Below, piece by piece: positions 1 through 64,000 of a stretch of DNA of 64,000 nucleotides (position 1 is the first letter of the stretch; every line of letters begins with the position of its first letter). A model generated the notes under the pieces. It did no database searches and was not told the origin of the DNA. It saw nothing but the letters and a program-made list of their open reading frames with translations. Position numbers and translations under genes: made by a program. The DNA comes from Methylophilaceae bacterium LSUCC0665 (lineage in GTDB: Bacteria; Pseudomonadota; Gammaproteobacteria; Burkholderiales; Methylophilaceae): contig CP103437.1 in NCBI GenBank assembly GCA_024919215.1, forward strand, positions 186,001 to 250,000, read 5' to 3'.

Positions 1-358
1 CAACAGTAAATGGCATGCTGAAGATTTAATAGAAGTTCACCCACATGATGCGGAAGAAAGAGGAATTAATGAGGGCGATTGGGTAGGAATTACAAGCCGA
101 GCAGGTGAAACCGTTCTAAGATGTAAAGTGACAGAACGTGTTCAGCCAGGAGTGGTTTATACCACTTTCCATCATCCTTTTTCTGGAGCTAATGTAATTA
201 CAACTGACAACTCAGATTGGGCAACAAATTGTCCAGAATTTAAGGTTACTGCTGTTCAATTAACAAAAGTGTCCCAACTGTCATCATGGCAAGAGAAATA
301 CAAATCCTTTAGTGAAGAACAAATTTCTTTTGTAGAATCCAAAAAGGAAAAAGTGTAA
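1..358 (+). CDS. fdsA: NAD-dependent formate dehydrogenase alpha subunit, C-terminal part (5' truncated by window)
   Basis: An open frame runs from base 2 to the stop at 356-358 with no start inside the window, so this is the C-terminal ~118 residues of a gene beginning upstream. The residues match the molybdopterin-dinucleotide-binding domain at the end of formate dehydrogenase alpha subunits: HPHDAEERGINEGDWV, then a Thr/Arg-rich strand, then FHHPFSGANVITTD and the N-C-PEFK motif. The enzyme oxidises formate to CO2 with NAD+ in the cytoplasm, the last step of C1 oxidation in methylotrophs. The genes that follow (an FdhD/FdsC homologue and FdsD) match the end of the fdsGBACD order known from Cupriavidus, which supports the soluble NAD-linked type. 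A GTG at 128 is internal and is not a real start. Confidence 0.9.
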   Translation, partial: NSKWHAEDLIEVHPHDAEERGINEGDWVGITSRAGETVLRCKVTERVQPGVVYTTFHHPFSGANVITTDNSDWATNCPEFKVTAVQLTKVSQLSSWQEKYKSFSEEQISFVESKKEKV

Positions 359-361
359 CTT

Positions 362-1165
362 TTGAATCAGCAGAACCTATATTCTGAATATAAAGTTTCT
401 GACTCAGATAATCTTCAACAAAATAGAATCGATTTTTTATCAAACGAATTTCCAGTAGCAATAAGTTTTAATGGCATTAGTCATGTTGTTATGATGGCCA
501 CCCCAATGGATTTAGAAGATTTTGTCATTGGTTTCTCATTTACTGAGGGAATAATTTCTTCAATTGATGATGTATTTGATATTGAAATATCAAAAAATGA
601 TCATGGTATAGATGTTGAGGTAGAAATTGCGCAAGAGCCATTTCAAAAATTAAAACATTTAAAAAGAAACTTATCTGGAAAAACAGGATGCGGTATTTGC
701 GGTATCGAGAGTCTTGAATATTTCACTAATAGACTAAAGTTAAATTATCCTAAAAAGAAAAATTTTTTGATTACAACTAAGCACATTACTGCGAGTTTAG
801 ATGCTTTTAAATCTAGTCAAAAAGGTCAAGTGAAAACAGGTTCCATTCATGCTGCCGCATTATTTGATGCAGATGGAAATCTTCAAAGTATTAAAGAAGA
901 TGTTGGCCGTCATAATGCATTGGATAAATTGATTGGAAGAAAATTAATTGATAATTTGGATGGCTCTTTTATTGTATGCTCTAGCCGTGCAAGTTATGAG
1001 ATGGTTCAAAAAGTATTGGTTACAGACATTCCAATTTTGATTGCGATTTCTGCACCTACATCGATGGCTGTAAATTTAGCTCTACAACATGATCTTTCAG
1101 TGATTGGCTTTGCAAGAGATAAAAGATTCGTTGTATATAGTCACAAGAACAGAATAATCGAGTAG
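362..1165 (+). CDS. fdhD: Formate dehydrogenase accessory sulfurtransferase FdhD/FdsC
   Basis: This 267-residue protein belongs to the FdhD family, which passes sulfur from a cysteine desulfurase to the molybdenum cofactor of formate dehydrogenase. The conserved Cys-x-x-Cys segment is visible as GCGICG (Cys110 and Cys113). The C-terminal half holds GSIHAAALF, EDVGRHNALDK and the SSRASYEMVQK stretch typical of the family. The start is taken as TTG at 362, three bases after the fdsA stop, because the next in-frame Met is about 44 residues in and would remove conserved N-terminal strands. A purine-rich stretch (AAGGAAAAAG) lies upstream. The position between fdsA and fdsD matches fdsC of fdsGBACD operons, so it is probably co-transcribed with and dedicated to this enzyme. 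Confidence 0.93.
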   Translation: MNQQNLYSEYKVSDSDNLQQNRIDFLSNEFPVAISFNGISHVVMMATPMDLEDFVIGFSFTEGIISSIDDVFDIEISKNDHGIDVEVEIAQEPFQKLKHLKRNLSGKTGCGICGIESLEYFTNRLKLNYPKKKNFLITTKHITASLDAFKSSQKGQVKTGSIHAAALFDADGNLQSIKEDVGRHNALDKLIGRKLIDNLDGSFIVCSSRASYEMVQKVLVTDIPILIAISAPTSMAVNLALQHDLSVIGFARDKRFVVYSHKNRIIE

Positions 1166-1175
1166 AATATGCGCC

Positions 1176-1385
1176 ATGAATGATCAACATATAGTTAATA
1201 TGGCAAATCAAATTGCCAGTTTTTTTCAAGCTTATCCGGATCAAGCGGAGGCAATTGACGGTGTATCTGGACATCTTAAGAAATTTTGGTCCCCAAAAAT
1301 GAGAGTTAAACTAAAAGAAATTGCTGAACAGGGAGAGGTAGATAACATCCACCAATTAGTTTTGGATGCGATAAAACTAATTTAG
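1176..1385 (+). CDS. fdsD: Formate dehydrogenase delta subunit
   Basis: This 69-residue protein matches the small delta subunit of NAD-dependent formate dehydrogenases. Visible family features are MANQIASFFQAYPDQ near the N terminus, a Gly-x-x-x-HLKKFW core and a PKMRVKL segment. It is the last gene of the fds operon, 10 nt after fdhD, and has an ATG start. The subunit is small and non-catalytic and is thought to assist assembly or stability of the complex. Its stop codon (1383-1385) overlaps the stop of the convergent glycosyltransferase-like gene (1382-1384 on the minus strand). Confidence 0.9.
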   Translation: MNDQHIVNMANQIASFFQAYPDQAEAIDGVSGHLKKFWSPKMRVKLKEIAEQGEVDNIHQLVLDAIKLI

Positions 1386-1389
1386 TTTT
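1373..1389. terminator. Short AT-rich palindrome over two convergent stop codons (weak bidirectional terminator candidate)
   Basis: A perfect 7-bp inverted repeat, AAAACTA then ATT then TAGTTTT, spans the stop of fdsD and the stop of the opposite-strand gene. It ends in a T-run on both strands. The stem is AT-rich, so termination strength is doubtful; this is a candidate from symmetry only. Confidence 0.3.
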
Positions 1390-3004
1390 TCATTATATAA
1401 AATGTCTTTTTGTCATTTGGCATTTTACCTTGCCACAAAATACGACTTTTAAATTCAGGATCACTTGATATCGATCTAATGTCTTTGTGAGATATTATAT
1501 ATTTACAATTTTTATCATTTTTTCTTATATCAATTTGAGTATAGTAAAAAATTAAATCAACAAAGCTATTATTCAAATCATTCGCTATCATGCACTGATT
1601 ATATGGGATATTAATAGCATTAATTTGTTTAAATATTCGACCATAATCTTTTCGATTTTCTATCATTGGAAACCATAATAAAGTTGTTGTAACCCATGCA
1701 AGAGTAATTCCCAAAGCCCAATTAGTAACAGAGGATCGATTAGTAAGATTATTTTTCCAAAGTGATATAATCCAAACTATAAGAAAAATTAAAGCCAAAA
1801 AAATATGAAAAAAGTTTAATTCCGGCGTAAGGTTTCCGGAAAGGTAAACCATTCTTTCATGAATTTTATAGGGAATACCAAAATTTAATGCAAACCAACC
1901 AATCCAGAGTATTAATGTAATTGCAGAAAAAATAAGAATACCAAACCAGTTTAATGCTCCAGATGCTCCCCTTTGAAGAGAATCAATGGATGAGCTTGCC
2001 ATGATCGCTATGGCAGGCAATAAAATCACCAACTTGACCTGACTAATTTGACTTTCGCATATTAAAAGTAAGAAAAACCAAGCAAGAAAAACTAAAGGTA
2101 GGTTTGTTCTTTTATATTTAAGAAAAGTGGAAAATTCATTAAATAATGTGACCATAAACAATGGTACGGCTGGCCATGCAAACCATAGCAAGTTTACAAA
2201 GTAGTATTTAATATTTTCAGTTGAAAAACTTATCATGGGAAATAAAAATTTTTCTAAACTATTGGGGTGATATAAGGATAGAAGAAGTATCCAGGCGCCT
2301 ATAAAAATAAGACTTGATAACAAACCCAAGCCAGTAAAAATAAGAGTTCGCCTATAATTCCAGTTAGGCAATATTGCTAGTGTGGCAGTGATTCCAATTA
2401 TTGGGATTAAATACATTAATCCTTTTGAAAGTAAGCCAATTATTATAGAAATACCTAATAAAATAGAGGCGCGAAAAGGTCTTCGGTGTGAAAGAGAAAA
2501 TGAATATAAGCATAAGCTTGCTGCAGTTAAGATGGCTATTTCATGTGTAAAGGTATGTAGTGTAAAAAAAAGCCCAACTGATGACAGAAAAATGATATTG
2601 CTTTGTCTGCCATAACCAATGCCTCTTAATTCTCGATTGGTTAGGCCAATGCTTATCATGGTTAATGCTAGCCAAAGAATATTAGCTAGACGTGCAGCGT
2701 TGTGTGGCTCTAGGAAAAAAATAATTTTTGCAAAGATCGCGCCAAGAATTTCATAAATATGACCATGATCAAAACTATTAATGCTAGCAAGATGAGGGGC
2801 TAAAATATCACCATTAAAAAAAATATTAGCAAAAATACTAAAGGAATTAGTTTCTAGTGGCCTCCATGGGCTATGAGTAAAAAGCCCAAAAACTAAGTAT
2901 ATTGTGGCAAAAATGATTAGAAAATTGATTTTGGCTTTTTCCCCAACTTTTTTCTTTGGGGTTTGCATATTTCCTTGCCAATCATGATCTAAAAAGTATT
3001 TCAT
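1382..3004 (-). CDS. Multi-pass membrane glycosyltransferase-like protein (PMT/ArnT superfamily, GT-C fold)
   Basis: The protein has about 540 residues and a dozen or so hydrophobic segments. It has a soluble C-terminal part of about 100 residues containing paired cysteines and no membrane segment. The N-terminal layout is that of PMT/ArnT GT-C enzymes: a first membrane helix, then a loop HSPWRPLETNSFSIF with an acidic residue where the family has its catalytic Asp/Glu, then further helices. Such proteins move a sugar from a polyprenyl-phosphate donor to lipid A or protein on the periplasmic side. Donor and acceptor cannot be read from the sequence. ATG at 3004 is chosen over an upstream TTG (3019), which would lie inside the rpmE terminator; an ATG at 2968 preceded by AAGGA is an alternative. 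It lies alone behind rpmE, so expression may depend on readthrough. Confidence 0.65.
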   Translation of the reverse strand: MKYFLDHDWQGNMQTPKKKVGEKAKINFLIIFATIYLVFGLFTHSPWRPLETNSFSIFANIFFNGDILAPHLASINSFDHGHIYEILGAIFAKIIFFLEPHNAARLANILWLALTMISIGLTNRELRGIGYGRQSNIIFLSSVGLFFTLHTFTHEIAILTAASLCLYSFSLSHRRPFRASILLGISIIIGLLSKGLMYLIPIIGITATLAILPNWNYRRTLIFTGLGLLSSLIFIGAWILLLSLYHPNSLEKFLFPMISFSTENIKYYFVNLLWFAWPAVPLFMVTLFNEFSTFLKYKRTNLPLVFLAWFFLLLICESQISQVKLVILLPAIAIMASSSIDSLQRGASGALNWFGILIFSAITLILWIGWFALNFGIPYKIHERMVYLSGNLTPELNFFHIFLALIFLIVWIISLWKNNLTNRSSVTNWALGITLAWVTTTLLWFPMIENRKDYGRIFKQINAINIPYNQCMIANDLNNSFVDLIFYYTQIDIRKNDKNCKYIISHKDIRSISSDPEFKSRILWQGKMPNDKKTFYIMKN

Positions 3005-3017
3005 AAAAGTAATATAC

Positions 3018-3041
3018 AAAAAAAAAGGCAGCTTTGCTGCC
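3018..3041 (-). terminator. Rho-independent terminator of rpmE
   Basis: A GC-rich stem GGCAGC-TTT-GCTGCC (3027-3041) lies about 22 nt past the rpmE stop. In the minus-strand direction it is followed by a run of T (the A-run at 3018-3026). A T-run also follows on the plus strand, so it may work both ways. Confidence 0.8.
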
Positions 3042-3063
3042 TATTTTTTAAATAGATAGAAAA

Positions 3064-3264
3064 TTACATTCCATATTTTTGTTTAAATTTCTCAACTCGA
3101 CCTGCAGTATCAACAATTTTTTGTTTACCTGTGTAAAAAGGATGGCATTGAGAACAAACTTCAATATTTAAATCTTTACCTGCTGTTGACTTTGTTGTGA
3201 AAGTATTACCACAGCTGCAAGTAACGTTTATTTCAGGATATTTCGGATGTGTGTCTTTTTTCAT
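3064..3264 (-). CDS. rpmE: 50S ribosomal protein L31 (zinc-binding type)
   Basis: This 66-residue protein begins [19 protein letters not shown] and ends [12 protein letters not shown], diagnostic of bacterial L31 (bL31). Cysteines at 16, 18, 37 and 40 show the zinc-containing C+ form rather than the zinc-free paralogue expressed under zinc starvation. It is a peripheral protein of the large subunit that helps form an intersubunit bridge. It stands alone between a strong promoter candidate at 3297-3325 and a hairpin terminator at 3018-3041, next to rho, an arrangement also seen in other proteobacteria. Confidence 0.97.
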
Positions 3265-3296
3265 AATAATCGGTTTAAATATAAATTAAGTTGCGT

Positions 3297-3325
3297 ATTA
3301 TCATATTAATTTGCTAAAAAAGCAA
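3297..3325 (-). promoter_or_regulatory. Sigma-70 promoter candidate for rpmE
   Basis: Read on the minus strand, TTGCTT (3320-3325) and GATAAT (3297-3302) are separated by exactly 17 bp and sit about 30 bp upstream of the rpmE ATG. Both hexamers are close to consensus. It lies entirely between the rho stop and rpmE. Confidence 0.6.
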
Positions 3326-3327
3326 GA

Positions 3328-4587
3328 TTATCCACGCCTCATGCTATCGAAAAAATTATCATTTGTCTTTGTTGATTTAATTTTATCCATGAGGAATTCC
3401 ATAGCTTCAATATCATCCATTGGATAAAGTAGTTTTCTTAAAATCCAAATCTTTTGCAGCACTTCTTGACTGATCAATAACTCTTCACGTCTGGTACCAG
3501 ATTTATTAACGTTAATAGCTGGATATAGACGTTTTTCTGCCATTCTTCTATCAAGATGAATCTCCATATTACCAGTACCCTTAAATTCTTCGTAAATGAC
3601 ATCATCCATTTTCGAACCTGTGTCAATAAGAGCTGTAGCAAGGATAGTTAATGAGCCACTTTCCTCTGTATTTCTGGCTGCACCAAAGAATCTTTTCGGC
3701 TTATGCAATGCATTTGCATCAACACCACCAGTTAACACCTTTCCTGATGATGGAATAACAGTATTGTAGGCTCTGGCTAATCTTGTAATAGAATCAAGCA
3801 AGATAACAACATCTTTTTTATGTTCTACCATCCTTTTTGCTTTTTCAATAACCATTTCAGCGACTTGTACATGGCGCGTTGCTGGTTCATCAAATGTTGA
3901 GGCAACTACCTCACCCTTGACTGATCGGCTCATCTCTGTAACTTCTTCTGGCCTTTCATCAATGAGCAGGACAATAAGTTCTGTTTCAGGATGATTTGCA
4001 GTAATTGCATGAGCAATATTTTGCATCATAACTGTTTTACCACTTTTTGGACTTGCAACTATTAAGCCCCTTTGCCCTTTTCCAATAGGGGCAATCATAT
4101 CAATTATTCTACCTGTAATATTTTCTTCGCTCGATATATCTCTTTCAAGGTTGAGCCTCTCAGTGGGAAATAAAGGGGTAAGATTTTCAAAGAGGATTTT
4201 ATTCTTTGTATTTTCGGGCGGCTCTTCATTAACCTTTTCAACCTTAACTAATGCAAAATATCTTTCACTATCTTTAGGAGTTCTTATTTCTCCTGCAACC
4301 GTATCACCAGTATGAAGGTTAAATCTTCTTATTTGAGATGGAGAGACGTAAATATCATCCGGTCCAGCAAGGTATGATGTATCGGCTGATCTGAGAAAAC
4401 CAAATCCATCTGGCAGAACTTCAAGAGTTCCTTGACCATATAATGTCTCACCATTTTTAGCTTTATTTTTTAAAATTGCAAAGATAAGGTCTTGCTTTCG
4501 CATTCGGCCAGCATTATCAACATTACTTTCATTTGCTAGGTCAATGAGGTTTGTTACTGGCAAGTGTTTGAGATCAGAGATTTGCAT
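3328..4587 (-). CDS. rho: Transcription termination factor Rho
   Basis: This 419-residue protein has the same length as E. coli Rho. It shows the N-terminal helical domain, the cold-shock-like RNA-binding fold with the RNP1-type motif GFGFLR (61-66), the ATPase P-loop SPKSGKTV (about 179-186), Walker [17 protein letters not shown], and the Q/R-loop region [20 protein letters not shown]. It is the hexameric RNA helicase that ends transcription of untranslated RNA. It follows trxA by 2 nt on the same strand; trxA-rho is a common proteobacterial operon. Rho matters in a genome like this one, where long blocks show no intrinsic terminators. Confidence 0.98.
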
Positions 4588-4589
4588 AA

Positions 4590-4916
4590 TTAAATTGTTG
4601 AATCAATAAATGCAGAAAGTTGAGATTTAGACATAGCTCCTACCTTGGTTGCTTCGATCGATCCGGATTTGAAAATCATTAAAGTGGGTATTCCGCGAAC
4701 GCCAAATTTAGCTGGAGTGCCAGGATTTTCATCAATATTTAGCTTAGCAATTTTAATTTTACCTGAGTACTCATCAGCAATGTCGTTCAAAATGGGGGCT
4801 ATCATTTTGCATGGACCACACCACTCAGCCCAATAGTCAAGCAAAACCGGTATTTCGGAACTTAGAACTTCTTCTTCAAAATTCGAATCTGTTACGTTTA
4901 TTATATTATTACTCAT
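4590..4916 (-). CDS. trxA: Thioredoxin 1
   Basis: This 108-residue protein carries the active-site WCGPC (32-36), the buried Asp of LLDYWAEW and the cis-proline motif GIPTL (Pro77). These are the full set for a classical cytoplasmic thioredoxin that reduces disulfides using thioredoxin reductase. Its length equals the family norm. It is the first gene of a trxA-rho operon, preceded by a good sigma-70 promoter candidate at 4978-5006. Confidence 0.97.
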
Positions 4917-4977
4917 GATTTTTTATAATTGGATGTTAAATTAATGACGAATTATGGAAAAACTGAATTGTGGGATT

Positions 4978-5006
4978 ATTATAGAAACTTTTATAAAATA
5001 AATCAA
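4978..5006 (-). promoter_or_regulatory. Sigma-70 promoter candidate for trxA-rho
   Basis: On the minus strand, TTGATT (5001-5006) and a perfect TATAAT (4978-4983) are 17 bp apart, about 60 bp upstream of the trxA start. The -35 box overlaps the last codons of the upstream lipoprotein gene. Confidence 0.6.
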
Positions 5007-5590
5007 TTTTTTTTGTATTGATTGTCAATTTCAAAATAAGTTTTAACTTTTACAACCCCTTTACTAGTTTTTGCAATTCTTTCAGCTTCTTCTGCTTCCT
5101 CGGAAGAAAGAATTCCCATAAGATGAACAATTTGCCTTTCGGTGACTACTTTGACATGAAGTGCTGAGAGATTGGACTTTGTTTCTTCTTTAAGAAGCCT
5201 TGCAATGACATTAGTCGTGATCCCGTAGTCTTTGGTCTTTGATTTTACCTTCTCTTTCATAGGAAGAGGTTTGGTTACTAAAATTTCGTTATATATTCCC
5301 TTGACGCCCTTTATTTTTGCAACTGAAGATTCAACCTTGTCTTTTAATTCCTGAGATTCAGATTCCCCCGTTAGCAAAACATTTTGATTGTAACTTGTCG
5401 CACTTGCTTTAAAGTTGCCCTCAATCTGTTGAAATTCATATGTTGCTTTGAATTCAATTGCCTGATCTTCTACTTGTACTCCAGTTGTTCTTCTGTCTGC
5501 TATCGAAGAAGGAACTGTCAAGACGGCAGTTGGCGCACAGGCAGATAAAGTAAAAAGTATAAGTAATATTGATATAAATTTAATAGGCAT
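5003..5590 (-). CDS. BON-domain outer-membrane lipoprotein (DolP/YraP-like)
   Basis: This 195-residue protein starts with a lipoprotein signal peptide with lipobox LSAC (Cys18), predicting an acylated protein facing the periplasm. Two BON domains follow. The first spans about residues 42-105 (ATYEFQQIEGNFKASATSYNQNVLLTGESES then VKGIYNEI). The second spans about 120-190 (ITTNVIARLLKE then LHVKVVTERQIVHLMGILSSEEAEEAERIAKTSKGVVKVKTYF). This double-BON layout fits DolP (YraP), which binds anionic phospholipid and supports outer-membrane integrity. It is divergent from rsmI; yraP and rsmI (yraL) are also neighbours in E. coli. The family call is secure; naming it DolP is inference. Confidence 0.82.
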   Translation of the reverse strand: MPIKFISILLILFTLSACAPTAVLTVPSSIADRRTTGVQVEDQAIEFKATYEFQQIEGNFKASATSYNQNVLLTGESESQELKDKVESSVAKIKGVKGIYNEILVTKPLPMKEKVKSKTKDYGITTNVIARLLKEETKSNLSALHVKVVTERQIVHLMGILSSEEAEEAERIAKTSKGVVKVKTYFEIDNQYKKN

Positions 5591-5654
5591 TTTTCAATAA
5601 AGAAATTTAATATTTTTAAATTGTATACTAGAGTTATTATAACAAGGTAAAAAA

Positions 5655-6497
5655 ATGTCAACTACACTATATATTGTTGCTACTCCAATTGGCAACTTAA
5701 AAGACATCACTTTAAGGGCAATTGAAACTCTTAAATTTTGTCAAATTATAGCCTGTGAGGATACAAGAGTAACAAAAAAATTATTGAACCATTTTGGCAT
5801 TCAAAATAAAAAGATTTACTCAATCCATCAACATAATGAAAAGGCTACCGCACTAAAAATTATTGAAGAAGCTGCTTCAGAGGGCGAATCTATAGCTTAT
5901 GTGACTGATGCCGGAACCCCATGTATTAGTGACCCAGGAATGTTTTTGGTGAATCAAGCTCGTTCTTTAAATATTAAAATAGAACCAATACCTGGACCCT
6001 CTGCTATAACCTCAGCATTTTCTGTATCAGGAATAGATGATGGAAGATTTATCTTCATAGGATTTTTACCAACTAAATTAAATGCCATCGAAGAAACTTT
6101 ACATCTAATAAATCAACAACAAAAACCAACAATATTCTATGAATCACCAAAAAGAGTTTTAAGTTTTTTAGAGAATATTGTTAATTTTATATCACCATCA
6201 ACAAAATTGTTTATAGCGAGGGAGATGACAAAATTATTTGAGAGCTTTTATTCTGATTCAGCAGAAGATTTATTAAGTTACTTTAAGGATTCCCCTCAAG
6301 AATTAAAGGGTGAATTTGTTATTATAGTTATCCCAAACAAAATAAAAGAGAAATCAATCTCAAATGAGGAAATTGCACTCTTAAAAGTATTGATGAAAGA
6401 GTTACCATTAAAGAAGGCTGCTGCAATTGTCTCAGAGTTTTATAATGGCAATAAGAAAAAAATTTATAATATAGGTATTGAGCTAAAAAATGAGTGA
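5655..6497 (+). CDS. rsmI: 16S rRNA (cytidine(1402)-2'-O)-methyltransferase
   Basis: This 280-residue protein of the tetrapyrrole-methylase-fold family shows the RsmI signatures TPIGNLKDITLRA (10-22), EDTRVT, SDPGMF within DAGTPCISDPG, and PGPSAI. The enzyme uses SAM to 2'-O-methylate C1402 in the 16S rRNA decoding centre. It starts with ATG after AACAAGGT and overlaps pyrC by 8 nt, so the two are probably translationally coupled. The C-terminal helix-turn region (LPLKKAAAIVSEFYNGNKKKIYNIGIEL) is complete. Confidence 0.96.
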   Translation: MSTTLYIVATPIGNLKDITLRAIETLKFCQIIACEDTRVTKKLLNHFGIQNKKIYSIHQHNEKATALKIIEEAASEGESIAYVTDAGTPCISDPGMFLVNQARSLNIKIEPIPGPSAITSAFSVSGIDDGRFIFIGFLPTKLNAIEETLHLINQQQKPTIFYESPKRVLSFLENIVNFISPSTKLFIAREMTKLFESFYSDSAEDLLSYFKDSPQELKGEFVIIVIPNKIKEKSISNEEIALLKVLMKELPLKKAAAIVSEFYNGNKKKIYNIGIELKNE

Positions 6498-7527
6498 ATT
6501 AATTACAATCAAACTTCCAAATGATATGCATGTTCATTTTAGGGAAGGTAATTTGTTAGATTTTGCAGTAAATGCTACTGCAGAACATTTTCATCATGCT
6601 GTAGCTATGCCTAACCTGATAGATCCAGTCACAACATATAAAAAAGCTTTAAAGTATTATGAACAAATTCAAACTGTATCTAATCATTCTCATTTTAAAC
6701 CTCTAGTAACAATGTATTTAACAGGAGATATTAAGGAAATTGATATCAGCCAAGGCTCGTCAGATTCCAGGATTATTGGTGTAAAGCTTTACCCCGCTGG
6801 AGTGACAACAAATTCTTCCAATGGTGTGAGCAATATTCAAGATTGTTACAAGATTTTTGAATGGATGGAAAAGTATGATTTACCATTATTGGTTCATGGG
6901 GAAGTAAATAATCCAGAAACAGATATATTTGATCGAGAAAAATTATTCATCGATGAATTGATGTTAATTACTCAAAATTTTCCGGAATTGAGAGTAATCT
7001 TTGAACATATTTCCACAAAGGATGCTGTTGATTTTGTGAAAGATTCTGCTGATTTGGTTGCAGCAACTATCACACCACAGCATATGGTTTTAAATAGGAA
7101 TGATTTATTGTCTGGAGGATTAAAGCCTCATCATTATTGTTTGCCTGTAGTGAAAAGAGAAATTCATAGAAAAGCAATCGCTGAAGCAGCATTTTCAGGA
7201 AATAGAAAGTTTTTTTTAGGAACAGACAGCGCACCACATTATAAAAATCAAAAACAAAGTTCGTGTGGTTGCGCAGGTATTTTTTCTGCATCAACGGCAT
7301 TGGTTATCTATTTAGATGCATTTGATAAAGCTGGCGCATTAGAAAAATTTGAGGATTTTTGCGTGAATAATAGCTCTCACTTCTATAAGTTAGCAAAAAC
7401 AGATAAACAAATTACATTTAAAAAAGAGATATTTGAAGTTCAGTCATCATATGCTGTTGGCGATCAAGAAATTATTCCATTTATGGCCAATCAAAAGATT
7501 TCATGGTCTATAGCAAAGGAGTTATAA
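6490..7527 (+). CDS. pyrC: Dihydroorotase (class II)
   Basis: This 345-residue amidohydrolase interconverts N-carbamoyl-aspartate and dihydroorotate in pyrimidine synthesis. The metal site is visible: MHVHFREG (His15 and His17 region), the carboxylated lysine in GVKLYPAG, HGEV, EHIST and the catalytic Asp in LGTDSAPH. Length and motifs fit the E. coli-type PyrC rather than the PyrB-associated forms. The start overlaps the end of rsmI by 8 nt. The -10 box of the RNase P RNA gene lies over its last codons. The other pyrimidine gene in the window, pyrD, is far away at 54958. Confidence 0.96.
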   Translation: MSELITIKLPNDMHVHFREGNLLDFAVNATAEHFHHAVAMPNLIDPVTTYKKALKYYEQIQTVSNHSHFKPLVTMYLTGDIKEIDISQGSSDSRIIGVKLYPAGVTTNSSNGVSNIQDCYKIFEWMEKYDLPLLVHGEVNNPETDIFDREKLFIDELMLITQNFPELRVIFEHISTKDAVDFVKDSADLVAATITPQHMVLNRNDLLSGGLKPHHYCLPVVKREIHRKAIAEAAFSGNRKFFLGTDSAPHYKNQKQSSCGCAGIFSASTALVIYLDAFDKAGALEKFEDFCVNNSSHFYKLAKTDKQITFKKEIFEVQSSYAVGDQEIIPFMANQKISWSIAKEL

Positions 7528-7528
7528 T
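7500..7528 (+). promoter_or_regulatory. Sigma-70 promoter candidate for rnpB
   Basis: A perfect TATAAT (7523-7528) sits 6 bp before the predicted 5' end of the RNase P RNA. It is 17 bp downstream of a weak -35 (TTCATG, 7500-7505). The promoter overlaps the last codons and stop of pyrC. Confidence 0.5.
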
Positions 7529-7533
7529 ATTTC

Positions 7534-7811
7534 TAAGTTAGCCGGGCAGTCGCTATTTATAGAGGAAAGTCCGGGCTCCAAAGAGCATGGTGTTGGCTAA
7601 CAGCCAACCATTGTAAAATGAGGAATAGGGCCACAGAGACGAGCGTATTTAGTTACGGTGAAACGCGGTAACCTCCACCAGGAGCAAGGCCAAATAGGAT
7701 AACGATAGTATGGCTCGTGCTGTTATCGGGTAGGCCGCTAGAGATAATGAGTAATCATTGTTCAAGATGAATGACTGCACAAATACAGAACCCGGCTTAT
7801 AGGCTAACTTA
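7534..7811 (+). ncRNA. rnpB: RNase P RNA (type A, strongly reduced)
   Basis: This is the catalytic RNA that trims 5' leaders from pre-tRNA. Universal blocks are visible: GAGGAAAGTCCGGGCTCC at 7562-7579, GGAGCAAGGCCAAATAGG near 7680-7700, and ACAGAACCCGGCTTAT at about 7785-7800. Helix P1 sets the ends: AAGTTAGCC (7535-7543) pairs perfectly with GGCTAACTT (7802-7810). The RNA is about 276 nt, against about 377 nt in E. coli. The loss is in peripheral helices: P3 is reduced to a tiny CTATTTATAG hairpin, and the P12-P14 area is a short segment closed by GTTAC/GTAAC. The core and the GGTAGGCCGCT region are kept, so it should be active. It lies between pyrC and mraZ with its own promoter and terminator. 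Confidence 0.95.
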
Positions 7812-7822
7812 TTGACTTTATT

Positions 7823-7853
7823 AAAAAAAGCGCTTGCAAAGCGCTTTTTTTTT
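7823..7853 (+). terminator. Rho-independent terminator of rnpB
   Basis: Stem AGCGCTT (7829-7835), loop GCA, stem AAGCGCT (7839-7845), followed by a T-run to 7853 and preceded by an A-run that can extend the stem. It lies 12 nt after the P1 helix of the RNase P RNA. Confidence 0.9.
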
Positions 7854-7862
7854 GCCTATAGT
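7834..7862 (+). promoter_or_regulatory. Sigma-70 promoter candidate for the mraZ/dcw operon
   Basis: TTGCAA (7834-7839) and TATAGT (7857-7862) are 17 bp apart. The -35 hexamer lies inside the loop and 3' arm of the rnpB terminator, and the predicted start site (about 7869) falls at the first MraZ-type repeat. This placement fits a promoter repressed by MraZ, but no other evidence exists. Confidence 0.45.
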
Positions 7863-7870
7863 ATATATGA

Positions 7871-7895
7871 GGGGAAAAAGTGGTAAAAAATGGGA
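7871..7895 (+). promoter_or_regulatory. MraZ operator: three TGGGA-type direct repeats
   Basis: GGGGA (7871-7875), TGGTA (7881-7885) and TGGGA (7891-7895) recur at an exact 10-bp period, separated by A-rich 5-bp spacers. MraZ of E. coli and other bacteria binds TGGGN direct repeats with this spacing in front of its own operon. Two repeats differ from the consensus by one base each. Confidence 0.7.
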
Positions 7896-7960
7896 AATAA
7901 TTAACATTACTAAGGGTTGTTAACTATTTCACATTCCCCTCACTCAATAGGGGATTTTAG

Positions 7961-8404
7961 ATGTTCAGAGGTTCAAGCATTGTTGCTTTGGATGACAAAT
8001 TTAGATTAGCAGTACCGAAAAAATTTCGGGATAAACTCTTTGAGCAAAATTCTTCACTTATTGTTACCGCCCATCCAGATAAATGTTTAGTGTTATACAA
8101 CCTTCTCAGTTGGACGCCAATAGAAAAAAAATTAATGTCTCTGTCAAGTTTTGATCCAAAAATTAGTACACTTCAAAGACTTTTGGTTGGATATGCGGAT
8201 GAAGTTGATCCAGACAAAGCAGGCAGAATTCTACTATCAGCCTCTTTAAGAGAATTTGCAGGAATCCAACAAGAAATAATCATGTTAGGGCAAGGGTCTC
8301 ATTTTGAAATATGGGACAAGAGCACTTGGTCAAAAAAAATTAACAGCACAGTGAAAAATTTAAATCTTGAAAACTTTCATGAGCTTGAAGGATTTTCTTT
8401 ATGA
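7961..8404 (+). CDS. mraZ: Transcriptional regulator MraZ
   Basis: This 147-residue protein has two AbrB-like swapped-hairpin modules. The first begins FRGSSIVALDDKFRLAVPKKFRDKL (2-26); the second has DPDKAGRILLSASLREFAGI. It forms a ring-shaped oligomer that binds repeats upstream of the dcw operon and usually represses it. Matching repeats lie 65-90 bp upstream. It is the first gene of the cell-wall and division cluster. Its stop overlaps the rsmH start as ATGA (8401-8404). The leader just upstream can fold TCCCCT against AGGGGA, which would cover the ribosome-binding site. Confidence 0.96.
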   Translation: MFRGSSIVALDDKFRLAVPKKFRDKLFEQNSSLIVTAHPDKCLVLYNLLSWTPIEKKLMSLSSFDPKISTLQRLLVGYADEVDPDKAGRILLSASLREFAGIQQEIIMLGQGSHFEIWDKSTWSKKINSTVKNLNLENFHELEGFSL

Positions 8405-9320
8405 GAAATTTTATGCATCTCCCAATCATGCCATATGAGGTAAACGAACATTTAATCACTAATAAAAATGGAACATATTTGGATTGCACGTTTGGACGTG
8501 GTGGTCATTCCAAAATCATATTAGACAATTTGGAACAAAATGGCCAATTAATTGCTATTGATAAAGATCATGAGGCAATCAATTCAGCCAAATTAATTCA
8601 TGATGAACGTTTTGAAATTTATCATTCATCAATATTAAATTTTGCAAAATCTTTAAAAAAAAAAGTCTTGATGGGGTGTTCATGGATCTAGGTGTCTCAT
8701 CACCCCAGTTAGATGATGCTGCAAGAGGTTTTAGTTTTATGCATAACGGTCCTCTTGATATGAGAATGGATCAATCACAGACATTAGATGCAAAAGAAAT
8801 TGTAAATAAATATGATGAATCAGATTTAATAAAAATTTTTAGAAATTATGGTGAAGAAAAGTTTGCTAGAAGAATAGCTTCAAGTATTTGCAAGATTAGA
8901 GACGAAAAAAATATTACTTCAACTTTAGAGTTAGCAGATATAGTGAAAAAATCTGTGCCATATAATAATTCAAGAAAACATCCAGCTACGAAAGTTTTTC
9001 AGGCCTTACGAATTGAAGTAAATCAAGAATTGAATGAATTATCAGACGCACTCCCATTTTTATTTGATGCGTTAAAACCTCAAGGAAGACTTCTAGCTTT
9101 GACGTTTCACTCCTTAGAAGATCGCATAGTAAAAAATTTTTTCAAAGAAATCACAAAATTACCTCCTGACACGATTCCAAAATTTATCCCAATCCGTAAC
9201 AAAGATCATCACGAGGAAACTAAAGCAAATGTTATTTGTAATTTTGTTGCTTCAGCTGAAGAGATAGAGGTCAATCCCCGGGCCAGAAGTGCGAGGTTAA
9301 GGGGTGTAGAAAAGAAATGA
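8401..9320 (+). CDS. rsmH: 16S rRNA (cytosine(1402)-N4)-methyltransferase, split by a -1 frameshift
   Basis: RsmH methylates N4 of C1402 of 16S rRNA with SAM, the same nucleotide RsmI acts on. The N-terminal part (8401-8691) carries PIMPYEV, the SAM motif LDCTFGRGGHS and IAIDKD, then ends out of frame at a TAG. The remainder, from FMDLGVSSPQLDDAARGFSFM to NPRARSARLRG, is in the -1 frame and runs to 9320. The switch maps to an A10 run at 8655-8664; shifting there gives SLKKKSLDGVFMDLG, the normal family sequence, and a protein of about 306 residues, the usual size. Seven nt downstream of the run is a possible stem (8672-8678 with 8701-8707). Options are programmed -1 frameshifting, polymerase slippage, a homopolymer sequencing error or a true pseudogene. 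Everything apart from the frame break is intact. Confidence 0.9.
8655..8707 (+). promoter_or_regulatory. Candidate -1 frameshift signal in rsmH
   Basis: In the zero frame the A10 run reads as TTA followed by three AAA codons, giving the slippery heptamer A-AAA-AAA at 8658-8664. A 7-nt spacer (8665-8671) follows, then TGGGGTG (8672-8678), which pairs perfectly with CACCCCA (8701-8707) across a 22-nt loop. This is the usual spacing of stimulatory hairpins. Both arms also encode conserved residues (DGV and SSPQ), so the pairing may be partly forced by protein sequence. Confidence 0.45.
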
Positions 9321-9580
9321 TCAAATTAAATTTTTTGTTATTTGTAATTCTTATTATCTTTGCATTGTTAAAAGTTAATTCAGAGCACTTGTATCGAACA
9401 AATTTCTCTCAATTAGACTCGGAACAAAAAAGAGAAATTGAGTTAAAAGAGGAGCAGACTAAGCTTGAGCTTGAAAATACAGATCAATCAGGAAGTAAAC
9501 GAATTGAAGAATTTGCTAAAAATAAATTAAATATGATTGAAGCTAATTCTGAAAACATCATTCAATTGGAGAATAAATGA
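9317..9580 (+). CDS. ftsL: Cell division protein FtsL
   Basis: This 87-residue bitopic protein has a single hydrophobic helix at about residues 4-19 followed by a charged heptad-type coiled coil (FSQLDSEQKREIELKEEQTKLELE). These fit the FtsL fold, in which the periplasmic coiled coil pairs with FtsB and recruits FtsWI. Sequence similarity in this family is always weak, so the call rests on size, topology and position between rsmH and ftsI. It overlaps rsmH by 4 nt and ftsI by 4 nt. Confidence 0.85.
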   Translation: MIKLNFLLFVILIIFALLKVNSEHLYRTNFSQLDSEQKREIELKEEQTKLELENTDQSGSKRIEEFAKNKLNMIEANSENIIQLENK

Positions 9581-11307
9581 AAAAATTTAGCCACCAGAGT
9601 GATATTTTTGAATTATCAAAAAATAGAAGGCGAGTTGTACTTTCTCTATTGTTGTTGTTGTTTTTAATGTTATTTTCTAGAGCACTTTATCTGCAACAAA
9701 TAAAAAAAGATTTCTTACAAAACAAGGGTGATGGGTTTAGTGTTCGAAATGAAATTCTTCATTCATACAGGGGAAAGATTTATGATCGGAATAATAAATT
9801 ATTAGCCGTAAGCAGCCCTACTTATGATATCGGATTGTCAATATCTAATAACATTACCAATGAGAACATTCGTGATATTGCAACAATCCTCAAAATTAAT
9901 GAAAAAAACCTACGACAAAAAATTAAAAATAAAAATAAAGGGTTTATATATATTAAAAGGAGTGTTTCGCCGGAATCAGCCAAAAAAATATCAGAACTTA
10001 AGATAGCAGGTTTAAATCTTGATAAACAATATCGGCGTTTTTATCCAAACAGGGAATCAGCAGCACATATTATTGGGAAAACTAATCTTGATGGTATTGG
10101 ACATGAGGGATTAGAGAAACAGTGGGATTCTATATTAACTGGAGAAAAGGGGCACAAAAAAGTTGTAATAGATGGCGGTAGAAGAATAATAGATGATTTA
10201 CATGATTTTAAGTTACCAAAGAATGGTTCTGATATTTTTACAACAATAGATAGCAGACTTCAACATACCGCTTTTGAATCTTTAAAAAAATATATTGAGA
10301 GATATGAGGCTAAATCTGGCTCTGCTGTTTTAATTGACGCAAAAAATGGAGATATTCTTGTAATGACAAATTACCCTTCATACAATCCTAACGCTTCAGT
10401 GACAAACCTAGATGCAATGAGAAATAGGTCAGTTACCGATACTTTTGAGCCTGGTTCGACTATAAAACCAATCTCAGTAGCATATGCGCTCGAAAAGAAA
10501 AAAGTAGGAATAAATGAAATTATTAATACAAATAACGGATTATTAAAAGTTGGTCAGACTTATATTAGAGATGATCATCCAGAAAATGAATTAACAATTA
10601 AAGATGTAATAAAAACTTCTTCAAATGTTGGAGCTGCAATTATTGGGACTAGATTATCACCTAAAGAACTTTGGGGAGCTTATGATAAATTAGGGTTTGG
10701 CAAAAAGATTCATAGCCAGATTCCAGGAGAAGTGTCTGGTAAATTAAGAACATATACATCTTGGAGAGATATCGATCACTCAAGAATGCCCTATGGATAT
10801 GGGGTAAGTGTAAATCTTCTTCAGCTCACTCAAGCCTATACTATTTTTGCTAATGATGGTGTTGTTTTAAAACCAAAACTTTATACCAGTGAAGAAATAA
10901 AAGTTGGAGAAAAAGTAATTTCACAAAACGTGGCAAAAAAAATGAGATCATTTATGCAATCTGTTGTTGAAGAAGATGGCGGCACAGGTGGAAAAGCTAA
11001 AATTCCAGGATATACCGTTGCAGGAAAAACAGGAACAGCAAAAAAAGTAATAAACGGCCAATATGTAAATCAATATGTTGCATCTTTTGTAGGCATAGCC
11101 CCTAGTAATAATCCAAAATTTATATTAGCGGTGATGATTGATGATCCATCAAAAGATAGTTATTACGGAGGCACAGTAGCTGCACCAGTTTTTAAAGATA
11201 TAATGAAGGATGCACTTAAACTCTACGATGTGCCTTATGATAAAGAGTTAAATGAAAATCTTATGAATAATATGGTCAAGCCACAAACTGGTGATGCAAA
11301 ATTATAA
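9577..11307 (+). CDS. ftsI: Peptidoglycan D,D-transpeptidase FtsI (PBP3)
   Basis: This 576-residue class B penicillin-binding protein makes septal cross-links. It has a cytoplasmic tail, one membrane helix at about 19-38, a pedestal domain with the YRGKIYDRN motif (64-72) and HIIGKTN, and a transpeptidase domain. The catalytic triad motifs are all present: STIK with nucleophile Ser294, SSN at 348-350 and KTG at 484-486. It works with FtsW, whose gene is downstream in the same operon. The start overlaps ftsL by 4 nt and the end overlaps murE by 14-17 nt. Confidence 0.97.
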   Translation: MKKFSHQSDIFELSKNRRRVVLSLLLLLFLMLFSRALYLQQIKKDFLQNKGDGFSVRNEILHSYRGKIYDRNNKLLAVSSPTYDIGLSISNNITNENIRDIATILKINEKNLRQKIKNKNKGFIYIKRSVSPESAKKISELKIAGLNLDKQYRRFYPNRESAAHIIGKTNLDGIGHEGLEKQWDSILTGEKGHKKVVIDGGRRIIDDLHDFKLPKNGSDIFTTIDSRLQHTAFESLKKYIERYEAKSGSAVLIDAKNGDILVMTNYPSYNPNASVTNLDAMRNRSVTDTFEPGSTIKPISVAYALEKKKVGINEIINTNNGLLKVGQTYIRDDHPENELTIKDVIKTSSNVGAAIIGTRLSPKELWGAYDKLGFGKKIHSQIPGEVSGKLRTYTSWRDIDHSRMPYGYGVSVNLLQLTQAYTIFANDGVVLKPKLYTSEEIKVGEKVISQNVAKKMRSFMQSVVEEDGGTGGKAKIPGYTVAGKTGTAKKVINGQYVNQYVASFVGIAPSNNPKFILAVMIDDPSKDSYYGGTVAAPVFKDIMKDALKLYDVPYDKELNENLMNNMVKPQTGDAKL

Positions 11308-12721
11308 ATCTTTACGTATTACCCCCCAAAAAATCACAAATAATAGTATAAATGTCAAAAAAGGGTATGCATTTTGTGCTTATCCCGGAAAAATCAATGA
11401 TGGTCGTGAATTTATAGATCATGCAATTAGTAATGGAGCCTCATTAATTATGTATGAGGAAGCTAATTTTGATGTCACCCCCTTTTTAAAAAAATATCCA
11501 AAAATTAAATTCCTAGGGGTTCTTGATCTTGCAAGAAAACAAAAAAAGATTTTGGATAAAGTGTATGGTAATTTAAATAGGCACATTAAACTATATGGCG
11601 TAACTGGGACAAATGGTAAAACATCGACCGCTTTTTGGTTAAATCATCTATTAGGTAAACTTGAAAAACCATCAAAATTGATAGGTACTATCTCTAGAGA
11701 AAAAGTCATAATCAATACCACTCCTGACCTTTTTGTTTTGTATAGTCTTTTTAACAAAGGAATACAAAAAAATATTCAAAACTTTGTATTAGAGGTTTCT
11801 TCGCATGGAGTTGATCAAGGGAGACTTCATGAGCTAAATTTTGAATATGGAATTTTTACTAATCTAACCAGAGATCATTTGGACTATCACAAAACAATGA
11901 ATAATTATTTTCTATCTAAAGAAAAGTTTTTTTTAGAAAACGTAAAAAAAGACTCGGTAATAAATATTGATAATTCTTATGGCATGAGATTGGCAAAGAA
12001 TTTAATCAAACTTAACAAAAAAATTTTTACATTTGGATTTAGCAAAGAAGCTAACGTAAAAATTATTAATATTAAACAGCAATCTTTGAATAATAATTAT
12101 TCTGAATTTAGTTTACAAATAGCTAATAAAATTCATACCTTTAAAACTAATATAATGGGAGAGTTTAATTTATATAATTTAATTAGTGCTATTTGTATTT
12201 GTTATTTAAAAAAAATAGACATAAATAAAGTTATTGAAGTCATTAAGAGGCTTCCCCTTCCTGATGGCCGCATGAACGTAATTAATAAAAATATCAATAA
12301 CATACCAAAAAAAGTAATTATTGATTATGCCCACACTCCAGATGGATTGAAAAATCTTCTTCAAGCAATAAGAAAAATTTATCAAGGAAAAATAATTCTT
12401 GTTTTTGGCTGCGGTGGAGATCGAGATAAGGGTAAAAGAAAATTAATGGGAAATGTAGCAAATAAGTATGCTGATTTTGTTTGCATCACGAATGATAATC
12501 CTAGAAATGAGAATCCAAAACTAATTGCAGATCAAATCAGTGAAAGTATTTCATGTTTAAAAAAAGTTATCTTAGATCGAAAAAAAGCAATTCAATATGC
12601 CATCAAAAAAAACAACTATCCAATCGTTGTCATTGCTGGAAAGGGTCATGAAAAATATCAAATTATTAAAAATAAAAAAATTGATTTTTCTGATAAAAAA
12701 GTAGTGATGGACACAAATTAA
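11294..12721 (+). CDS. murE: UDP-MurNAc-tripeptide synthetase MurE
   Basis: This Mur ligase of about 475 residues adds the third stem residue to UDP-MurNAc-L-Ala-D-Glu. The ATP site YGVTGTNGKTST lies near residue 105, and the carbamylated-lysine region and EVSSHGVDQGRL are present. The DNPR motif (TNDNPRNENP, near 410) marks meso-diaminopimelate as substrate, in line with dapA in this window. The ATG at 11294 is preferred over the adjacent GTG at 11291; either overlaps the end of ftsI. The sequence is rich in Lys, Asn and Ile, like its neighbours. Confidence 0.96.
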   Translation: MQNYKSLRITPQKITNNSINVKKGYAFCAYPGKINDGREFIDHAISNGASLIMYEEANFDVTPFLKKYPKIKFLGVLDLARKQKKILDKVYGNLNRHIKLYGVTGTNGKTSTAFWLNHLLGKLEKPSKLIGTISREKVIINTTPDLFVLYSLFNKGIQKNIQNFVLEVSSHGVDQGRLHELNFEYGIFTNLTRDHLDYHKTMNNYFLSKEKFFLENVKKDSVINIDNSYGMRLAKNLIKLNKKIFTFGFSKEANVKIINIKQQSLNNNYSEFSLQIANKIHTFKTNIMGEFNLYNLISAICICYLKKIDINKVIEVIKRLPLPDGRMNVINKNINNIPKKVIIDYAHTPDGLKNLLQAIRKIYQGKIILVFGCGGDRDKGKRKLMGNVANKYADFVCITNDNPRNENPKLIADQISESISCLKKVILDRKKAIQYAIKKNNYPIVVIAGKGHEKYQIIKNKKIDFSDKKVVMDTN

Positions 12722-12723
12722 TT

Positions 12724-14079
12724 ATGAAATTATCCATAAGAGATATAAAGCATCTTTTGATTAAAACCAATAATCTTGACGATGATTTGATGTTTGATTC
12801 ATCGAATATCAATATAGACTCGCGGACTTTAAAAAAAAATGAAATTTTCTTAGCTTTAGAGGGACATAGATTTGATGGAAATAATTTTATTGCTGATGTA
12901 TTAAAACAAAAGCCATTATTTTTCATTACGAACAGAGAACAAGAATCCAATGCAGGATATGCAATTGTTAAATCAGGTAAAAATTTTTTAATTGAATTAT
13001 CGAAACTCATTCTTAAAAAATTATCCTTAACAAAAGTGGCTATCACAGGCAGCAATGGGAAAACAACCACAAAAGATATAATTGTCCACTTTTTAAAAAA
13101 TAAGTTTAATGATAAAGCTGTTTTGTCCACTAAGGGGAATTACAATAATGAAATTGGATTGCCATTATCTATTTTGCAGTCTCAAGGTGTTGAAAAATTT
13201 GCTGTATTTGAAATAGGAACAAACCATCCCGGTGAGATTATTCATTTAGCTGATATTATTCGTCCAAATATTTCAATCATTACGAATATTGGTGATGCAC
13301 ATATAGGCAATTTTGGCTCAAAAGAAAAAATTGCAGAAGAAAAAAAACAAATCTTTCATTTCTTAAAAACCAATGAATTAAAAATTATAAATAAACATGA
13401 CGAATATTTTCAGATCTTGAATAATTCTCCTGGAAAAATATTCTGTATTTCAAATAACAATGATGATTTAGATGCATTAAGATTCAAATACATTGAGCCT
13501 AATGAGATTGAATTGGCTTATAAATCTGAATCAATCAGGATCAAATTCCACTTAACTGGTCAACATAATCTTCAAAACTTTGCTATTGCATGCGCTGCTT
13601 TGATAAATATGGGAATAGATTTTATAGAATTAGAAAAATATTTTGATCACCTTGAATCTACAAATGGTAGATTTAAAAAATATATTCTCAAAGAAAATGT
13701 TGAGTTAATCGATGATAGTTATAATTCAAATCCATCCTCATTACTATCTGCAATTGATTATATAAATCAATCAAAAAAGACTAAGATATTAATCATCGGG
13801 GATATGGGTGAATTAGGTGAGTTAAGTGGTATGTATCATCGTCAAATAATTGAAAAAATATTAAAAACTAACATTGATGTTGTTTTAACTATGGGTAGCG
13901 CATTTAAGGCTGCAAGCAATAAAAATGATAGCAATACAATTTTAAATTTTTCGACATATGATGATTTGATAGACAAAGCGCTTTCAGCAATAAAAACAGA
14001 TACAATAATTTTGGTAAAAGCTTCAAGATTCATGGCATTTGAAAATATTGTTTCTCAACTAAAAAGGCGGCTCCAATGA
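12724..14079 (+). CDS. murF: UDP-MurNAc-tripeptide--D-Ala-D-Ala ligase MurF
   Basis: This 451-residue Mur ligase attaches D-Ala-D-Ala to the UDP-MurNAc-tripeptide, the last cytoplasmic stem-building step. Visible motifs are IDSRTLKKNEIFLALEG in the N-terminal domain, the ATP loop ITGSNGKTTTK near residue 115, EIGTNHPGEI, and DDSYNSNPSS in the C-terminal half. It begins 2 nt after murE and overlaps mraY by 4 nt. Its D-Ala-D-Ala substrate comes from Ddl, encoded in the same operon. An A9 run near 12830 keeps its frame, in contrast with the A10 run in rsmH. Confidence 0.97.
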   Translation: MKLSIRDIKHLLIKTNNLDDDLMFDSSNINIDSRTLKKNEIFLALEGHRFDGNNFIADVLKQKPLFFITNREQESNAGYAIVKSGKNFLIELSKLILKKLSLTKVAITGSNGKTTTKDIIVHFLKNKFNDKAVLSTKGNYNNEIGLPLSILQSQGVEKFAVFEIGTNHPGEIIHLADIIRPNISIITNIGDAHIGNFGSKEKIAEEKKQIFHFLKTNELKIINKHDEYFQILNNSPGKIFCISNNNDDLDALRFKYIEPNEIELAYKSESIRIKFHLTGQHNLQNFAIACAALINMGIDFIELEKYFDHLESTNGRFKKYILKENVELIDDSYNSNPSSLLSAIDYINQSKKTKILIIGDMGELGELSGMYHRQIIEKILKTNIDVVLTMGSAFKAASNKNDSNTILNFSTYDDLIDKALSAIKTDTIILVKASRFMAFENIVSQLKRRLQ

Positions 14080-15176
14080 TATTAGAATTACTAAGGTATT
14101 TACAATTAGATCTTAATTTCTTAAATGTTTTTAATTACATTACATTTAGAGCTGTTTTAGCCATTATTACTGCACTTGGATTTTCTCTATTTTTTGGATC
14201 TTTATTTATAAAAATTATGGGTGAATACAGCCTTTCCCAGTATGTAAGACAATATGGTCCAGATCATCAAAAAAAGACGGGTACTCCAACAATGGGAGGT
14301 TTGCTCATTATAATATCCATAGTTGCATCAGTTCTTTTGTGGGGAGATTTAAAAAATTCATATTTATGGCAATTGCTCTTTATCTTGATAGGGTTCGGAT
14401 TTATTGGCTTCTTAGATGACCTAAAAAAAATAAAAGAAAAAAACTCTGAAGGCTTGTCGGCAGGAGTTAAATATTTGTCTCAATCAGTTATTGCACTTAT
14501 TGCTATTTATTTTCTATTACATCAAAACAGTAATTTAGGGGATATGAATTTACTGATACCTTACATTAAGTCTACCTATTTATATATCGGTACTATTGGA
14601 TTTATTATTTTATCTTATCTTGTTATTGTCGGAAGTAGTAATGCAGTTAATTTAACAGATGGATTAGATGGTCTAGCGATCATGCCTACGGTTATGATAG
14701 CTTCAGCGTTAGGTGTTTTTGCATACGCTACTGGAAATCAAATTTTTGCAAACTACCTTCAGTTACCTTTCCTTTATGGAACTGGAGAAATCACTATTTT
14801 TTGTGCAGCCATTGCTGGAGCAGGGTTAGGATTTCTATGGTTTAACGCTTATCCTGCAGAAGTTTTTATGGGTGATATCGGTTCATTGTCATTGGGTGCT
14901 GTTCTTGGAGCAATTGCAATTATGGTAAAACAAGAATTGGTATTATTTATTATGGGTGGTGTTTTTGTTATGGAAACACTTTCAGTAGCAAGCCAGGTTC
15001 TATATTTTAGATACACAAAGAATAAATATGGAACTGGCAAAAGAATATTTTTAATGGCGCCAGTTCATCATCATTATGAAAAAAAAGGATGGAATGAGAA
15101 CCAAGTAGTAATAAGGTTTTGGATTATTACTATGGTGCTCGTTTTAATTGGATTAGCAAGTTTAAAAATTCGCTAA
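14076..15176 (+). CDS. mraY: Phospho-MurNAc-pentapeptide transferase MraY
   Basis: This 366-residue integral membrane enzyme transfers phospho-MurNAc-pentapeptide to undecaprenyl phosphate, making lipid I. About ten membrane segments can be traced. The signature motifs are KKTGTPTMGGLLI, the Asp pair in GFLDDLKK, NLTDGLDGLA, and the HHHYEKKGW loop. Length is normal for proteobacteria. The stop overlaps the murD start as TAATG, a coupling arrangement repeated several times in this window. Confidence 0.98.
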   Translation: MILELLRYLQLDLNFLNVFNYITFRAVLAIITALGFSLFFGSLFIKIMGEYSLSQYVRQYGPDHQKKTGTPTMGGLLIIISIVASVLLWGDLKNSYLWQLLFILIGFGFIGFLDDLKKIKEKNSEGLSAGVKYLSQSVIALIAIYFLLHQNSNLGDMNLLIPYIKSTYLYIGTIGFIILSYLVIVGSSNAVNLTDGLDGLAIMPTVMIASALGVFAYATGNQIFANYLQLPFLYGTGEITIFCAAIAGAGLGFLWFNAYPAEVFMGDIGSLSLGAVLGAIAIMVKQELVLFIMGGVFVMETLSVASQVLYFRYTKNKYGTGKRIFLMAPVHHHYEKKGWNENQVVIRFWIITMVLVLIGLASLKIR

Positions 15177-16501
15177 TGAATTCTCAAAAAAAAACGATTG
15201 TTTATGGTTTTGGCATAACGGGCCAATCTATCGTTTCTTATTTAATAAAAAAAAATCATAAGTTATTGGTAATAGATAATAAAAAATTTTCAGAAGATCA
15301 GAAAAGTCTCTTTAAAAAAAACAATATTGAATACAGTGAAAATGAAAATGAGATTACTGACTTTTCAATTATCGAGCAGTGTTTCGTAAGTCCAGGGGTA
15401 GATTTAAGAAAATCATTCATTCAAAAGTGTATTAAAAGTAATACACCTGTTCGTAATGATACTTTTTTCTTAAATCAAATTGATAGGAAAAAAACTAAAA
15501 TAATTGGCATAACTGGTACAAATGGAAAAACTACATTTTGCTCATTACTTACATCGATCTTGTCATTCAATGATTTAAAATCTATAGCAGTAGGCAATAT
15601 CGGAGTGCCAATTTTAAATTTATTAATGACTCCAAATGAATTCGATTATATCGTTGTTGAATTATCCAGTTATCAGATTGAGGTTTTAGATAAGGAAACA
15701 ATTTTTGATTACGGTGTAATTCTTAACATAGAGCCAGATCATTTAGATAGATATAATTCCTTCATAGATTATAAAAATGCCAAGTTAAAGTTAGCTAATC
15801 ATTCAAAGACTATCTTGTATGATAAAAAATCTGCAATAGTTAATGATCATTCAAAAGCTATATCTATAGACTTAAAAGATTTTCACATCGAAGAAATCAA
15901 TACTAATTTTTTTATATTTAAAAATCAAAATAAAACTTTCAGGATTGACACCCCATATTTGAAAGGCATTCATAATGTGAAGAATATTTTGTATTTGTTG
16001 AAACTTCTGGAAATTATGAATTGCAACATTCCATTTGAAAAGATTAGAAGATTTTTCAAAAATCAAAAAGGAATCCCTCATCGTTTTGAATATATTTCGA
16101 TTAATAAAAATTATATTTTTATTAATGATTCAAAAGCTACAAATCTTGCTTCTTCAATTTCGGCATTAAATTCTGTAAATGGAAAAATTCATTTGCTTTT
16201 CGGTGGTGATTTAAAGAATCAATCATTAGATGGAATTGAAAATTTTTTTAATGAAAAACTAATATCTTTAAATTTATTCGGAAAAGATGCCATGATTATC
16301 AAAGACTACCTTAAGAATAAAAAAATTAAATTTGATATGAAGTGCTTTGTTTCGTTAGAAGCTATTTTAGTGTCAATCAAGCAGATAATTAAAAAAGATG
16401 AAATAATCCTTTTATCACCAGGCTGTGCAAGCCAAGATATGTTTATGAATTATCAAGACAGAGGTAATCAATTTGTTGAATTATGTAAAAATTTTTTTTA
16501 A
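15176..16501 (+). CDS. murD: UDP-MurNAc-L-alanine--D-glutamate ligase MurD
   Basis: This 441-residue Mur ligase adds D-Glu to UDP-MurNAc-L-Ala. It shows an N-terminal Rossmann segment (TIVYGFGITGQSIVSYL), the ATP loop GITGTNGKTTFCSL near residue 120, and HRFEYI and INDSKATN in the later domains. The ATG at 15176 is chosen because it forms a TAATG junction with mraY; a longer frame back to 15119 would add 19 residues that are only mraY sequence in another frame. An A9 run lies just after the start codon. The stop overlaps the ftsW start, again as TAATG. Confidence 0.96.
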   Translation: MNSQKKTIVYGFGITGQSIVSYLIKKNHKLLVIDNKKFSEDQKSLFKKNNIEYSENENEITDFSIIEQCFVSPGVDLRKSFIQKCIKSNTPVRNDTFFLNQIDRKKTKIIGITGTNGKTTFCSLLTSILSFNDLKSIAVGNIGVPILNLLMTPNEFDYIVVELSSYQIEVLDKETIFDYGVILNIEPDHLDRYNSFIDYKNAKLKLANHSKTILYDKKSAIVNDHSKAISIDLKDFHIEEINTNFFIFKNQNKTFRIDTPYLKGIHNVKNILYLLKLLEIMNCNIPFEKIRRFFKNQKGIPHRFEYISINKNYIFINDSKATNLASSISALNSVNGKIHLLFGGDLKNQSLDGIENFFNEKLISLNLFGKDAMIIKDYLKNKKIKFDMKCFVSLEAILVSIKQIIKKDEIILLSPGCASQDMFMNYQDRGNQFVELCKNFF

Positions 16502-17646
16502 TGCAGTTACGGAATAATTTTAATCAACCTAATTATGATCCGCTGTTATTGTGGATAATTTTGATTTTATCTGGAGTTGGTCTGGTCATGGTTTACTCTG
16601 CTTCAGTTGATATGGCAGCCCTAAAAGAGATATCTAATTATCAAAATTACTATTATTTGCTCAGGCATTTTGTCTATCTCATCATATCTGTGTTTTGTGG
16701 ATTTATTGCATTTCTAATCCCCATCAGTTTCTGGCAAAAATTTGCCCCTTCCTTTTTTATCTTGGGGTTAATATTGTTAATAGCTGTTCTCATACCAGGA
16801 ATTGGAAAAATAGTTAACGGTAGTCAAAGATGGATACCCTTGGGTTTTATGAATTTTCAACCATCTGAAATAGTCAAATTATTTACCATCATTTATGCTG
16901 CAGATTATGTCTTAAGAAAATCTAGGCAAATTGGAACATTTACAAAAGGTTTTCTACCCATCTCTCTAGCGATTGCAATCGTTGGAACATTGTTAATCAA
17001 TCAACCAGATTTTGGCGCATTAGTTGTTGTTGTTTGTATATCATTAGGGATTTTATTCCTTGGGGGGATATCATTAAAATTAATACTTGGTCTCACACTT
17101 TCAGTTCCAGTAGGAATGTATGCTTTATTAAAGGTTGCACCCTATCGAATGGATCGAATTACCGGATTTTTAGCCCCTTTTGAGGATCTTTATGGAAAAG
17201 GGTGGCAGTTATCTCATTCATTGATTGCTATTGGGCGCGGTGATTTTTTTGGGGTTGGTTTAGGCGAAAGTATTCAAAAACTACAATATCTCCCAGAAGC
17301 TCACACAGACTTTGTTTTAGCTATACTTTCTGAGGAGTTAGGATTATTTGGCTTCACTTTAATTATTTGCTTGTATATTTTGATGATAATAAGAATATTT
17401 GGAATAAGTAAAATATCCACTCAATTAAGAAATAATTTTTCTGCACTTTTGGCGCAGGGGATTGCTATATGGTTTGCTATACAAGCAATTATTAATATTG
17501 GTGTAAATGTTGGTTTTTTCCCAACTAAGGGACTTACTTTACCTTTTGTTTCATATGGAGGAAGCGCATTGTTAGTAACATTTATTGCTAGCGGTATTTT
17601 GATGAGAATTGATTATGAAAATAAAATCAAAGCCAAAAAAAATTGA
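16501..17646 (+). CDS. ftsW: Peptidoglycan glycosyltransferase FtsW
   Basis: This 381-residue SEDS-family membrane protein polymerises lipid II at the septum together with FtsI. It has about ten membrane helices. Visible hallmarks are VMVYSAS near the N terminus, GSQRWIPLGFMNFQPSEIVK, LINQPDFGALVV, the PEAHTDFVLAILSEELG loop with the catalytic Asp, and PTKGLTLPFVSYGGSAL. Length is normal. Its 3' end overlaps murG by about 32 nt. Confidence 0.97.
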   Translation: MQLRNNFNQPNYDPLLLWIILILSGVGLVMVYSASVDMAALKEISNYQNYYYLLRHFVYLIISVFCGFIAFLIPISFWQKFAPSFFILGLILLIAVLIPGIGKIVNGSQRWIPLGFMNFQPSEIVKLFTIIYAADYVLRKSRQIGTFTKGFLPISLAIAIVGTLLINQPDFGALVVVVCISLGILFLGGISLKLILGLTLSVPVGMYALLKVAPYRMDRITGFLAPFEDLYGKGWQLSHSLIAIGRGDFFGVGLGESIQKLQYLPEAHTDFVLAILSEELGLFGFTLIICLYILMIIRIFGISKISTQLRNNFSALLAQGIAIWFAIQAIINIGVNVGFFPTKGLTLPFVSYGGSALLVTFIASGILMRIDYENKIKAKKN

Positions 17647-18667
17647 TACAACATCGATTCTTCTTGCTGCTGCAGGCACTGGCGGGCATATCATGCCTGC
17701 AATGGCAGTTGCTGATAAATTAATCAATAAAAAATTTAATATATTTTGGGCTGGCACTCCAAATGGCATGGAAAATAGAATTATTAATAAAAAAAAGATG
17801 TTTTATATTTCTCTTGCTATTGGCGGGTTCCGCGGAAAGAAGCTTATCTCATTAATTAGCTATCCTATTAAATTTGCATTATGTCTGATCAAAGTAATGT
17901 GGTTAATTCAAAAATACAAAATATCAAGAGTGCTTGTCTTTGGCGGCTATATTTCTCTACCGGTTGGTTTCGCTGCTAAATTGATGAGAAAAAAATTATT
18001 CATTCATGAACAGAATACGATTATGGGAACTAGCAATAAATTACTAGCACCATTTGCAGAAAAAATTTTTTCTGCTTTTCCATTGAAAAAAAATCAATTC
18101 GTTAATGTATGTGGAAATCCTATTAGAGAAAAGATAACTAATATTAAAAAAACAATCAGTCAGGATAAAAATAAAATTAATATCTTAATTTTAGGCGGAA
18201 GTTTGGGTGCTCAAGTTATCAATGAAAAAATACCAATTATTTTAAATAAGTTAAATAAATATGATGTTATACATCAATGTGGTAAAGGAAAAAAATCAAC
18301 CATAGAAAAACTCTATGATAAAAAAATAAATGTCATAGAATTTATTGATGACATTGAAAAATACTATAAATGGGCTGACTTGGTTATTGCTAGATCTGGT
18401 GCAATGACAATAGCTGAACTAGAACAAGTTGGCTTACCTGCTATTTTTATCCCATTCCCATTTGCAATTGATAACCATCAGCAAAAAAATGCAGAATACT
18501 GTGTTGATAAAGGGGGGGCTTTAATATGCAAACAAGATGAAATTGATTTAAAACTAGAGAGAATGCTTAATAAAATTTCATTAAATGATTGTATGAAAAT
18601 GTCTAAAAAAATGAAGTCTTTAAGACACAAAAATGCAGTGAAAGAAATTTACAATAAAATAAAATAA
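17615..18667 (+). CDS. murG: UDP-GlcNAc--lipid I GlcNAc transferase MurG
   Basis: This glycosyltransferase of about 350 residues (GT28, GT-B fold) adds GlcNAc to lipid I to give lipid II on the cytoplasmic membrane face. Diagnostic motifs are AAGTGGHIMPAMAVAD near residue 20, FGGYISLPVGFAA, HEQNTIMG, GGSLGAQVIN and ARSGAMTIAELEQVGLPAIFIPFP. The ATG at 17615 is preferred over a TTG two codons upstream. The coding overlap with ftsW (32 nt) is long but common for this pair. Confidence 0.97.
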   Translation: MKIKSKPKKIDTTSILLAAAGTGGHIMPAMAVADKLINKKFNIFWAGTPNGMENRIINKKKMFYISLAIGGFRGKKLISLISYPIKFALCLIKVMWLIQKYKISRVLVFGGYISLPVGFAAKLMRKKLFIHEQNTIMGTSNKLLAPFAEKIFSAFPLKKNQFVNVCGNPIREKITNIKKTISQDKNKINILILGGSLGAQVINEKIPIILNKLNKYDVIHQCGKGKKSTIEKLYDKKINVIEFIDDIEKYYKWADLVIARSGAMTIAELEQVGLPAIFIPFPFAIDNHQQKNAEYCVDKGGALICKQDEIDLKLERMLNKISLNDCMKMSKKMKSLRHKNAVKEIYNKIK

Positions 18668-18668
18668 T

Positions 18669-20054
18669 ATGGAAACTAAAATCAAATATATTCATTTTGT
18701 TGGTATCGGCGGCTCAGGAATGTCAGGTATCGCTGAAATTATGCACAATATGAATTTTGTTATTTCTGGATCGGATCCAAATCAATCCTCTGTAATTGAG
18801 CATTTAAGAAAAAGAGGAATTCAGATTTTTTCAAAACATGATCAAAAAAATGTTAAAAAAGTAGATGTGGTTGTTACATCAACAGCAATACCAAAAAATA
18901 ATCCTGAAGTAGTTGCAGCAAAAAAACAAAATATCCCCATTATTCCAAGGGCAGAAATGTTGTCTGAGTTAATGCGTTTTAAAGAAGGTATTGCCATTGC
19001 TGGCACTCATGGAAAAACATCGACTACAAGTATTCTTGCGACAATTATGAATGATGCTGGTTTAGATCCAACTTACGTGATTGGTGGCAGAATTAATTCT
19101 CTTAAACAAAGCGCAAGGCTCGGTAAAAGTAAGTATATGATTGTAGAGGCAGATGAGTCGGACGCATCATTTTTACATCTAAATCCAAGCAATGTATTGG
19201 TGACAAATATCGATAATGATCATATGGAAACATATGGTCATGATGAAGAAAGGTTGAAACAAACATTTATTGATTTTATCCATCAAATACCTTTCTATAA
19301 TGAAGTTTTTTTATGTATTGATGATAAAAATATTAAATCAATACAAAAATTAATTGCTAGACCCATTATTACTTATGGATTTTCAAAAAAAGCTGATTAT
19401 TATCCAGACCAGGTGGTGATAAAAAAAAATAAATCTTTTTTTAGAGTAAATTCCAGTCAAAAAAAATTTAGATCATTTTCAATTGAAATAGATATGCCAG
19501 GCAGGCATTATATTTTAAATACATTAGGAGCGATTGCTATAGCCATATCCTTGAACATAAAACCTCAAGTTATCAGTAAAGCTTTAAAAAAATTTAAAGG
19601 GGTTTCTAGACGATTTGATTTGTATGAACAATTTCGATTAGGAAAAAAAATTATTAATCTAATAGATGACTATGGACATCACCCAACAGAAATAAAAGCC
19701 GTTTTGGATTCAATTAAGAAAGGATTCCCCGGAAAAAAAATAAATTTAGTTTTTCAGCCACACAGATATTCAAGAACCAAAGATCTGTTTGAACAGTTTA
19801 GTCAAATTTTAGCAACGGTTGATAGATTATTTTTATTCGAAATTTACTCAGCAGGGGAGCAAGAAATTGAAGGTATAAGTAGCTACGAATTAATAAAAAA
19901 TATAAAAAATGAGAATTATGTACTTGATGATATGGTTAATGCTAAATTGTTCATTGAGGATAAAATTAAGGATAGCGAGATTCTTCTGGTAATGGGGGCT
20001 GGTTCGGTTGGAAATTGGGTAAGAAGTCAACTTTTGGGCGACATCGATGGATAA
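18669..20054 (+). CDS. murC: UDP-N-acetylmuramate--L-alanine ligase MurC
   Basis: This 461-residue Mur ligase joins L-Ala to UDP-MurNAc, the first amino-acid addition to the stem. It opens with a Rossmann-type segment (HFVGIGGSGMSGIAEIM), then the ATP loop AGTHGKTSTTS near residue 115, EADESDASFLHLNP, DNDHMETYG, and the C-terminal DDYGHHPTEIKAVL and QPHRYSRTKDLF. It overlaps murB by 8 nt. An A9 run near 19423 keeps its frame. Confidence 0.98.
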   Translation: METKIKYIHFVGIGGSGMSGIAEIMHNMNFVISGSDPNQSSVIEHLRKRGIQIFSKHDQKNVKKVDVVVTSTAIPKNNPEVVAAKKQNIPIIPRAEMLSELMRFKEGIAIAGTHGKTSTTSILATIMNDAGLDPTYVIGGRINSLKQSARLGKSKYMIVEADESDASFLHLNPSNVLVTNIDNDHMETYGHDEERLKQTFIDFIHQIPFYNEVFLCIDDKNIKSIQKLIARPIITYGFSKKADYYPDQVVIKKNKSFFRVNSSQKKFRSFSIEIDMPGRHYILNTLGAIAIAISLNIKPQVISKALKKFKGVSRRFDLYEQFRLGKKIINLIDDYGHHPTEIKAVLDSIKKGFPGKKINLVFQPHRYSRTKDLFEQFSQILATVDRLFLFEIYSAGEQEIEGISSYELIKNIKNENYVLDDMVNAKLFIEDKIKDSEILLVMGAGSVGNWVRSQLLGDIDG

Positions 20055-20928
20055 AGATGTAATTTATAGTGATGTGTCAATGAAAAAGTATAATTCATGG
20101 CGTGTGGGCGGGCTTGCTGAATATTATGTTGAAATAAGTTCTGAAGCTGCGTTACAAAAAATATTTTCAATAAATAAACTTCAAAAACCTATTACTGTGA
20201 TCGGAGTTGGATCCAACCTACTTATTCGTGATGGGGGAATTAAAGGAACCGTAATTAATTTATCCCGGGGATTTAAAAATATTTTCTTAGATCATCATTT
20301 AATATTTGCAGAATGCGGAATTTCATGCTCTTCATTGGCAAGATTATCAGCAAAAAATAATAAAAAAAATTGTGCATTTTTGGCAGGAATTCCAGGGTCT
20401 GTTGGTGGCGCACTTGCAATGAATGCTGGTTGCTATGGCGGTGAAATTTGGCAGTTTGTTTCCAAGGTAAAAATTATGAATCATGAAGGTGACGTTCATA
20501 TAAAAGATAAACAGTCTTTTGAAATTGGATACAGGAGTGTCAAAAAGAAAGAAGATGAAATATTTATTGGAGCATGGTTTAATTTTCCATCTAAAGAAAA
20601 TAATGATGAAAATGAAGAGAAAAAAATTGATGACTTACTCAAATTAAGAAGGAGTAATCAGCCGCTAAATTGGCCAACTGCAGGATCAACATTCAGGAAT
20701 CCAGAACAAAATTTTGCAGCAAAATTAATTGAAGAAGTGGGATTAAAAGGTTTTCAAATTGGAGATGCAAGAATATCCAATAAACATGCTAACTTTATTG
20801 AGAATGTTGGAGATGCCACTGCAAAAGATATAGAGCAATTAATTTATCATGCTCAGGATAAAGTGGAGGAATTAAAAAAAATTCGTTTGCAATTGGAAGT
20901 AAAGATAATTGGAGAAAATGTTGATTAA
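20047..20928 (+). CDS. murB: UDP-N-acetylenolpyruvoylglucosamine reductase MurB
   Basis: This 293-residue FAD enzyme reduces UDP-GlcNAc-enolpyruvate to UDP-MurNAc with NADPH. The FAD-binding motif VGSNLLIRDGGIKG, the AGIPGSVGGALAMNAGCYGGE segment, GYRSV and NWPTAGSTFRNP are present, followed by KLIEEVGLKGFQIGDA. It looks like the shorter type II MurB without the extra C-terminal Tyr-loop insert of the E. coli enzyme; this typing is inferred from length. It sits between murC and ddl, overlapping both. Confidence 0.96.
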   Translation: MDKDVIYSDVSMKKYNSWRVGGLAEYYVEISSEAALQKIFSINKLQKPITVIGVGSNLLIRDGGIKGTVINLSRGFKNIFLDHHLIFAECGISCSSLARLSAKNNKKNCAFLAGIPGSVGGALAMNAGCYGGEIWQFVSKVKIMNHEGDVHIKDKQSFEIGYRSVKKKEDEIFIGAWFNFPSKENNDENEEKKIDDLLKLRRSNQPLNWPTAGSTFRNPEQNFAAKLIEEVGLKGFQIGDARISNKHANFIENVGDATAKDIEQLIYHAQDKVEELKKIRLQLEVKIIGENVD

Positions 20929-21817
20929 AAAAATTGCATTGTTGAGTGGCGGCGATTCAGAAGAAAGAGATATTTCGATCAAAAGTGGCTTGGCAGTTTA
21001 CCAAGCCCTAAAAAATTTAAACTATGAGGTATCTTTAATTGATCCAAAAAATTCCAATCTATGTTCATTAGTTAATTTTGATGCTGCTTTTATTTGCCTA
21101 CATGGTAAAAATGGAGAAGATGGGAAAGTGCAATCATTACTTGAGTTATTAAAAGTTCCTTTCACTGGATCGGCATCAACAGCATCAATGCTTGCTATGA
21201 ATAAGTTTTACTCCAAATTGATTTGGAATGATCGCGCATTAAAAACTCCACAATTTCTTATACTAAATAAAACCAATCTAGATTATAAAAAAATAATTAC
21301 AAAACTAGGTGACCCATTCATTGTGAAACCATCATCTTCAGGTTCATCTTTTGGAATTAATTTAGTAAAAAATAAGGATGATTTAATTTCGGCTTTTACT
21401 GATGCATTCAAATATGACTCAATAGTCATAGCTGAAGAATTTATAGTAGGTAGAGAATTCACTGTATCTATTTTAGGTAATAAATCATTGGGTGTTTTAG
21501 AAATTTCTTCCAAAAATGAATTTTATGATTACAATGCAAAATACGTTTCAAATGAAACTGTATTCTCCAAACCAACTGACTTAAATCCAACGGTATTAGA
21601 AGAAATGGAAACTATTGCTTTATCTGCATTCACATCAATTGGATGTAGAGGGTGGGGAAGGGTAGACTTCATGATGGATAAGGAATTTAATTTACATCTC
21701 ATAGAAGTTAATACTGTACCTGGAATGACAGATCATAGTTTGTTTCCTTTGGCCGCTAGACATGCAGGCTTAAGTTTTGAACAAACAGTTCACCATATCG
21801 TTGATTTGATCGAATAA
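20918..21817 (+). CDS. ddl: D-alanine--D-alanine ligase
   Basis: This ATP-grasp ligase of about 299 residues makes the D-Ala-D-Ala used by MurF. Visible are the N-terminal LLSGGDSEERDISIKSG, HGKNGEDGKVQSLLELL, the substrate-loop region PSSSGSSFGINLV, EEFIVGREFTVSIL and the metal-binding EVNTVPGMTDHSLFP. The start is taken at ATG 20918, just after GGAG; an in-frame TTG at 20909 and a TTG at 20921 are alternatives. The gene overlaps the end of murB by 11 nt. Confidence 0.95.
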   Translation: MLIKKIALLSGGDSEERDISIKSGLAVYQALKNLNYEVSLIDPKNSNLCSLVNFDAAFICLHGKNGEDGKVQSLLELLKVPFTGSASTASMLAMNKFYSKLIWNDRALKTPQFLILNKTNLDYKKIITKLGDPFIVKPSSSGSSFGINLVKNKDDLISAFTDAFKYDSIVIAEEFIVGREFTVSILGNKSLGVLEISSKNEFYDYNAKYVSNETVFSKPTDLNPTVLEEMETIALSAFTSIGCRGWGRVDFMMDKEFNLHLIEVNTVPGMTDHSLFPLAARHAGLSFEQTVHHIVDLIE

Positions 21818-21821
21818 TACA

Positions 21822-22532
21822 TTGGAAAAAATACTATATAAGTTTCTCTTTAGAGTCTGTTTGATTGGAATTCTAATTTTAATTGTAAAATTAGCAACTC
21901 CCTTCACATTTGATAAATGGTTCCCTATCGATGAGATTGTCCTCAGTGGTGAATATAAATTCCTAGAAAGAGAGCAGGTTCAAATGGTCGCTAATAATTA
22001 CTTGGAAGGAAATTTTTTTTCTTTAAACATTCATAAATTAAGGGTAGGAATGAAAAAGCTTCCATGGATAAAAGATGTGGATATATATCGAAAATGGCCA
22101 AATAGAATTACAATGTTAATAACCCAACACCAACCTATAGCTAGGTATGGAATGCAAGGCTTGATAAATGAGGAGGGCGAATTTTTTGGAGCAGCCTATG
22201 AGGATTTTTTACCAATAATATATGGTCCAAAAGAGAAATTACCCTACATAACAAATAAATTTTTTGTTTTTAATGAAATTTTAAATGCTGAATTTATTAA
22301 AATTCATAAAATTACATACACCAGAAAAGATGATTGGATAATAAACACTTCTGATGGCATGACAATTAAATTAAATGATGATAAATCTGATGATGTTTTA
22401 AAAAGATTTGTTGATAATTTTCAAACGGTTCTTAAGAGTATGAATAAACGTATCACTAGTGTAGATCTTAGATACAGAGATGGTTTTGCTATTTCTTCAG
22501 ATAAAATAGAAAAAAATGACCCTAAATTATGA
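21822..22532 (+). CDS. ftsQ: Cell division protein FtsQ
   Basis: This 236-residue bitopic division protein has one membrane helix at about 7-26. A POTRA domain follows (FPIDEIVLSGEYKFLEREQVQMVANNYLEGNFFSLNIHKLRVGMKKLPWIKDVDIYRKWPNRITMLI in pieces). The C-terminal beta domain ends in ITSVDLRYRDGFAISSD. It scaffolds FtsB and FtsL in the divisome. No ATG lies before the membrane helix, so a TTG at 21822, 4 nt after the ddl stop, is taken as start; no strong Shine-Dalgarno is seen. It is followed by ftsA with a 4-nt overlap. Confidence 0.93.
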   Translation: MEKILYKFLFRVCLIGILILIVKLATPFTFDKWFPIDEIVLSGEYKFLEREQVQMVANNYLEGNFFSLNIHKLRVGMKKLPWIKDVDIYRKWPNRITMLITQHQPIARYGMQGLINEEGEFFGAAYEDFLPIIYGPKEKLPYITNKFFVFNEILNAEFIKIHKITYTRKDDWIINTSDGMTIKLNDDKSDDVLKRFVDNFQTVLKSMNKRITSVDLRYRDGFAISSDKIEKNDPKL

Positions 22533-23767
22533 TTAAGCAAAAAGAAGAAAAAAATTTAATTGTAGGCCTTGATATTGGAACTTCAAAAATAGTCACCATT
22601 GTTTCTGAAATTAAAAATGATGGTGAAATACAAATTCTTGGCATAGGTCAGCATATATCACGAGGTCTAAAAAAAGGGGTGGTGGTAAATATTGAATCCA
22701 CGATGCAAGCTATTCAAAGATCTCTTGAAGAAGCAGAGCTCATGGCTGATTGTAAAATTAAAGAGGTGTATACAGGAATTGCAGGAAGTCATATTAGAAG
22801 TATTAATTCAACTGGTATGGTTAAAATACGAGATCTTGAAGTAGATAATTCTGATGTAGAAAGAGTGATAGAAACAGCTCAAGCAATTACTCTTCCCCCT
22901 GATCAGCAGGTTCTTCATACTCTGGTTCAGGAGTACATTATTGATGATCAATATGATATTAGAGAGCCGCGGGGAATGAGCGGGATGAGGCTTGAGGTGA
23001 AAGTCCATATTGTTTCTGGCGCAATTGCAGCAGCTCAAAATATTGTGAAATGTATTAAAAGATCTGGTTTAGATGTAATGGAATTGATTCTTCAGCCCTT
23101 GGCATCAGCCGATGCAGTTTTAACCAATGATGAAAAAGAATTAGGTGTATGTCTGATTGATATTGGCGGCGGCACTACAGATATTATTGTTTATAAGGAC
23201 GGCTCTGTTAAACATACCGCCGTGATCCCTATAGCTGGAGATCAAATTACTAACGATATATCAGTTGCTTTCAGAACACCTCAACAGTCTGCAGAAGAGA
23301 TAAAAATTAATTATGGTTGTTGTGATTCTGATAAAGCCAGCCCAAGAGAAATGATTGATGTCCCTCTTGTTGATGGTAGAGCCCCGAAAAAAATAACAAT
23401 TAAAGATTTATCTGAGATTATTGAGCCAAGGGTGAATGAACTGTTTGAGCTTGTCACTAATGAATTAATTCGTTCTAAATTACATAATAAGATTGCTTCT
23501 GGCATTGTAATAACTGGTGGTTCCTCTCTTATGAACAATATTACTGATGTAGCCGAGAAAAACTTTAAGCAATCAGTTAGAATAGGGTATCCACAGGGAA
23601 TAAGTGGTTTAAAGCAAATTATTGAAAATCCAAGATATGCGACTGGAATAGGTCTTATAAAAAGAGGTAAATTGGATTTTGAAAATGATAAAAAAAGAAA
23701 AATTGAAGGTAATTCTTTAATACAAATTTTTGAAAAAATGAAACTATGGTTTCAAGGAAACTTTTAA
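22529..23767 (+). CDS. ftsA: Cell division protein FtsA
   Basis: This 412-residue actin-like ATPase tethers FtsZ to the membrane. It shows the phosphate-1 motif VGLDIGTSKIV, the subdomain 1C segment IKEVYTGIAGSHIRSINSTGMV, phosphate-2 LIDIGGGTTDIIVYKDG, and the adenosine motif IVITGGSSLMNN. The C-terminal basic amphipathic tail FEKMKLWFQGNF is the membrane-targeting helix. It overlaps ftsQ by 4 nt and precedes ftsZ by 3 nt. Confidence 0.97.
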   Translation: MIKQKEEKNLIVGLDIGTSKIVTIVSEIKNDGEIQILGIGQHISRGLKKGVVVNIESTMQAIQRSLEEAELMADCKIKEVYTGIAGSHIRSINSTGMVKIRDLEVDNSDVERVIETAQAITLPPDQQVLHTLVQEYIIDDQYDIREPRGMSGMRLEVKVHIVSGAIAAAQNIVKCIKRSGLDVMELILQPLASADAVLTNDEKELGVCLIDIGGGTTDIIVYKDGSVKHTAVIPIAGDQITNDISVAFRTPQQSAEEIKINYGCCDSDKASPREMIDVPLVDGRAPKKITIKDLSEIIEPRVNELFELVTNELIRSKLHNKIASGIVITGGSSLMNNITDVAEKNFKQSVRIGYPQGISGLKQIIENPRYATGIGLIKRGKLDFENDKKRKIEGNSLIQIFEKMKLWFQGNF

Positions 23768-23770
23768 ATA

Positions 23771-24955
23771 ATGTTTGAAGTTATTAATAATAAAAAACAA
23801 GAAGCTCTGATTAAAGTTGTTGGAGTTGGCGGATGTGGAAATAATGCTGTCGATTACATGATTGAGAGAAATATTCATGGAGTTGACTTTATATCAGTGA
23901 ATACAGATTTACAGTCTTTAAAAAAATCCCAAGCAAATAACATTGTACAAATTGGGTTGCATCTGACAAAAGGATTAGGTTCGGGCGCTAGGCCAGATGC
24001 TGGAAAACAAGCAGCAATTGAAGATAAAGAGAAATTAAAAGACGCAATTCAAGATGCAGATATGCTTTTTATAACTGCTGGCATGGGAGGAGGTACTGGG
24101 ACTGGTGCAGCTCCAGTTATTGCTGAAATTGCAAAAGAATTAGGCATTTTAACAGTTGCGGTTGTTACCAAACCGTTTAGTTTTGAAGGCAAGAGAAATC
24201 AAATTGCTGAAGAAGGTTTAAAAGAGCTGAGAAGTTATGTGGACTCGCTTATTGTGATTCCAAATGAAAAATTAATGAATGTACTGGGAGCCGATGTTAC
24301 TTTTATTAACGCGTTTTCAGCAGCAAATGAAGTGCTCTATAACTCAGTCTCTGGTATCTCCGACATAATCAATCACACTGGGTTGATTAATGTTGACTTT
24401 TCTGACGTGAAAACAGTAATGGCTGAAATGGGTTCAGCCATTATAGGCTCAGGTATTTTTGAAGGAGATAATAGGGCTGTGAAAGCTGCGCAATTGGCCA
24501 TTAATAGTCCTTTACTAGAAAATATTGAATTAAAAAATGCGAAGGGAATTCTTGTCAATATTTCAGCAAGCAGTTCATTTAAAATGAAAGAATATATTGA
24601 TGTGATGAACGAAGTAAAAAGTATCACTGCAAATGACGCTACCGTTATTGTTGGTAATGTCATCGATGATGAGCTGGAAAATAAAATAAAAGTCACTATT
24701 GTTGCGACCGGTCTTGATGATAACTATATTTCTGAAATAAAAGACCAACCATCTATATCAGATACAGAGGTTATTGATGATAATCAACCATCAGATAATT
24801 TAAATACTGTTAATGTAATAGAAAAACCTCAAAGCACTGAGTCTGATTTTTCAAATGTTTTTTTTGATGGTGGGGATGAGTCTAATTTAGTAGATAGTGG
24901 TGCTGTCTCCGAAGACGAGTACGATATCCCGTCATTTTTACGAAGAAATAAATGA
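23771..24955 (+). CDS. ftsZ: Cell division GTPase FtsZ
   Basis: This 394-residue tubulin homologue forms the Z-ring. The GTP-binding signature GGGTGTG is at 106-112, with [11 protein letters not shown] near the N terminus, and [11 protein letters not shown] of the synergy region is present. A linker of about 60 acidic and Asn-rich residues leads to the conserved C-terminal peptide [11 protein letters not shown], which binds FtsA and ZipA-type partners. No feature is missing. Its stop overlaps the lpxC start. Confidence 0.98.
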
Positions 24956-25893
24956 TTTTTCAAAAAACAATCTCGAAAAAGGTATCTATTCAAGGTGTTG
25001 GCCTGCACTCCGGAGATGCAGTTACTCTGTCTCTCCTACCAGCAAAACCTGACAGTGGAATAACGTTTGTTAGAAAAGATCTAAATTCGAATAATACTAT
25101 TAAGGTAGATCCTTTTTTGGTTTCTGATACGAGGCTGTGCTCAACACTTGAAAAAGAATCAGCAAAGGTAATGACAGTGGAGCATCTCATGTCAGCTTTA
25201 TATGCCTATTCAATTGATAACATTATTATTGAAATATCTGGAATTGAGGTACCTATTCTGGACGGTAGCTCAAACCCATTTATTTACTTAATCCAATCTG
25301 GTGAACCAATAAATCAAGAAAGAGAAAAAAAATTCATTAAGATCAAAAAAGCGCTGAAATATGAAATTGACGGTAAATTTGCAATGTTGGAGCCCTATGA
25401 TGGCTTTAAAATTGATTTTTCAATCGATTTCCCTCACCCTGTGTTTGCTGATCGAAATAATTCTATATCCATAGATTACTACAAAGACTCTTATGTGGAT
25501 GAAATTGCTCGAGCAAGAACTTTTGGTTTTATGCAGGAGGTTGAGTACTTGAGATCTAATGGCTTAGCTAAAGGAGGTTCTTTGGATAATGCTATTGTGA
25601 TGGACGAATATAAAATTATAAATAACGACCGATTAAGATATGAGGACGAGTTTGTAAGACATAAAGTGCTTGACGCATTTGGTGACTTATATTTAACAGG
25701 GCACGCACTTATTGGAAAGTTTAGCGCATTTAAATCGGGCCATGAAATAAATAACCAACTATTGAGGTTGCTCATGAAAGATAAAAACTCTTATGATTTA
25801 GTTTCATTGGTAGAATCAGATAGTGTTTATCAGCAAATCATTAATCATAACGAACAACTTGAATTAATTCAAAATGAGGCAGCACTAGCATGA
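24952..25893 (+). CDS. lpxC: UDP-3-O-acyl-N-acetylglucosamine deacetylase LpxC
   Basis: This 313-residue zinc amidase catalyses the committed step of lipid A synthesis. Metal-binding residues are visible in TVEHLMSALYA, and in HKVLDAFGDLYLTGHALIG with its His and Asp ligands. The GVGLHSGD N-terminal motif and FARARTFGFMQE-type segment (here IARARTFGFMQEVEYL) are present. It shows that the cell is Gram-negative with lipid A. Its position right after ftsZ is standard. Its stop overlaps the next small frame as ATGA. Confidence 0.97.
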   Translation: MIFQKTISKKVSIQGVGLHSGDAVTLSLLPAKPDSGITFVRKDLNSNNTIKVDPFLVSDTRLCSTLEKESAKVMTVEHLMSALYAYSIDNIIIEISGIEVPILDGSSNPFIYLIQSGEPINQEREKKFIKIKKALKYEIDGKFAMLEPYDGFKIDFSIDFPHPVFADRNNSISIDYYKDSYVDEIARARTFGFMQEVEYLRSNGLAKGGSLDNAIVMDEYKIINNDRLRYEDEFVRHKVLDAFGDLYLTGHALIGKFSAFKSGHEINNQLLRLLMKDKNSYDLVSLVESDSVYQQIINHNEQLELIQNEAALA

Positions 25894-26069
25894 TTTTTAG
25901 GACAGTTGCTTTTTTATTAGCATTATTATTAATTGTCTTATTAGTTCTATATGTAGTAACAAAAAATAAAAATTATTTGGATTTAGTCAAAAAAATAACT
26001 CGGTATACCATAACAGCCTTTTTAATTGTTGTTGTCATCTATATTTTTATGAGAATAACGCATCTTTGA
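25890..26069 (+). CDS. Small two-helix membrane protein of unknown function
   Basis: A 59-residue open frame fills the only gap between lpxC and the NDUFA9-like gene. Its ATG overlaps the lpxC stop (ATGA at 25890-25893), and its TGA ends one base before the next ATG. The predicted protein has two hydrophobic segments, about residues 5-23 (FLLALLLIVLLVLYVV) and 40-54 (TITAFLIVVVIYIF), with a Lys-rich loop between them (TKNKNYLDLVKK). No known family is recognised. The tight fit between coupled genes argues for a real gene rather than chance. It could be an inner-membrane accessory protein; function is unknown. Confidence 0.65.
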   Translation: MIFRTVAFLLALLLIVLLVLYVVTKNKNYLDLVKKITRYTITAFLIVVVIYIFMRITHL

Positions 26070-26070
26070 C

Positions 26071-26955
26071 ATGAAAAAAATAGTAATTTTTGGAGGCTCT
26101 GGGTTTATTGGCTCAGAGCTGATAATAAAATTAGCGAACTTTAAAAATTTTCAAGTTGATGTTATTACAAGAAATAAAAAAACCATTCATCCTTTAAAAG
26201 TCCTTCCCAATGTTAGATTTCATGAGGTAAGAACTTTTAATCCTGGGGTGATTGAGAGGTATATCAGAGGATCAGAAATTGTCATAAATTTAATGGGAAT
26301 TTTACATGAGGATAAAAAAAACTCATTTAAAACGATTCACGCAACATATCCAAAAATAATTCAAAATTTGTGCATTAGAAATAAAATCAAGAAATTTATT
26401 CATGTGAGTGCATTAAAGTCTGAATCAAAAGCAAGCAATTATTTAAAATCTAAACATATGGGCGAAAAAAGTCTTTTACAAAAAAATAACCAATTAAAAA
26501 CCTTTATTCTTAAACCATCCATTATCTTCGGGACAGATGATAATTTTATTAATATGTTTTTTAAAATTATGAAAATTAGTCCATTCATGGCGGTAATTTC
26601 ACCTAATTCATTATTTCAGCCAATATCAGTGAAGGATTTGGTATTTATAATTACTGCTTTAATACAAAATAATTCCTTTAAAAGTCGAACTTTTGAACTA
26701 GGTGGACCAAAAACATATTCTTTTCTTGATATCTTAAAAACTATAATAAAAATAAAAAAAATAAGATGTATTTTATTTAGTTTACCTAGGGTATTCGAAT
26801 CATTATTTGTTGCACTGCTGGAATTAAGTCCCAGGAAAATAATCACCAGAGATAATTTGAAATCATTGCAAGTGGATAATGTATGTGAAATTAATCATTC
26901 CTATGAATTTATTTCAGAATTAAATGAATTAGAGACACATATTAACAAGTTATGA
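26071..26955 (+). CDS. NAD(P)-binding protein, NDUFA9-like atypical short-chain dehydrogenase
   Basis: This 294-residue Rossmann protein starts with the dinucleotide-binding motif IFGGSGFIGSELI (5-17). It continues with VINLMGILHED, a HVSALKSESKASNYLKSKHMGEK stretch holding a Tyr-x-x-x-Lys pair, and LKPSIIFGTDDNFIN. These are typical of the complex I NDUFA9 subfamily of atypical SDRs found in proteobacteria and mitochondria. In bacteria it is usually free-standing and its substrate is not established. It is coupled to cca by a 4-nt overlap and to the small membrane protein upstream. Confidence 0.8.
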   Translation: MKKIVIFGGSGFIGSELIIKLANFKNFQVDVITRNKKTIHPLKVLPNVRFHEVRTFNPGVIERYIRGSEIVINLMGILHEDKKNSFKTIHATYPKIIQNLCIRNKIKKFIHVSALKSESKASNYLKSKHMGEKSLLQKNNQLKTFILKPSIIFGTDDNFINMFFKIMKISPFMAVISPNSLFQPISVKDLVFIITALIQNNSFKSRTFELGGPKTYSFLDILKTIIKIKKIRCILFSLPRVFESLFVALLELSPRKIITRDNLKSLQVDNVCEINHSYEFISELNELETHINKL

Positions 26956-28049
26956 AAATTTATTTAGTAGGCGGGGCAGTTCGAGATGAGATATTGAAGC
27001 ATCCTTATACGGAAAAAGATTATGTTGTTGTTGGGTCGACTCCCGCGGAGATGGTTGAGAAAAAATTTAAACCTGTAGGGAAAAGCTTTCCTGTCTTTTT
27101 ACATCCTGATACTCATGAGGAGTATGCATTAGCCAGGACAGAAAAAAAGAATGGAGTTGGATATAAAGATTTTATTTTTTTTACCAGTCCATCTATTTCA
27201 TTAGAAGAGGACTTAGCCCGAAGAGACCTAACAATTAATGCAATAGCAAAAGATGATCAGAGTAAATATATTGATCCATTTAATGGAATTAGCGATATCA
27301 ACAATAAAATACTCCGTCATGTTTCAAATGCATTTAAGGAAGATCCCTTAAGAATATTAAGACTAGCAAGGTTTAAAGCAAAATTATCTGATTTTAAAAT
27401 TGCAGAGGAAACATTAGTCTTATTAAAAACTATGGTCAATGCAGGAGAATTGAAGCACCTGAGCTATGATCGAATCATCATTGAGATTAAAAAAGTCTTT
27501 CAACTTAAAGATGGACATATCTTTTTTGAGACATTGGAAGATATTGGGGCAATTGATCAAATTTTTGAAAACAATAATAAAAAAAAGTTATCAGAGTGTT
27601 TTCAATCCTTTTTCAAACATAGGTGCTTCTTTGAGAACTTCAATTTGTGTTGGCTTTTCTTTCAAGAAAAATTCAACTTTAAATTTTGCAAAGATTATTT
27701 AGTTAATTTTTCCAAAAAAGATCTTAATCTAATTAATACTTTTAAAGAACTAAATAAAGATTTACTTAATTTTAAAACTCTTTCTTCAAGAGGTCAGTTG
27801 AATGTTCTAAATAGAGTTGGTTTTTTTAATAAAGATGATAAGTTTGAAAAGATTTCAGACTTAATGAAGCTGGATTTATTAATAGATCAAAATGACTCTA
27901 ATGTATCTTTATTAGCTTATCAGGATAAGTTGCAAAATTTTTTTAAAGACAAACCAATAAGCATCCCATCAGATCTTTCAGGTGAAGATATTGCAGAAAA
28001 TATTAATAAACAGAGACTTAATTTTTTAGAATCTTTTCAATTTGAATAA
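26952..28049 (+). CDS. cca: CCA-adding tRNA nucleotidyltransferase, HD domain apparently lost
   Basis: This 365-residue class II nucleotidyltransferase adds or repairs the 3' CCA of tRNAs. The catalytic core is clear: IYLVGGAVRDEIL (3-15), EKDYVVVG with the metal-binding acidic pair, EEYALARTEKK, LARRDLTINAIA and the FKEDPLRILRLARF neck. The body then matches the E. coli enzyme up to FFETLEDIGAIDQIF. After this, E. coli-type enzymes carry an HD phosphohydrolase domain; here the His-Asp motif is not visible, and the tail is shorter and Phe/Lys/Asn-rich. Nucleotide addition should remain; the phosphatase and phosphodiesterase side activities probably do not. Its 3' end overlaps the convergent HAD gene by 24 nt. 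Confidence 0.9.
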   Translation: MKIYLVGGAVRDEILKHPYTEKDYVVVGSTPAEMVEKKFKPVGKSFPVFLHPDTHEEYALARTEKKNGVGYKDFIFFTSPSISLEEDLARRDLTINAIAKDDQSKYIDPFNGISDINNKILRHVSNAFKEDPLRILRLARFKAKLSDFKIAEETLVLLKTMVNAGELKHLSYDRIIIEIKKVFQLKDGHIFFETLEDIGAIDQIFENNNKKKLSECFQSFFKHRCFFENFNLCWLFFQEKFNFKFCKDYLVNFSKKDLNLINTFKELNKDLLNFKTLSSRGQLNVLNRVGFFNKDDKFEKISDLMKLDLLIDQNDSNVSLLAYQDKLQNFFKDKPISIPSDLSGEDIAENINKQRLNFLESFQFE

Positions 28050-28667
28050 TTCGCCAAGACCATATAATTTTTTACTAGCATAGTTTTTATTTATTCTTAA
28101 ATTTGAAATATGTATTGTTTTTAACCCTGCCTGGTAAGCACTCCTTAGATTTTCAAGTGAATCATCAATAAGAATAATGTTTTGATAAGGCATTCGTTTA
28201 ATTTTTCTAAAAATACGGATATCAGGTTTGGATATGAAAAAGTTATCCTCAATACAAATAGTTTTTTTAAAGAAATAATGAATATCTAATTTTTTTAAAA
28301 TAAATTTTGTATAATGAATTGGTGCATTTGTAAGTATAATTTTGTCATCTTTAATAGCCTTTAAAATCGTTTTTAAATATTTTACAGGCTCTATTTTTGC
28401 TTCAATATCTTTTAAGTTGTGAGTCTTATTTAAAAAATCATTGGGATTGATTTTATGATGGATCATTAATCCTCTTAATGTTGAGCCATACTTCTTCCAA
28501 TAGTCGGCTCTTAAAAGATTAGCCCTCTCATGTGAAATATTTAAATATTCAGATATATATTGAGTCATATCTCGATTGATAAGCTCAAAAATATATGGGC
28601 TTGCGTGATGAAGCGTGTCATCAAGATCAAATACCCATAGTTGTTTTAGTTTTTTCCTTTGATTAAT
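28026..28667 (-). CDS. HAD-superfamily hydrolase, pyrimidine 5'-nucleotidase-like; probable ATT start
   Basis: The frame encodes HAD motif I ([12 protein letters not shown]), motif II (ILTNAP), motif III lysine ([14 protein letters not shown]) and motif IV ([18 protein letters not shown]), with an alpha-helical cap. It resembles the pyrimidine 5'-nucleotidase (SDT1/PHM8-like) genes that follow argB in Betaproteobacteria. Starting at the first ATG (28568) would remove motif I and give an inactive protein. Between the upstream in-frame stop (28713-28715) and that ATG there is no ATG, GTG or TTG. The best candidate is ATT at 28665-28667, 7 nt after AAGGTG, giving about 213 residues; another ATT lies further upstream. 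It overlaps the end of argB by 22 nt. Substrate is inferred only from family and position. Confidence 0.75.
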
Positions 28668-29512
28668 GTACCTACACCTTGATTGGTTAATATTTCTAAC
28701 AACAATGCATGCTCAACTCGTCCGTCAATGATATGTACGCTATTGACTCCGCCTTTTGCGGCATCCATAGCTGATTCTATTTTTGGTAACATACCGCCAC
28801 TTAATGTGCCATCATTAATCAATGTTTCAATATCGTTTGGCTTAATTCCTGTAATCAGATTATTTTGGTTATCTAGAACACCTTTGGTGTTAGTCATTAG
28901 AATTAATTTTTCTGCCATGAGAACTTCAGCTAATTTGCCTGCGACAACATCTGCATTAATGTTGTAAGTTTTTCCATCTGAACCAATTCCAATTGGAGCG
29001 ATTACAGGAATAAAGTCACCAGTATCCAGAAAATCAATCAGGCTAGGATCAATGGACTCAATTTTACCGACATAGCCAAGGTCTATTTTTTTACCATCTT
29101 TGTCTTTATCAAGCTTTGAAGCATGAATGAAGTTTCCATCTTGCCCAGTAAGACCAACTGCTTTCCCGCCATGCATGTTGATTTGATGAACAATTTCTTT
29201 ATTTATTTGACCACCTAAAATCATTTCCACAACATCCATGGTTTCTTCATCAGTCACTCTTACCCCATTAATAAATTCACCCTTCTTACCAATTTTCTCC
29301 AGGTGTTCATTAATCTGAGGGCCTCCTCCATGAACAACAACTGGATTCATACCCACCAACTTCAATAACACTACATCCATAGCAAAAGAGCTTTTAAGTT
29401 GTTCATCTATCATGGCATTGCCACCAAACTTAATCACAATAGTTTTATCAAAAAATTGCTTTATGTAAGGCAATGCTTCACTAAGTATTTTTGCTTTGTC
29501 ATTCGGTGCCAT
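28646..29512 (-). CDS. argB: Acetylglutamate kinase
   Basis: This 288-residue amino-acid kinase phosphorylates N-acetylglutamate, the second step of arginine synthesis. Visible are [11 protein letters not shown] near residue 26, [18 protein letters not shown], the substrate-binding [14 protein letters not shown] segment, and the C-terminal [18 protein letters not shown]. It touches argA (the ATG shares base 29512), so the first two steps are co-expressed. The N-terminal extension [17 protein letters not shown] suggests the hexameric arginine-inhibited type; this is inference. Confidence 0.97.
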
Positions 29513-31014
29513 TATTGCTCCAATTCCTTTAAAAATATTTTTGAATTTCGTTGTGGGGAGTATTCCTTTTTTTTCTCATCAGGTAAATCATTGATGCTGC
29601 CCTGTTTAAATGCATTTTCCATAAACCAATGGCTAGATTGAGTTGTCATAATAAATGTCTTGTTATTCACTTTCTTACATTCATTCTCACAATATTCTAA
29701 AAGTTTTTTCCCATAACCCATATTTTGGTAATTTTCATTTATTGCAAAACAAGCAATTTCAGAAATACCATCATAATGTTTTACTTGAGCACACCCAAGT
29801 ATCTTATTATCAAACTCTAAAATGTGGAAATTTTGTATTTCCATTTCTATCTTTTCAAGACTCCTGTCTACAATGATTTGGTTCTTCATTAGTGGATTAA
29901 TCATTTTTTCAATCACTTTGGCATCTTGTATCTTGGCAGATCTGAATTTCTCTATTTTTTCTGGAGTAATAACAGTACCCTGGCCTTGGTTAGTGAATAA
30001 TTCCATTATTAATGAACCATTAACGTGTCTATTTACTAGATGAATTTTTACTAAGCCTTCTTTTAAACCTTCAGCTGCACCTTCCAATATCGGCAGGGTA
30101 TTTTTTTCTATAAATTCTGGATGTTCTGATTCTTTGATATGAGTTATCAAATTGTTTAATTTGATGCTTGTCATTTCAGATATATATTCCCCTCTAATAT
30201 TTTGTACCCCATTATTTTCAGTGATATAAATTAATTTTTCAGCCTGAATTGACGAAGCAATTTTACTTGCTGATGATTCAAAAGATAAATTAAATATTTC
30301 CCCAATAGGAGAGTATCCAATAGGAGACATGATGACGATTTCATTGTGGTTAAGTTTTTCAATGATTGCTTCATGGTTAATCTCCCTAATGACACCTGTT
30401 TGTTCCATATCAACTCCATCAATAACACCTCTCGGTTTCGCCATAAGAAAATTACCAGATGAAATTTTCAACTCACTTTTAAAAATATTATTATGGTAAA
30501 TATTGGAAGATAAAGCCGCTTCAATTTTTGTTTTAACTAACCCATTAGCTTCAATAATATGAGGCATCATCTCAGCTGTGGTAATTCTTTGATGCTTATA
30601 GAATCTTGATTTAATATTATTTTTATCCAATCTTAAATCGATAAAAGGCCTGATGCCATGAATTAGAATGATTTTAATTCCTAAAGAGTGAAGCAGATTA
30701 ATATCAGTACATAAATTGACAAAAGAGTTACTCTCAAGGGCAAAACCGTCAAATGCAATAACGAATATCTTATTTCTATAATGATGAATATACGGGGCTG
30801 CCGATCTAAAGGCTGATATAAAGTCGACGCTGGATTGCCCCACTAAATTATCAATGGAAACTTTAAAGTAATTTGAATATTTTATTAGAACTGGTAAAGA
30901 AGGTTTTAGTTTTCCTTGTTCAATTTTTGAAAGATTACCAGGGTCTAAGTCAAGGATTTGACTGAGGTTGGTAATAGTTAGCTTTCTATCGGTTCTAAGC
31001 TGTTTAAGATTCAT
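29512..31014 (-). CDS. argA: XRE helix-turn-helix domain fused to N-acetylglutamate synthase
   Basis: The 500-residue protein has three parts. Residues 1-57 are a full XRE/Cro-type HTH ([21 protein letters not shown], then [20 protein letters not shown], then [10 protein letters not shown]). Residues about 64-350 are an amino-acid-kinase-like domain that begins like ordinary ArgA ([18 protein letters not shown]) and ends [21 protein letters not shown]. Residues about 353-500 are a GNAT domain with the acetyl-CoA loop [12 protein letters not shown]. ArgA makes N-acetylglutamate and is usually feedback-inhibited by arginine through the kinase-like domain. The linker between HTH and enzyme is only about 6 residues. 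The frame is continuous. The one internal start, GTG at codon 58, has no Shine-Dalgarno. The HTH is not part of known ArgA architecture; I infer autoregulation. Confidence 0.93.
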
Positions 31015-31015
31015 A

Positions 31016-31029
31016 TTGTATATTTTACA
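31016..31029 (-). promoter_or_regulatory. Proximal dyad site upstream of argA (candidate XRE-ArgA operator)
   Basis: TTGTATATTTTACA sits one base upstream of the argA ATG. It is the core of a perfect inverted repeat, ATTGTA-TATTT-TACAAT (31015-31031). A near-identical copy lies 43 bp away in inverted orientation. No Shine-Dalgarno precedes the ATG here, so the same bases could also fold as an RNA hairpin over the start. Confidence 0.5.
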
Positions 31030-31058
31030 ATATTTATATCTATCTTTATATAAATTTA

Positions 31059-31072
31059 TGTAAATTATACAA
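31059..31072 (-). promoter_or_regulatory. Distal dyad site upstream of argA, overlapping a TATAAT box
   Basis: Read on the minus strand this is TTGTATAATTTACA, matching the proximal site at 13 of 14 positions. It contains a perfect TATAAT (31064-31069), a candidate -10 for argA; the -35 region (TTAGCC) is weak. A repressor bound here would block the promoter. It overlaps the stop codon of rsmE. Confidence 0.5.
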
Positions 31073-31805
31073 AATTATCAGTTAAGGCTAATAAGGCACT
31101 TGTTATTGCTAAGGAAGCCGTCTCTGTTCGTAATACTCTTTTACCTAAAGATAATGATTTAAACCCAGCATTTTCCGCTACTTTGATTTCAGCTTCTGAA
31201 AAGCCTCCCTCTGGTCCGATTAAAACCTGATAACTTTTTTTATTTGTTAAGTTGCTATTCCTTAAATTAAATAGCGAGTAATCTGTGTAGGGATTCAAAA
31301 TTAACTTACATGAATGATCATCTTCATTTGCTAATTTATTTAAATCAAAAATTGTTTCATGAACGGTTGGTATTTTTGCCCTTCCGCTCTGTTCGCATGC
31401 AGAGATAACAACTTTTTTTAGATGTTCAATTCTATTAGATATTTTATTAGGTGGTATTTTAAAGTTTACCCTTTCGGTATTAATTAAATAGAAATTTTTC
31501 ACTCCCAGTTCTGTATTCTTCTGAAAAATAAAGTCGAGTTTATCCCGCGAGGTTAATGATTGTAGGATGCTAATACCAATGTTTGCTTCACTTATATTGG
31601 GATTTCTTTCATTAACAAAAATCTCGACATTTTTTTTACCAATTTCTGATATTTCGCCAAGATAATCATATCCATCACCATTAAATAATATAATTTTATC
31701 AGATGGCTTTAATCGCAATGACTTAACAAGATGCTTCGAGGCTTCCTCAGATAGGTTGGTCACGCCATGTACTGAAATAGTGTCTGAATGGTAAAATCTA
31801 TTCAT
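31065..31805 (-). CDS. rsmE: 16S rRNA (uracil(1498)-N3)-methyltransferase
   Basis: This 246-residue SPOUT methyltransferase modifies U1498 of 16S rRNA. It has an N-terminal PUA-like domain (RFYHSDTISVHG, LRLKPSDKIILFNGDG) and the C-terminal knot motifs KLILNP, VLIGPEGGFSEAEI and LSLGKRVLRTETASLAI, which are diagnostic. It lies upstream of argA on the same strand, separated by the short region that holds the two dyad sites. The start is only 26 nt from the divergent redoxin gene. Confidence 0.96.
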   Translation of the reverse strand: MNRFYHSDTISVHGVTNLSEEASKHLVKSLRLKPSDKIILFNGDGYDYLGEISEIGKKNVEIFVNERNPNISEANIGISILQSLTSRDKLDFIFQKNTELGVKNFYLINTERVNFKIPPNKISNRIEHLKKVVISACEQSGRAKIPTVHETIFDLNKLANEDDHSCKLILNPYTDYSLFNLRNSNLTNKKSYQVLIGPEGGFSEAEIKVAENAGFKSLSLGKRVLRTETASLAITSALLALTDNFV

Positions 31806-31831
31806 ATTTTAAATTCAACAAGGAGTGCGAA

Positions 31832-32401
31832 GTGGTTAGCCTCACAACTCCAGTCTGTAATTTTGGCTGGAAAGCAAAAAGTTTTAGTTTACTATCAACT
31901 AACAATGAATTGATTAGTCTTGAAAATGCAATGGGTTCTAATGGTTTATTGGTAATGTTCATCTGCAATCATTGTCCATATGTTAAAGCTATTTTACCAA
32001 GATTGATTCATGATACTAGAGAGTTGAAAATATTGGGTATTAATACCATTGCGATTTCATCTAATGATGTAATAAATTATCCAGAGGATTCTTTTGAGAA
32101 CATGCAAAAATTAGCCAAAGATGAAGATTTTCCATTTGATTATTGTTTTGATGAAACACAAGAAGTTGCAAAAAGTTTTGATGCAATTTGTACACCTGAT
32201 TTTTTTGGTTTTAATAACAAGTATGAGCTTCAGTATAGAGGTCGATTTGACTCCACGGGACGTGGAGAATTGTCAGATAACAATGAAAGAGATTTATTCA
32301 ATGCGATGAAGCTTATCGCAGAAACACATAGTGGCCCCATTGATCAAATACCTAGTATTGGCTGCTCTATAAAATGGAAAGAATCTGCAACAAATCCTTG
32401 A
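31832..32401 (+). CDS. Thioredoxin-family redoxin (AhpC/TSA-like)
   Basis: This 189-residue thioredoxin-fold protein has a Cys-x-x-Cys active site in ICNHCPYVKAILPRL (Cys45 and Cys48). It has an AhpC/TSA-like core (FDETQEVAKSFDAICTPDFFGFNNKYELQYRGRFD) with the cis-Pro in TPDFFGF. This matches a widespread group annotated as thioredoxin-family or redoxin proteins of unknown substrate. The GTG start at 31832 is supported by AAGGAG six bases upstream. It has no signal peptide, so it is probably cytoplasmic. It stands alone before tkt. Confidence 0.85.
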   Translation: MVSLTTPVCNFGWKAKSFSLLSTNNELISLENAMGSNGLLVMFICNHCPYVKAILPRLIHDTRELKILGINTIAISSNDVINYPEDSFENMQKLAKDEDFPFDYCFDETQEVAKSFDAICTPDFFGFNNKYELQYRGRFDSTGRGELSDNNERDLFNAMKLIAETHSGPIDQIPSIGCSIKWKESATNP

Positions 32402-32524
32402 AGAATAATGCTGTTTAGGCAATAATTATACGTTCTATTACCGAATACAAAGAAAATTACAGGTTGTATTTTTATCAGACTTGAATAAAGAAGAATATTC
32501 ACCAAAACAAGGGAGAAACAAAGA

Positions 32525-34510
32525 ATGGCAAGTAGACAAGAATTAGCAAACGCGATCCGTGCCTTATCCATGGATGCAGTTCAAAAAGCAAACTCAGGAC
32601 ACCCAGGTGCTCCTATGGGTATGGCAGAAATAGGAGAAGTGCTTTGGAATAATCATATGAGCCATAATCCTACCAATCCTGAATGGGCAAACCGAGATAG
32701 ATTTATCTTATCTAATGGTCACGGCTCAATGTTAATTTATTCTCTCTTGCACTTAACTGGTTACGACCTACCGATGAGTGAGATCCAATCTTTTAGACAG
32801 TTGCATTCTAAGTGTGCGGGTCACCCTGAATATGGTTATGCGCCTGGCGTTGAAACAACTACTGGACCTCTTGGTCAGGGTATAAGTAATGCCGTAGGCT
32901 TTGCCATGGCTGAGAAATTATTAGCTAATCAATTTAATAAACCTGGTCATGATATTGTTGATCATTACACCTATGTGTTCATGGGCGATGGCTGTTTGAT
33001 GGAGGGTGTTTCTCATGAAACATGTGCACTCGCTGGAACTTGGGGTTTAGGTAAGCTGATTGCTTTCTGGGATGACAATGGCATCTCAATTGATGGACAC
33101 ATTGAAGGTTGGTACACCGATGATACAGCGGGACGATTTGAGTCATACGGTTGGCATGTTGTGAGAGATGTTGATGGTCATGACTTTGATGCAATTGATA
33201 AGGCTATCCAAGAAGCTAAATCTGTTTCTGATAAACCAACGTTAATTTGCTGTAAAACAATTATTGGTAAAGGATCACCAAACAAGTCAGGTTCGCATGA
33301 TTGCCATGGAGCTGCATTAGGTGAAGAAGAAGTTGCACTCACAAGAAAAGAGCTTGGTTGGGAACATGATCCTTTTGTGATTCCACAGGACATTTACGAT
33401 GGTTGGAGTCAAAAAGATAAAGGACAAGAACGCGAGTCTGCATGGAATACTAAATTTGCAGCATATGAAAAAGAATTCCCAGAATTAGCTTCTGAATTTA
33501 AACGTCGTATGGCAAATGAATTACCAGCAGATTGGCAGCAAAAAGTTGATGCGTTAATTAAAGAAACAAATGCTGCTGGCGATAAAGTGGCTACCCGAAA
33601 AGCATCACAAAATGTCATTACCAAACTAGCTGAAACATTGCCTGAATTTGTTGGCGGCTCTGCTGACCTAACTGGATCAAACTTGACCAGCTGTGCCAGC
33701 TTTGAACATGTTAGCGGTAAGAAGCCTGGTAACTATATTTCATATGGCGTTCGTGAATTTGGTATGGCGGCTATTATGAACGGTATGGCATTACATGGCG
33801 GCATTCTTCCATACGGTGGTACTTTCCATATGTTCACTGACTATATGAGAAATGGTATGAGAATGTCAGCGTTGATGAAGCAGAGAGTTATTTATGTGTT
33901 GACCCATGATTCAATCGGCCAAGGTGAAGATGGACCAACTCACCAGCCGATTGAAACAACATCTGGCCTAAGATTTATCCCGAATATGGAAGTCTGGAGA
34001 CCAGGTGATGCAACAGAAACAGCGGTGGCTTGGACTCAAGCTGTCGCAAATATAAGTAATCCAACCAGTCTAGTTCTAACTCGACAAGGTGTTGGATTTA
34101 ATGAAAGAACAGATGAGCAACTTGAAGGTATCAAAAAAGGCGGTTATGTTCTTTGTGATTGTGATGACTATAGAGTTATTCTTATTGCGACAGGCTCAGA
34201 GTTAGACCTCGCTATGAAATCATGTGAGGCGTTAAAAGCTGAGGGTATTGCATCAAGAGTGGTTTCAATGCCATGTACTCATGCATTTGATCGTCAAGAC
34301 CAGGCATATAAAGATTCTGTTCTTACTCCAGGAGTAAAACGTGTTTCTATAGAAGCTGGGGTGACTGATTACTGGAGAAAGTATGTTGGTCTAGATGGAG
34401 CTTCCGTTGGTATCAATACTTACGGTGAATCAGCGCCAGGTGGTAAGTTATTTGAACACTTTGGCTTTACAGTAGAAAATGTTGTTAAGACAGTTAAGTC
34501 TGTTCTTTAA
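32525..34510 (+). CDS. tkt: Transketolase
   Basis: This 661-residue thiamine-diphosphate enzyme moves two-carbon ketol units between sugar phosphates in the pentose-phosphate and ribulose-monophosphate cycles. Visible are [15 protein letters not shown] (18-32), [14 protein letters not shown], the ThDP motif [12 protein letters not shown] through [10 protein letters not shown], and [18 protein letters not shown] in the pyrimidine domain. Its codons are visibly less AT-rich than the neighbours, as expected for a highly expressed gene. GGGAG lies 9 nt before the ATG. It begins the tkt-gap-pgk block and is closed by its own terminator. Confidence 0.98.
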
Positions 34511-34524
34511 TTTGATTGATTTAG

Positions 34525-34560
34525 AAAAAGGTATTCCTAGTTGCTAGGGATACCTTTTTT
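34525..34560 (+). terminator. Rho-independent terminator after tkt
   Basis: A long stem, AAAAAGGTATTCCTAG (34525-34540) with CTAGGGATACCTTTTTT (34544-34560), has a 3-nt loop, one G-T pair and a terminal T-run. It separates tkt from gap, so gap and pgk need a separate promoter or readthrough. Confidence 0.85.
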
Positions 34561-34586
34561 ATTTTAATTTAGGATAAGCTAAACAT

Positions 34587-35606
34587 ATGACAGTGAGAGT
34601 CGCAATTACAGGTTTTGGAAGAATTGGTCGTTTAGTACTGCGAGCAATTTATGAGGAAAAGAGATCAGATGTAAAGGTGGTGGCGATTAATGGAAGTAGT
34701 CGTGGCACCATGGAATCAAATTTACATTTATTAAAGTATGACTCAGCTCACGGTCGATTTGATGGCGATATTTCTATGGGTGAGAATGAATTTTCTATTA
34801 ATGGCGATACTATTAAATATTATGCCACTCGAGATCCTGAAGAACTCCCATGGGGCGATTTGGATGTAGATGTAGTTTTAGAATGTACAGGCGCATTTAG
34901 AAGTAAAAAATTAAATATGGTTCATCTTCATCAGGGTGCAAAAAAAGTTTTGATTTCAGCTCCCGGTGAATCCGATGTTGATACCACAATTGTGTATGGT
35001 GTGAATCACAATACTCTTAAGTCATCTCATTCAGTTGTTTCCAATGCATCATGTACCACAAATGGATTAGCTCCAATCGTTCATGTTTTAAATGAAAACT
35101 ACACAATTAAATCTGGATTAATGAATACGATTCATTCGTTCACGAATGATCAGGCCTTATTAGATAGTATTCACAAAGATATTCGCAGGGCAAGAACAGC
35201 AAGCTCATCCATGGTGCCAACAAAAACAGGTGCAGCATCTGCTGTAGGCTTGGTGATTCCTGAATTAAAAGGAAAGCTAGATGGGGTGGCAATTCGCGTT
35301 CCAACCACAAACGTCTCTTTGGTTGACCTCACATTAAATATTGAAGAAAAAGTAACGGCTCAAGAAGTGAACGCAGCGATTAAAAAAGCGGCTGATAATG
35401 AGTTAAAAGATATCCTTGTCTATTCTGACATTCCTCTCGTCTCTGTTGACTTCAATCACACTCCAGCATCATCATACTTTGATTCTTTGTTAACAAAAGT
35501 GTCCTCATCAGGTGATTTAGTAAAAGTCTTTGGTTGGTACGATAATGAATACGGCTTTAGTTGTCGTATGTTGGATACGGCAGTGGCAATGATGAATGCA
35601 AGCTAA
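34587..35606 (+). CDS. gap: Glyceraldehyde-3-phosphate dehydrogenase (atypical cofactor loop)
   Basis: This 339-residue enzyme oxidises and phosphorylates glyceraldehyde-3-phosphate. [12 protein letters not shown], the [12 protein letters not shown] segment, catalytic Cys in [11 protein letters not shown], the [18 protein letters not shown] region and [11 protein letters not shown] are present. Two features are unusual. The usual NAD-selecting Asp of the IND motif is replaced ([10 protein letters not shown]), and the second Cys of CTTNC is Gly. The first may favour NADP(H). The residues around PTKTGAA rule out erythrose-4-phosphate dehydrogenase as a better match. It ends in a TAATG junction with pgk. 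Confidence 0.92.
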
Positions 35607-36772
35607 TGTCTATTCAAAGCATTAATCACTTAAATCTGCGAAATAAAAAGGTTCTTATTCGTGCAGACTTAAATGTTCCAATAGATGGATCCATAATTTC
35701 CTCCACGAGTAGAATTGATGCATCCATTCCTACCATTCAGTATGCCATCGACAATGCACAAATCGTGATCCTGACATCTCATTTGGGAAGACCAACAGAG
35801 GGGAGTTTTGATAACACTCTATCACTTAAGCCTATAGTCGATTACCTTCAAGACAAATTAAATATCAAAATAATGCTTCATCGAGATTTTGAAAAAGGTC
35901 AATCCTTTGAGCCTGGAATCCTTCATGTTCTAGAAAATGTGAGATTTAATCTCGGTGAAAAAGAGTGCTCTAACGAGTTATCGAAAAAATATGCTTCCAT
36001 AGCAGACATCTTTGTCATGGATGCTTTTGGTACCGCCCACCGCAAGGAAGCGAGTACTTATGGTATTGGAGAATATATTAATGAAAAATGTGCTGGACTA
36101 CTATTTTATGATGAAGTAAAAGCTTTAACTAAAACGTTTGATCAACCAAAAAAACCAATGCTGGCTATCGTGGGTGGAAGTAAAGTTTCAACAAAGCTAT
36201 CTGTTTTAAAAAACCTTATTAATCGTGTTGATGGTTTAATCTTAGGCGGAGGTATTCTGAATACTTTTATAGCGGCTCAAGGATTTAATATTGGGAGATC
36301 ATTGTATGAAGTCAATTTCATTGATGAAGCAAAATATATACTTAATGAGATTGAAGAAAAGCAAATTTTTTTCCCCGTGATTGAAGATGTTGTTTGCGCA
36401 AAGGAATTTAATATCAACGCGCATGCCAAATTAAAAAAAATTCATGACATTGAAGCCGATGACATGATATTTGATTTAGGACCAAATACATTAAAGAATA
36501 TTACGAATCATTTGGGACAAGTTTCTACAATTATGTGGAATGGGCCTTTAGGTGTATTTGAGTTTAAACAGTTTAGCTCAGGAACTGAAACTCTATCTCA
36601 TGCAATTGCTGATTGTGAGGCATTCTCATTAGCTGGCGGAGGAGATACGATTGCTGCAATAGAAAAATTCAAGGTTTGTAAAAAAATATCATACATTTCA
36701 ACTGCTGGTGGAGCTTTTCTTGAATTTGCTGAAGGAAAGAAATTACCTGCTATCGAAATGCTTGAACAGTAA
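35606..36772 (+). CDS. pgk: Phosphoglycerate kinase
   Basis: This 388-residue two-domain kinase makes ATP from 1,3-bisphosphoglycerate. Conserved blocks are KKVLIRADLNVPID, ILTSHLGRPTEG, ENVRFNLGEKE, MDAFGTAHRKEAST, AIVGGSKVSTKL and the nucleotide-binding LAGGGDTIAAIEKF. The ATG at 35606 overlaps the gap stop (TAATG). A longer frame back to 35561 would add 15 residues of gap sequence in another frame and is rejected. It is followed by purC after 11 nt. Confidence 0.97.
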   Translation: MSIQSINHLNLRNKKVLIRADLNVPIDGSIISSTSRIDASIPTIQYAIDNAQIVILTSHLGRPTEGSFDNTLSLKPIVDYLQDKLNIKIMLHRDFEKGQSFEPGILHVLENVRFNLGEKECSNELSKKYASIADIFVMDAFGTAHRKEASTYGIGEYINEKCAGLLFYDEVKALTKTFDQPKKPMLAIVGGSKVSTKLSVLKNLINRVDGLILGGGILNTFIAAQGFNIGRSLYEVNFIDEAKYILNEIEEKQIFFPVIEDVVCAKEFNINAHAKLKKIHDIEADDMIFDLGPNTLKNITNHLGQVSTIMWNGPLGVFEFKQFSSGTETLSHAIADCEAFSLAGGGDTIAAIEKFKVCKKISYISTAGGAFLEFAEGKKLPAIEMLEQ

Positions 36773-36783
36773 ATCAAATTAAT

Positions 36784-37656
36784 ATGACTACAACTATTCA
36801 AAGTCTTCAATTATTTCATCAAGGTAAAGTAAGAGATACATATGTTGTGGATGATGAGCATTTTTTAATGGTAACCAGTGATCGAATTTCAGCCTTTGAT
36901 GTGATAATGAATGAAGCTGTTGAATCAAAAGGAAAGATCTTATCTCGGGTTTCAAATTTCTGGTTTCATAAAATAGAATCAATCATCAAGAATCATTTAA
37001 CGGATATTCCACCTGAATCTGTAGTCAAAGATCATGAAATATCTCTTATAAAGGATAGATCTGTTGTTGTTAAGAGATTGCAGCCTATTCCAGTCGAGGC
37101 CATTGTTAGAGGGTATCTGATTGGAAGTGGCTGGAAAGACTATCAATCAAGCGGAAGTGTTTCAGGAATTACATTACCAAAAAATTTAGAACAAGCTGAA
37201 AAACTTGCTCAACCAATTTTTACCCCGTCAACAAAAGCGGCAGTTGGAGATCATGATGAGAATATTTCATTTGATCAAATGGTTAATTTGATTGGGAAAG
37301 ATAGAGCACAAAATATAAAAGACAAAAGTATTGAAATATATAACTTTGCTAGAGATTATGCTCTTGATCGGGGCATTATTATTGCTGATACAAAGTTTGA
37401 ATTTGGCTTAGATAATCAAGGTAACTTAATTTTAATGGATGAAATTCTTACTCCTGATTCTTCACGATTCTGGGATGCTAATTTATACAAAGTAGGTACG
37501 TCTCCTCAAAGCTTTGATAAACAATTTTTAAGAGATTGGCTTGAATCAATCGATTGGAATAAACAACCGCCACCGCCACCTCTTCCAAGTGATATTATCG
37601 AAATGACAAAACAAAAATATCAACATGTTGAACATCTTTTGTTAAATAAAAAATGA
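36784..37656 (+). CDS. purC: SAICAR synthetase
   Basis: This 290-residue ligase joins aspartate to CAIR in purine synthesis. It shows HQGKVRDTYVVDDEHFLMVTSDRISAFD at the N terminus, the VEAIVRGYLIGSGWKDYQ motif, and DTKFEFGLD and DEILTPDSSRFWD in the catalytic half. The length fits the longer proteobacterial and yeast-like PurC. In related Betaproteobacteria, pyk and fba commonly lie between pgk and purC; here purC follows pgk directly. It overlaps the next gene by 4 nt. Confidence 0.97.
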   Translation: MTTTIQSLQLFHQGKVRDTYVVDDEHFLMVTSDRISAFDVIMNEAVESKGKILSRVSNFWFHKIESIIKNHLTDIPPESVVKDHEISLIKDRSVVVKRLQPIPVEAIVRGYLIGSGWKDYQSSGSVSGITLPKNLEQAEKLAQPIFTPSTKAAVGDHDENISFDQMVNLIGKDRAQNIKDKSIEIYNFARDYALDRGIIIADTKFEFGLDNQGNLILMDEILTPDSSRFWDANLYKVGTSPQSFDKQFLRDWLESIDWNKQPPPPPLPSDIIEMTKQKYQHVEHLLLNKK

Positions 37657-38111
37657 TCAACTTTTTAAAAAGAAAGTCATTAATAACATTACTAATAGCT
37701 TCATTAATTATATTATGTGCCTCTAATTATATAATTTTAAATTTTGGATTCGAAGGTGTAACACAAAAGATAGCTTTAGAAAATAATCGTTTTTTCCCTA
37801 AAGGGTATTTCATTGGTTTCATTTGGACAATATTGGTGTTTTTTCAGACACTCGTTTTTAAAATTTTAAAGTCTCGAACAAGCTCATTGCTTGTTTTAAT
37901 TCTTATTCTGAATTGTTTTTTATATCCAGTTTACACTTTGGGTTTTTCTGTCCTAAGCATGATCATTCTTGGCAATTTAACAACATTAATTTTTAGTTCT
38001 TTTACTGCAGGTTTAATTTATGTTGAATCTAAAATTTTATCGATCCTAATTGCATTTACATCATTATGGGTCTTATTTGTAACTTACTTATTGATAAACG
38101 TCCACCTATAA
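37653..38111 (+). CDS. TspO/MBR-like five-helix membrane protein (divergent)
   Basis: This 152-residue protein has five hydrophobic segments. It carries relics of TspO signatures: FFPKGYFIGFIWTIL, like the PPGWVFGPVWTILY motif; NCFLYPVYTLGF, where the family has the N-x-x-W-S-x-L-F-F motif; and a final helix SLWVLFVTYLLIN, like the WVSFATYLN end. Several aromatic ligand-pocket residues of true TspO are absent. TspO proteins bind porphyrins and related ligands; whether this one does is unknown. It overlaps the end of purC by 4 nt and ends at a strong terminator. Confidence 0.55.
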   Translation: MINFLKRKSLITLLIASLIILCASNYIILNFGFEGVTQKIALENNRFFPKGYFIGFIWTILVFFQTLVFKILKSRTSSLLVLILILNCFLYPVYTLGFSVLSMIILGNLTTLIFSSFTAGLIYVESKILSILIAFTSLWVLFVTYLLINVHL

Positions 38112-38140
38112 AAAAAGCCCATTTAAAAATGGGCTTTTTA
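38110..38140. terminator. Bidirectional Rho-independent terminator
   Basis: The hairpin A-run-GCCCATTT-AAA-AATGGGC-T-run lies between the TspO-like gene and the convergent pyrophosphatase gene. Flanking A and T runs give it a T-run on either strand, so it can end both transcripts. Confidence 0.88.
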
Positions 38141-38155
38141 ATAATTAAATGAAAT

Positions 38156-40183
38156 TTATAATAACGGCACAATCAAAAGTGCAACGATGTTAATAATCTT
38201 AATAAGTGGGTTGATTGCTGGACCAGCAGTATCCTTATATGGATCTCCAACAGTATCTCCTGTTACAGAAGCTTTGTGAGCCTCAGAACCTTTACCACCA
38301 TGATTTCCATCTTCAATATATTTTTTTGCATTATCCCAAGCGCCGCCGCCAGTACACATTGATATCGCTACAAAAAGACCTGTAACAATTGTACCCATTA
38401 GTAAACCTCCTAAACCTTGAGCCCCTAATGGAGATAAACCAACAATGATTGGAACAGCTACAGGCAATAATGAAGGTACTACCATCTCTTTAATTGCAGA
38501 TGTGGTTAGTAAGTCAACAGCTTTGGCATAATCAGGCTGGCCTTTGCCAGTCATAATACCCTTGATTGTTTTAAACTGTCTTCTTACTTCTTCAACTACA
38601 GAACCAGCTGCTCTTCCCACAGCTTCCATTGCCATAGCAGCAAAAAGGTAAGGGATTAGACCACCAATGATTAAACCAATAATAACGTTTGGCTCACTGA
38701 GATCAAACGTAGCAATTATTCCATACACATCAAGTTTGTGAGTGTAATCTGCAAACAGAACTAATGATGCTAAACCTGCAGAACCAATAGCATAACCTTT
38801 AGTTACAGCTTTTGTAGTATTGCCAACTGCATCAAGCGGATCAGTCACATCTCTCACTTTTTGTGGTAAACCAGACATCTCAGCAATACCACCAGCATTG
38901 TCAGTAATTGGGCCATAAGCATCTAGTGCCACAATAATACCTGCCATACTTAACATTGAAGTAGCAGCTATAGCAACACCGTAAAGGTTTGCAAATGAGT
39001 ATGAAAGAAAGATTGCCAAGCATACAGAAATGACTGGGAGTGCAGTTGCTTTCATTGAGATACCAATACCAGCAATAATATTTGTTGCATGACCAGTCTC
39101 TGAAGCTTTCGCTACATGCTGAACAGGCTTATATTCTGTACCAGTGTAATACTCAGTAATAAATACTAAAGCAGCAGTTAACGCTAAACCAACTGCAGCA
39201 GAACCAAATAAACCAATCGCAGGATAGGTAATTCCATCAACAACAATCCCAGATGGGAACAAATACTCAGATACATAGTAAAAGGCAATCAATGATAAAA
39301 GACCCGCAATAGCTAAACCTCTGTAAAGAGCAGGCATTACGTTAGTCATTTTATTATTAGCTTTTACAAAGAAGCAACCAATAATAGATGCAATAATAGA
39401 AACCGCACCTAACATTAGTGGGTACAACACACCATTAACAGTATCTCCAGTAATCATTAGGCCACCCAGTACCATAGTTGCAATGATGGTTACTGCATAT
39501 GTTTCAAATAAATCCGCAGCCATACCCGCACAATCACCAACATTGTCACCAACATTATCTGCTATGACAGCAGGGTTTCTAGGATCATCTTCTGGAATAC
39601 CGGCTTCAACTTTACCCACTAAGTCAGCACCAACGTCAGCACCTTTAGTAAAAATACCGCCACCTAATCTTGCAAAAATAGAGATTAGAGATGAGCCAAA
39701 AGCTAGACCAATTAAAGGATTTAGATTCTCAGCTTCTGTACCTCCGAGGTATAAATAAAATCCTGCAACACCTAGTAGACCTAGTCCCACCACAAGCATA
39801 CCTGTAATCGCGCCACCTTTGAAAGCTACATCAAAAGCAGGAACAATTCCTTTGGTTGCTGCTTGAGCCGTTCTAACATTAGCGCGAACAGAGACATTCA
39901 TGCCAATAAAACCACAAGCACCTGACAATAAAGCACCAACGACAAAACCAATCGCTGTATCAAGATCAATAAATTGAGCAATTAATATAGTTAAAACAAT
40001 TCCAACAATAGCGATTGTTTTATATTGACGTGACAAATATGCAGAAGCGCCTTTTTGAATAGCGTTTGCAATTTCCTGCATTTTTTTATTTCCTGCCGGT
40101 AGGCTAAGAATAGACTTTGAAACTAAGGCACCATAAATTACAGCAATTATTGCAGCTGCTAGAGCCATTTGGATTTCCGACAT
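38156..40183 (-). CDS. hppA: Membrane-bound proton-pumping pyrophosphatase (K+-independent type)
   Basis: This 675-residue integral membrane pump couples pyrophosphate hydrolysis to ion transport. About 16 membrane helices can be traced. Substrate-site motifs are [19 protein letters not shown] and the late [14 protein letters not shown] and [14 protein letters not shown]. The segment [17 protein letters not shown] has Lys where K+-dependent enzymes have Ala, which indicates the K+-independent, H+-pumping class. The start is set at ATG 40183, with GGGAGG four bases upstream; an ATG nine codons earlier lacks such a site. It may recover energy from PPi made in biosynthesis. Confidence 0.96.
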
Positions 40184-40219
40184 ACTTCCTCCCTGAGTTA
40201 CATATTTCAAAAAAAAGCA

Positions 40220-40248
40220 ATTATCTCATATTTCAGATGATTTGGACA
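40220..40248 (-). promoter_or_regulatory. Weak sigma-70 promoter candidate for hppA
   Basis: On the minus strand, TGTCCA (40243-40248) and GATAAT (40220-40225) are 17 bp apart, about 37 bp upstream of the chosen hppA start. The -10 is good and the -35 is poor. Confidence 0.3.
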
Positions 40249-40255
40249 TTATTCC

Positions 40256-41053
40256 TTACATGTTAAAAAGACTCATTAATCCTATTGTTATTAGAAGATA
40301 TGCAAATAATTTTTTTATAATAATTTGATCTAAAGAAATTAAAAGTTTCGTTGAGATAAAGATTGTGAAGATGCTTGGCAAGGTCAAAAAGAAGAAGGAT
40401 TTAATATAAATGTTTCCATAGTCAAAAAAAGAATTTAACAAGAGAGTGTTCTCTGTAATAAGATTTTGAGAAATAAAACCTAGAATTGTGCCTACGCCAA
40501 TTACAACACCGAGCGCAGAGCTACTTGATATAGCCAGCTTTATATTAATTTTTTTTGATTCAAAGTAGGGTACAAATAAGGTCCCACCACCAATTCCAAC
40601 AATAGATGATATAAGTCCAAAAATAAAACTGATGATTTTTAAAGGAAAGGAATACAAAAAATTTAAAAGATTTGAATGATTCAGTAATTTAACAGCAGAA
40701 AAAAAACAATAGATTACAAAAAAATATTTTAGAAAATAAAAACTTGCAAAGTGAATAATATAGCTACCAATTAGAGATCCAAAAAACAAATACCCAATCG
40801 CATTAGACAGGTTAGAAACATTAAAATTATTATTCTTTATATGAAAAAAAGTAGCTATAGATCCTGTAAAAATAATTGATAGCATAGAAGATCCAATTCC
40901 ATAAGCATAAGCATCAGCACCTGATAAATTATAAAAATGAATCATCAAAAAAGTCACAACAGGAACAATAATTAATCCACCACCAATACCAAATAACCCT
41001 GCCAAGAAACCAACTAAGATTCCAGTTGAGCAAAGAATAAGGACTTCAATCAT
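40256..41053 (-). CDS. TauE/SafE family membrane permease
   Basis: This 265-residue protein has about eight hydrophobic helices in two related halves. Each half has the family's Gly-rich entry motif: FLAGLFGIGGGLIIVPVVTF near the N terminus and SSIVGIGGGTLFVPYF near residue 155. The family (formerly DUF81) includes exporters of sulfite and organosulfonates, but most members have no assigned substrate, and none can be given here. It overlaps the DciA-like gene upstream by 8 nt, so the two are probably co-transcribed. Confidence 0.85.
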   Translation of the reverse strand: MIEVLILCSTGILVGFLAGLFGIGGGLIIVPVVTFLMIHFYNLSGADAYAYGIGSSMLSIIFTGSIATFFHIKNNNFNVSNLSNAIGYLFFGSLIGSYIIHFASFYFLKYFFVIYCFFSAVKLLNHSNLLNFLYSFPLKIISFIFGLISSIVGIGGGTLFVPYFESKKINIKLAISSSSALGVVIGVGTILGFISQNLITENTLLLNSFFDYGNIYIKSFFFLTLPSIFTIFISTKLLISLDQIIIKKLFAYLLITIGLMSLFNM

Positions 41054-41450
41054 TTTTTTTTGAGAAATACTCTTTTAAGGGAGAGTCATCGAGGTTTCTA
41101 TATAAATTGGCCCAGATTTTTTCTGCTTTTTTGGATAATTTATTTTTCGCAGGTGTCTTTTCTTCAGTTTTAATAATAGATGGATCAACTTTTGAATAGA
41201 TATCAGTAAATGCAATTTTATTCTGTATCAGATTTAATTTATCAAGTATTTCTTTTTTTGATATTTTAAATTTACTAGCAAAAGAATTTTTGCTGAATGT
41301 TATAAATAGAAAATTATCTCGAATGCTAAGTTTTGATTGCTTGTCTCCGATCATTTTTATAAGACTCAATCGAATCTCTCTTAAAATTTCATTATTGCTT
41401 GATATTTCTTTAAATTGATCAGTTTTGAGTAATTTTTTAAGTGATTCCAT
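41046..41450 (-). CDS. DUF721 protein, DciA-like (putative replicative-helicase loader)
   Basis: This 134-residue protein has a DUF721-like core: an N-terminal helical segment, then LSIRDNFLFITFSKNSFASKFKISKKEILDKLN, resembling the KH-like fold of DciA. A Lys/Ser/Asn-rich tail follows that is probably disordered. In Betaproteobacteria a DUF721 gene is typically found beside an M23 peptidase gene and secA, as here. DciA proteins assist loading of DnaB in bacteria without DnaC. The family assignment rests on moderate sequence features plus this conserved neighbourhood. Confidence 0.65.
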   Translation of the reverse strand: MESLKKLLKTDQFKEISSNNEILREIRLSLIKMIGDKQSKLSIRDNFLFITFSKNSFASKFKISKKEILDKLNLIQNKIAFTDIYSKVDPSIIKTEEKTPAKNKLSKKAEKIWANLYRNLDDSPLKEYFSKKND

Positions 41451-41470
41451 ATATAATATGATACTAAATT

Positions 41471-42367
41471 ATGAAAATTTTATTTATAAGTAAAAACAAC
41501 ACTAAAAAACCGTTAACTCTAAGCATACAGTTATTTGTTTTTTTAATACTGGTTTTAATATCTGCGATTTCCATTACTGTATATAGTATCAGCAATAAAT
41601 TGGCTGAACATTACTCTGATGCAAAAATCGAAACTCTTAAGTTGGATCTAGATTTTTCAAGTTACCAGAAAAGTCTTCAGTTATATATTCAACAAATAGG
41701 AGAAATTAATGCTCGTTTAGCTGAGCTAGATAATCAAACTGAGAGATTGCAGAGCATTTTGAAAAAACAAATAGTTGGTAAACAAAAATTACCCACATTA
41801 CCAAAAAAAGAAAAAGAATTTGAAAATCAAGGCGGACCATTTATAAATTCTAATTTGACAGATCAGGATGTTCAAATTGCGTTACAAGCGTTGATGCACC
41901 GTATGCAAATAAGAGAAGATATTTTTAATGAAACAGAATCAATTTTATTAAAGCAAAGCGTTATTAAAGACACTTTGCCAGATCTATATCCTGTCAACGT
42001 TGGATATCGATCATCAAGCTATGGCTGGAGAATTGACCCAATATTAGGAATACGATCATTTCACGAAGGACTGGATTTCTCCGCAGCGGAAGGAGATGAA
42101 ATCAAAGCTACTGCCTCAGGAATAGTTACAGCTGCTGGTAAAGCGCCGGATTATGGTAATTACATTAAAATTAAACATGGAGGTGGAATTGAAACTCGAT
42201 ATGCTCATGCATCTAAACTCTTAGTAAAAAAAGGCGATTTGATCAATAAAGATCAAGTTATTGCATTAGTTGGAAACACAGGAAGATCGACCGGACCTCA
42301 TCTGCACTATGAAATAAGGCTTAACGGCAGATCTCTCGATCCAAGAAAATATCTTAAGAAAAAATAA
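41471..42367 (+). CDS. M23-family peptidoglycan endopeptidase, membrane-anchored
   Basis: This 298-residue protein has an N-terminal membrane helix at about 16-38, a coiled-coil region (about 55-100, with LQLYIQQIGEINARLAELDNQTERL split by heptads) and a C-terminal LytM/M23 domain. The zinc-site motifs are complete: SFHEGLDFSA (His-x-x-x-Asp) and GPHLHYEI (His-x-His). It probably cleaves peptide cross-links in the periplasm. The gene pair M23 peptidase-secA is conserved in Betaproteobacteria; secA starts 3 nt after it. Confidence 0.9.
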   Translation: MKILFISKNNTKKPLTLSIQLFVFLILVLISAISITVYSISNKLAEHYSDAKIETLKLDLDFSSYQKSLQLYIQQIGEINARLAELDNQTERLQSILKKQIVGKQKLPTLPKKEKEFENQGGPFINSNLTDQDVQIALQALMHRMQIREDIFNETESILLKQSVIKDTLPDLYPVNVGYRSSSYGWRIDPILGIRSFHEGLDFSAAEGDEIKATASGIVTAAGKAPDYGNYIKIKHGGGIETRYAHASKLLVKKGDLINKDQVIALVGNTGRSTGPHLHYEIRLNGRSLDPRKYLKKK

Positions 42368-42370
42368 ATC

Positions 42371-45046
42371 ATGTTAAAAACACTTATCAATGCTGTGATT
42401 GGTAACAGCAATCAAAGATTATTAAAAAAATATTCATCGATAGTCAATAAAATTAACGAACTAGAACCGGATATACAAAAAGTAAAAGACAAAGACTTCG
42501 CTAAAAAAACTGCTGAGTTAAAGGAAGTCTTCAAGCAAGATGGTTTCTCAGACAATTTGATGATACAAGCGTTTGCCTTGGTTCGTGAGGCTAGTGTGAG
42601 AACTTTAGGCTTGAGGCACTTTGATGAACAAATGATTGGTGGAATAGCTCTTCATAATGGCAAGGTTGCAGAGATGAAAACAGGCGAGGGAAAGACTTTA
42701 GTGGCGACCTTGCCAGCTTACTTAAATGCTCTTTCAGAAAATGGTGTACATGTTATAACAGTCAACGATTATCTGGCTAAACGTGATGCGGAGTGGATGG
42801 GAAAGGTTTATGAATTTTTAGGTTTAACTGTAGGTGTCAATCAGGCACAATTACCTACAGAAGAAAAATTAAAAGCTTATTCTGCTGATATTACTTATGG
42901 AACCAACAATGAATTTGGCTTTGATTATTTGAGAGACAATATGGTTTACTCCCAAGATCAAAAAGTTCAAAGGGGTTTGAATTATGCCTTAATCGATGAA
43001 GTTGACTCTATATTGATTGATGAGGCAAGAACCCCATTGGTCATCTCTGGACAATCAGATGTGGATGTAAATCTTTATGGAAAACTTGACCAAATTGTCC
43101 CTAGCTTAAAAAGACAAGAAAAAGAAGATAGCGATGGAGACTATTGGATTGATGAAAAAACAACGGGTGTGGTTTTATCTGAAAGTGGGCACAATAATGT
43201 TGAAAAAGTATTAACTAAGCTTGGAGTTTTAGAGGAAAATTCGAATTTATATGATCCTGAAAATATAAGCCTGTTGCATTATGTTCAATCAGCCCTAAAA
43301 GCACATAATTTATTCACTAAAGATAAAGACTATGTTGTAAAAGATGGAGCCATTGTAATCATAGATGAATTTACCGGCCGCATGATGCCTGGCCGAAGAT
43401 GGTCAGATGGACTTCATCAAGCTATTGAAGCAAAGGAAAAAGTTAAAATTCAAAGAGAATCAAAAACTCTTGCAGGAATCACATTTCAAAATTATTTCCG
43501 CCTTTACAATAAGATTTCAGGAATGACAGGGACAGCTGAAACTGAAGCTGAAGAATTCAAACATATTTATAATTTAGAGACACTAGTGATTCCTCCACAT
43601 CGACAGATTTCTAGAGTTGACCTAATGGATAAAATTTACAGAACATCCGATGAAAGATATAAAGCTGTAATAAACGATATCTTAGACAGAAATAAAAAAT
43701 TACAACCGATACTTATTGGTACGACATCAATTGAGAGTTCTGAGTTTATTAGCAAAATATTAAATAAACATAAATTGAAACATCAAGTTCTTAATGCCAA
43801 ACAACATGAAAAGGAAGCTCATATTATTGAGCAGGCTGGTAAGCCAGGAATGATTACAATAGCTACCAATATGGCTGGTAGAGGCACGGATATAGTGTTA
43901 GGTGGAAATATCGATCCTGAAATTGAACGCCTGTCTCATGAGTCAAAAAAGACAGAAGCAACCACTAAAAAAATTAATGCTTTAAAAGCTCAGTGGAAAA
44001 AAGATCATGACGTGGTGTTGGGTGCAGGAGGTCTTCATATTATTGGAACTGAACGGCATGAGTCAAGAAGAATTGACAACCAACTGAGGGGGCGCTCAGG
44101 AAGGCAAGGTGACCCTGGATCAAGTTGTTTCTATTTATCCTTAGAAGATTCATTAATGAGAATTTTTGCATCAGATCGTATCTCAGGCATTATGCAAAAA
44201 TTAAATATGCCAGATAATGAGCCTATTGAACACAGCTGGGTCACTAGATCAATTGAGAGTGCCCAGAAAAAAGTTGAGGGAAGAAACTTTGAAATTCGTA
44301 AACAACTGCTTGAGTTTGATGAGGTGCCCAACAGCCAGAGAAAAGTAATATATGAACAACGAAATGATGTTTTAAACTCTGATGAATCTGAAGTAATGAT
44401 TAAAAATATTCTAAATGAGGCAATATCAAATATCGTTTATGAATATATTCCATTGGATAGTGTTGAGGAAATGTGGGATATATCTGGCCTGGAAAATCGA
44501 CTTCAACTTGAATATAACTTAAGCATTAATATTAAGAAATGGCTTGATAAAGAACCTAATATAGAAATTGAAACAATTACTAACAGAATCATTGAACAAG
44601 CACAAAGTGATTACTTTAAAAAAGAGACTATTGCTGGGAAAGAGTCTGTCCGACACTTTGAGAAGTCAATTATGCTTCAGATTATTGATCACCATTGGCG
44701 TTCCCATTTAACGGCGCTAGATCATCTACGACAAGGTGTAAGTATGCGTGCTTATGGGGGCAAAGATCCAAAACAAGAATTTAAACGTGAAGCATTTAAT
44801 ATGTTTGAAGTTCTTTTATCTAATATTAAAAATGAAATTGCGAAGGTTGTGATGCTTGTTGAAGTAAAAACAGAAGATCAAGCTAAAAAAATTGATCAAA
44901 AAAATCAACAAGAAGTAGATAAGGCGAGCATTGATTCTCAAAGTCAAGATAATCAGAATAGTCAGCAAAGAAAAATTGGAAGAAATGAAAGCTGTCCGTG
45001 TGGCAGTGGCAAAAAATATAAACATTGTCATGGTGTATTGAGTTAA
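42371..45046 (+). CDS. secA: Preprotein translocase ATPase SecA
   Basis: This 891-residue motor drives unfolded preproteins through SecYEG. Visible in order are the Walker A GEGKT (105-109), DYLRDNMV, Walker B LIDEVDSILIDEARTPLVISG, the substrate-clamp region, NMAGRGTDIVLGG, QLRGRSGRQGDPGSS, and a C-terminal zinc-binding SecB-interaction tail, CPCGSGKKYKHCHG. The length is normal. Its stop overlaps the DUF1289 start as TAATG. SecD, SecF and YajC of the same pathway are at 60421-63578. Confidence 0.98.
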   Translation: MLKTLINAVIGNSNQRLLKKYSSIVNKINELEPDIQKVKDKDFAKKTAELKEVFKQDGFSDNLMIQAFALVREASVRTLGLRHFDEQMIGGIALHNGKVAEMKTGEGKTLVATLPAYLNALSENGVHVITVNDYLAKRDAEWMGKVYEFLGLTVGVNQAQLPTEEKLKAYSADITYGTNNEFGFDYLRDNMVYSQDQKVQRGLNYALIDEVDSILIDEARTPLVISGQSDVDVNLYGKLDQIVPSLKRQEKEDSDGDYWIDEKTTGVVLSESGHNNVEKVLTKLGVLEENSNLYDPENISLLHYVQSALKAHNLFTKDKDYVVKDGAIVIIDEFTGRMMPGRRWSDGLHQAIEAKEKVKIQRESKTLAGITFQNYFRLYNKISGMTGTAETEAEEFKHIYNLETLVIPPHRQISRVDLMDKIYRTSDERYKAVINDILDRNKKLQPILIGTTSIESSEFISKILNKHKLKHQVLNAKQHEKEAHIIEQAGKPGMITIATNMAGRGTDIVLGGNIDPEIERLSHESKKTEATTKKINALKAQWKKDHDVVLGAGGLHIIGTERHESRRIDNQLRGRSGRQGDPGSSCFYLSLEDSLMRIFASDRISGIMQKLNMPDNEPIEHSWVTRSIESAQKKVEGRNFEIRKQLLEFDEVPNSQRKVIYEQRNDVLNSDESEVMIKNILNEAISNIVYEYIPLDSVEEMWDISGLENRLQLEYNLSINIKKWLDKEPNIEIETITNRIIEQAQSDYFKKETIAGKESVRHFEKSIMLQIIDHHWRSHLTALDHLRQGVSMRAYGGKDPKQEFKREAFNMFEVLLSNIKNEIAKVVMLVEVKTEDQAKKIDQKNQQEVDKASIDSQSQDNQNSQQRKIGRNESCPCGSGKKYKHCHGVLS

Positions 45047-45222
45047 TGAATAAAGACATCATTACCCCGTGCATAGGCATCTGCTCTTATAATGCTGATG
45101 GGCTATGTGTCGGTTGTCTTAGAACAGGCGATGAGATAGTTAATTGGTTTGATATGTCCGATGAAGAAAGAAGATCGGTTATGCTGCAGCTAGATCAAAG
45201 AGCACAATCAAGTTTTGATTAA
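45046..45222 (+). CDS. DUF1289 small cysteine-rich protein
   Basis: This 58-residue protein has the DUF1289 pattern: PCIGICSYNADGLCVGCLRTGDEIVNWFDMSDEER, with four conserved cysteines that may bind a metal or Fe-S cluster. Function is not established. The ATG at 45046 overlaps the secA stop (TAATG), which is preferred over a frame beginning at 45025 inside secA. Its 3' end overlaps nth on the other strand by 15 nt. Confidence 0.88.
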   Translation: MNKDIITPCIGICSYNADGLCVGCLRTGDEIVNWFDMSDEERRSVMLQLDQRAQSSFD

Positions 45223-45846
45223 TTTTTTTTTGTATTCACAAAAATCATAAATACAACAACTAGAACAATCTGGTTTTTGAGCTTTGCATACATAGCGACC
45301 ATGTAATATCAATAAGTGATGCGCATCAATTAGGAATTCATCTGGCGTGAATCTAGTTAATTTCGTTTCCACTTCTAAGGGGGTTTTACCTTGAGCTAAA
45401 TTAATTCGATTTGCTAACCTAAAAATATGGGTATCAACTGCAATCACAGGTTGATTAAAGATGGTATTTAAAATTACATTCGCAGTTTTCCTTCCAACTC
45501 CTGGAAGTGTTTCAAGCTCTTTTCTCGATTGAGGAACATAACTATTATATTTTGTAATCAATAATTTGCTTGTGTGTTGAATATTTTTTGCTTTATTTTT
45601 GTATAAGCCAATAGAGTTAATTAATGATTCAATTTTATCTAAAGAAAGTTCAGAAAGACTGCCTGGGTCTGGGGCAATCTTGAAAAGTTTTTTTGTAACT
45701 CGATTCACCTGAATATCAGTGGTCTGCGCTGAAAGAATAACTGCTATTAGAAGTTCAAATGAATTTTTATAAATAAGCTCTGTTTTAGGTTCTTTGATCT
45801 GATTTTTTAATGCATTAAAAATCTTCCATCTTTTTTCATGATTCAT
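45208..45846 (-). CDS. nth: Endonuclease III
   Basis: This 212-residue DNA glycosylase/AP lyase removes oxidised pyrimidines. It shows SAQTTDIQVNRVTKKLF, the helix-hairpin-helix LPGVGRKTANVIL with the catalytic Lys, VDTHIFRLANR with the catalytic Asp, and the C-terminal 4Fe-4S motif Cys-x6-Cys-x2-Cys-x5-Cys (CKAQKPDCSSCCIYDFC). It is the last gene of an rnfABCDGE-nth cluster, the same order as in E. coli. Confidence 0.97.
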   Translation of the reverse strand: MNHEKRWKIFNALKNQIKEPKTELIYKNSFELLIAVILSAQTTDIQVNRVTKKLFKIAPDPGSLSELSLDKIESLINSIGLYKNKAKNIQHTSKLLITKYNSYVPQSRKELETLPGVGRKTANVILNTIFNQPVIAVDTHIFRLANRINLAQGKTPLEVETKLTRFTPDEFLIDAHHLLILHGRYVCKAQKPDCSSCCIYDFCEYKKKLIKT

Positions 45847-45852
45847 TTGGGA

Positions 45853-46482
45853 TTATTTTTTTTGGTTGACCAAATTAAGAAATACAATCAGGGCAGATAA
45901 AGCAATAAAAGCACCAGGCGGAAGTGCTGCTAAAAGAAAACCATCTGAACTATCAAAAAGTTGAATAGTTAAAAATTGATATTTCTCACCAATTAAAAAA
46001 TGTAAATTTTGGAACAATGTTCCATTACCTACTATTTCACGAACTGCTCCAAGAATAATTAAAACAAAAGTTAAACCAAGTCCCATAAAAAAACCATCAT
46101 AAAGTGAAGGAAGAGTTGAGTTTTTTGATGCGAATGCTTCAACACGGGCTAGCACGATGCAATTAGTGACGATTAGAGGAATAAAGATACCTAAAGCATC
46201 ATACAAGGGTTTTGATAATGCGTTAATACTCAGATCGACTATTGTGACTAAACCAGCTATCACAAGAATAAATATTGGTACTCGCGCTGATTCTGGAACA
46301 TAGTTTCTTATTGGAGAAATTGAAATATTCGACAACATCATTACAAAAATTGTTGCAACGCCAAGTGCAAAACCATTAGTAATATTCACAGTTACTGCAA
46401 GAGTTGGACACAGTCCAAGAAGCTGAACTAAACCTGCATTCTGTCTCCATAAACCATCCTGTATTTGCTCTTTAATCATCAA
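45853..46482 (-). CDS. rnfE: Rnf complex subunit RnfE (membrane)
   Basis: This 209-residue protein has six hydrophobic helices. Hallmarks of RnfE/RsxE/NqrD are NAGLVQLLGLCPTLAVT near the N terminus, FIPLIVTNCIVLARVEAFA in the middle, and GLGLTFVLIILGAVREI. It is one of the two paired, inverted-topology membrane subunits (with RnfA) that hold an Fe-S centre in the membrane. It overlaps rnfG by 11 nt. Confidence 0.95.
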   Translation of the reverse strand: MMIKEQIQDGLWRQNAGLVQLLGLCPTLAVTVNITNGFALGVATIFVMMLSNISISPIRNYVPESARVPIFILVIAGLVTIVDLSINALSKPLYDALGIFIPLIVTNCIVLARVEAFASKNSTLPSLYDGFFMGLGLTFVLIILGAVREIVGNGTLFQNLHFLIGEKYQFLTIQLFDSSDGFLLAALPPGAFIALSALIVFLNLVNQKK

Positions 46483-47086
46483 ATAGCTCTCTATTTTCTT
46501 TATAAAATAATAAGGTATTTTTAACAGACTTTATTACTGCACGAGGTGTTATTGTTGCTCCTGCTTTGTAATCAAAAGTACCTTGATCTTTTTTAACCCT
46601 CCAGTCTGCATCAGTTCTATTGTTCAAACTCATGCCATCAAAATTAGAAATCCAAGATGATTTCTTCTGGTCAATGTAATCACCAAGGCCAGGTGTTTCT
46701 TTATGATCAATGATTCTTGTTCCAATAATTTCACCATCACTTCGAATGGCAGTTAATATATTAATTTCACCACTGTACCCATCTGGCGCAATAGATTCAA
46801 TTAAAACAGCCTGGAGAATATTATTTTTTTTTGCCAAATAGACATATTTTTCAGTTTTATTCTTTAATAGTTCATTCGGTTTGATGCGAATATAAGTACC
46901 AATTAAATCATTGTCATAATCTAAACCATCCAAAACTTCATTGAGTAATTTTGTTTTAAATTCGATTTTATTTTGTTCAATTATAGGGTTACTTTTTTCA
47001 AAAGTAATACTGAGACTGATTGCAAAAATTAAACCTAGCAAAGAAATAATGCTTATGGTTTTAAGAATAGTTTTGTATTCACTCAT
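46472..47086 (-). CDS. rnfG: Rnf complex subunit RnfG (covalent FMN)
   Basis: This subunit of about 204 residues has one N-terminal membrane helix and a periplasmic FMN-binding domain. The flavinylation motif is seen as YKAGATITPRAV, where the Thr after Ala-Thr-Ile is the likely FMN ester site. GYSGEINILTAI and HKETPGLGDYI are also typical of the family. ATG 47086 is chosen over an in-frame start at 47119, because the extra residues overlap rnfD and 47086 gives a normal N terminus (MSEYKTILKT) with an 8-nt overlap. Confidence 0.93.
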   Translation of the reverse strand: MSEYKTILKTISIISLLGLIFAISLSITFEKSNPIIEQNKIEFKTKLLNEVLDGLDYDNDLIGTYIRIKPNELLKNKTEKYVYLAKKNNILQAVLIESIAPDGYSGEINILTAIRSDGEIIGTRIIDHKETPGLGDYIDQKKSSWISNFDGMSLNNRTDADWRVKKDQGTFDYKAGATITPRAVIKSVKNTLLFYKENRELFDD

Positions 47087-48077
47087 AGCCAAATACTTTA
47101 GGTTGAGTAAACTTTTCAATCAAGGGTACGCAGATGTTCATAAAAATTACAGCAAATGCAATACCATCAGGATAGCCTCCGTAGTTTCTTATAATCACTG
47201 TTATTAAACCTATTAAAATTCCAAAAATAACTTTACCTTTTAAGGTTGTTGGGCTAGAGACTGGGTCAGTGATTATAAAAAATGCAGCAAGAAAAGTTGC
47301 TCCATTTAATAAATGAAACATAGGGGACATATAAGTACTTTGATCATAAAAATACAGTAAGCTAGAAAAAAAATAAATACTAAGTATGAGCGATAAGGGT
47401 AAATGCCATGTGATTACTTTTTTATAGACTAAAAACAGACCACCAAGAAAATATAGCAATGCAATCATCTGGTAAGGAGCTAATGTTGAAAATGAAATAG
47501 GCAAAATATTTACTTCTTCTCCAAGAAATAATAATGTTTTTATTTGATCAAGCGGGGTTGCGCTAACAACTGCGTCATATACTTCATTTGTATTTAAAAA
47601 AGAAAAAAATTCAAAAAATTGAATAAAATTGCTAACTTCAAAACCTTCGGATACTGGCCAGTTGGTCATGATTTTGGGGAACGAGATTAGTAAGACAGCA
47701 TAACCAATCATTGCAGGATTAAAAGGGTTAGATCCAATTCCACCATAGGCATGTTTTGCGACAACAATAGAGAAAAAGATACCAATTAGTAAAGTCCAAA
47801 TAGGAATATTTGCTGGAACAGATACTATTAGTAACCATGCTGCTACAAAAGCCGACCCATCAAGCACAAATGGACGGATTGGATAATTTCTTAGTCTTAG
47901 ACAAATTGCTTCTAGGAATAACGCAAATCCAATACCAATAAACAGGTTACCTAATATTTGATAACCAAAAAAACCAATTTGTAAAAATAGTGACGGCAAA
48001 AGAGCTAGTATCACAGTGAACATTACAATGGATACAGTTGATCTTTCTTTTATCGCTGGTGAATCAATAATTGCCAT
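47079..48077 (-). CDS. rnfD: Rnf complex subunit RnfD (covalent FMN, membrane)
   Basis: This 332-residue membrane protein of the NqrB/RnfD family has about nine helices. Family markers are KHAYGGIGSNPFNPAMIGYAVLLISFP, NGATFLAAFFIITDPVSSPTT (the FMN-binding and cation-path region) and the late RNYGGYPDGIAFAVIFMN. It carries a covalently bound flavin in characterised homologues. It shares a base with the rnfC stop region (48077) and overlaps rnfG. Confidence 0.95.
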   Translation of the reverse strand: MAIIDSPAIKERSTVSIVMFTVILALLPSLFLQIGFFGYQILGNLFIGIGFALFLEAICLRLRNYPIRPFVLDGSAFVAAWLLIVSVPANIPIWTLLIGIFFSIVVAKHAYGGIGSNPFNPAMIGYAVLLISFPKIMTNWPVSEGFEVSNFIQFFEFFSFLNTNEVYDAVVSATPLDQIKTLLFLGEEVNILPISFSTLAPYQMIALLYFLGGLFLVYKKVITWHLPLSLILSIYFFSSLLYFYDQSTYMSPMFHLLNGATFLAAFFIITDPVSSPTTLKGKVIFGILIGLITVIIRNYGGYPDGIAFAVIFMNICVPLIEKFTQPKVFGYE

Positions 48078-49588
48078 TATTTTTCTTTTTCCTCAATACG
48101 TTTCATAGCATCTGCAATAGCTGCTTTTTTTTCTTCAATTAATTTTTTTTTGTCAATGTCACTGGTTTGAGCTCTTCTTTGAGCATTTCTCTCAGCACGC
48201 TCTTTTTTTTCACGTTCGATTCGATACAATCTAAATTCATTTCTTTCTCTGGCAATATCGGCCACTTCTGAAGATTTCATTTGATCTCGTATTTCACTTT
48301 TTGCATAACGATAGTATTGCACTAATGGAATATTGCTTGGACACACATAGGAGCAGCATCCACATTCGATACAATCAAATAATTTATAATCTTCTGTCAA
48401 CTTTTCAAATTGTTTCGATTTTGCATGCCAATACAATTCTTGTGGCTGAAGTTGAGCTGGGCACACTTCAACGCATTTTGTACATCTAATACATGGCATC
48501 TCAAAGGTATCTTTGGATTTCATGTCATCAGTCATGGCTAATAAACAATTCATCGCCTTAGTTACGCTGACATCAGTATGGGGTAATTTAAAACCCATCA
48601 TTGGACCTCCCATAATAATATCTTGATTAGGACTTCCTCCGGCATCTTTGATGAGCTCTTGAATTGGTGTTCCTATTAATGCTTCATAGTTATTGGGTCT
48701 TTTTAACGCTCCGGTGACAGTAACAATTCTGCTAATTACCGGTTCGCTGTGATAAAAAAACCTACCTAAAGATATTAAAGTAGCTACATTAAAGACTTGA
48801 ATACCAAAATCTACTGGCCTTTTTTCTTTTGAGATTTTTAATCCAAGCATCAAATAAATTAATCTTTTTTCATCTCCGCTTGGATAAATTGTGGGTACGA
48901 CTTTGATTGAAATATTTTTTGACCCACTTAAGGAGGTTTTTAATTTTTCAATAGCTTTGGGTTTGTTATCTTCAATACCAATTATTGCATGAGGTATTTT
49001 GAGGATATCCATTGTAATCTGAATTCCCTCAATAAACTCTTTGGTTTTTTCTTGCATCGCCATATCATCACATGTGATGTAAGGCTCACATTCTGCAGCA
49101 TTTATAATCAGAGTTTTTATTTTATTAGAATTTAATTTAATGTGTGTTGGAAAGGTTGCTCCACCCAATCCAACAATACCAGAGAACTTCATTGCTTCAT
49201 ACAAAGCTTCATTAGAAAGCCTAGAGCGATCAATTTTATCATTTTTAATCCATTCATCTTTACCATCAGTTTCAATGGTAATACAAAGATCAGGCAGTCC
49301 TGATGGGTGTGGTATTTTATTAGATTCAATTGCAATTACGGTGCCCGATGAAGAGGAATGAGTTGCTGCTGAAATATTAGCTACAGGCTCAGCTAAAATT
49401 TGACCTTTCAAAACCCTCTCTCCAACTGAAACTTTTATATTTGGAACTTTACCAACATGTTGCCTGACAGGAATAATCAGTTTTTTTGGTATCGGTAATC
49501 TTTTGATTGGATTCATTGTCGATATCGACTTATGTCCATTAGGCTTAATACCTCCAAAAAATTTAAAAATTTTATCAGTCAGTTCCAT
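48077..49588 (-). CDS. rnfC: Rnf complex subunit RnfC (Fe-S, NADH-binding)
   Basis: This 503-residue soluble subunit is the NADH side of the complex. It has the GGIKPNGHK N-terminal motif, a flavin/NAD-binding region (GLGGATFPTHIKL, INAAECEPYITCDD) and two 4Fe-4S motifs, CIRCTKCVEVCP and CIECGCCSYVCP (around residues 370 and 410). The C-terminal 70 residues are a highly charged Arg/Lys/Glu helix without the long Ala-rich repeats of E. coli RsxC, which explains the shorter length. Confidence 0.96.
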   Translation of the reverse strand: MELTDKIFKFFGGIKPNGHKSISTMNPIKRLPIPKKLIIPVRQHVGKVPNIKVSVGERVLKGQILAEPVANISAATHSSSSGTVIAIESNKIPHPSGLPDLCITIETDGKDEWIKNDKIDRSRLSNEALYEAMKFSGIVGLGGATFPTHIKLNSNKIKTLIINAAECEPYITCDDMAMQEKTKEFIEGIQITMDILKIPHAIIGIEDNKPKAIEKLKTSLSGSKNISIKVVPTIYPSGDEKRLIYLMLGLKISKEKRPVDFGIQVFNVATLISLGRFFYHSEPVISRIVTVTGALKRPNNYEALIGTPIQELIKDAGGSPNQDIIMGGPMMGFKLPHTDVSVTKAMNCLLAMTDDMKSKDTFEMPCIRCTKCVEVCPAQLQPQELYWHAKSKQFEKLTEDYKLFDCIECGCCSYVCPSNIPLVQYYRYAKSEIRDQMKSSEVADIARERNEFRLYRIEREKKERAERNAQRRAQTSDIDKKKLIEEKKAAIADAMKRIEEKEK

Positions 49589-49591
49589 AAA

Positions 49592-50143
49592 TTAATGCTG
49601 TTGTTTAATAGGGTGTATTGGATATTTCCACTTCCAATTATCAGTTGTTTCAGGTATCTCAACCATTTCAATGCAGTCAACTGGGCATGGAGGAAGACAT
49701 AACTCACAACCTGTACATTCTTTTTCAACAATCGTATGCATTTGTTTAGCTGCTCCAATAATTGCATCAACAGGACAGGCTTGAATGCATAAAGTACAGC
49801 CTATACAGGTTGCCTCATCAATAATTGCTATTGATTTAGGCTTAGTTTCTCCATGCTCTGCATTGAGAGGTTTATATTCTACACCCAGTAAATCTGCTAA
49901 CTTATGTACCCCATCATCACCTCCAGGCGGACATTGATTAATATCTGCTTCACCATTAGCAATAGCGGTGGCATAAGGTTTACAACCAGGATATCCACAT
50001 TGTCCACATTGAGTTTGCGGTAATATTTTATCGATCCTATCTATTATAGGGTCACCATCAGTTTTTAATTTGATTGATGCATAACCTAGGACTAGCCCTA
50101 TAAATGCAGTGATTGAAAGAATAATCAGAATCGCTGCAATCAT
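49592..50143 (-). CDS. rnfB: Rnf complex subunit RnfB (ferredoxin-like)
   Basis: This 183-residue protein has an N-terminal membrane anchor (about 2-22), an Fe-S motif of the DUF RnfB type (CGQCGYPGC with a further Cys in INQCPPGG), and two ferredoxin 4Fe-4S motifs: [12 protein letters not shown] and [12 protein letters not shown]. It is the entry or exit point for ferredoxin electrons in the Rnf pathway. It sits between rnfA (4-nt overlap) and rnfC. Confidence 0.96.
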
Positions 50144-50721
50144 AATCTATCCAGACCTATAAAACCCATAAAAGATAGACTCATCAAACCAGCTGTTAAC
50201 ATAGCAATCGCACTACCTTTCATTGCTTGTGGTGTATTAGCGCCTTCAAATTTTTCTCTTAATGAAGCGAACAGAATAAGAACAAAAGAAAAACCTAGAG
50301 CTCCACCTAATCCAAAAATTGCAGCTTCTAATAGATTATGACTCAATTGAGCATTCAATAAAGGGATACCTAGAACAGCACAGTTGGTTGTTATTAGCGG
50401 AAGGAAGATTCCTAGAACTCTGTATAAATAAGGGTAATTCTTTTCCATTACCATTTCAGTAAATTGAACCACTGCAGCAATCACAACAATAAAGGAGATT
50501 GTTCTTAAATATTCTAAGTTATATGGAACAAGTAGAAAATAATTAATTAACCAGCTGGTTATTGAGCCAATCGTTAAAACAAAGGCTGTTGCAGCTGACA
50601 TACTGACAGATGTATCAAGTTTTTTTGATACCCCCATGAATGGACATAGTCCCAAAATTTTCGTTAAGACAATATTGTTAACAAAGACAACGCTAATTAT
50701 GATGAGAAAATATTCTGTCAT
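50140..50721 (-). CDS. rnfA: Rnf complex subunit RnfA (membrane)
   Basis: This 193-residue protein has six hydrophobic helices and the RnfA/RsxA/NqrE motifs [18 protein letters not shown] near residue 15 and [21 protein letters not shown] in the middle. It is the first gene of rnfABCDGE-nth on the minus strand. Rnf complexes exchange electrons between ferredoxin and NAD with H+ or Na+ movement; in some bacteria the homologue (Rsx) also reduces SoxR. No soxR gene is seen here, and which role applies is unknown. Confidence 0.96.
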
Positions 50722-50838
50722 TTATTTAATTATATTATTTAAATTAAAAAAGCTATCGAAAATATATCTCAAAATTAATATAATTAAAAAGAATATAAAT
50801 TAATTTAATTATAACTTTTGGATATATTAAAATTTATT

Positions 50839-50868
50839 TTGATCATACATTAAATCAAGTAAAATAAT
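50839..50868 (+). promoter_or_regulatory. Weak promoter candidate for dapA
   Basis: In the 177-bp divergent gap between rnfA and dapA, TTGATC (50839-50844) and AATAAT (50863-50868) are 18 bp apart, about 30 bp before the dapA ATG. The gap is extremely AT-rich, so chance matches are likely. Confidence 0.3.
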
Positions 50869-50898
50869 ACCTAATTTCTTAAGTTATCAGTTTACGAC

Positions 50899-51756
50899 AT
50901 GTTAAAAGGCAGTTTTGTTGCAATTGTTACTCCAATGTTTGAAGATGGTTCTATTGATTATGAATCACTAAGAAAATTAATTGATTTTCATTGCGAAAAT
51001 AGCTCTGATGGCATTGTTGTCGTTGGTACTTCAGGGGAATCCCCAACTATTACATTTGAAGAGCATACTAATCTAATCAAAGAAACTATTGAATATACAT
51101 CGAAAAGGTTACCAGTTATTGCAGGAACGGGAGCAAATTCAACTGAAGAGGCAATTTTTTTAACAAACTCAGCAAAAGAATTAGGCGCTGACGCCGCGCT
51201 GATTGTTGCACCCTATTACAATAAGCCGCCCCAAGAAGGTTTATATCGTCATTTTAAAAAAATTAACGATGAGGTTGATATTCCTCAGATTTTGTACAAT
51301 GTTCCATCAAGAACCTGTTCAGATATAGAAAATAACACAGTGATTGAGTTATCTAAATTAAGAAATATCATAGGTATTAAGGATGCAACTGGAGACTTAA
51401 GTCGCATTGAAACCTTAAAAAATGAAGTAGCTGATAATTTTTTATTTTATAGTGGTGATGATGCGACTGCATGTGATTTTTTAAAACTAGGCGGTCATGG
51501 AGTGATATCTGTTACTGCAAATATCAAACCACGAGAAATGAGTTTGATTTGTCATTTAAATGCAACAGGCCAATTTGATGAAGCCAATAATGTTAATCAG
51601 CAAATAAGTGAACTTCATGAAATATTATTTGTGGAGTCCAATCCAATTCCTGTAAAGTATCTCTTAAACAAGATGGGGCTTATTAAAGCTGGAATTAGAC
51701 TACCCTTGATTCCTTTAAATTCAACACATCATAAAGTATTTGAAAAATATGTATAA
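50899..51756 (+). CDS. dapA: 4-hydroxy-tetrahydrodipicolinate synthase
   Basis: This 285-residue aldolase-fold enzyme condenses pyruvate with aspartate semialdehyde, the first step towards meso-diaminopimelate and lysine. Visible are GTSGESPT, GADAALIVAPYYNKPPQEGLY, YNVPSRT with the catalytic Tyr, and the Schiff-base Lys in IIGIKDATGD. Its product feeds MurE, whose DNPR motif shows use of meso-DAP. The gene overlaps bamC by 8 nt, the dapA-bamC order known from many proteobacteria. Confidence 0.97.
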   Translation: MLKGSFVAIVTPMFEDGSIDYESLRKLIDFHCENSSDGIVVVGTSGESPTITFEEHTNLIKETIEYTSKRLPVIAGTGANSTEEAIFLTNSAKELGADAALIVAPYYNKPPQEGLYRHFKKINDEVDIPQILYNVPSRTCSDIENNTVIELSKLRNIIGIKDATGDLSRIETLKNEVADNFLFYSGDDATACDFLKLGGHGVISVTANIKPREMSLICHLNATGQFDEANNVNQQISELHEILFVESNPIPVKYLLNKMGLIKAGIRLPLIPLNSTHHKVFEKYV

Positions 51757-53128
51757 ATTTATATTAACAATTTTTATCACAATAATACTTACTAGTTGTT
51801 CAAGTATTGAAGAAATTCCAATTATTGATAAAGTAACGCAACCTGATTATGTCAGCTCAAAAAAAGCAAAAAAATTAGAAATACCTCCAGATCTTGATGA
51901 TGTTAATTCATCAAACAAATACACAATCAATGGCCAGCCAACCTCCCTAAAACAATATCAAAATAAAGATAATGAGAAAAATCTTGCTAATTTAATCAAT
52001 AATGAAAAAGATAAGATTAAAGTTGTTAAATCAGGAGCAATGCGCTGGTTGGTTATCCCGGCAAGACAAAAAGAAGTATGGCCAGTTGTTGAAAGTTTCT
52101 GGGAAGATATGGGGTTTGATGTTTCGTCATCTAAACGCACAGGAATTATTGAAACGAAATGGATCTCAGAGTCGGATTTAAAAAAAGAGGAAAGCACTCT
52201 AGGCAGGTTTGATGCATGGCTAGATGCTTTGGCCAATACTGGGACACGAAGAAAGTTTAGAACAAGAATTGAGGACGGAGTTGTGGAGGGCACAACTGAG
52301 GTGTATTTGTCACAAAGATCAGCTCTTCAAGGCCTTGATGAACATTACGAAAGAAAATCTAAACATTTCGATAATACAGTAAACCCAGATACAGTATATA
52401 AAATACAGGAATATAAATCTGGTCCAGATGATGAAAAAGAGATTATGGTTAGTAATTTTAAAGAAGATGATTTAGAAATTCAGTATGAACTCCTCCGACG
52501 GCTTATGGTTAAATTGGGTGCGAGCGATCTTAGTGCTAAAGAATCACTGGATACAGCTGTTGAAATCAAAAATGCTGAATTGATTAACCAGGATGATTAT
52601 AAATATATAAAATTAAATGATAATTACAGTAGGGCATGGAGAAGGCTAAGTTTAGCTATTGATATGGTTGGTTTTTTAGTTGAAGACAAAAATCGCTCCG
52701 ATGGTATTTTTTACATAAAATATTCAAACTTAGAAATTGACGAAGATGGACAAAAACCAAAAAAGAAAAAAGGGCTAATTAGTAAGTTGGCTTTTTGGCA
52801 AGACGATGATGTCAGTAAAGAAGAAGACCCGGAAGGCCAAGAGATGTATCGAAAAGAGATTGAAGGGGAAGATCAGGACGAAGCTTCATTAAATAAATCT
52901 GATAAAAAATGGTCAGAAAAAACTTGGGAAGAAAAATTTCCTTTTTTTGCAAATTGGGGTGATGATGAAGAAGAAAATGTTCCAGAAGGGGAAAAAAGAT
53001 TCAGAGTGCGCATTGTTGAAATTGACGACGGTGCAAAAGTCTATATAGATTATCCTAACGAGTCATTAAATAAAACAAAAACTGCACAATCTATTATCAA
53101 TATTCTTTATGATTATCTAAAAACATAA
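51749..53128 (+). CDS. bamC: Outer-membrane assembly lipoprotein BamC
   Basis: This protein of about 459 residues has a lipoprotein signal with lipobox ILTSC. An unstructured stretch follows (EEIPIIDKVTQPDYVSSKKAKKLEIPPDL) that in BamC binds BamD, then two helix-grip domains beginning AMRWLVIPARQKEVWPVVESFWED and SRAWRRLSLAIDMVGFLVEDKN. It is a component of the Bam complex that inserts outer-membrane proteins. It is longer than E. coli BamC (344) because about 83 Lys/Asp/Glu-rich residues (around 331-413) are inserted inside the second domain. ATG 51749 is preferred to a TTG three codons upstream. Confidence 0.9.
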   Translation: MYKFILTIFITIILTSCSSIEEIPIIDKVTQPDYVSSKKAKKLEIPPDLDDVNSSNKYTINGQPTSLKQYQNKDNEKNLANLINNEKDKIKVVKSGAMRWLVIPARQKEVWPVVESFWEDMGFDVSSSKRTGIIETKWISESDLKKEESTLGRFDAWLDALANTGTRRKFRTRIEDGVVEGTTEVYLSQRSALQGLDEHYERKSKHFDNTVNPDTVYKIQEYKSGPDDEKEIMVSNFKEDDLEIQYELLRRLMVKLGASDLSAKESLDTAVEIKNAELINQDDYKYIKLNDNYSRAWRRLSLAIDMVGFLVEDKNRSDGIFYIKYSNLEIDEDGQKPKKKKGLISKLAFWQDDDVSKEEDPEGQEMYRKEIEGEDQDEASLNKSDKKWSEKTWEEKFPFFANWGDDEEENVPEGEKRFRVRIVEIDDGAKVYIDYPNESLNKTKTAQSIINILYDYLKT

Positions 53129-53133
53129 AAATA

Positions 53134-53886
53134 ATGTTCTTATTTGCATCTTTGGGAAGCGGAAGTGAAGGAAATTCTTTTTTAATTAAAACTGATAAAA
53201 CAATCTTTATGGTGGATTGTGGATTTAATTACAAAGAAACAGAAAATAGACTTTCAGAGTTAGGCCTTACTTTTTCAGACATTAATCATATTTTAATTAC
53301 TCATGAGCATGAAGATCACATGAGAGCAATAAAGATGATTATCAAGAAAGAGAAAATTCAAATAAGTTGTTCTTATGGCACAGCAAAAAAAATTGGAATT
53401 GTTGACGAGGTTAATATAATAAACCCTGGTGATATAGTAGTAGACAATGATCTTCAGGTTGAAGTCGTGCCGGTACCACACGATGCTCGCGAACCATGCC
53501 ATTACGTTTTTAAAAAAGATACATTAAAAATAGGAATAATCACAGATTTTGGATCATTAACTCCTAAAATTATTGAATCATATTCTAATTTAAATTATTT
53601 GGTTGTAGAGGCAAATCATGATGCAAATTTACTGATGAAATCCTCTTATCCAACAAGTCTTAAGAATAGAATTTTTGGAAAACTAGGTCATGCAAATAAT
53701 GATTTAACATTTGATTTAATTTCTCAAATAAAAAAAGATAAATTAAAAAAAATTATATTTTGTCACTTGAGTAAGCAAAATAATCAAAAAGAAATAATTA
53801 AGCACACAGTAAAAGAGTACTTCGATAAATTTCAATGTGAGTTTATAAGTCAAGAGAATATATTTAACTGGTCTGAAATTAAATAA
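53134..53886 (+). CDS. MBL-fold metallo-hydrolase (YycJ/WalJ-like)
   Basis: This 250-residue metallo-beta-lactamase-fold protein begins FASLGSGSEGNSFLI and carries the metal-binding HEHEDHMRA (His-x-His-x-Asp-His), PVPHDAREP and GKLGHANNDLT, with a final CHLSKQNN. These are features of the YycJ/WalJ group, putative phosphodiesterases or nucleases. In Betaproteobacteria this gene often follows dapA-bamC, as here. The substrate is not known. Its 3' end overlaps the convergent hydroxylase-like gene by 8 nt. Confidence 0.9.
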   Translation: MFLFASLGSGSEGNSFLIKTDKTIFMVDCGFNYKETENRLSELGLTFSDINHILITHEHEDHMRAIKMIIKKEKIQISCSYGTAKKIGIVDEVNIINPGDIVVDNDLQVEVVPVPHDAREPCHYVFKKDTLKIGIITDFGSLTPKIIESYSNLNYLVVEANHDANLLMKSSYPTSLKNRIFGKLGHANNDLTFDLISQIKKDKLKKIIFCHLSKQNNQKEIIKHTVKEYFDKFQCEFISQENIFNWSEIK

Positions 53887-54919
53887 CAAATTTTCTTTTA
53901 AATACAATATATTCTTTTTTGAATAGCTTAAATAAAAGCAAAATAGATTTGTTATCTATTTTTGAGGCATCTATTATTTGTTTATTAAAAAAACTCTTAA
54001 ATTCTTTTATTGAGCTAGGTTCTACATTAATTTTAATTCCATTAATATAAAAATTTACTCCGAAATATAATGCTTTTGTCTTTTGATTTAAAAAAAGAGG
54101 CAATTTTTTTAATTGCTCTTTAAATTTTTTAAAAGTAATTACTTTTGTTTTAAATAAATCTAAATCAACGTTTGTAAGATAAATCCCAATAAATTCATCT
54201 AGAATTATCGGTTTATAGTCTAAGTTATTAATAAAAAAGTCTTTAATATCATTTGAAATTAATGCCTTTTGTTTGGATAATGTTTTATTTTGAAAAAAAA
54301 TTGTTGATGTTTGATCTAGTTGATTAAAAATGTAGTCATTAAAAATTTCTTTTAAATTTAAAGAATCAGGAGATCTAAATCCAACAGAGTAGGTATTGCA
54401 TACCTCAGTTTGGCTGATTCCGTAATGATCAATTCCTGGTGGAACATATAGAATGTCTCCTTCTTTGACTGTATATGAAAATACTTTTTTATTTTCATAA
54501 ATTTTCCAGTTCTTAATGCCCTTGCCCTGAATCAAAAAAACACTGTAATTATCCTTATGCTTTCCAACCGATCCTTTGATATTAGATAAAGAAATCATGA
54601 CGTCATCTATCAAATATTGGGGGATAAAATCAAATAGATTTTTAATTTCAAAAGAAAGCTGATGTATATGATTTGTTTTATAAAAAAGCTTACTTAATGG
54701 AGTATTTATATGTAATTTCTTTTTAACATTAGTAAAATTAGTGTATTTTCCTCCATCTTGAATAAATACTTTCTTCTCTAAAGCTTTTGTGGATGGTAAA
54801 TCAAAATTATCCAAGTCGATAAAGTTATCATCTAGCTTGCTTATTCCCCCAGGCAGAAAAAAATGTTTTTTATCCCAGTAATTTTTAAGGAAGGATTTTT
54901 TGTTTAATATTAATTTCAT
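53879..54919 (-). CDS. JmjC/cupin oxygenase, uL16 3-hydroxylase (RoxA)-like, divergent
   Basis: This 346-residue protein has the double-stranded beta-helix iron motif: His-Lys-Asp in GSVGKHKDNYSVFLIQGKG (His-x-Asp) and the second His in ILYVPPGIDHYGIS. KNWKIYENK follows the first metal motif as in E. coli YcfD/RoxA, which hydroxylates an arginine of ribosomal protein L16 using 2-oxoglutarate and O2. The C-terminal winged-helix-like region is very AT-coded and weakly conserved. The fold is clear; substrate identity is inferred from family. Confidence 0.72.
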   Translation of the reverse strand: MKLILNKKSFLKNYWDKKHFFLPGGISKLDDNFIDLDNFDLPSTKALEKKVFIQDGGKYTNFTNVKKKLHINTPLSKLFYKTNHIHQLSFEIKNLFDFIPQYLIDDVMISLSNIKGSVGKHKDNYSVFLIQGKGIKNWKIYENKKVFSYTVKEGDILYVPPGIDHYGISQTEVCNTYSVGFRSPDSLNLKEIFNDYIFNQLDQTSTIFFQNKTLSKQKALISNDIKDFFINNLDYKPIILDEFIGIYLTNVDLDLFKTKVITFKKFKEQLKKLPLFLNQKTKALYFGVNFYINGIKINVEPSSIKEFKSFFNKQIIDASKIDNKSILLLFKLFKKEYIVFKRKFVI

Positions 54920-54957
54920 AAGTTTATTTTAGATTACTTTAAAGATAGAATGTTGAT

Positions 54958-55965
54958 ATGTTATATCGCTTTTTCCGATCAGTAATATTTCTGTTACCAC
55001 CTGAATTTTCTCATCACTTCATTTTAAAAATCTTGAAGTTCGTTAATTTTATTTCACTTTTAAAAGCAAAAGATATAAAAAATGAAAAGCCAGTTTCTAT
55101 CAAGGGATTAAATTTTAAAAATAGGGTAGGTTTGGCTGCTGGTTTCGATAAAAATGCAGAGCACATAGAAATATTTGAGAATCTTGGATTTGGTTTTTTA
55201 GAAATAGGTACTGTGACCCCAAAACCGCAGCCTGGAAATAAAAAGCCTAGGATTTATAGAGATCCAGAAAATGAAGCTCTCATCAATTCTTTTGGTTTTA
55301 ATAATGTTGGTATTTATAAGTTTATTGATAATATAAAAAAATCAAATGTAAATCTTATAATTGGCATTAATATTGGAAAAAATGCAATGACTGCATATGA
55401 GGATTCCATAAACGACTATATTGCATGTATGAGAGAAGCATACATATATGCAGATTATTTAACAGTGAATATATCTTCTCCCAATACCAAAAACTTAAGG
55501 GATCTTCATAATCTCACGGATTTAAGAATATTTATAAAAAGTTTAATGGTAGAAAAAAATAAGTTGAAAAAAAAATTGAATAAATCTGTGCCTATTTTTT
55601 TAAAACTATCTCCAGATATTGAAGAATCAAAAATTAAACCAATCATTGACTTACTTATTGCCAATAACATTGATGGAGTTATCATCACTAACACAACAAT
55701 TGATAAGTCAAAAATATCCAAGCATTATCAACATCTTCCTGGCGGTGTGTCAGGAGCGCCTTTAAAAATAAAATCAGAACAAATGTTATCAAAAGTTAAA
55801 AAAATTTCTAAAAATAAGCTCTTAATTATCAGCGTTGGTGGAATCATGACTGCTGATGATGCATTAAAAAGAATTAGAATGGGAGCTGATTTAGTTCAGA
55901 TATATACCGGTCTAATTTATCAAGGACCATCTTTGGTTAATGAAATTCGTCAAAAGCTATCATAA
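54958..55965 (+). CDS. pyrD: Dihydroorotate dehydrogenase (quinone, class 2)
   Basis: This 335-residue FMN enzyme oxidises dihydroorotate to orotate and passes electrons to quinone. It has the N-terminal hydrophobic helices that contact the membrane (LYRFFRSVIFLLPPEFSHHFILKILK in pieces). FMN and substrate motifs follow: GLAAGFDKNAE, IGTVTPKPQPGN, NSFGFNNVG, TVNISSPNTKNLRDL with the catalytic Ser of class 2, ITNTTIDKS and GGVSGAPLK. Its 3' end overlaps the following GST gene by 26 nt. Confidence 0.97.
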   Translation: MLYRFFRSVIFLLPPEFSHHFILKILKFVNFISLLKAKDIKNEKPVSIKGLNFKNRVGLAAGFDKNAEHIEIFENLGFGFLEIGTVTPKPQPGNKKPRIYRDPENEALINSFGFNNVGIYKFIDNIKKSNVNLIIGINIGKNAMTAYEDSINDYIACMREAYIYADYLTVNISSPNTKNLRDLHNLTDLRIFIKSLMVEKNKLKKKLNKSVPIFLKLSPDIEESKIKPIIDLLIANNIDGVIITNTTIDKSKISKHYQHLPGGVSGAPLKIKSEQMLSKVKKISKNKLLIISVGGIMTADDALKRIRMGADLVQIYTGLIYQGPSLVNEIRQKLS

Positions 55966-56572
55966 GAGCGTTTTACCATTTATGTATTCTTATAGGAGAT
56001 GTCCATACGCGATGCGTGCACGGCTGTCTTTATATCTTGCTCGGATAGAATTTTTTATATACGAAATCTCTTTAAAAAACAAACCAGAACATATGCTAGC
56101 AGTGAGCCCAAAAGGAACAGTACCGGTCTTAATTTTAGGGGACAATCAAATAATTGATGAGAGTCTGGATATAATGATATGGGCATTTTCACATCAAGGT
56201 ATTATGGATAAATATCTTCCTCAGGATAAGAAACAAATAAGTTTATCTCTCATAAATTCAAATGATACCTCTTTTAAAAAAAATTTAGATAGCTATAAAT
56301 ATGCTTATGATGACAATAAAAGAGAGAATGCATTTAAAAAGTGCCTAGATTATGTATCAGAGCTAGATTTACTTTTAGAAAAAAATGAATATCTACTAGA
56401 TGACTGTCCTCTCATGGTTGATTATGCAATCTTTCCATTTATCAGACAATTTATAAATGTAGATGTACTAAAATTTGAAGATGAGGGTTTTAAAAAGATT
56501 AACCAATGGTTTAATCGAATATTATCGTCCAATGAATTTGAACATATTATGATGAAGTCAAAGATTTCTTAG
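55940..56572 (+). CDS. Glutathione S-transferase-like protein
   Basis: This protein of about 210 residues has a thioredoxin-like N-terminal domain with MYSYRRCPYAMRARLSLYLA (active-site Ser/Cys region) and KGTVPVLIL with the cis-Pro, then DESLDIMIW. An all-helical C-terminal domain follows (PLMVDYAIFPFIRQF). This is the common GST/glutaredoxin-2-like layout of Proteobacteria; the substrate is unknown. The start is uncertain: ATG 55940 lies inside pyrD, and ATG 55982 is too close to the first strand. The 3' end overlaps clpA on the opposite strand by 26 nt. Confidence 0.85.
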   Translation: MKFVKSYHKSVLPFMYSYRRCPYAMRARLSLYLARIEFFIYEISLKNKPEHMLAVSPKGTVPVLILGDNQIIDESLDIMIWAFSHQGIMDKYLPQDKKQISLSLINSNDTSFKKNLDSYKYAYDDNKRENAFKKCLDYVSELDLLLEKNEYLLDDCPLMVDYAIFPFIRQFINVDVLKFEDEGFKKINQWFNRILSSNEFEHIMMKSKIS

Positions 56573-58832
56573 ATGATGTTGATTGTTTTGACTCAATCTG
56601 CAATTTAATATTTTCATTTTCATCAATATCAATATGAACATCGCCGCCATTAACTAATTTTCCAAATAGTAATTCGTCAGCAAGAGCTTTTCTAATAGTA
56701 TCTTGGATTAATCTTGACATAGGCCTAGCACCCATTTTGATATCGAAACCATTTTTAGCTAAATAATTTTTTAAGTTATTTGAAAAGGTCACTTCGACTT
56801 TTTTATCATGCAATTGATTCTCAAGCTGGATTAAAAATTTATCTACAACTTTAAGAATAGTCTCATTCTCAAGAGGGGCAAAAGAAACAATAGCATCAAT
56901 ACGATTTCTAAACTCTGGAGAAAAGGCTTTATTAATTTCTTTTTTTTCATCAAAAACGGTTTGAGCATCTGTGATAAAACCTAATGATGATTTTGATAAT
57001 GACTCAGCACCAACATTCGTGGTCATAATTAACGTAACGTTCCTAAAGTCAATTTTCCGTCCATTGCTATCAGTAAGGAAACCATTATCCATAATTTGAA
57101 GAAGTATATTATGTACATCTGGATGTGCTTTCTCAATCTCATCAAGTAATAAAACGGCATAAGGGTTTTTATTGATTGACTCTGTTAAAGTGCCACCTTG
57201 ATCAAAACCTACGTATCCGGGGGGGGCGCCAATTAGCTTTGATACAGCATGTCTCTCCATGAATTCGCTCATATCAATACGGATTAATTCAATACCTAAA
57301 GTATAAGCGAGCTGTTTGGCTACTTCTGTTTTACCAACCCCAGTAGGACCACTAAACATAAAACTACCAATTGGTTTATTGTCTGATAGTAAACCACTGC
57401 GAGCCATTTTTATTGCAGTTGAAAGTTTATTAATAGCTTCATCTTGACCAAAAATTATCGCTTTCAGATCTCGCTCTAGGTTTTTGAGCATGCTGAGATC
57501 ATCTTGGTTAATATTTTTGGATGGAATTTTCGCAATTTTAGAAATAACTTCCTCAATTTCTTTCGATGAGATAGTTTTCTTTTGTTTTGTTTTCGGAAGT
57601 ATTTTTTGTAATGCTCCGGCTTCATCAATAACATCAATGGCTTTATCAGGAAGTTTTCTATCGGTAATATATTTGGCTGATAATTCAACCGCTGAAATCA
57701 ATGCATTGTTCAAAAACTTAACTTTATGATGGCCTTCAAATGATTTTTTTAAACCTTTAAGAATTTCTATAGAAACTGGGATCGATGGTTCATCGACATC
57801 AATTTTTTGAAAACGTCTAGTTAATGCGTGATCTTTTTCAAAAACAGTTCTATATTCATTAAAAGTTGTTGCGCCAATACATCTCAACTCCCCTTTCGCT
57901 AAAGCAGGTTTAAGGAGATTCGATGCATCCAATGTGCCACCGCTAGCAGATCCTGCGCCAATGATGGTATGGATTTCATCAATAAATAATATGGCATTAG
58001 GTTTTTTTGTGAGTTGTTTTAAGACATTTTTTAGACGTTGTTCAAAATCACCACGATATTTTGTCCCAGCAATAAGGGCGCCAAGGTCTAAAGAGTAAAT
58101 TACTGTATCTTTGAGTACTTCAGGTATATCACCATCAACAATTTTTTTTGCCAGACCTTCAGCTATGGCTGTCTTGCCAACACCTGCATCACCAACTAAA
58201 AGTGGATTATTTTTTCTTCTTCTGCATAAGATTTGAGCTACTCTTTCAATTTCTTCTTCTCTTCCAATCACTGGGTCAATTTTCCCATCGAGAACTATTT
58301 TATTCAGATTTAATGCATAGGATTCTAGATCAGATTCTTTGTTTTGTATTTTTTGGTCAATATTTTCATCAACCTCATCAGCTTCATTTTCTTTATCTAT
58401 ATCTTTTTCAATTCCATGAGCAATAAAATTAACGACGTCTAATCTTGCAATTCCTTGTTGATGAAGAAAGTACACTGCATGTGAATCTTTCTCGCCAAAA
58501 ATTGCAACTAGAACATTTGCGCCTGTTACTTCTTTTTTTCCCGAGGACTGAACATGGAGCATAGCTCTTTGTATGACTCTTTGAAAACCAAGGGTAGGTT
58601 GTGTATCAACCTCATTTTCACCATTGACAATAGGAGTATGCTCTTCAATATGATTTAGTAAATCTTTCTTTAGGGTATCAAAATTTGCCCCACAAGCTTT
58701 CAAGACTTCCTGAGCGGAGGGATTATCAAGCATGGCTACTAAAAGATGTTCGACAGTGATAAGCTCATGTCTTTTTTGACGTGCATCCATAAATGCCATA
58801 TGTAAACTAACTTCTAATTCTTGTGAAATCAT
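56547..58832 (-). CDS. clpA: ATP-dependent Clp protease ATP-binding subunit ClpA
   Basis: This 761-residue Hsp100 unfoldase feeds substrates to ClpP. It has the N-terminal Clp-N repeat domain (about 1-150). The first AAA module carries Walker [10 protein letters not shown] and Walker [19 protein letters not shown]; the second carries [14 protein letters not shown] and [12 protein letters not shown]. The ends match ClpA ([21 protein letters not shown]) and the middle coiled-coil domain of ClpB is absent. It lies 7 nt after clpS, its adaptor. A Ser/Thr/Lys-rich tail ([14 protein letters not shown]) closes the protein. Confidence 0.97.
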
Positions 58833-58839
58833 AATTTAA

Positions 58840-59148
58840 TCATATCTTTTCTATAATACTTTGCAAGGGGTGTTGAGCTTCTTTTGCTAACTTTAATACT
58901 TGATTCATCTTGGTTTCGGCAATTTCATATGGATAAATTCCACATATTGCCATTCCTTCTGTATGAATTTTCAACATAATTCTGGTTGCCTCATCCTCTG
59001 TTTTTGTGAAAACTTTCATAAGAACGTCAACCACAAATTCCATTGGAGTAAAATCATCATTTAGAACTAAAACTTTGAACATTTTGGGAAGATTTGGTTT
59101 AACCTTTTTTTTTGGTTCAACTATTATCTTCTGATCTTCTTGAGCCAT
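58840..59148 (-). CDS. clpS: ATP-dependent Clp protease adaptor ClpS
   Basis: This 102-residue adaptor recognises N-degrons and delivers them to ClpA. It has a charged, flexible N-terminal tail, then MFKVLVLNDDFTPMEFVVDVLMKVF with the NDD substrate-pocket residues, and KIHTEGMAICGIYPYEIAETK. It is upstream of clpA in the same operon, the usual arrangement. Confidence 0.97.
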   Translation of the reverse strand: MAQEDQKIIVEPKKKVKPNLPKMFKVLVLNDDFTPMEFVVDVLMKVFTKTEDEATRIMLKIHTEGMAICGIYPYEIAETKMNQVLKLAKEAQHPLQSIIEKI

Positions 59149-59155
59149 AGCGATT

Positions 59156-60412
59156 TTATTTAAAAATTTTAAGAGTTTTTATGCTTTTGTCTTGAGCGTT
59201 AATAATTTCAAAAGTAATGCCATCAATTTTAAAGCTCGTATTAGTTTCTGGTATATCTTCAAAATATTCCAAGATATAACCATTTATAGTTTTTGCTTTT
59301 TGTGATGATAAATTTAATTTAGTTATTTTATTAACTTTTTTTAAATTACATCCTCCTTCAATAATCCATCCATCGTCTTCATTTATAATTTTTGCATCGT
59401 CTGAGGGAAGATTTAAACTGAATTCACCAGTAACTTCCTCGAGAATATCTTCTAGAGTAATTATCCCCATAAAGTCGCCATATTCATTAACCACTACAGC
59501 AATCTTATATTTATTTTCTTGAAAATGCTGAATTTGTTTATGTAAAGAAGTTCCACTTGCAACAAATTCTGCTGGCTCAACGGTATCTCTTATTTTATCA
59601 ATAGTAATGCCATCTTGATCATCAATGAATTTTATTAATTTTCTGATATTTAATAATCCAGTTATTTGTTGACTATCGTTATTTCGGACCAGTATAAACT
59701 CATGGTGATAAGTTTTTAATTTTTTAAATATCTCTTCAACATCTTGATTTATATTGATGAATTCAACATTGGTATGTGGAATCATTAGATCGTCAACACT
59801 ATCATTTTCTAAGTCGATTAAATTAATCAGCATAGATTGATTTTTGTTTGTAATGTCTTTGCTAGAGGATGAGATGACAGATTTCAATTCATCCATCGTA
59901 ATCAAACTTTTTTCATTAAAATTTAGCTTAATATTGAAGATTTTTAAAATTGATAAGACAAAAAAGTTAATAAATAAGACTATCGGATAAAGAATTTTAA
60001 GTAGGGGATATAGTATAAAGCTGCATGCCAAGGCTAGTCTTTCACTGTAAGCAGCAGCAATAACTTTTGGGGTAATTTCACTAAAAATAACAATTAAAAA
60101 AGTTACAATAAGCGTCGAAGCCAATAAAATTTCTTCATCTGAATTGAATAATTGGATTGATATGACGGTTACCATTGAGGCAGCAGCAGCATTGGAGAAA
60201 TTGTTACATATCAAAATCACACTCAAAAGCTTATCTGTTTGCTTAATTAATTTATTGGCTAAACGAGCTGACTTTAAACCTTTTTTTTCTAGATATTGAA
60301 GTCTATGTTTATTAATACCCATCAAACTTGTCTCCGCAATCGAAAAGAAGGCCGAGATAAAAAGTAGGCAGAATAAAATAGTAATTTGATAAGTTATTGG
60401 TAAGTCAATCAC
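59156..60412 (-). CDS. CNNM/CorC-type membrane protein with CBS pair (YfjD/CorB-like)
   Basis: This 418-residue protein has an N-terminal DUF21 transmembrane domain of about four helices (LFISAFFSIAETSLMGINKHRL is its signature, with the Ala-Glu-Thr turn). Two CBS repeats follow (about 195-320, with MIPHTNVEFI and VVNEYGDFMGIITLEDILEEVTGE), then a CorC_HlyC domain ending about residue 410. Homologues are linked to magnesium and cobalt transport or resistance. The bacterial CNNM protein CorB/CorC group is the best match. It is 8 nt upstream of clpS and 9 nt after secF. Confidence 0.9.
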   Translation of the reverse strand: MIDLPITYQITILFCLLFISAFFSIAETSLMGINKHRLQYLEKKGLKSARLANKLIKQTDKLLSVILICNNFSNAAAASMVTVISIQLFNSDEEILLASTLIVTFLIVIFSEITPKVIAAAYSERLALACSFILYPLLKILYPIVLFINFFVLSILKIFNIKLNFNEKSLITMDELKSVISSSSKDITNKNQSMLINLIDLENDSVDDLMIPHTNVEFININQDVEEIFKKLKTYHHEFILVRNNDSQQITGLLNIRKLIKFIDDQDGITIDKIRDTVEPAEFVASGTSLHKQIQHFQENKYKIAVVVNEYGDFMGIITLEDILEEVTGEFSLNLPSDDAKIINEDDGWIIEGGCNLKKVNKITKLNLSSQKAKTINGYILEYFEDIPETNTSFKIDGITFEIINAQDKSIKTLKIFK

Positions 60413-60420
60413 TTTTCAAT

Positions 60421-61359
60421 TTATGGAGTTGATTCCATTTCTTCTTTTTTTTGTGGGGTTGAGCCTGCTAGATTGGAATGATTAGTTCCTAGCCATAACG
60501 CCATAGGACAGCCAACCATGATCGATGAATAAATTCCAAATAAAATACCAATCGTTAAGGCAAGTGAGAAGTTATGAAGGATTTCGCCACCAAAAATTAA
60601 CATCGAAATAACAACGGTCTGCGTAGATAAATGGGTCATGATGGTCCGTGACATGGTTCGTGTAATTGCATTATTCATTACATCAATGACGCTAGATCTT
60701 CTCATTTTCTTAAAGTTTTCTCTAACTCTATCAAAAACAACAACAGACTCATTCACAGAGTATCCAAGAACAGCAAGAACTGCTGCTAAAACTGTAAGAT
60801 TGAATTCCCATTGAAAAAAAGCAAAAAAACCTAAGATAATGATTACATCATGCATATTAGCAACAACAGCAGCAACAGCAAATCTCCATTCAAATCTTAA
60901 TGATAGATACAAGATAATTCCTAAACAAACAAATAGAATAGCTAACGCTCCATTTTCAAATAGCTCTTCACCAACTTGACCTCCTACCGACTCGACCCTT
61001 TTAATTTCAAACTTATTATTAAGTTTAGCGAGCTCCTGATTTACCAGTTCAGATAGTTCTGCAATGGTAATGTCTTCATTCAAAGGCATTCTGATTAGGA
61101 CATCTTTATCGGTTCCAAAATTTTGAACCTGAATTTCATTTAGGTTGATTTGCGTTAATTGCTCCCTAATCTCATCAACATTCGCTTTTTGTTCATAGGA
61201 AATTTCAATGATTGTTCCGCCAGTAAAATCTACACCATAATTTAAGCCCTTTTCAAATAGGAAAAAAAACGCCATGACAAAAGTAAGGATTGAGATGAAG
61301 GCAGCAATCTTTCGATATTTTAAAAAAGGTATATCATTTTTAACGCGAAATATTTCCAT
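60421..61359 (-). CDS. secF: Protein translocase subunit SecF
   Basis: This 312-residue membrane protein has six helices. It shows the first-helix and periplasmic start FEKGLNYGVDFTGGTIIEI, VGGQVGEELFENG, LAVLGYSVNESVVVFDRVRENF and the late ITRTMSRTIMTHLSTQ block. With SecD it uses the proton-motive force to pull proteins from the Sec channel. Its ATG overlaps the secD stop (TAATG). Confidence 0.97.
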   Translation of the reverse strand: MEIFRVKNDIPFLKYRKIAAFISILTFVMAFFFLFEKGLNYGVDFTGGTIIEISYEQKANVDEIREQLTQINLNEIQVQNFGTDKDVLIRMPLNEDITIAELSELVNQELAKLNNKFEIKRVESVGGQVGEELFENGALAILFVCLGIILYLSLRFEWRFAVAAVVANMHDVIIILGFFAFFQWEFNLTVLAAVLAVLGYSVNESVVVFDRVRENFKKMRRSSVIDVMNNAITRTMSRTIMTHLSTQTVVISMLIFGGEILHNFSLALTIGILFGIYSSIMVGCPMALWLGTNHSNLAGSTPQKKEEMESTP

Positions 61360-63251
61360 TAGTTATTAACCTTGTAGATTTCACCAATATTAAGCTTGTC
61401 AATTTTTCTTTTTGAGCCATAAAAAAAGTTTACTAAAGACCTTGAAACCAAGATAGCTGAAAACATAGAAGTAAGAATACCTAAAACATGGACAACAGCA
61501 AAACCTTTAATTGGTCCAGTTCCAAACATAAATAGCGCAATGCCCGCAATCAGTGTCGTGATATTTGAATCTAAAATTGTTCCCCAAGCCTTCTCATAAC
61601 CCAAGTGTATGCTCGCCTGTGGAGTATTACCATTCCTTATTTCATCTCTAATACGTTCATTAATTAAAACATTTGAATCAATGGCCATACCAACTGTCAG
61701 CGCCATTGCTGCAAGTCCAGGTAAAGTTAATGTAGCTTGTATCGTTGATAAAAGTGCGACAAGTAGAACTAAATTAATACTAAGAGCTATGGATGAAAAT
61801 ATACCAAAGAGCATGTAGTAAATTGAGATTAAAATAATGACGGCAATAAAGCCCCAAAAAGTCGATTGAATACCTCTTTGAATATTTTCTTTACCCATGC
61901 TTGGACCAACAGTTCTTTCTTCAATAATCTCCATAGGAGCTGCAAGAGAGCCTGCTCTTAATAATAATGAAACATCTGTTGCCTCTTGAGCATTTTTCAT
62001 TCCTGTAATCTGAACTCTTCCTCCACCAATCTCACTTTTGATCACTGGCGCAGTGATTATTTCAGTTATATTTTTTTCAATTAATAAAATAGCGATTCTT
62101 TTACCAATATTATCTCGGGTAATTTTTTTAAAAATATTTGCACCTTTGCTATCTAAGTTAAGGGATACGATTGATTGCCCAGTTTGATTGTCAACACCAG
62201 GACCTGCATTGTTGATATTTTCACCAGTTAAGATCACATCTTTTTTGAGAAGCAAGGGGTTTTGATTTCGATCGTAAAATAAATCTCTACCGAAAGGAAT
62301 ATCGCCGTCAATTGCTTGATCGATATCAGCCGGACTAGCTTCATCATCAACCAGCCTCATTTCGAGCAGTGCAGTTCGACCGATAATATCTTTAGCTTTG
62401 GCAGTATCTTGAACGCCTGGTAATTGAACAACAATTCTATTTTCACCTTGTTGCTGGATGATTGGCTCAGCAACACCTAACTCATTGATTCTATTATTTA
62501 ATGTTTCTAAATTTTGCTTGATAGCAAACTTTGTCATTTCTTCTTTATTTGCTTGCGATCCCTCAATAGCAAGAATAAAGTTTCCATTATCTGTCATTTC
62601 TTTAATCTTCTCTTTACCAATAGATCCACCTAGATTTACTCTTTTAGTAAATTCAAAACTTGAATCATTCTGAAGCAGAATATTTTTTGATTTTTTTAAA
62701 TCATTTTCATTGGTTAGCTGAACTAAAATTAAACCATCTTCAACAGAAATCTGATCATATCTAATCTTATTTTCTCTTAATAATGTTCTAATTTCATTAA
62801 TCCTTCCGGATGACTCTTTGGCTTCAATATTACTTAAATCAACTTGCATTAAGAAATGCACGCCGCCTCTTAAATCAAGCCCCAAATACATGGGTTGACC
62901 CCCAACGCTTTCAAGCCATTTAGGGGAATTAGGAAGTAAATTCAATGCCACCACAAAATTTGGACCCAATTTTTCTTCAAGCAAACCTTTTGATGTGAGT
63001 TGATCTTCATTATTGGTTAATTTAATTTTTATATAGTTTTCGGTCAGGACTAGACCGTTAAAGGCAATATTATTTTCTTCGAGTATTTTTTCAGATTGTG
63101 ATGCAATGATGGGGTCCATCTTCTCACCCGATTTGATCGGCATAATTTGCACTGCAGGCGCTTCACCAAAAAAATTAGGCAGGGCATAAAATACAGCAAA
63201 GACCACTACTAAAAGAATTAAAGTATTTTTCCAACGAGAAAATTGATTCAT
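61359..63251 (-). CDS. secD: Protein translocase subunit SecD
   Basis: This 630-residue membrane protein has an N-terminal helix, a large periplasmic P1 domain starting GGQPMYLGLDLRGGVHFLMQVD and containing NRINELGVAEPIIQQQGENRIVVQLPG. Five C-terminal helices hold the conserved LTLPGLAAMALTVGMAIDSNVLINERIRDE. It lies between yajC and secF in the classical tgt-yajC-secD-secF order. Confidence 0.98.
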   Translation of the reverse strand: MNQFSRWKNTLILLVVVFAVFYALPNFFGEAPAVQIMPIKSGEKMDPIIASQSEKILEENNIAFNGLVLTENYIKIKLTNNEDQLTSKGLLEEKLGPNFVVALNLLPNSPKWLESVGGQPMYLGLDLRGGVHFLMQVDLSNIEAKESSGRINEIRTLLRENKIRYDQISVEDGLILVQLTNENDLKKSKNILLQNDSSFEFTKRVNLGGSIGKEKIKEMTDNGNFILAIEGSQANKEEMTKFAIKQNLETLNNRINELGVAEPIIQQQGENRIVVQLPGVQDTAKAKDIIGRTALLEMRLVDDEASPADIDQAIDGDIPFGRDLFYDRNQNPLLLKKDVILTGENINNAGPGVDNQTGQSIVSLNLDSKGANIFKKITRDNIGKRIAILLIEKNITEIITAPVIKSEIGGGRVQITGMKNAQEATDVSLLLRAGSLAAPMEIIEERTVGPSMGKENIQRGIQSTFWGFIAVIILISIYYMLFGIFSSIALSINLVLLVALLSTIQATLTLPGLAAMALTVGMAIDSNVLINERIRDEIRNGNTPQASIHLGYEKAWGTILDSNITTLIAGIALFMFGTGPIKGFAVVHVLGILTSMFSAILVSRSLVNFFYGSKRKIDKLNIGEIYKVNN

Positions 63252-63263
63252 AGGTTCATCGAC

Positions 63264-63578
63264 TTAAATAGATTTAATAGTTCCCTTGCTTAAGACAGCT
63301 TGAACTGAATTTTTTTGCACCTTGATTTGAGTGTTATCGGATATTTGCAAAATCACAAAGTTATCTGCGACTTTTTCAATCTTTCCTAGGATGCCTGATG
63401 CAAGCATGATTTCATCTCCCTTTTTAAGTTCTGCTAACAATTTTTTATGCTCTTTGGCTTGCTTCATTTGTGGACGAATCAACATAAAATAAAACAAAAT
63501 AAAGATAATGATGAACGGAACAAAACTCATCAGACCGCCGGGAGCAGGAGCGCTGTTTGCGTAAGCTAGTGAAATCAT
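63264..63578 (-). CDS. yajC: Sec translocon accessory protein YajC
   Basis: This single-span protein of about 104 residues has the family pattern: a membrane helix with PFIIIFILFYFMLIRPQMKQAKEHKKLL, then the small beta domain LKKGDEIMLASGILGKIEKV. The ATG at 63578 is chosen because GAGG lies five bases upstream and the N terminus (MISLAYANSAPAPGG) is typical; a start at 63617 would add a Phe-rich stretch with no such support. Confidence 0.95.
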   Translation of the reverse strand: MISLAYANSAPAPGGLMSFVPFIIIFILFYFMLIRPQMKQAKEHKKLLAELKKGDEIMLASGILGKIEKVADNFVILQISDNTQIKVQKNSVQAVLSKGTIKSI

Positions 63579-63635
63579 TTGAACCTCAAATAAAAAAAAG
63601 AAAAAGAATTTTAGCATAATTACTCTGATTAAAGT

Positions 63636-64000
<365 letters not shown>

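Follow-up and report, generated by a model that had tools for sequence, protein, structure and literature searches.

Metabolic enzymes that carry a DNA-binding domain of their own are described in E. coli as trigger enzymes, PutA, NadR, and BirA being examples, and the set compiled for this bacterium comprises BirA, NadR, PepA, PutA, and PyrH, of which PutA and PepA are single-target regulators (PMC8249747). The protein considered here, an N-acetylglutamate synthase (NAGS), ArgA, with an N-terminal helix-turn-helix (HTH) domain of the XRE type, appears to resemble such enzyme-repressor fusions, as a complete enzyme, a DNA-binding domain in the same polypeptide, and a conserved candidate operator are all found, and regulation of a single target seems likely, as for PutA and PepA. 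The E. coli set, however, holds no NAGS with an XRE domain, and DNA binding by XRE-ArgA is what we infer. Among DNA-binding domains, those of XRE (Cro/CI-type) repressors work as dimers on short inverted repeats. CylR2, DdrO, and the Xre regulator of ICEBs1, the nearest solved relatives of the ArgA domain by sequence, are likewise of the HTH_3 kind, but they are stand-alone regulators, whereas the HTH of ArgA belongs to a biosynthetic enzyme. Both features of XRE systems, the HTH_3 domain and short inverted repeats at its own promoter, are present in the case of ArgA.

Two further systems are close to the locus in terms of arginine metabolism. The arginine repressor ArgR, a hexameric arginine-binding protein, acts on paired ARG boxes, each of them an 18-bp palindrome, with 3 bp between the two (PMC6245113). 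The argA locus is similar in that its product, judged from the homology of the NAGS part, would be a hexameric arginine-binding protein, and in that two palindromes overlap a probable −35 region. Unlike ArgR systems, it belongs to a family without ArgR, its palindromes have 13-bp cores whose centers lie 42 bp apart (30 bp in most genera), and argA is the only one of the arginine genes tested in this genome to carry them; neither an ArgR protein nor a pair of 18-bp palindromes with about 3 bp in between was found for it. In the NAGS of Neisseria gonorrhoeae (PDB 2R8V and 3D2P), arginine moves the N-helix and alters the shape of the hexamer, with K201 and E270 helping to hold the ligand, and the review of the NAGS family in which this is set out makes no mention of HTH domains or DNA binding (PMC4490483). 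The gonococcal enzyme shares with ArgA the AAK plus NAT architecture, and its K201 and E270 align with K260 and E338 of ArgA, which are invariant in 23 relatives; unlike ArgA, it has no N-terminal HTH. No description of an HTH or XRE domain fused to an NAGS was found in the open-access PMC literature.

The locus lies in a stretch of 64,000 nucleotides from Methylophilaceae bacterium LSUCC0665, which was analyzed as a whole and is referred to as the window (Table 1). The HTH domain of ArgA is recognized by PF01381 (HTH_3; 37 bits, residues 3–55), and the remainder is a complete NAGS, with NF003641 and TIGR01890 both above their curated cut-offs. The predicted structure (pLDDT 82.8, pTM 0.69), whose best structural matches are the native and arginine-bound forms of the gonococcal NAGS, consists of a five-helix HTH domain (residues 3–58), a low-confidence joint (59–65), and then a helix (65–77) that corresponds to the N-helix of NAGS. 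Since the arginine-site residues are kept and the HTH is joined to the N-helix, it is plausible that a change at the arginine site would reach the HTH.

Table 1. Features of the rsmE–argA–argB locus (positions in the window)
Feature	Positions	Strand	Basis
argB, one-base overlap with argA, presumably co-transcribed	28646..29512	-	
argA, N-terminal XRE helix-turn-helix plus N-acetylglutamate synthase, 500 aa	29512..31014	-	profiles, model
XRE domain of ArgA, residues 1-58, proposed operator-binding part	30841..31014	-	PF01381, model
Downstream operator (candidate), ATATTGTA-N5-TACAATAT	31013..31033	.	sequence; kept in relatives
Possible -10-like hexamer TATAAA, 16 bp from TTGTAT	31045..31050	-	sequence; weak in clade
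Upstream operator (candidate), TGTA-N5-TACA, over the last rsmE codons, stop, and inferred -35	31059..31071	.	sequence; kept in relatives
rsmE, upstream gene, same strand; stop codon within upstream operator (candidate)	31065..31805	-	
TTGTAT, -35-like hexamer (inferred) in the left half of the upstream operator (candidate)	31067..31072	-	analogy with relatives

Between rsmE and argA, two 14-mers, TTGTATATTTTACA (31016–31029, plus strand) and TTGTATAATTTACA (31059–31072, minus strand), contain TGTA-N5-TACA cores at 31017–31029 and 31059–31071 that are 42 bp apart from center to center and separated by 29 bp. The first-pass annotation had described two matching sites framing the argA upstream region, and their coordinates and sequences proved correct, as did the perfect palindrome of the ATTGTA-N5-TACAAT type at the first of them. 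This palindrome extends to ATATTGTA-N5-TACAATAT (31013–31033), which has two bases in common with the argA ATG (31012–31014). The arms of the upstream dyad are 4 bp long and the rsmE stop codon (31065–31067) lies inside it. Two details had to be refined: the distance of 43 bp holds from start to start of the 14-mers and becomes 42 bp between dyad centers, and the inverted orientation of the second site applies to the 5-bp center only, each site being palindromic in itself. The argA leader (31012–31035) has no evident Shine–Dalgarno sequence, the position of which is occupied by the downstream candidate operator.

Conservation of the sites in relatives that keep the fusion, which the annotation had named as a check, was found widely. 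The named relatives LSUCC0717 and KB13, at 96% protein identity, place the window in the OM43 group of Methylophilaceae. Across eight close relatives, both sites keep their TGTA and TACA arms and core substitutions are confined to the 5-bp center, while the spacer and the end of rsmE diverge. Among distant congeners (42–47% protein identity), the two-site layout is mostly kept (for example, L013 and L022), and some congeners have one good site only. In a set of 84 argA upstream regions sampled from 18 genera of the family, two exact TGTA-N5-TACA dyads occur in 26 (expected 0.00), and a scored TTGYA-N5-TRCAA pair reaches p<0.05 at 74. The spacings allowed for the scored pair (29–31, 41–42, and 50–52 bp) were picked after viewing the data and were applied alike to family loci, shuffles, and HTH-less controls. 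Within the 84-locus set, no clear pair was found in the genera g3, g11, and g24, in most of g13, or at two g14 loci. When the family was searched for two TGYA-N5-TRCA dyads about 30 bp apart, many AT-rich matches fell at argA coordinates, and most of those elsewhere resemble coding stretches or short repeats.

The N-terminal XRE domain is present on ArgA throughout the sampled genera of Methylophilaceae. In sampled genomes of the order and class outside the family, the fusion was not seen, match start and open-frame length both being weighed because a long linker could hide an HTH. Where argA lacks the HTH, in other families of the order, the pair is found at p<0.05 in 2 of 20 cases and with lower scores. 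Given that most fusion loci of the family carry the pair and HTH-less argA is without it, pair and HTH go together. Covariation of site sequence and recognition helix is at most suggestive: by raw counts, DAG in the helix occurs with TTGTA and DSG with TTGCA, but once relatedness is considered this comes down to only 2–3 independent pairs on a 33-locus tree. In some congeners with a different recognition helix, the upstream site is degenerate and the start-codon site reads TTGCA-N5-TGCAA (L025–L028) or is TTGC-N7-GCAA-like (L015, L019, and L021).

The spacing of the two centers falls into classes, 29–31 bp in most genera, 41–42 bp in the window's clade, and 50–52 bp in other congeners, that is, about 3, 4, and 5 helical turns, so that the four turns noted by the annotation recur as one case of several. 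Such helical phasing is only suggestive, because just 3 changes of spacing class are needed on the 33-locus tree. Outside the window's own genus, TTGYAT or a similar −35-like sequence makes up the left half of the upstream site, and TANNNT follows exactly 17 bp after it at 37 of 59 loci, compared with 1–6 loci each for 14, 15, 16, 18, 19, and 21 bp; the 18 loci at 20 bp apparently pick up the first bases of the downstream site. By this comparison, the −35 (TTGYAT) would be part of the upstream dyad and the −10 would be located between the two sites. In genera with the 30-bp spacing, the downstream site starts immediately past the −10, and in the window's clade it is displaced by roughly one more turn, to a place against the argA start codon. 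Positions over the −35 and after the −10 would suit repression. In the window's clade, the tabulated TATAAA is the only −10-like hexamer suitably placed, two relatives having TACAAA there; the promoter hexamers of this clade are weak, and a generic scan for promoters did not rise above chance. The TATAAT inside the upstream dyad was considered as a −10 and is not favored, since TTGYAT in most relatives precedes TANNNT by 17 bp.

As regards copies elsewhere, which the annotation had named as a possible refutation, the exact TTGTATANTTTACA pattern matches twice in the genome of 1,311,651 bases, both times at argA, and the idea survives. When two mismatches are allowed, the window holds 7 matches vs 7.3 expected, which is no enrichment; thus, with the loose pattern not special here, it is the near-perfect dyads together that stand out. 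In a genome-wide pattern search, on which, as on the others, our statements about the whole genome are based, TTGTA-N5-TACAA with at most one mismatch is not enriched either (79 sites vs 95 for the reversed control), which argues against a large regulon. No good dyad is present upstream of argC, argG, or argJ of the window's genome, the arginine genes that were looked up by name; the view of argG took in the adjacent upstream region, presumably argF. A large regulon in this genome is therefore not supported, and the evidence favors control limited to argA, and with it argB. In g18 and g19 genomes, a TGTA-N5-TACA dyad lies at the metX–metW junction or in the first metW codons (L139, 1501–1514; L129, L124, and L136 alike), in many cases accompanied by a TTGCA-N5-TGCAA-like dyad 30 bp away. 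The window's genome contains no exact match to the metW dyad, which may reflect coding conservation or a second target.

The best reading of the dyads, as far as comparison of sequences can tell, is that they are operators for the XRE-ArgA fusion, a proposal of the annotation that is supported by conservation with the fusion, by the HTH-less controls, and by the specificity of the pattern in the genome. The annotation itself had cautioned that chance similarity in AT-rich DNA must be considered, and conservation might also come from rsmE coding and promoter hexamers alone, given that the region is AT-rich and that rsmE coding sequence (GTA TAA) makes up the left half of the upstream site. This is very improbable: when the 110-bp upstream region was shuffled 20,000 times with its dinucleotides preserved, 77 shuffles contained at least one TGTA-N5-TACA dyad and none contained two, close relatives also keep the right arm, which lies past the rsmE stop, the pair persists in genera where the end of the upstream gene lies outside the site, and HTH-less controls are without it. 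That the sites are ordinary ArgR operators, as the function of argA and the tandem pair of palindromes might lead one to think, is the least credible reading, next to negligible, because none of 121 family genomes has an ArgR above the PF01316 cut-off, with control genomes positive in the same search, because 13-bp cores 29 bp apart differ from 18-bp ARG boxes 3 bp apart (PMC6245113), and because argC, argG, and argJ lack the motif. The view of the annotation that the sites do not look like ArgR boxes is thus borne out.

Other readings accept the sites and differ in what binds them or to what effect. Dyads of the TGTA-N5-TACA type suit many XRE proteins, of which the genome may encode others, so that a separate stand-alone XRE-type regulator might be the one to act here, leaving the HTH of ArgA for oligomerization or other targets; the similar dyad at metW in other genera would be in line with this. 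We consider it unlikely, as the pair tracks the HTH fusion, is missing from HTH-less argA, and in the window's genome has its exact pattern only at argA. A role of XRE-ArgA in activating or fine-tuning transcription or translation start, for instance by blocking the start codon alone, is quite improbable; the downstream site of the window's clade does abut the start codon and replaces the Shine–Dalgarno sequence, but in most genera the sites cover the −35 and follow the −10, favoring exclusion of RNA polymerase.

Autorepression by XRE-ArgA is probably the explanation: the dyads would serve as operators to which the fusion binds by its XRE domain, repressing its own promoter and hence argB. A pair of XRE domains would bind each dyad, the upstream one on the −35 region and the downstream one past the −10 in most genera or at the start codon in the window's clade. 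Bacterial NAGS being a hexamer, one ArgA oligomer, or else two cooperating dimers, may hold both sites on the same face of the DNA, as is suggested by sites that are near whole helical turns apart. Looping or cooperative binding, both raised by the annotation, may be involved. Arginine bound in the amino-acid-kinase domain would move the N-helix that is joined to the XRE domain and may in this way set DNA binding. It is a tentative possibility, somewhat short of probable, that in Methylophilaceae ArgA took over the role of ArgR, with the hexamer sensing arginine via its feedback site and clamping two operators spaced by whole turns, so that catalysis, feedback, and repression would be united in one polypeptide.

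The differences in site sequence and spacing that occur among relatives provide a ready test set for the holding of two operators by one oligomer. The system would extend the enzyme-repressor fusions by one whose single arginine site may serve both allosteric feedback and transcription control. The window's genome encodes both ArgA and ArgJ (argJ at C1:1042448-1043638); provided that ArgJ recycles the acetyl group, small amounts of ArgA would be enough, which would fit a tightly controlled argA. If true, the mechanism would explain how arginine synthesis is controlled in a family without ArgR, and such economy is of interest in a genome that is very small.
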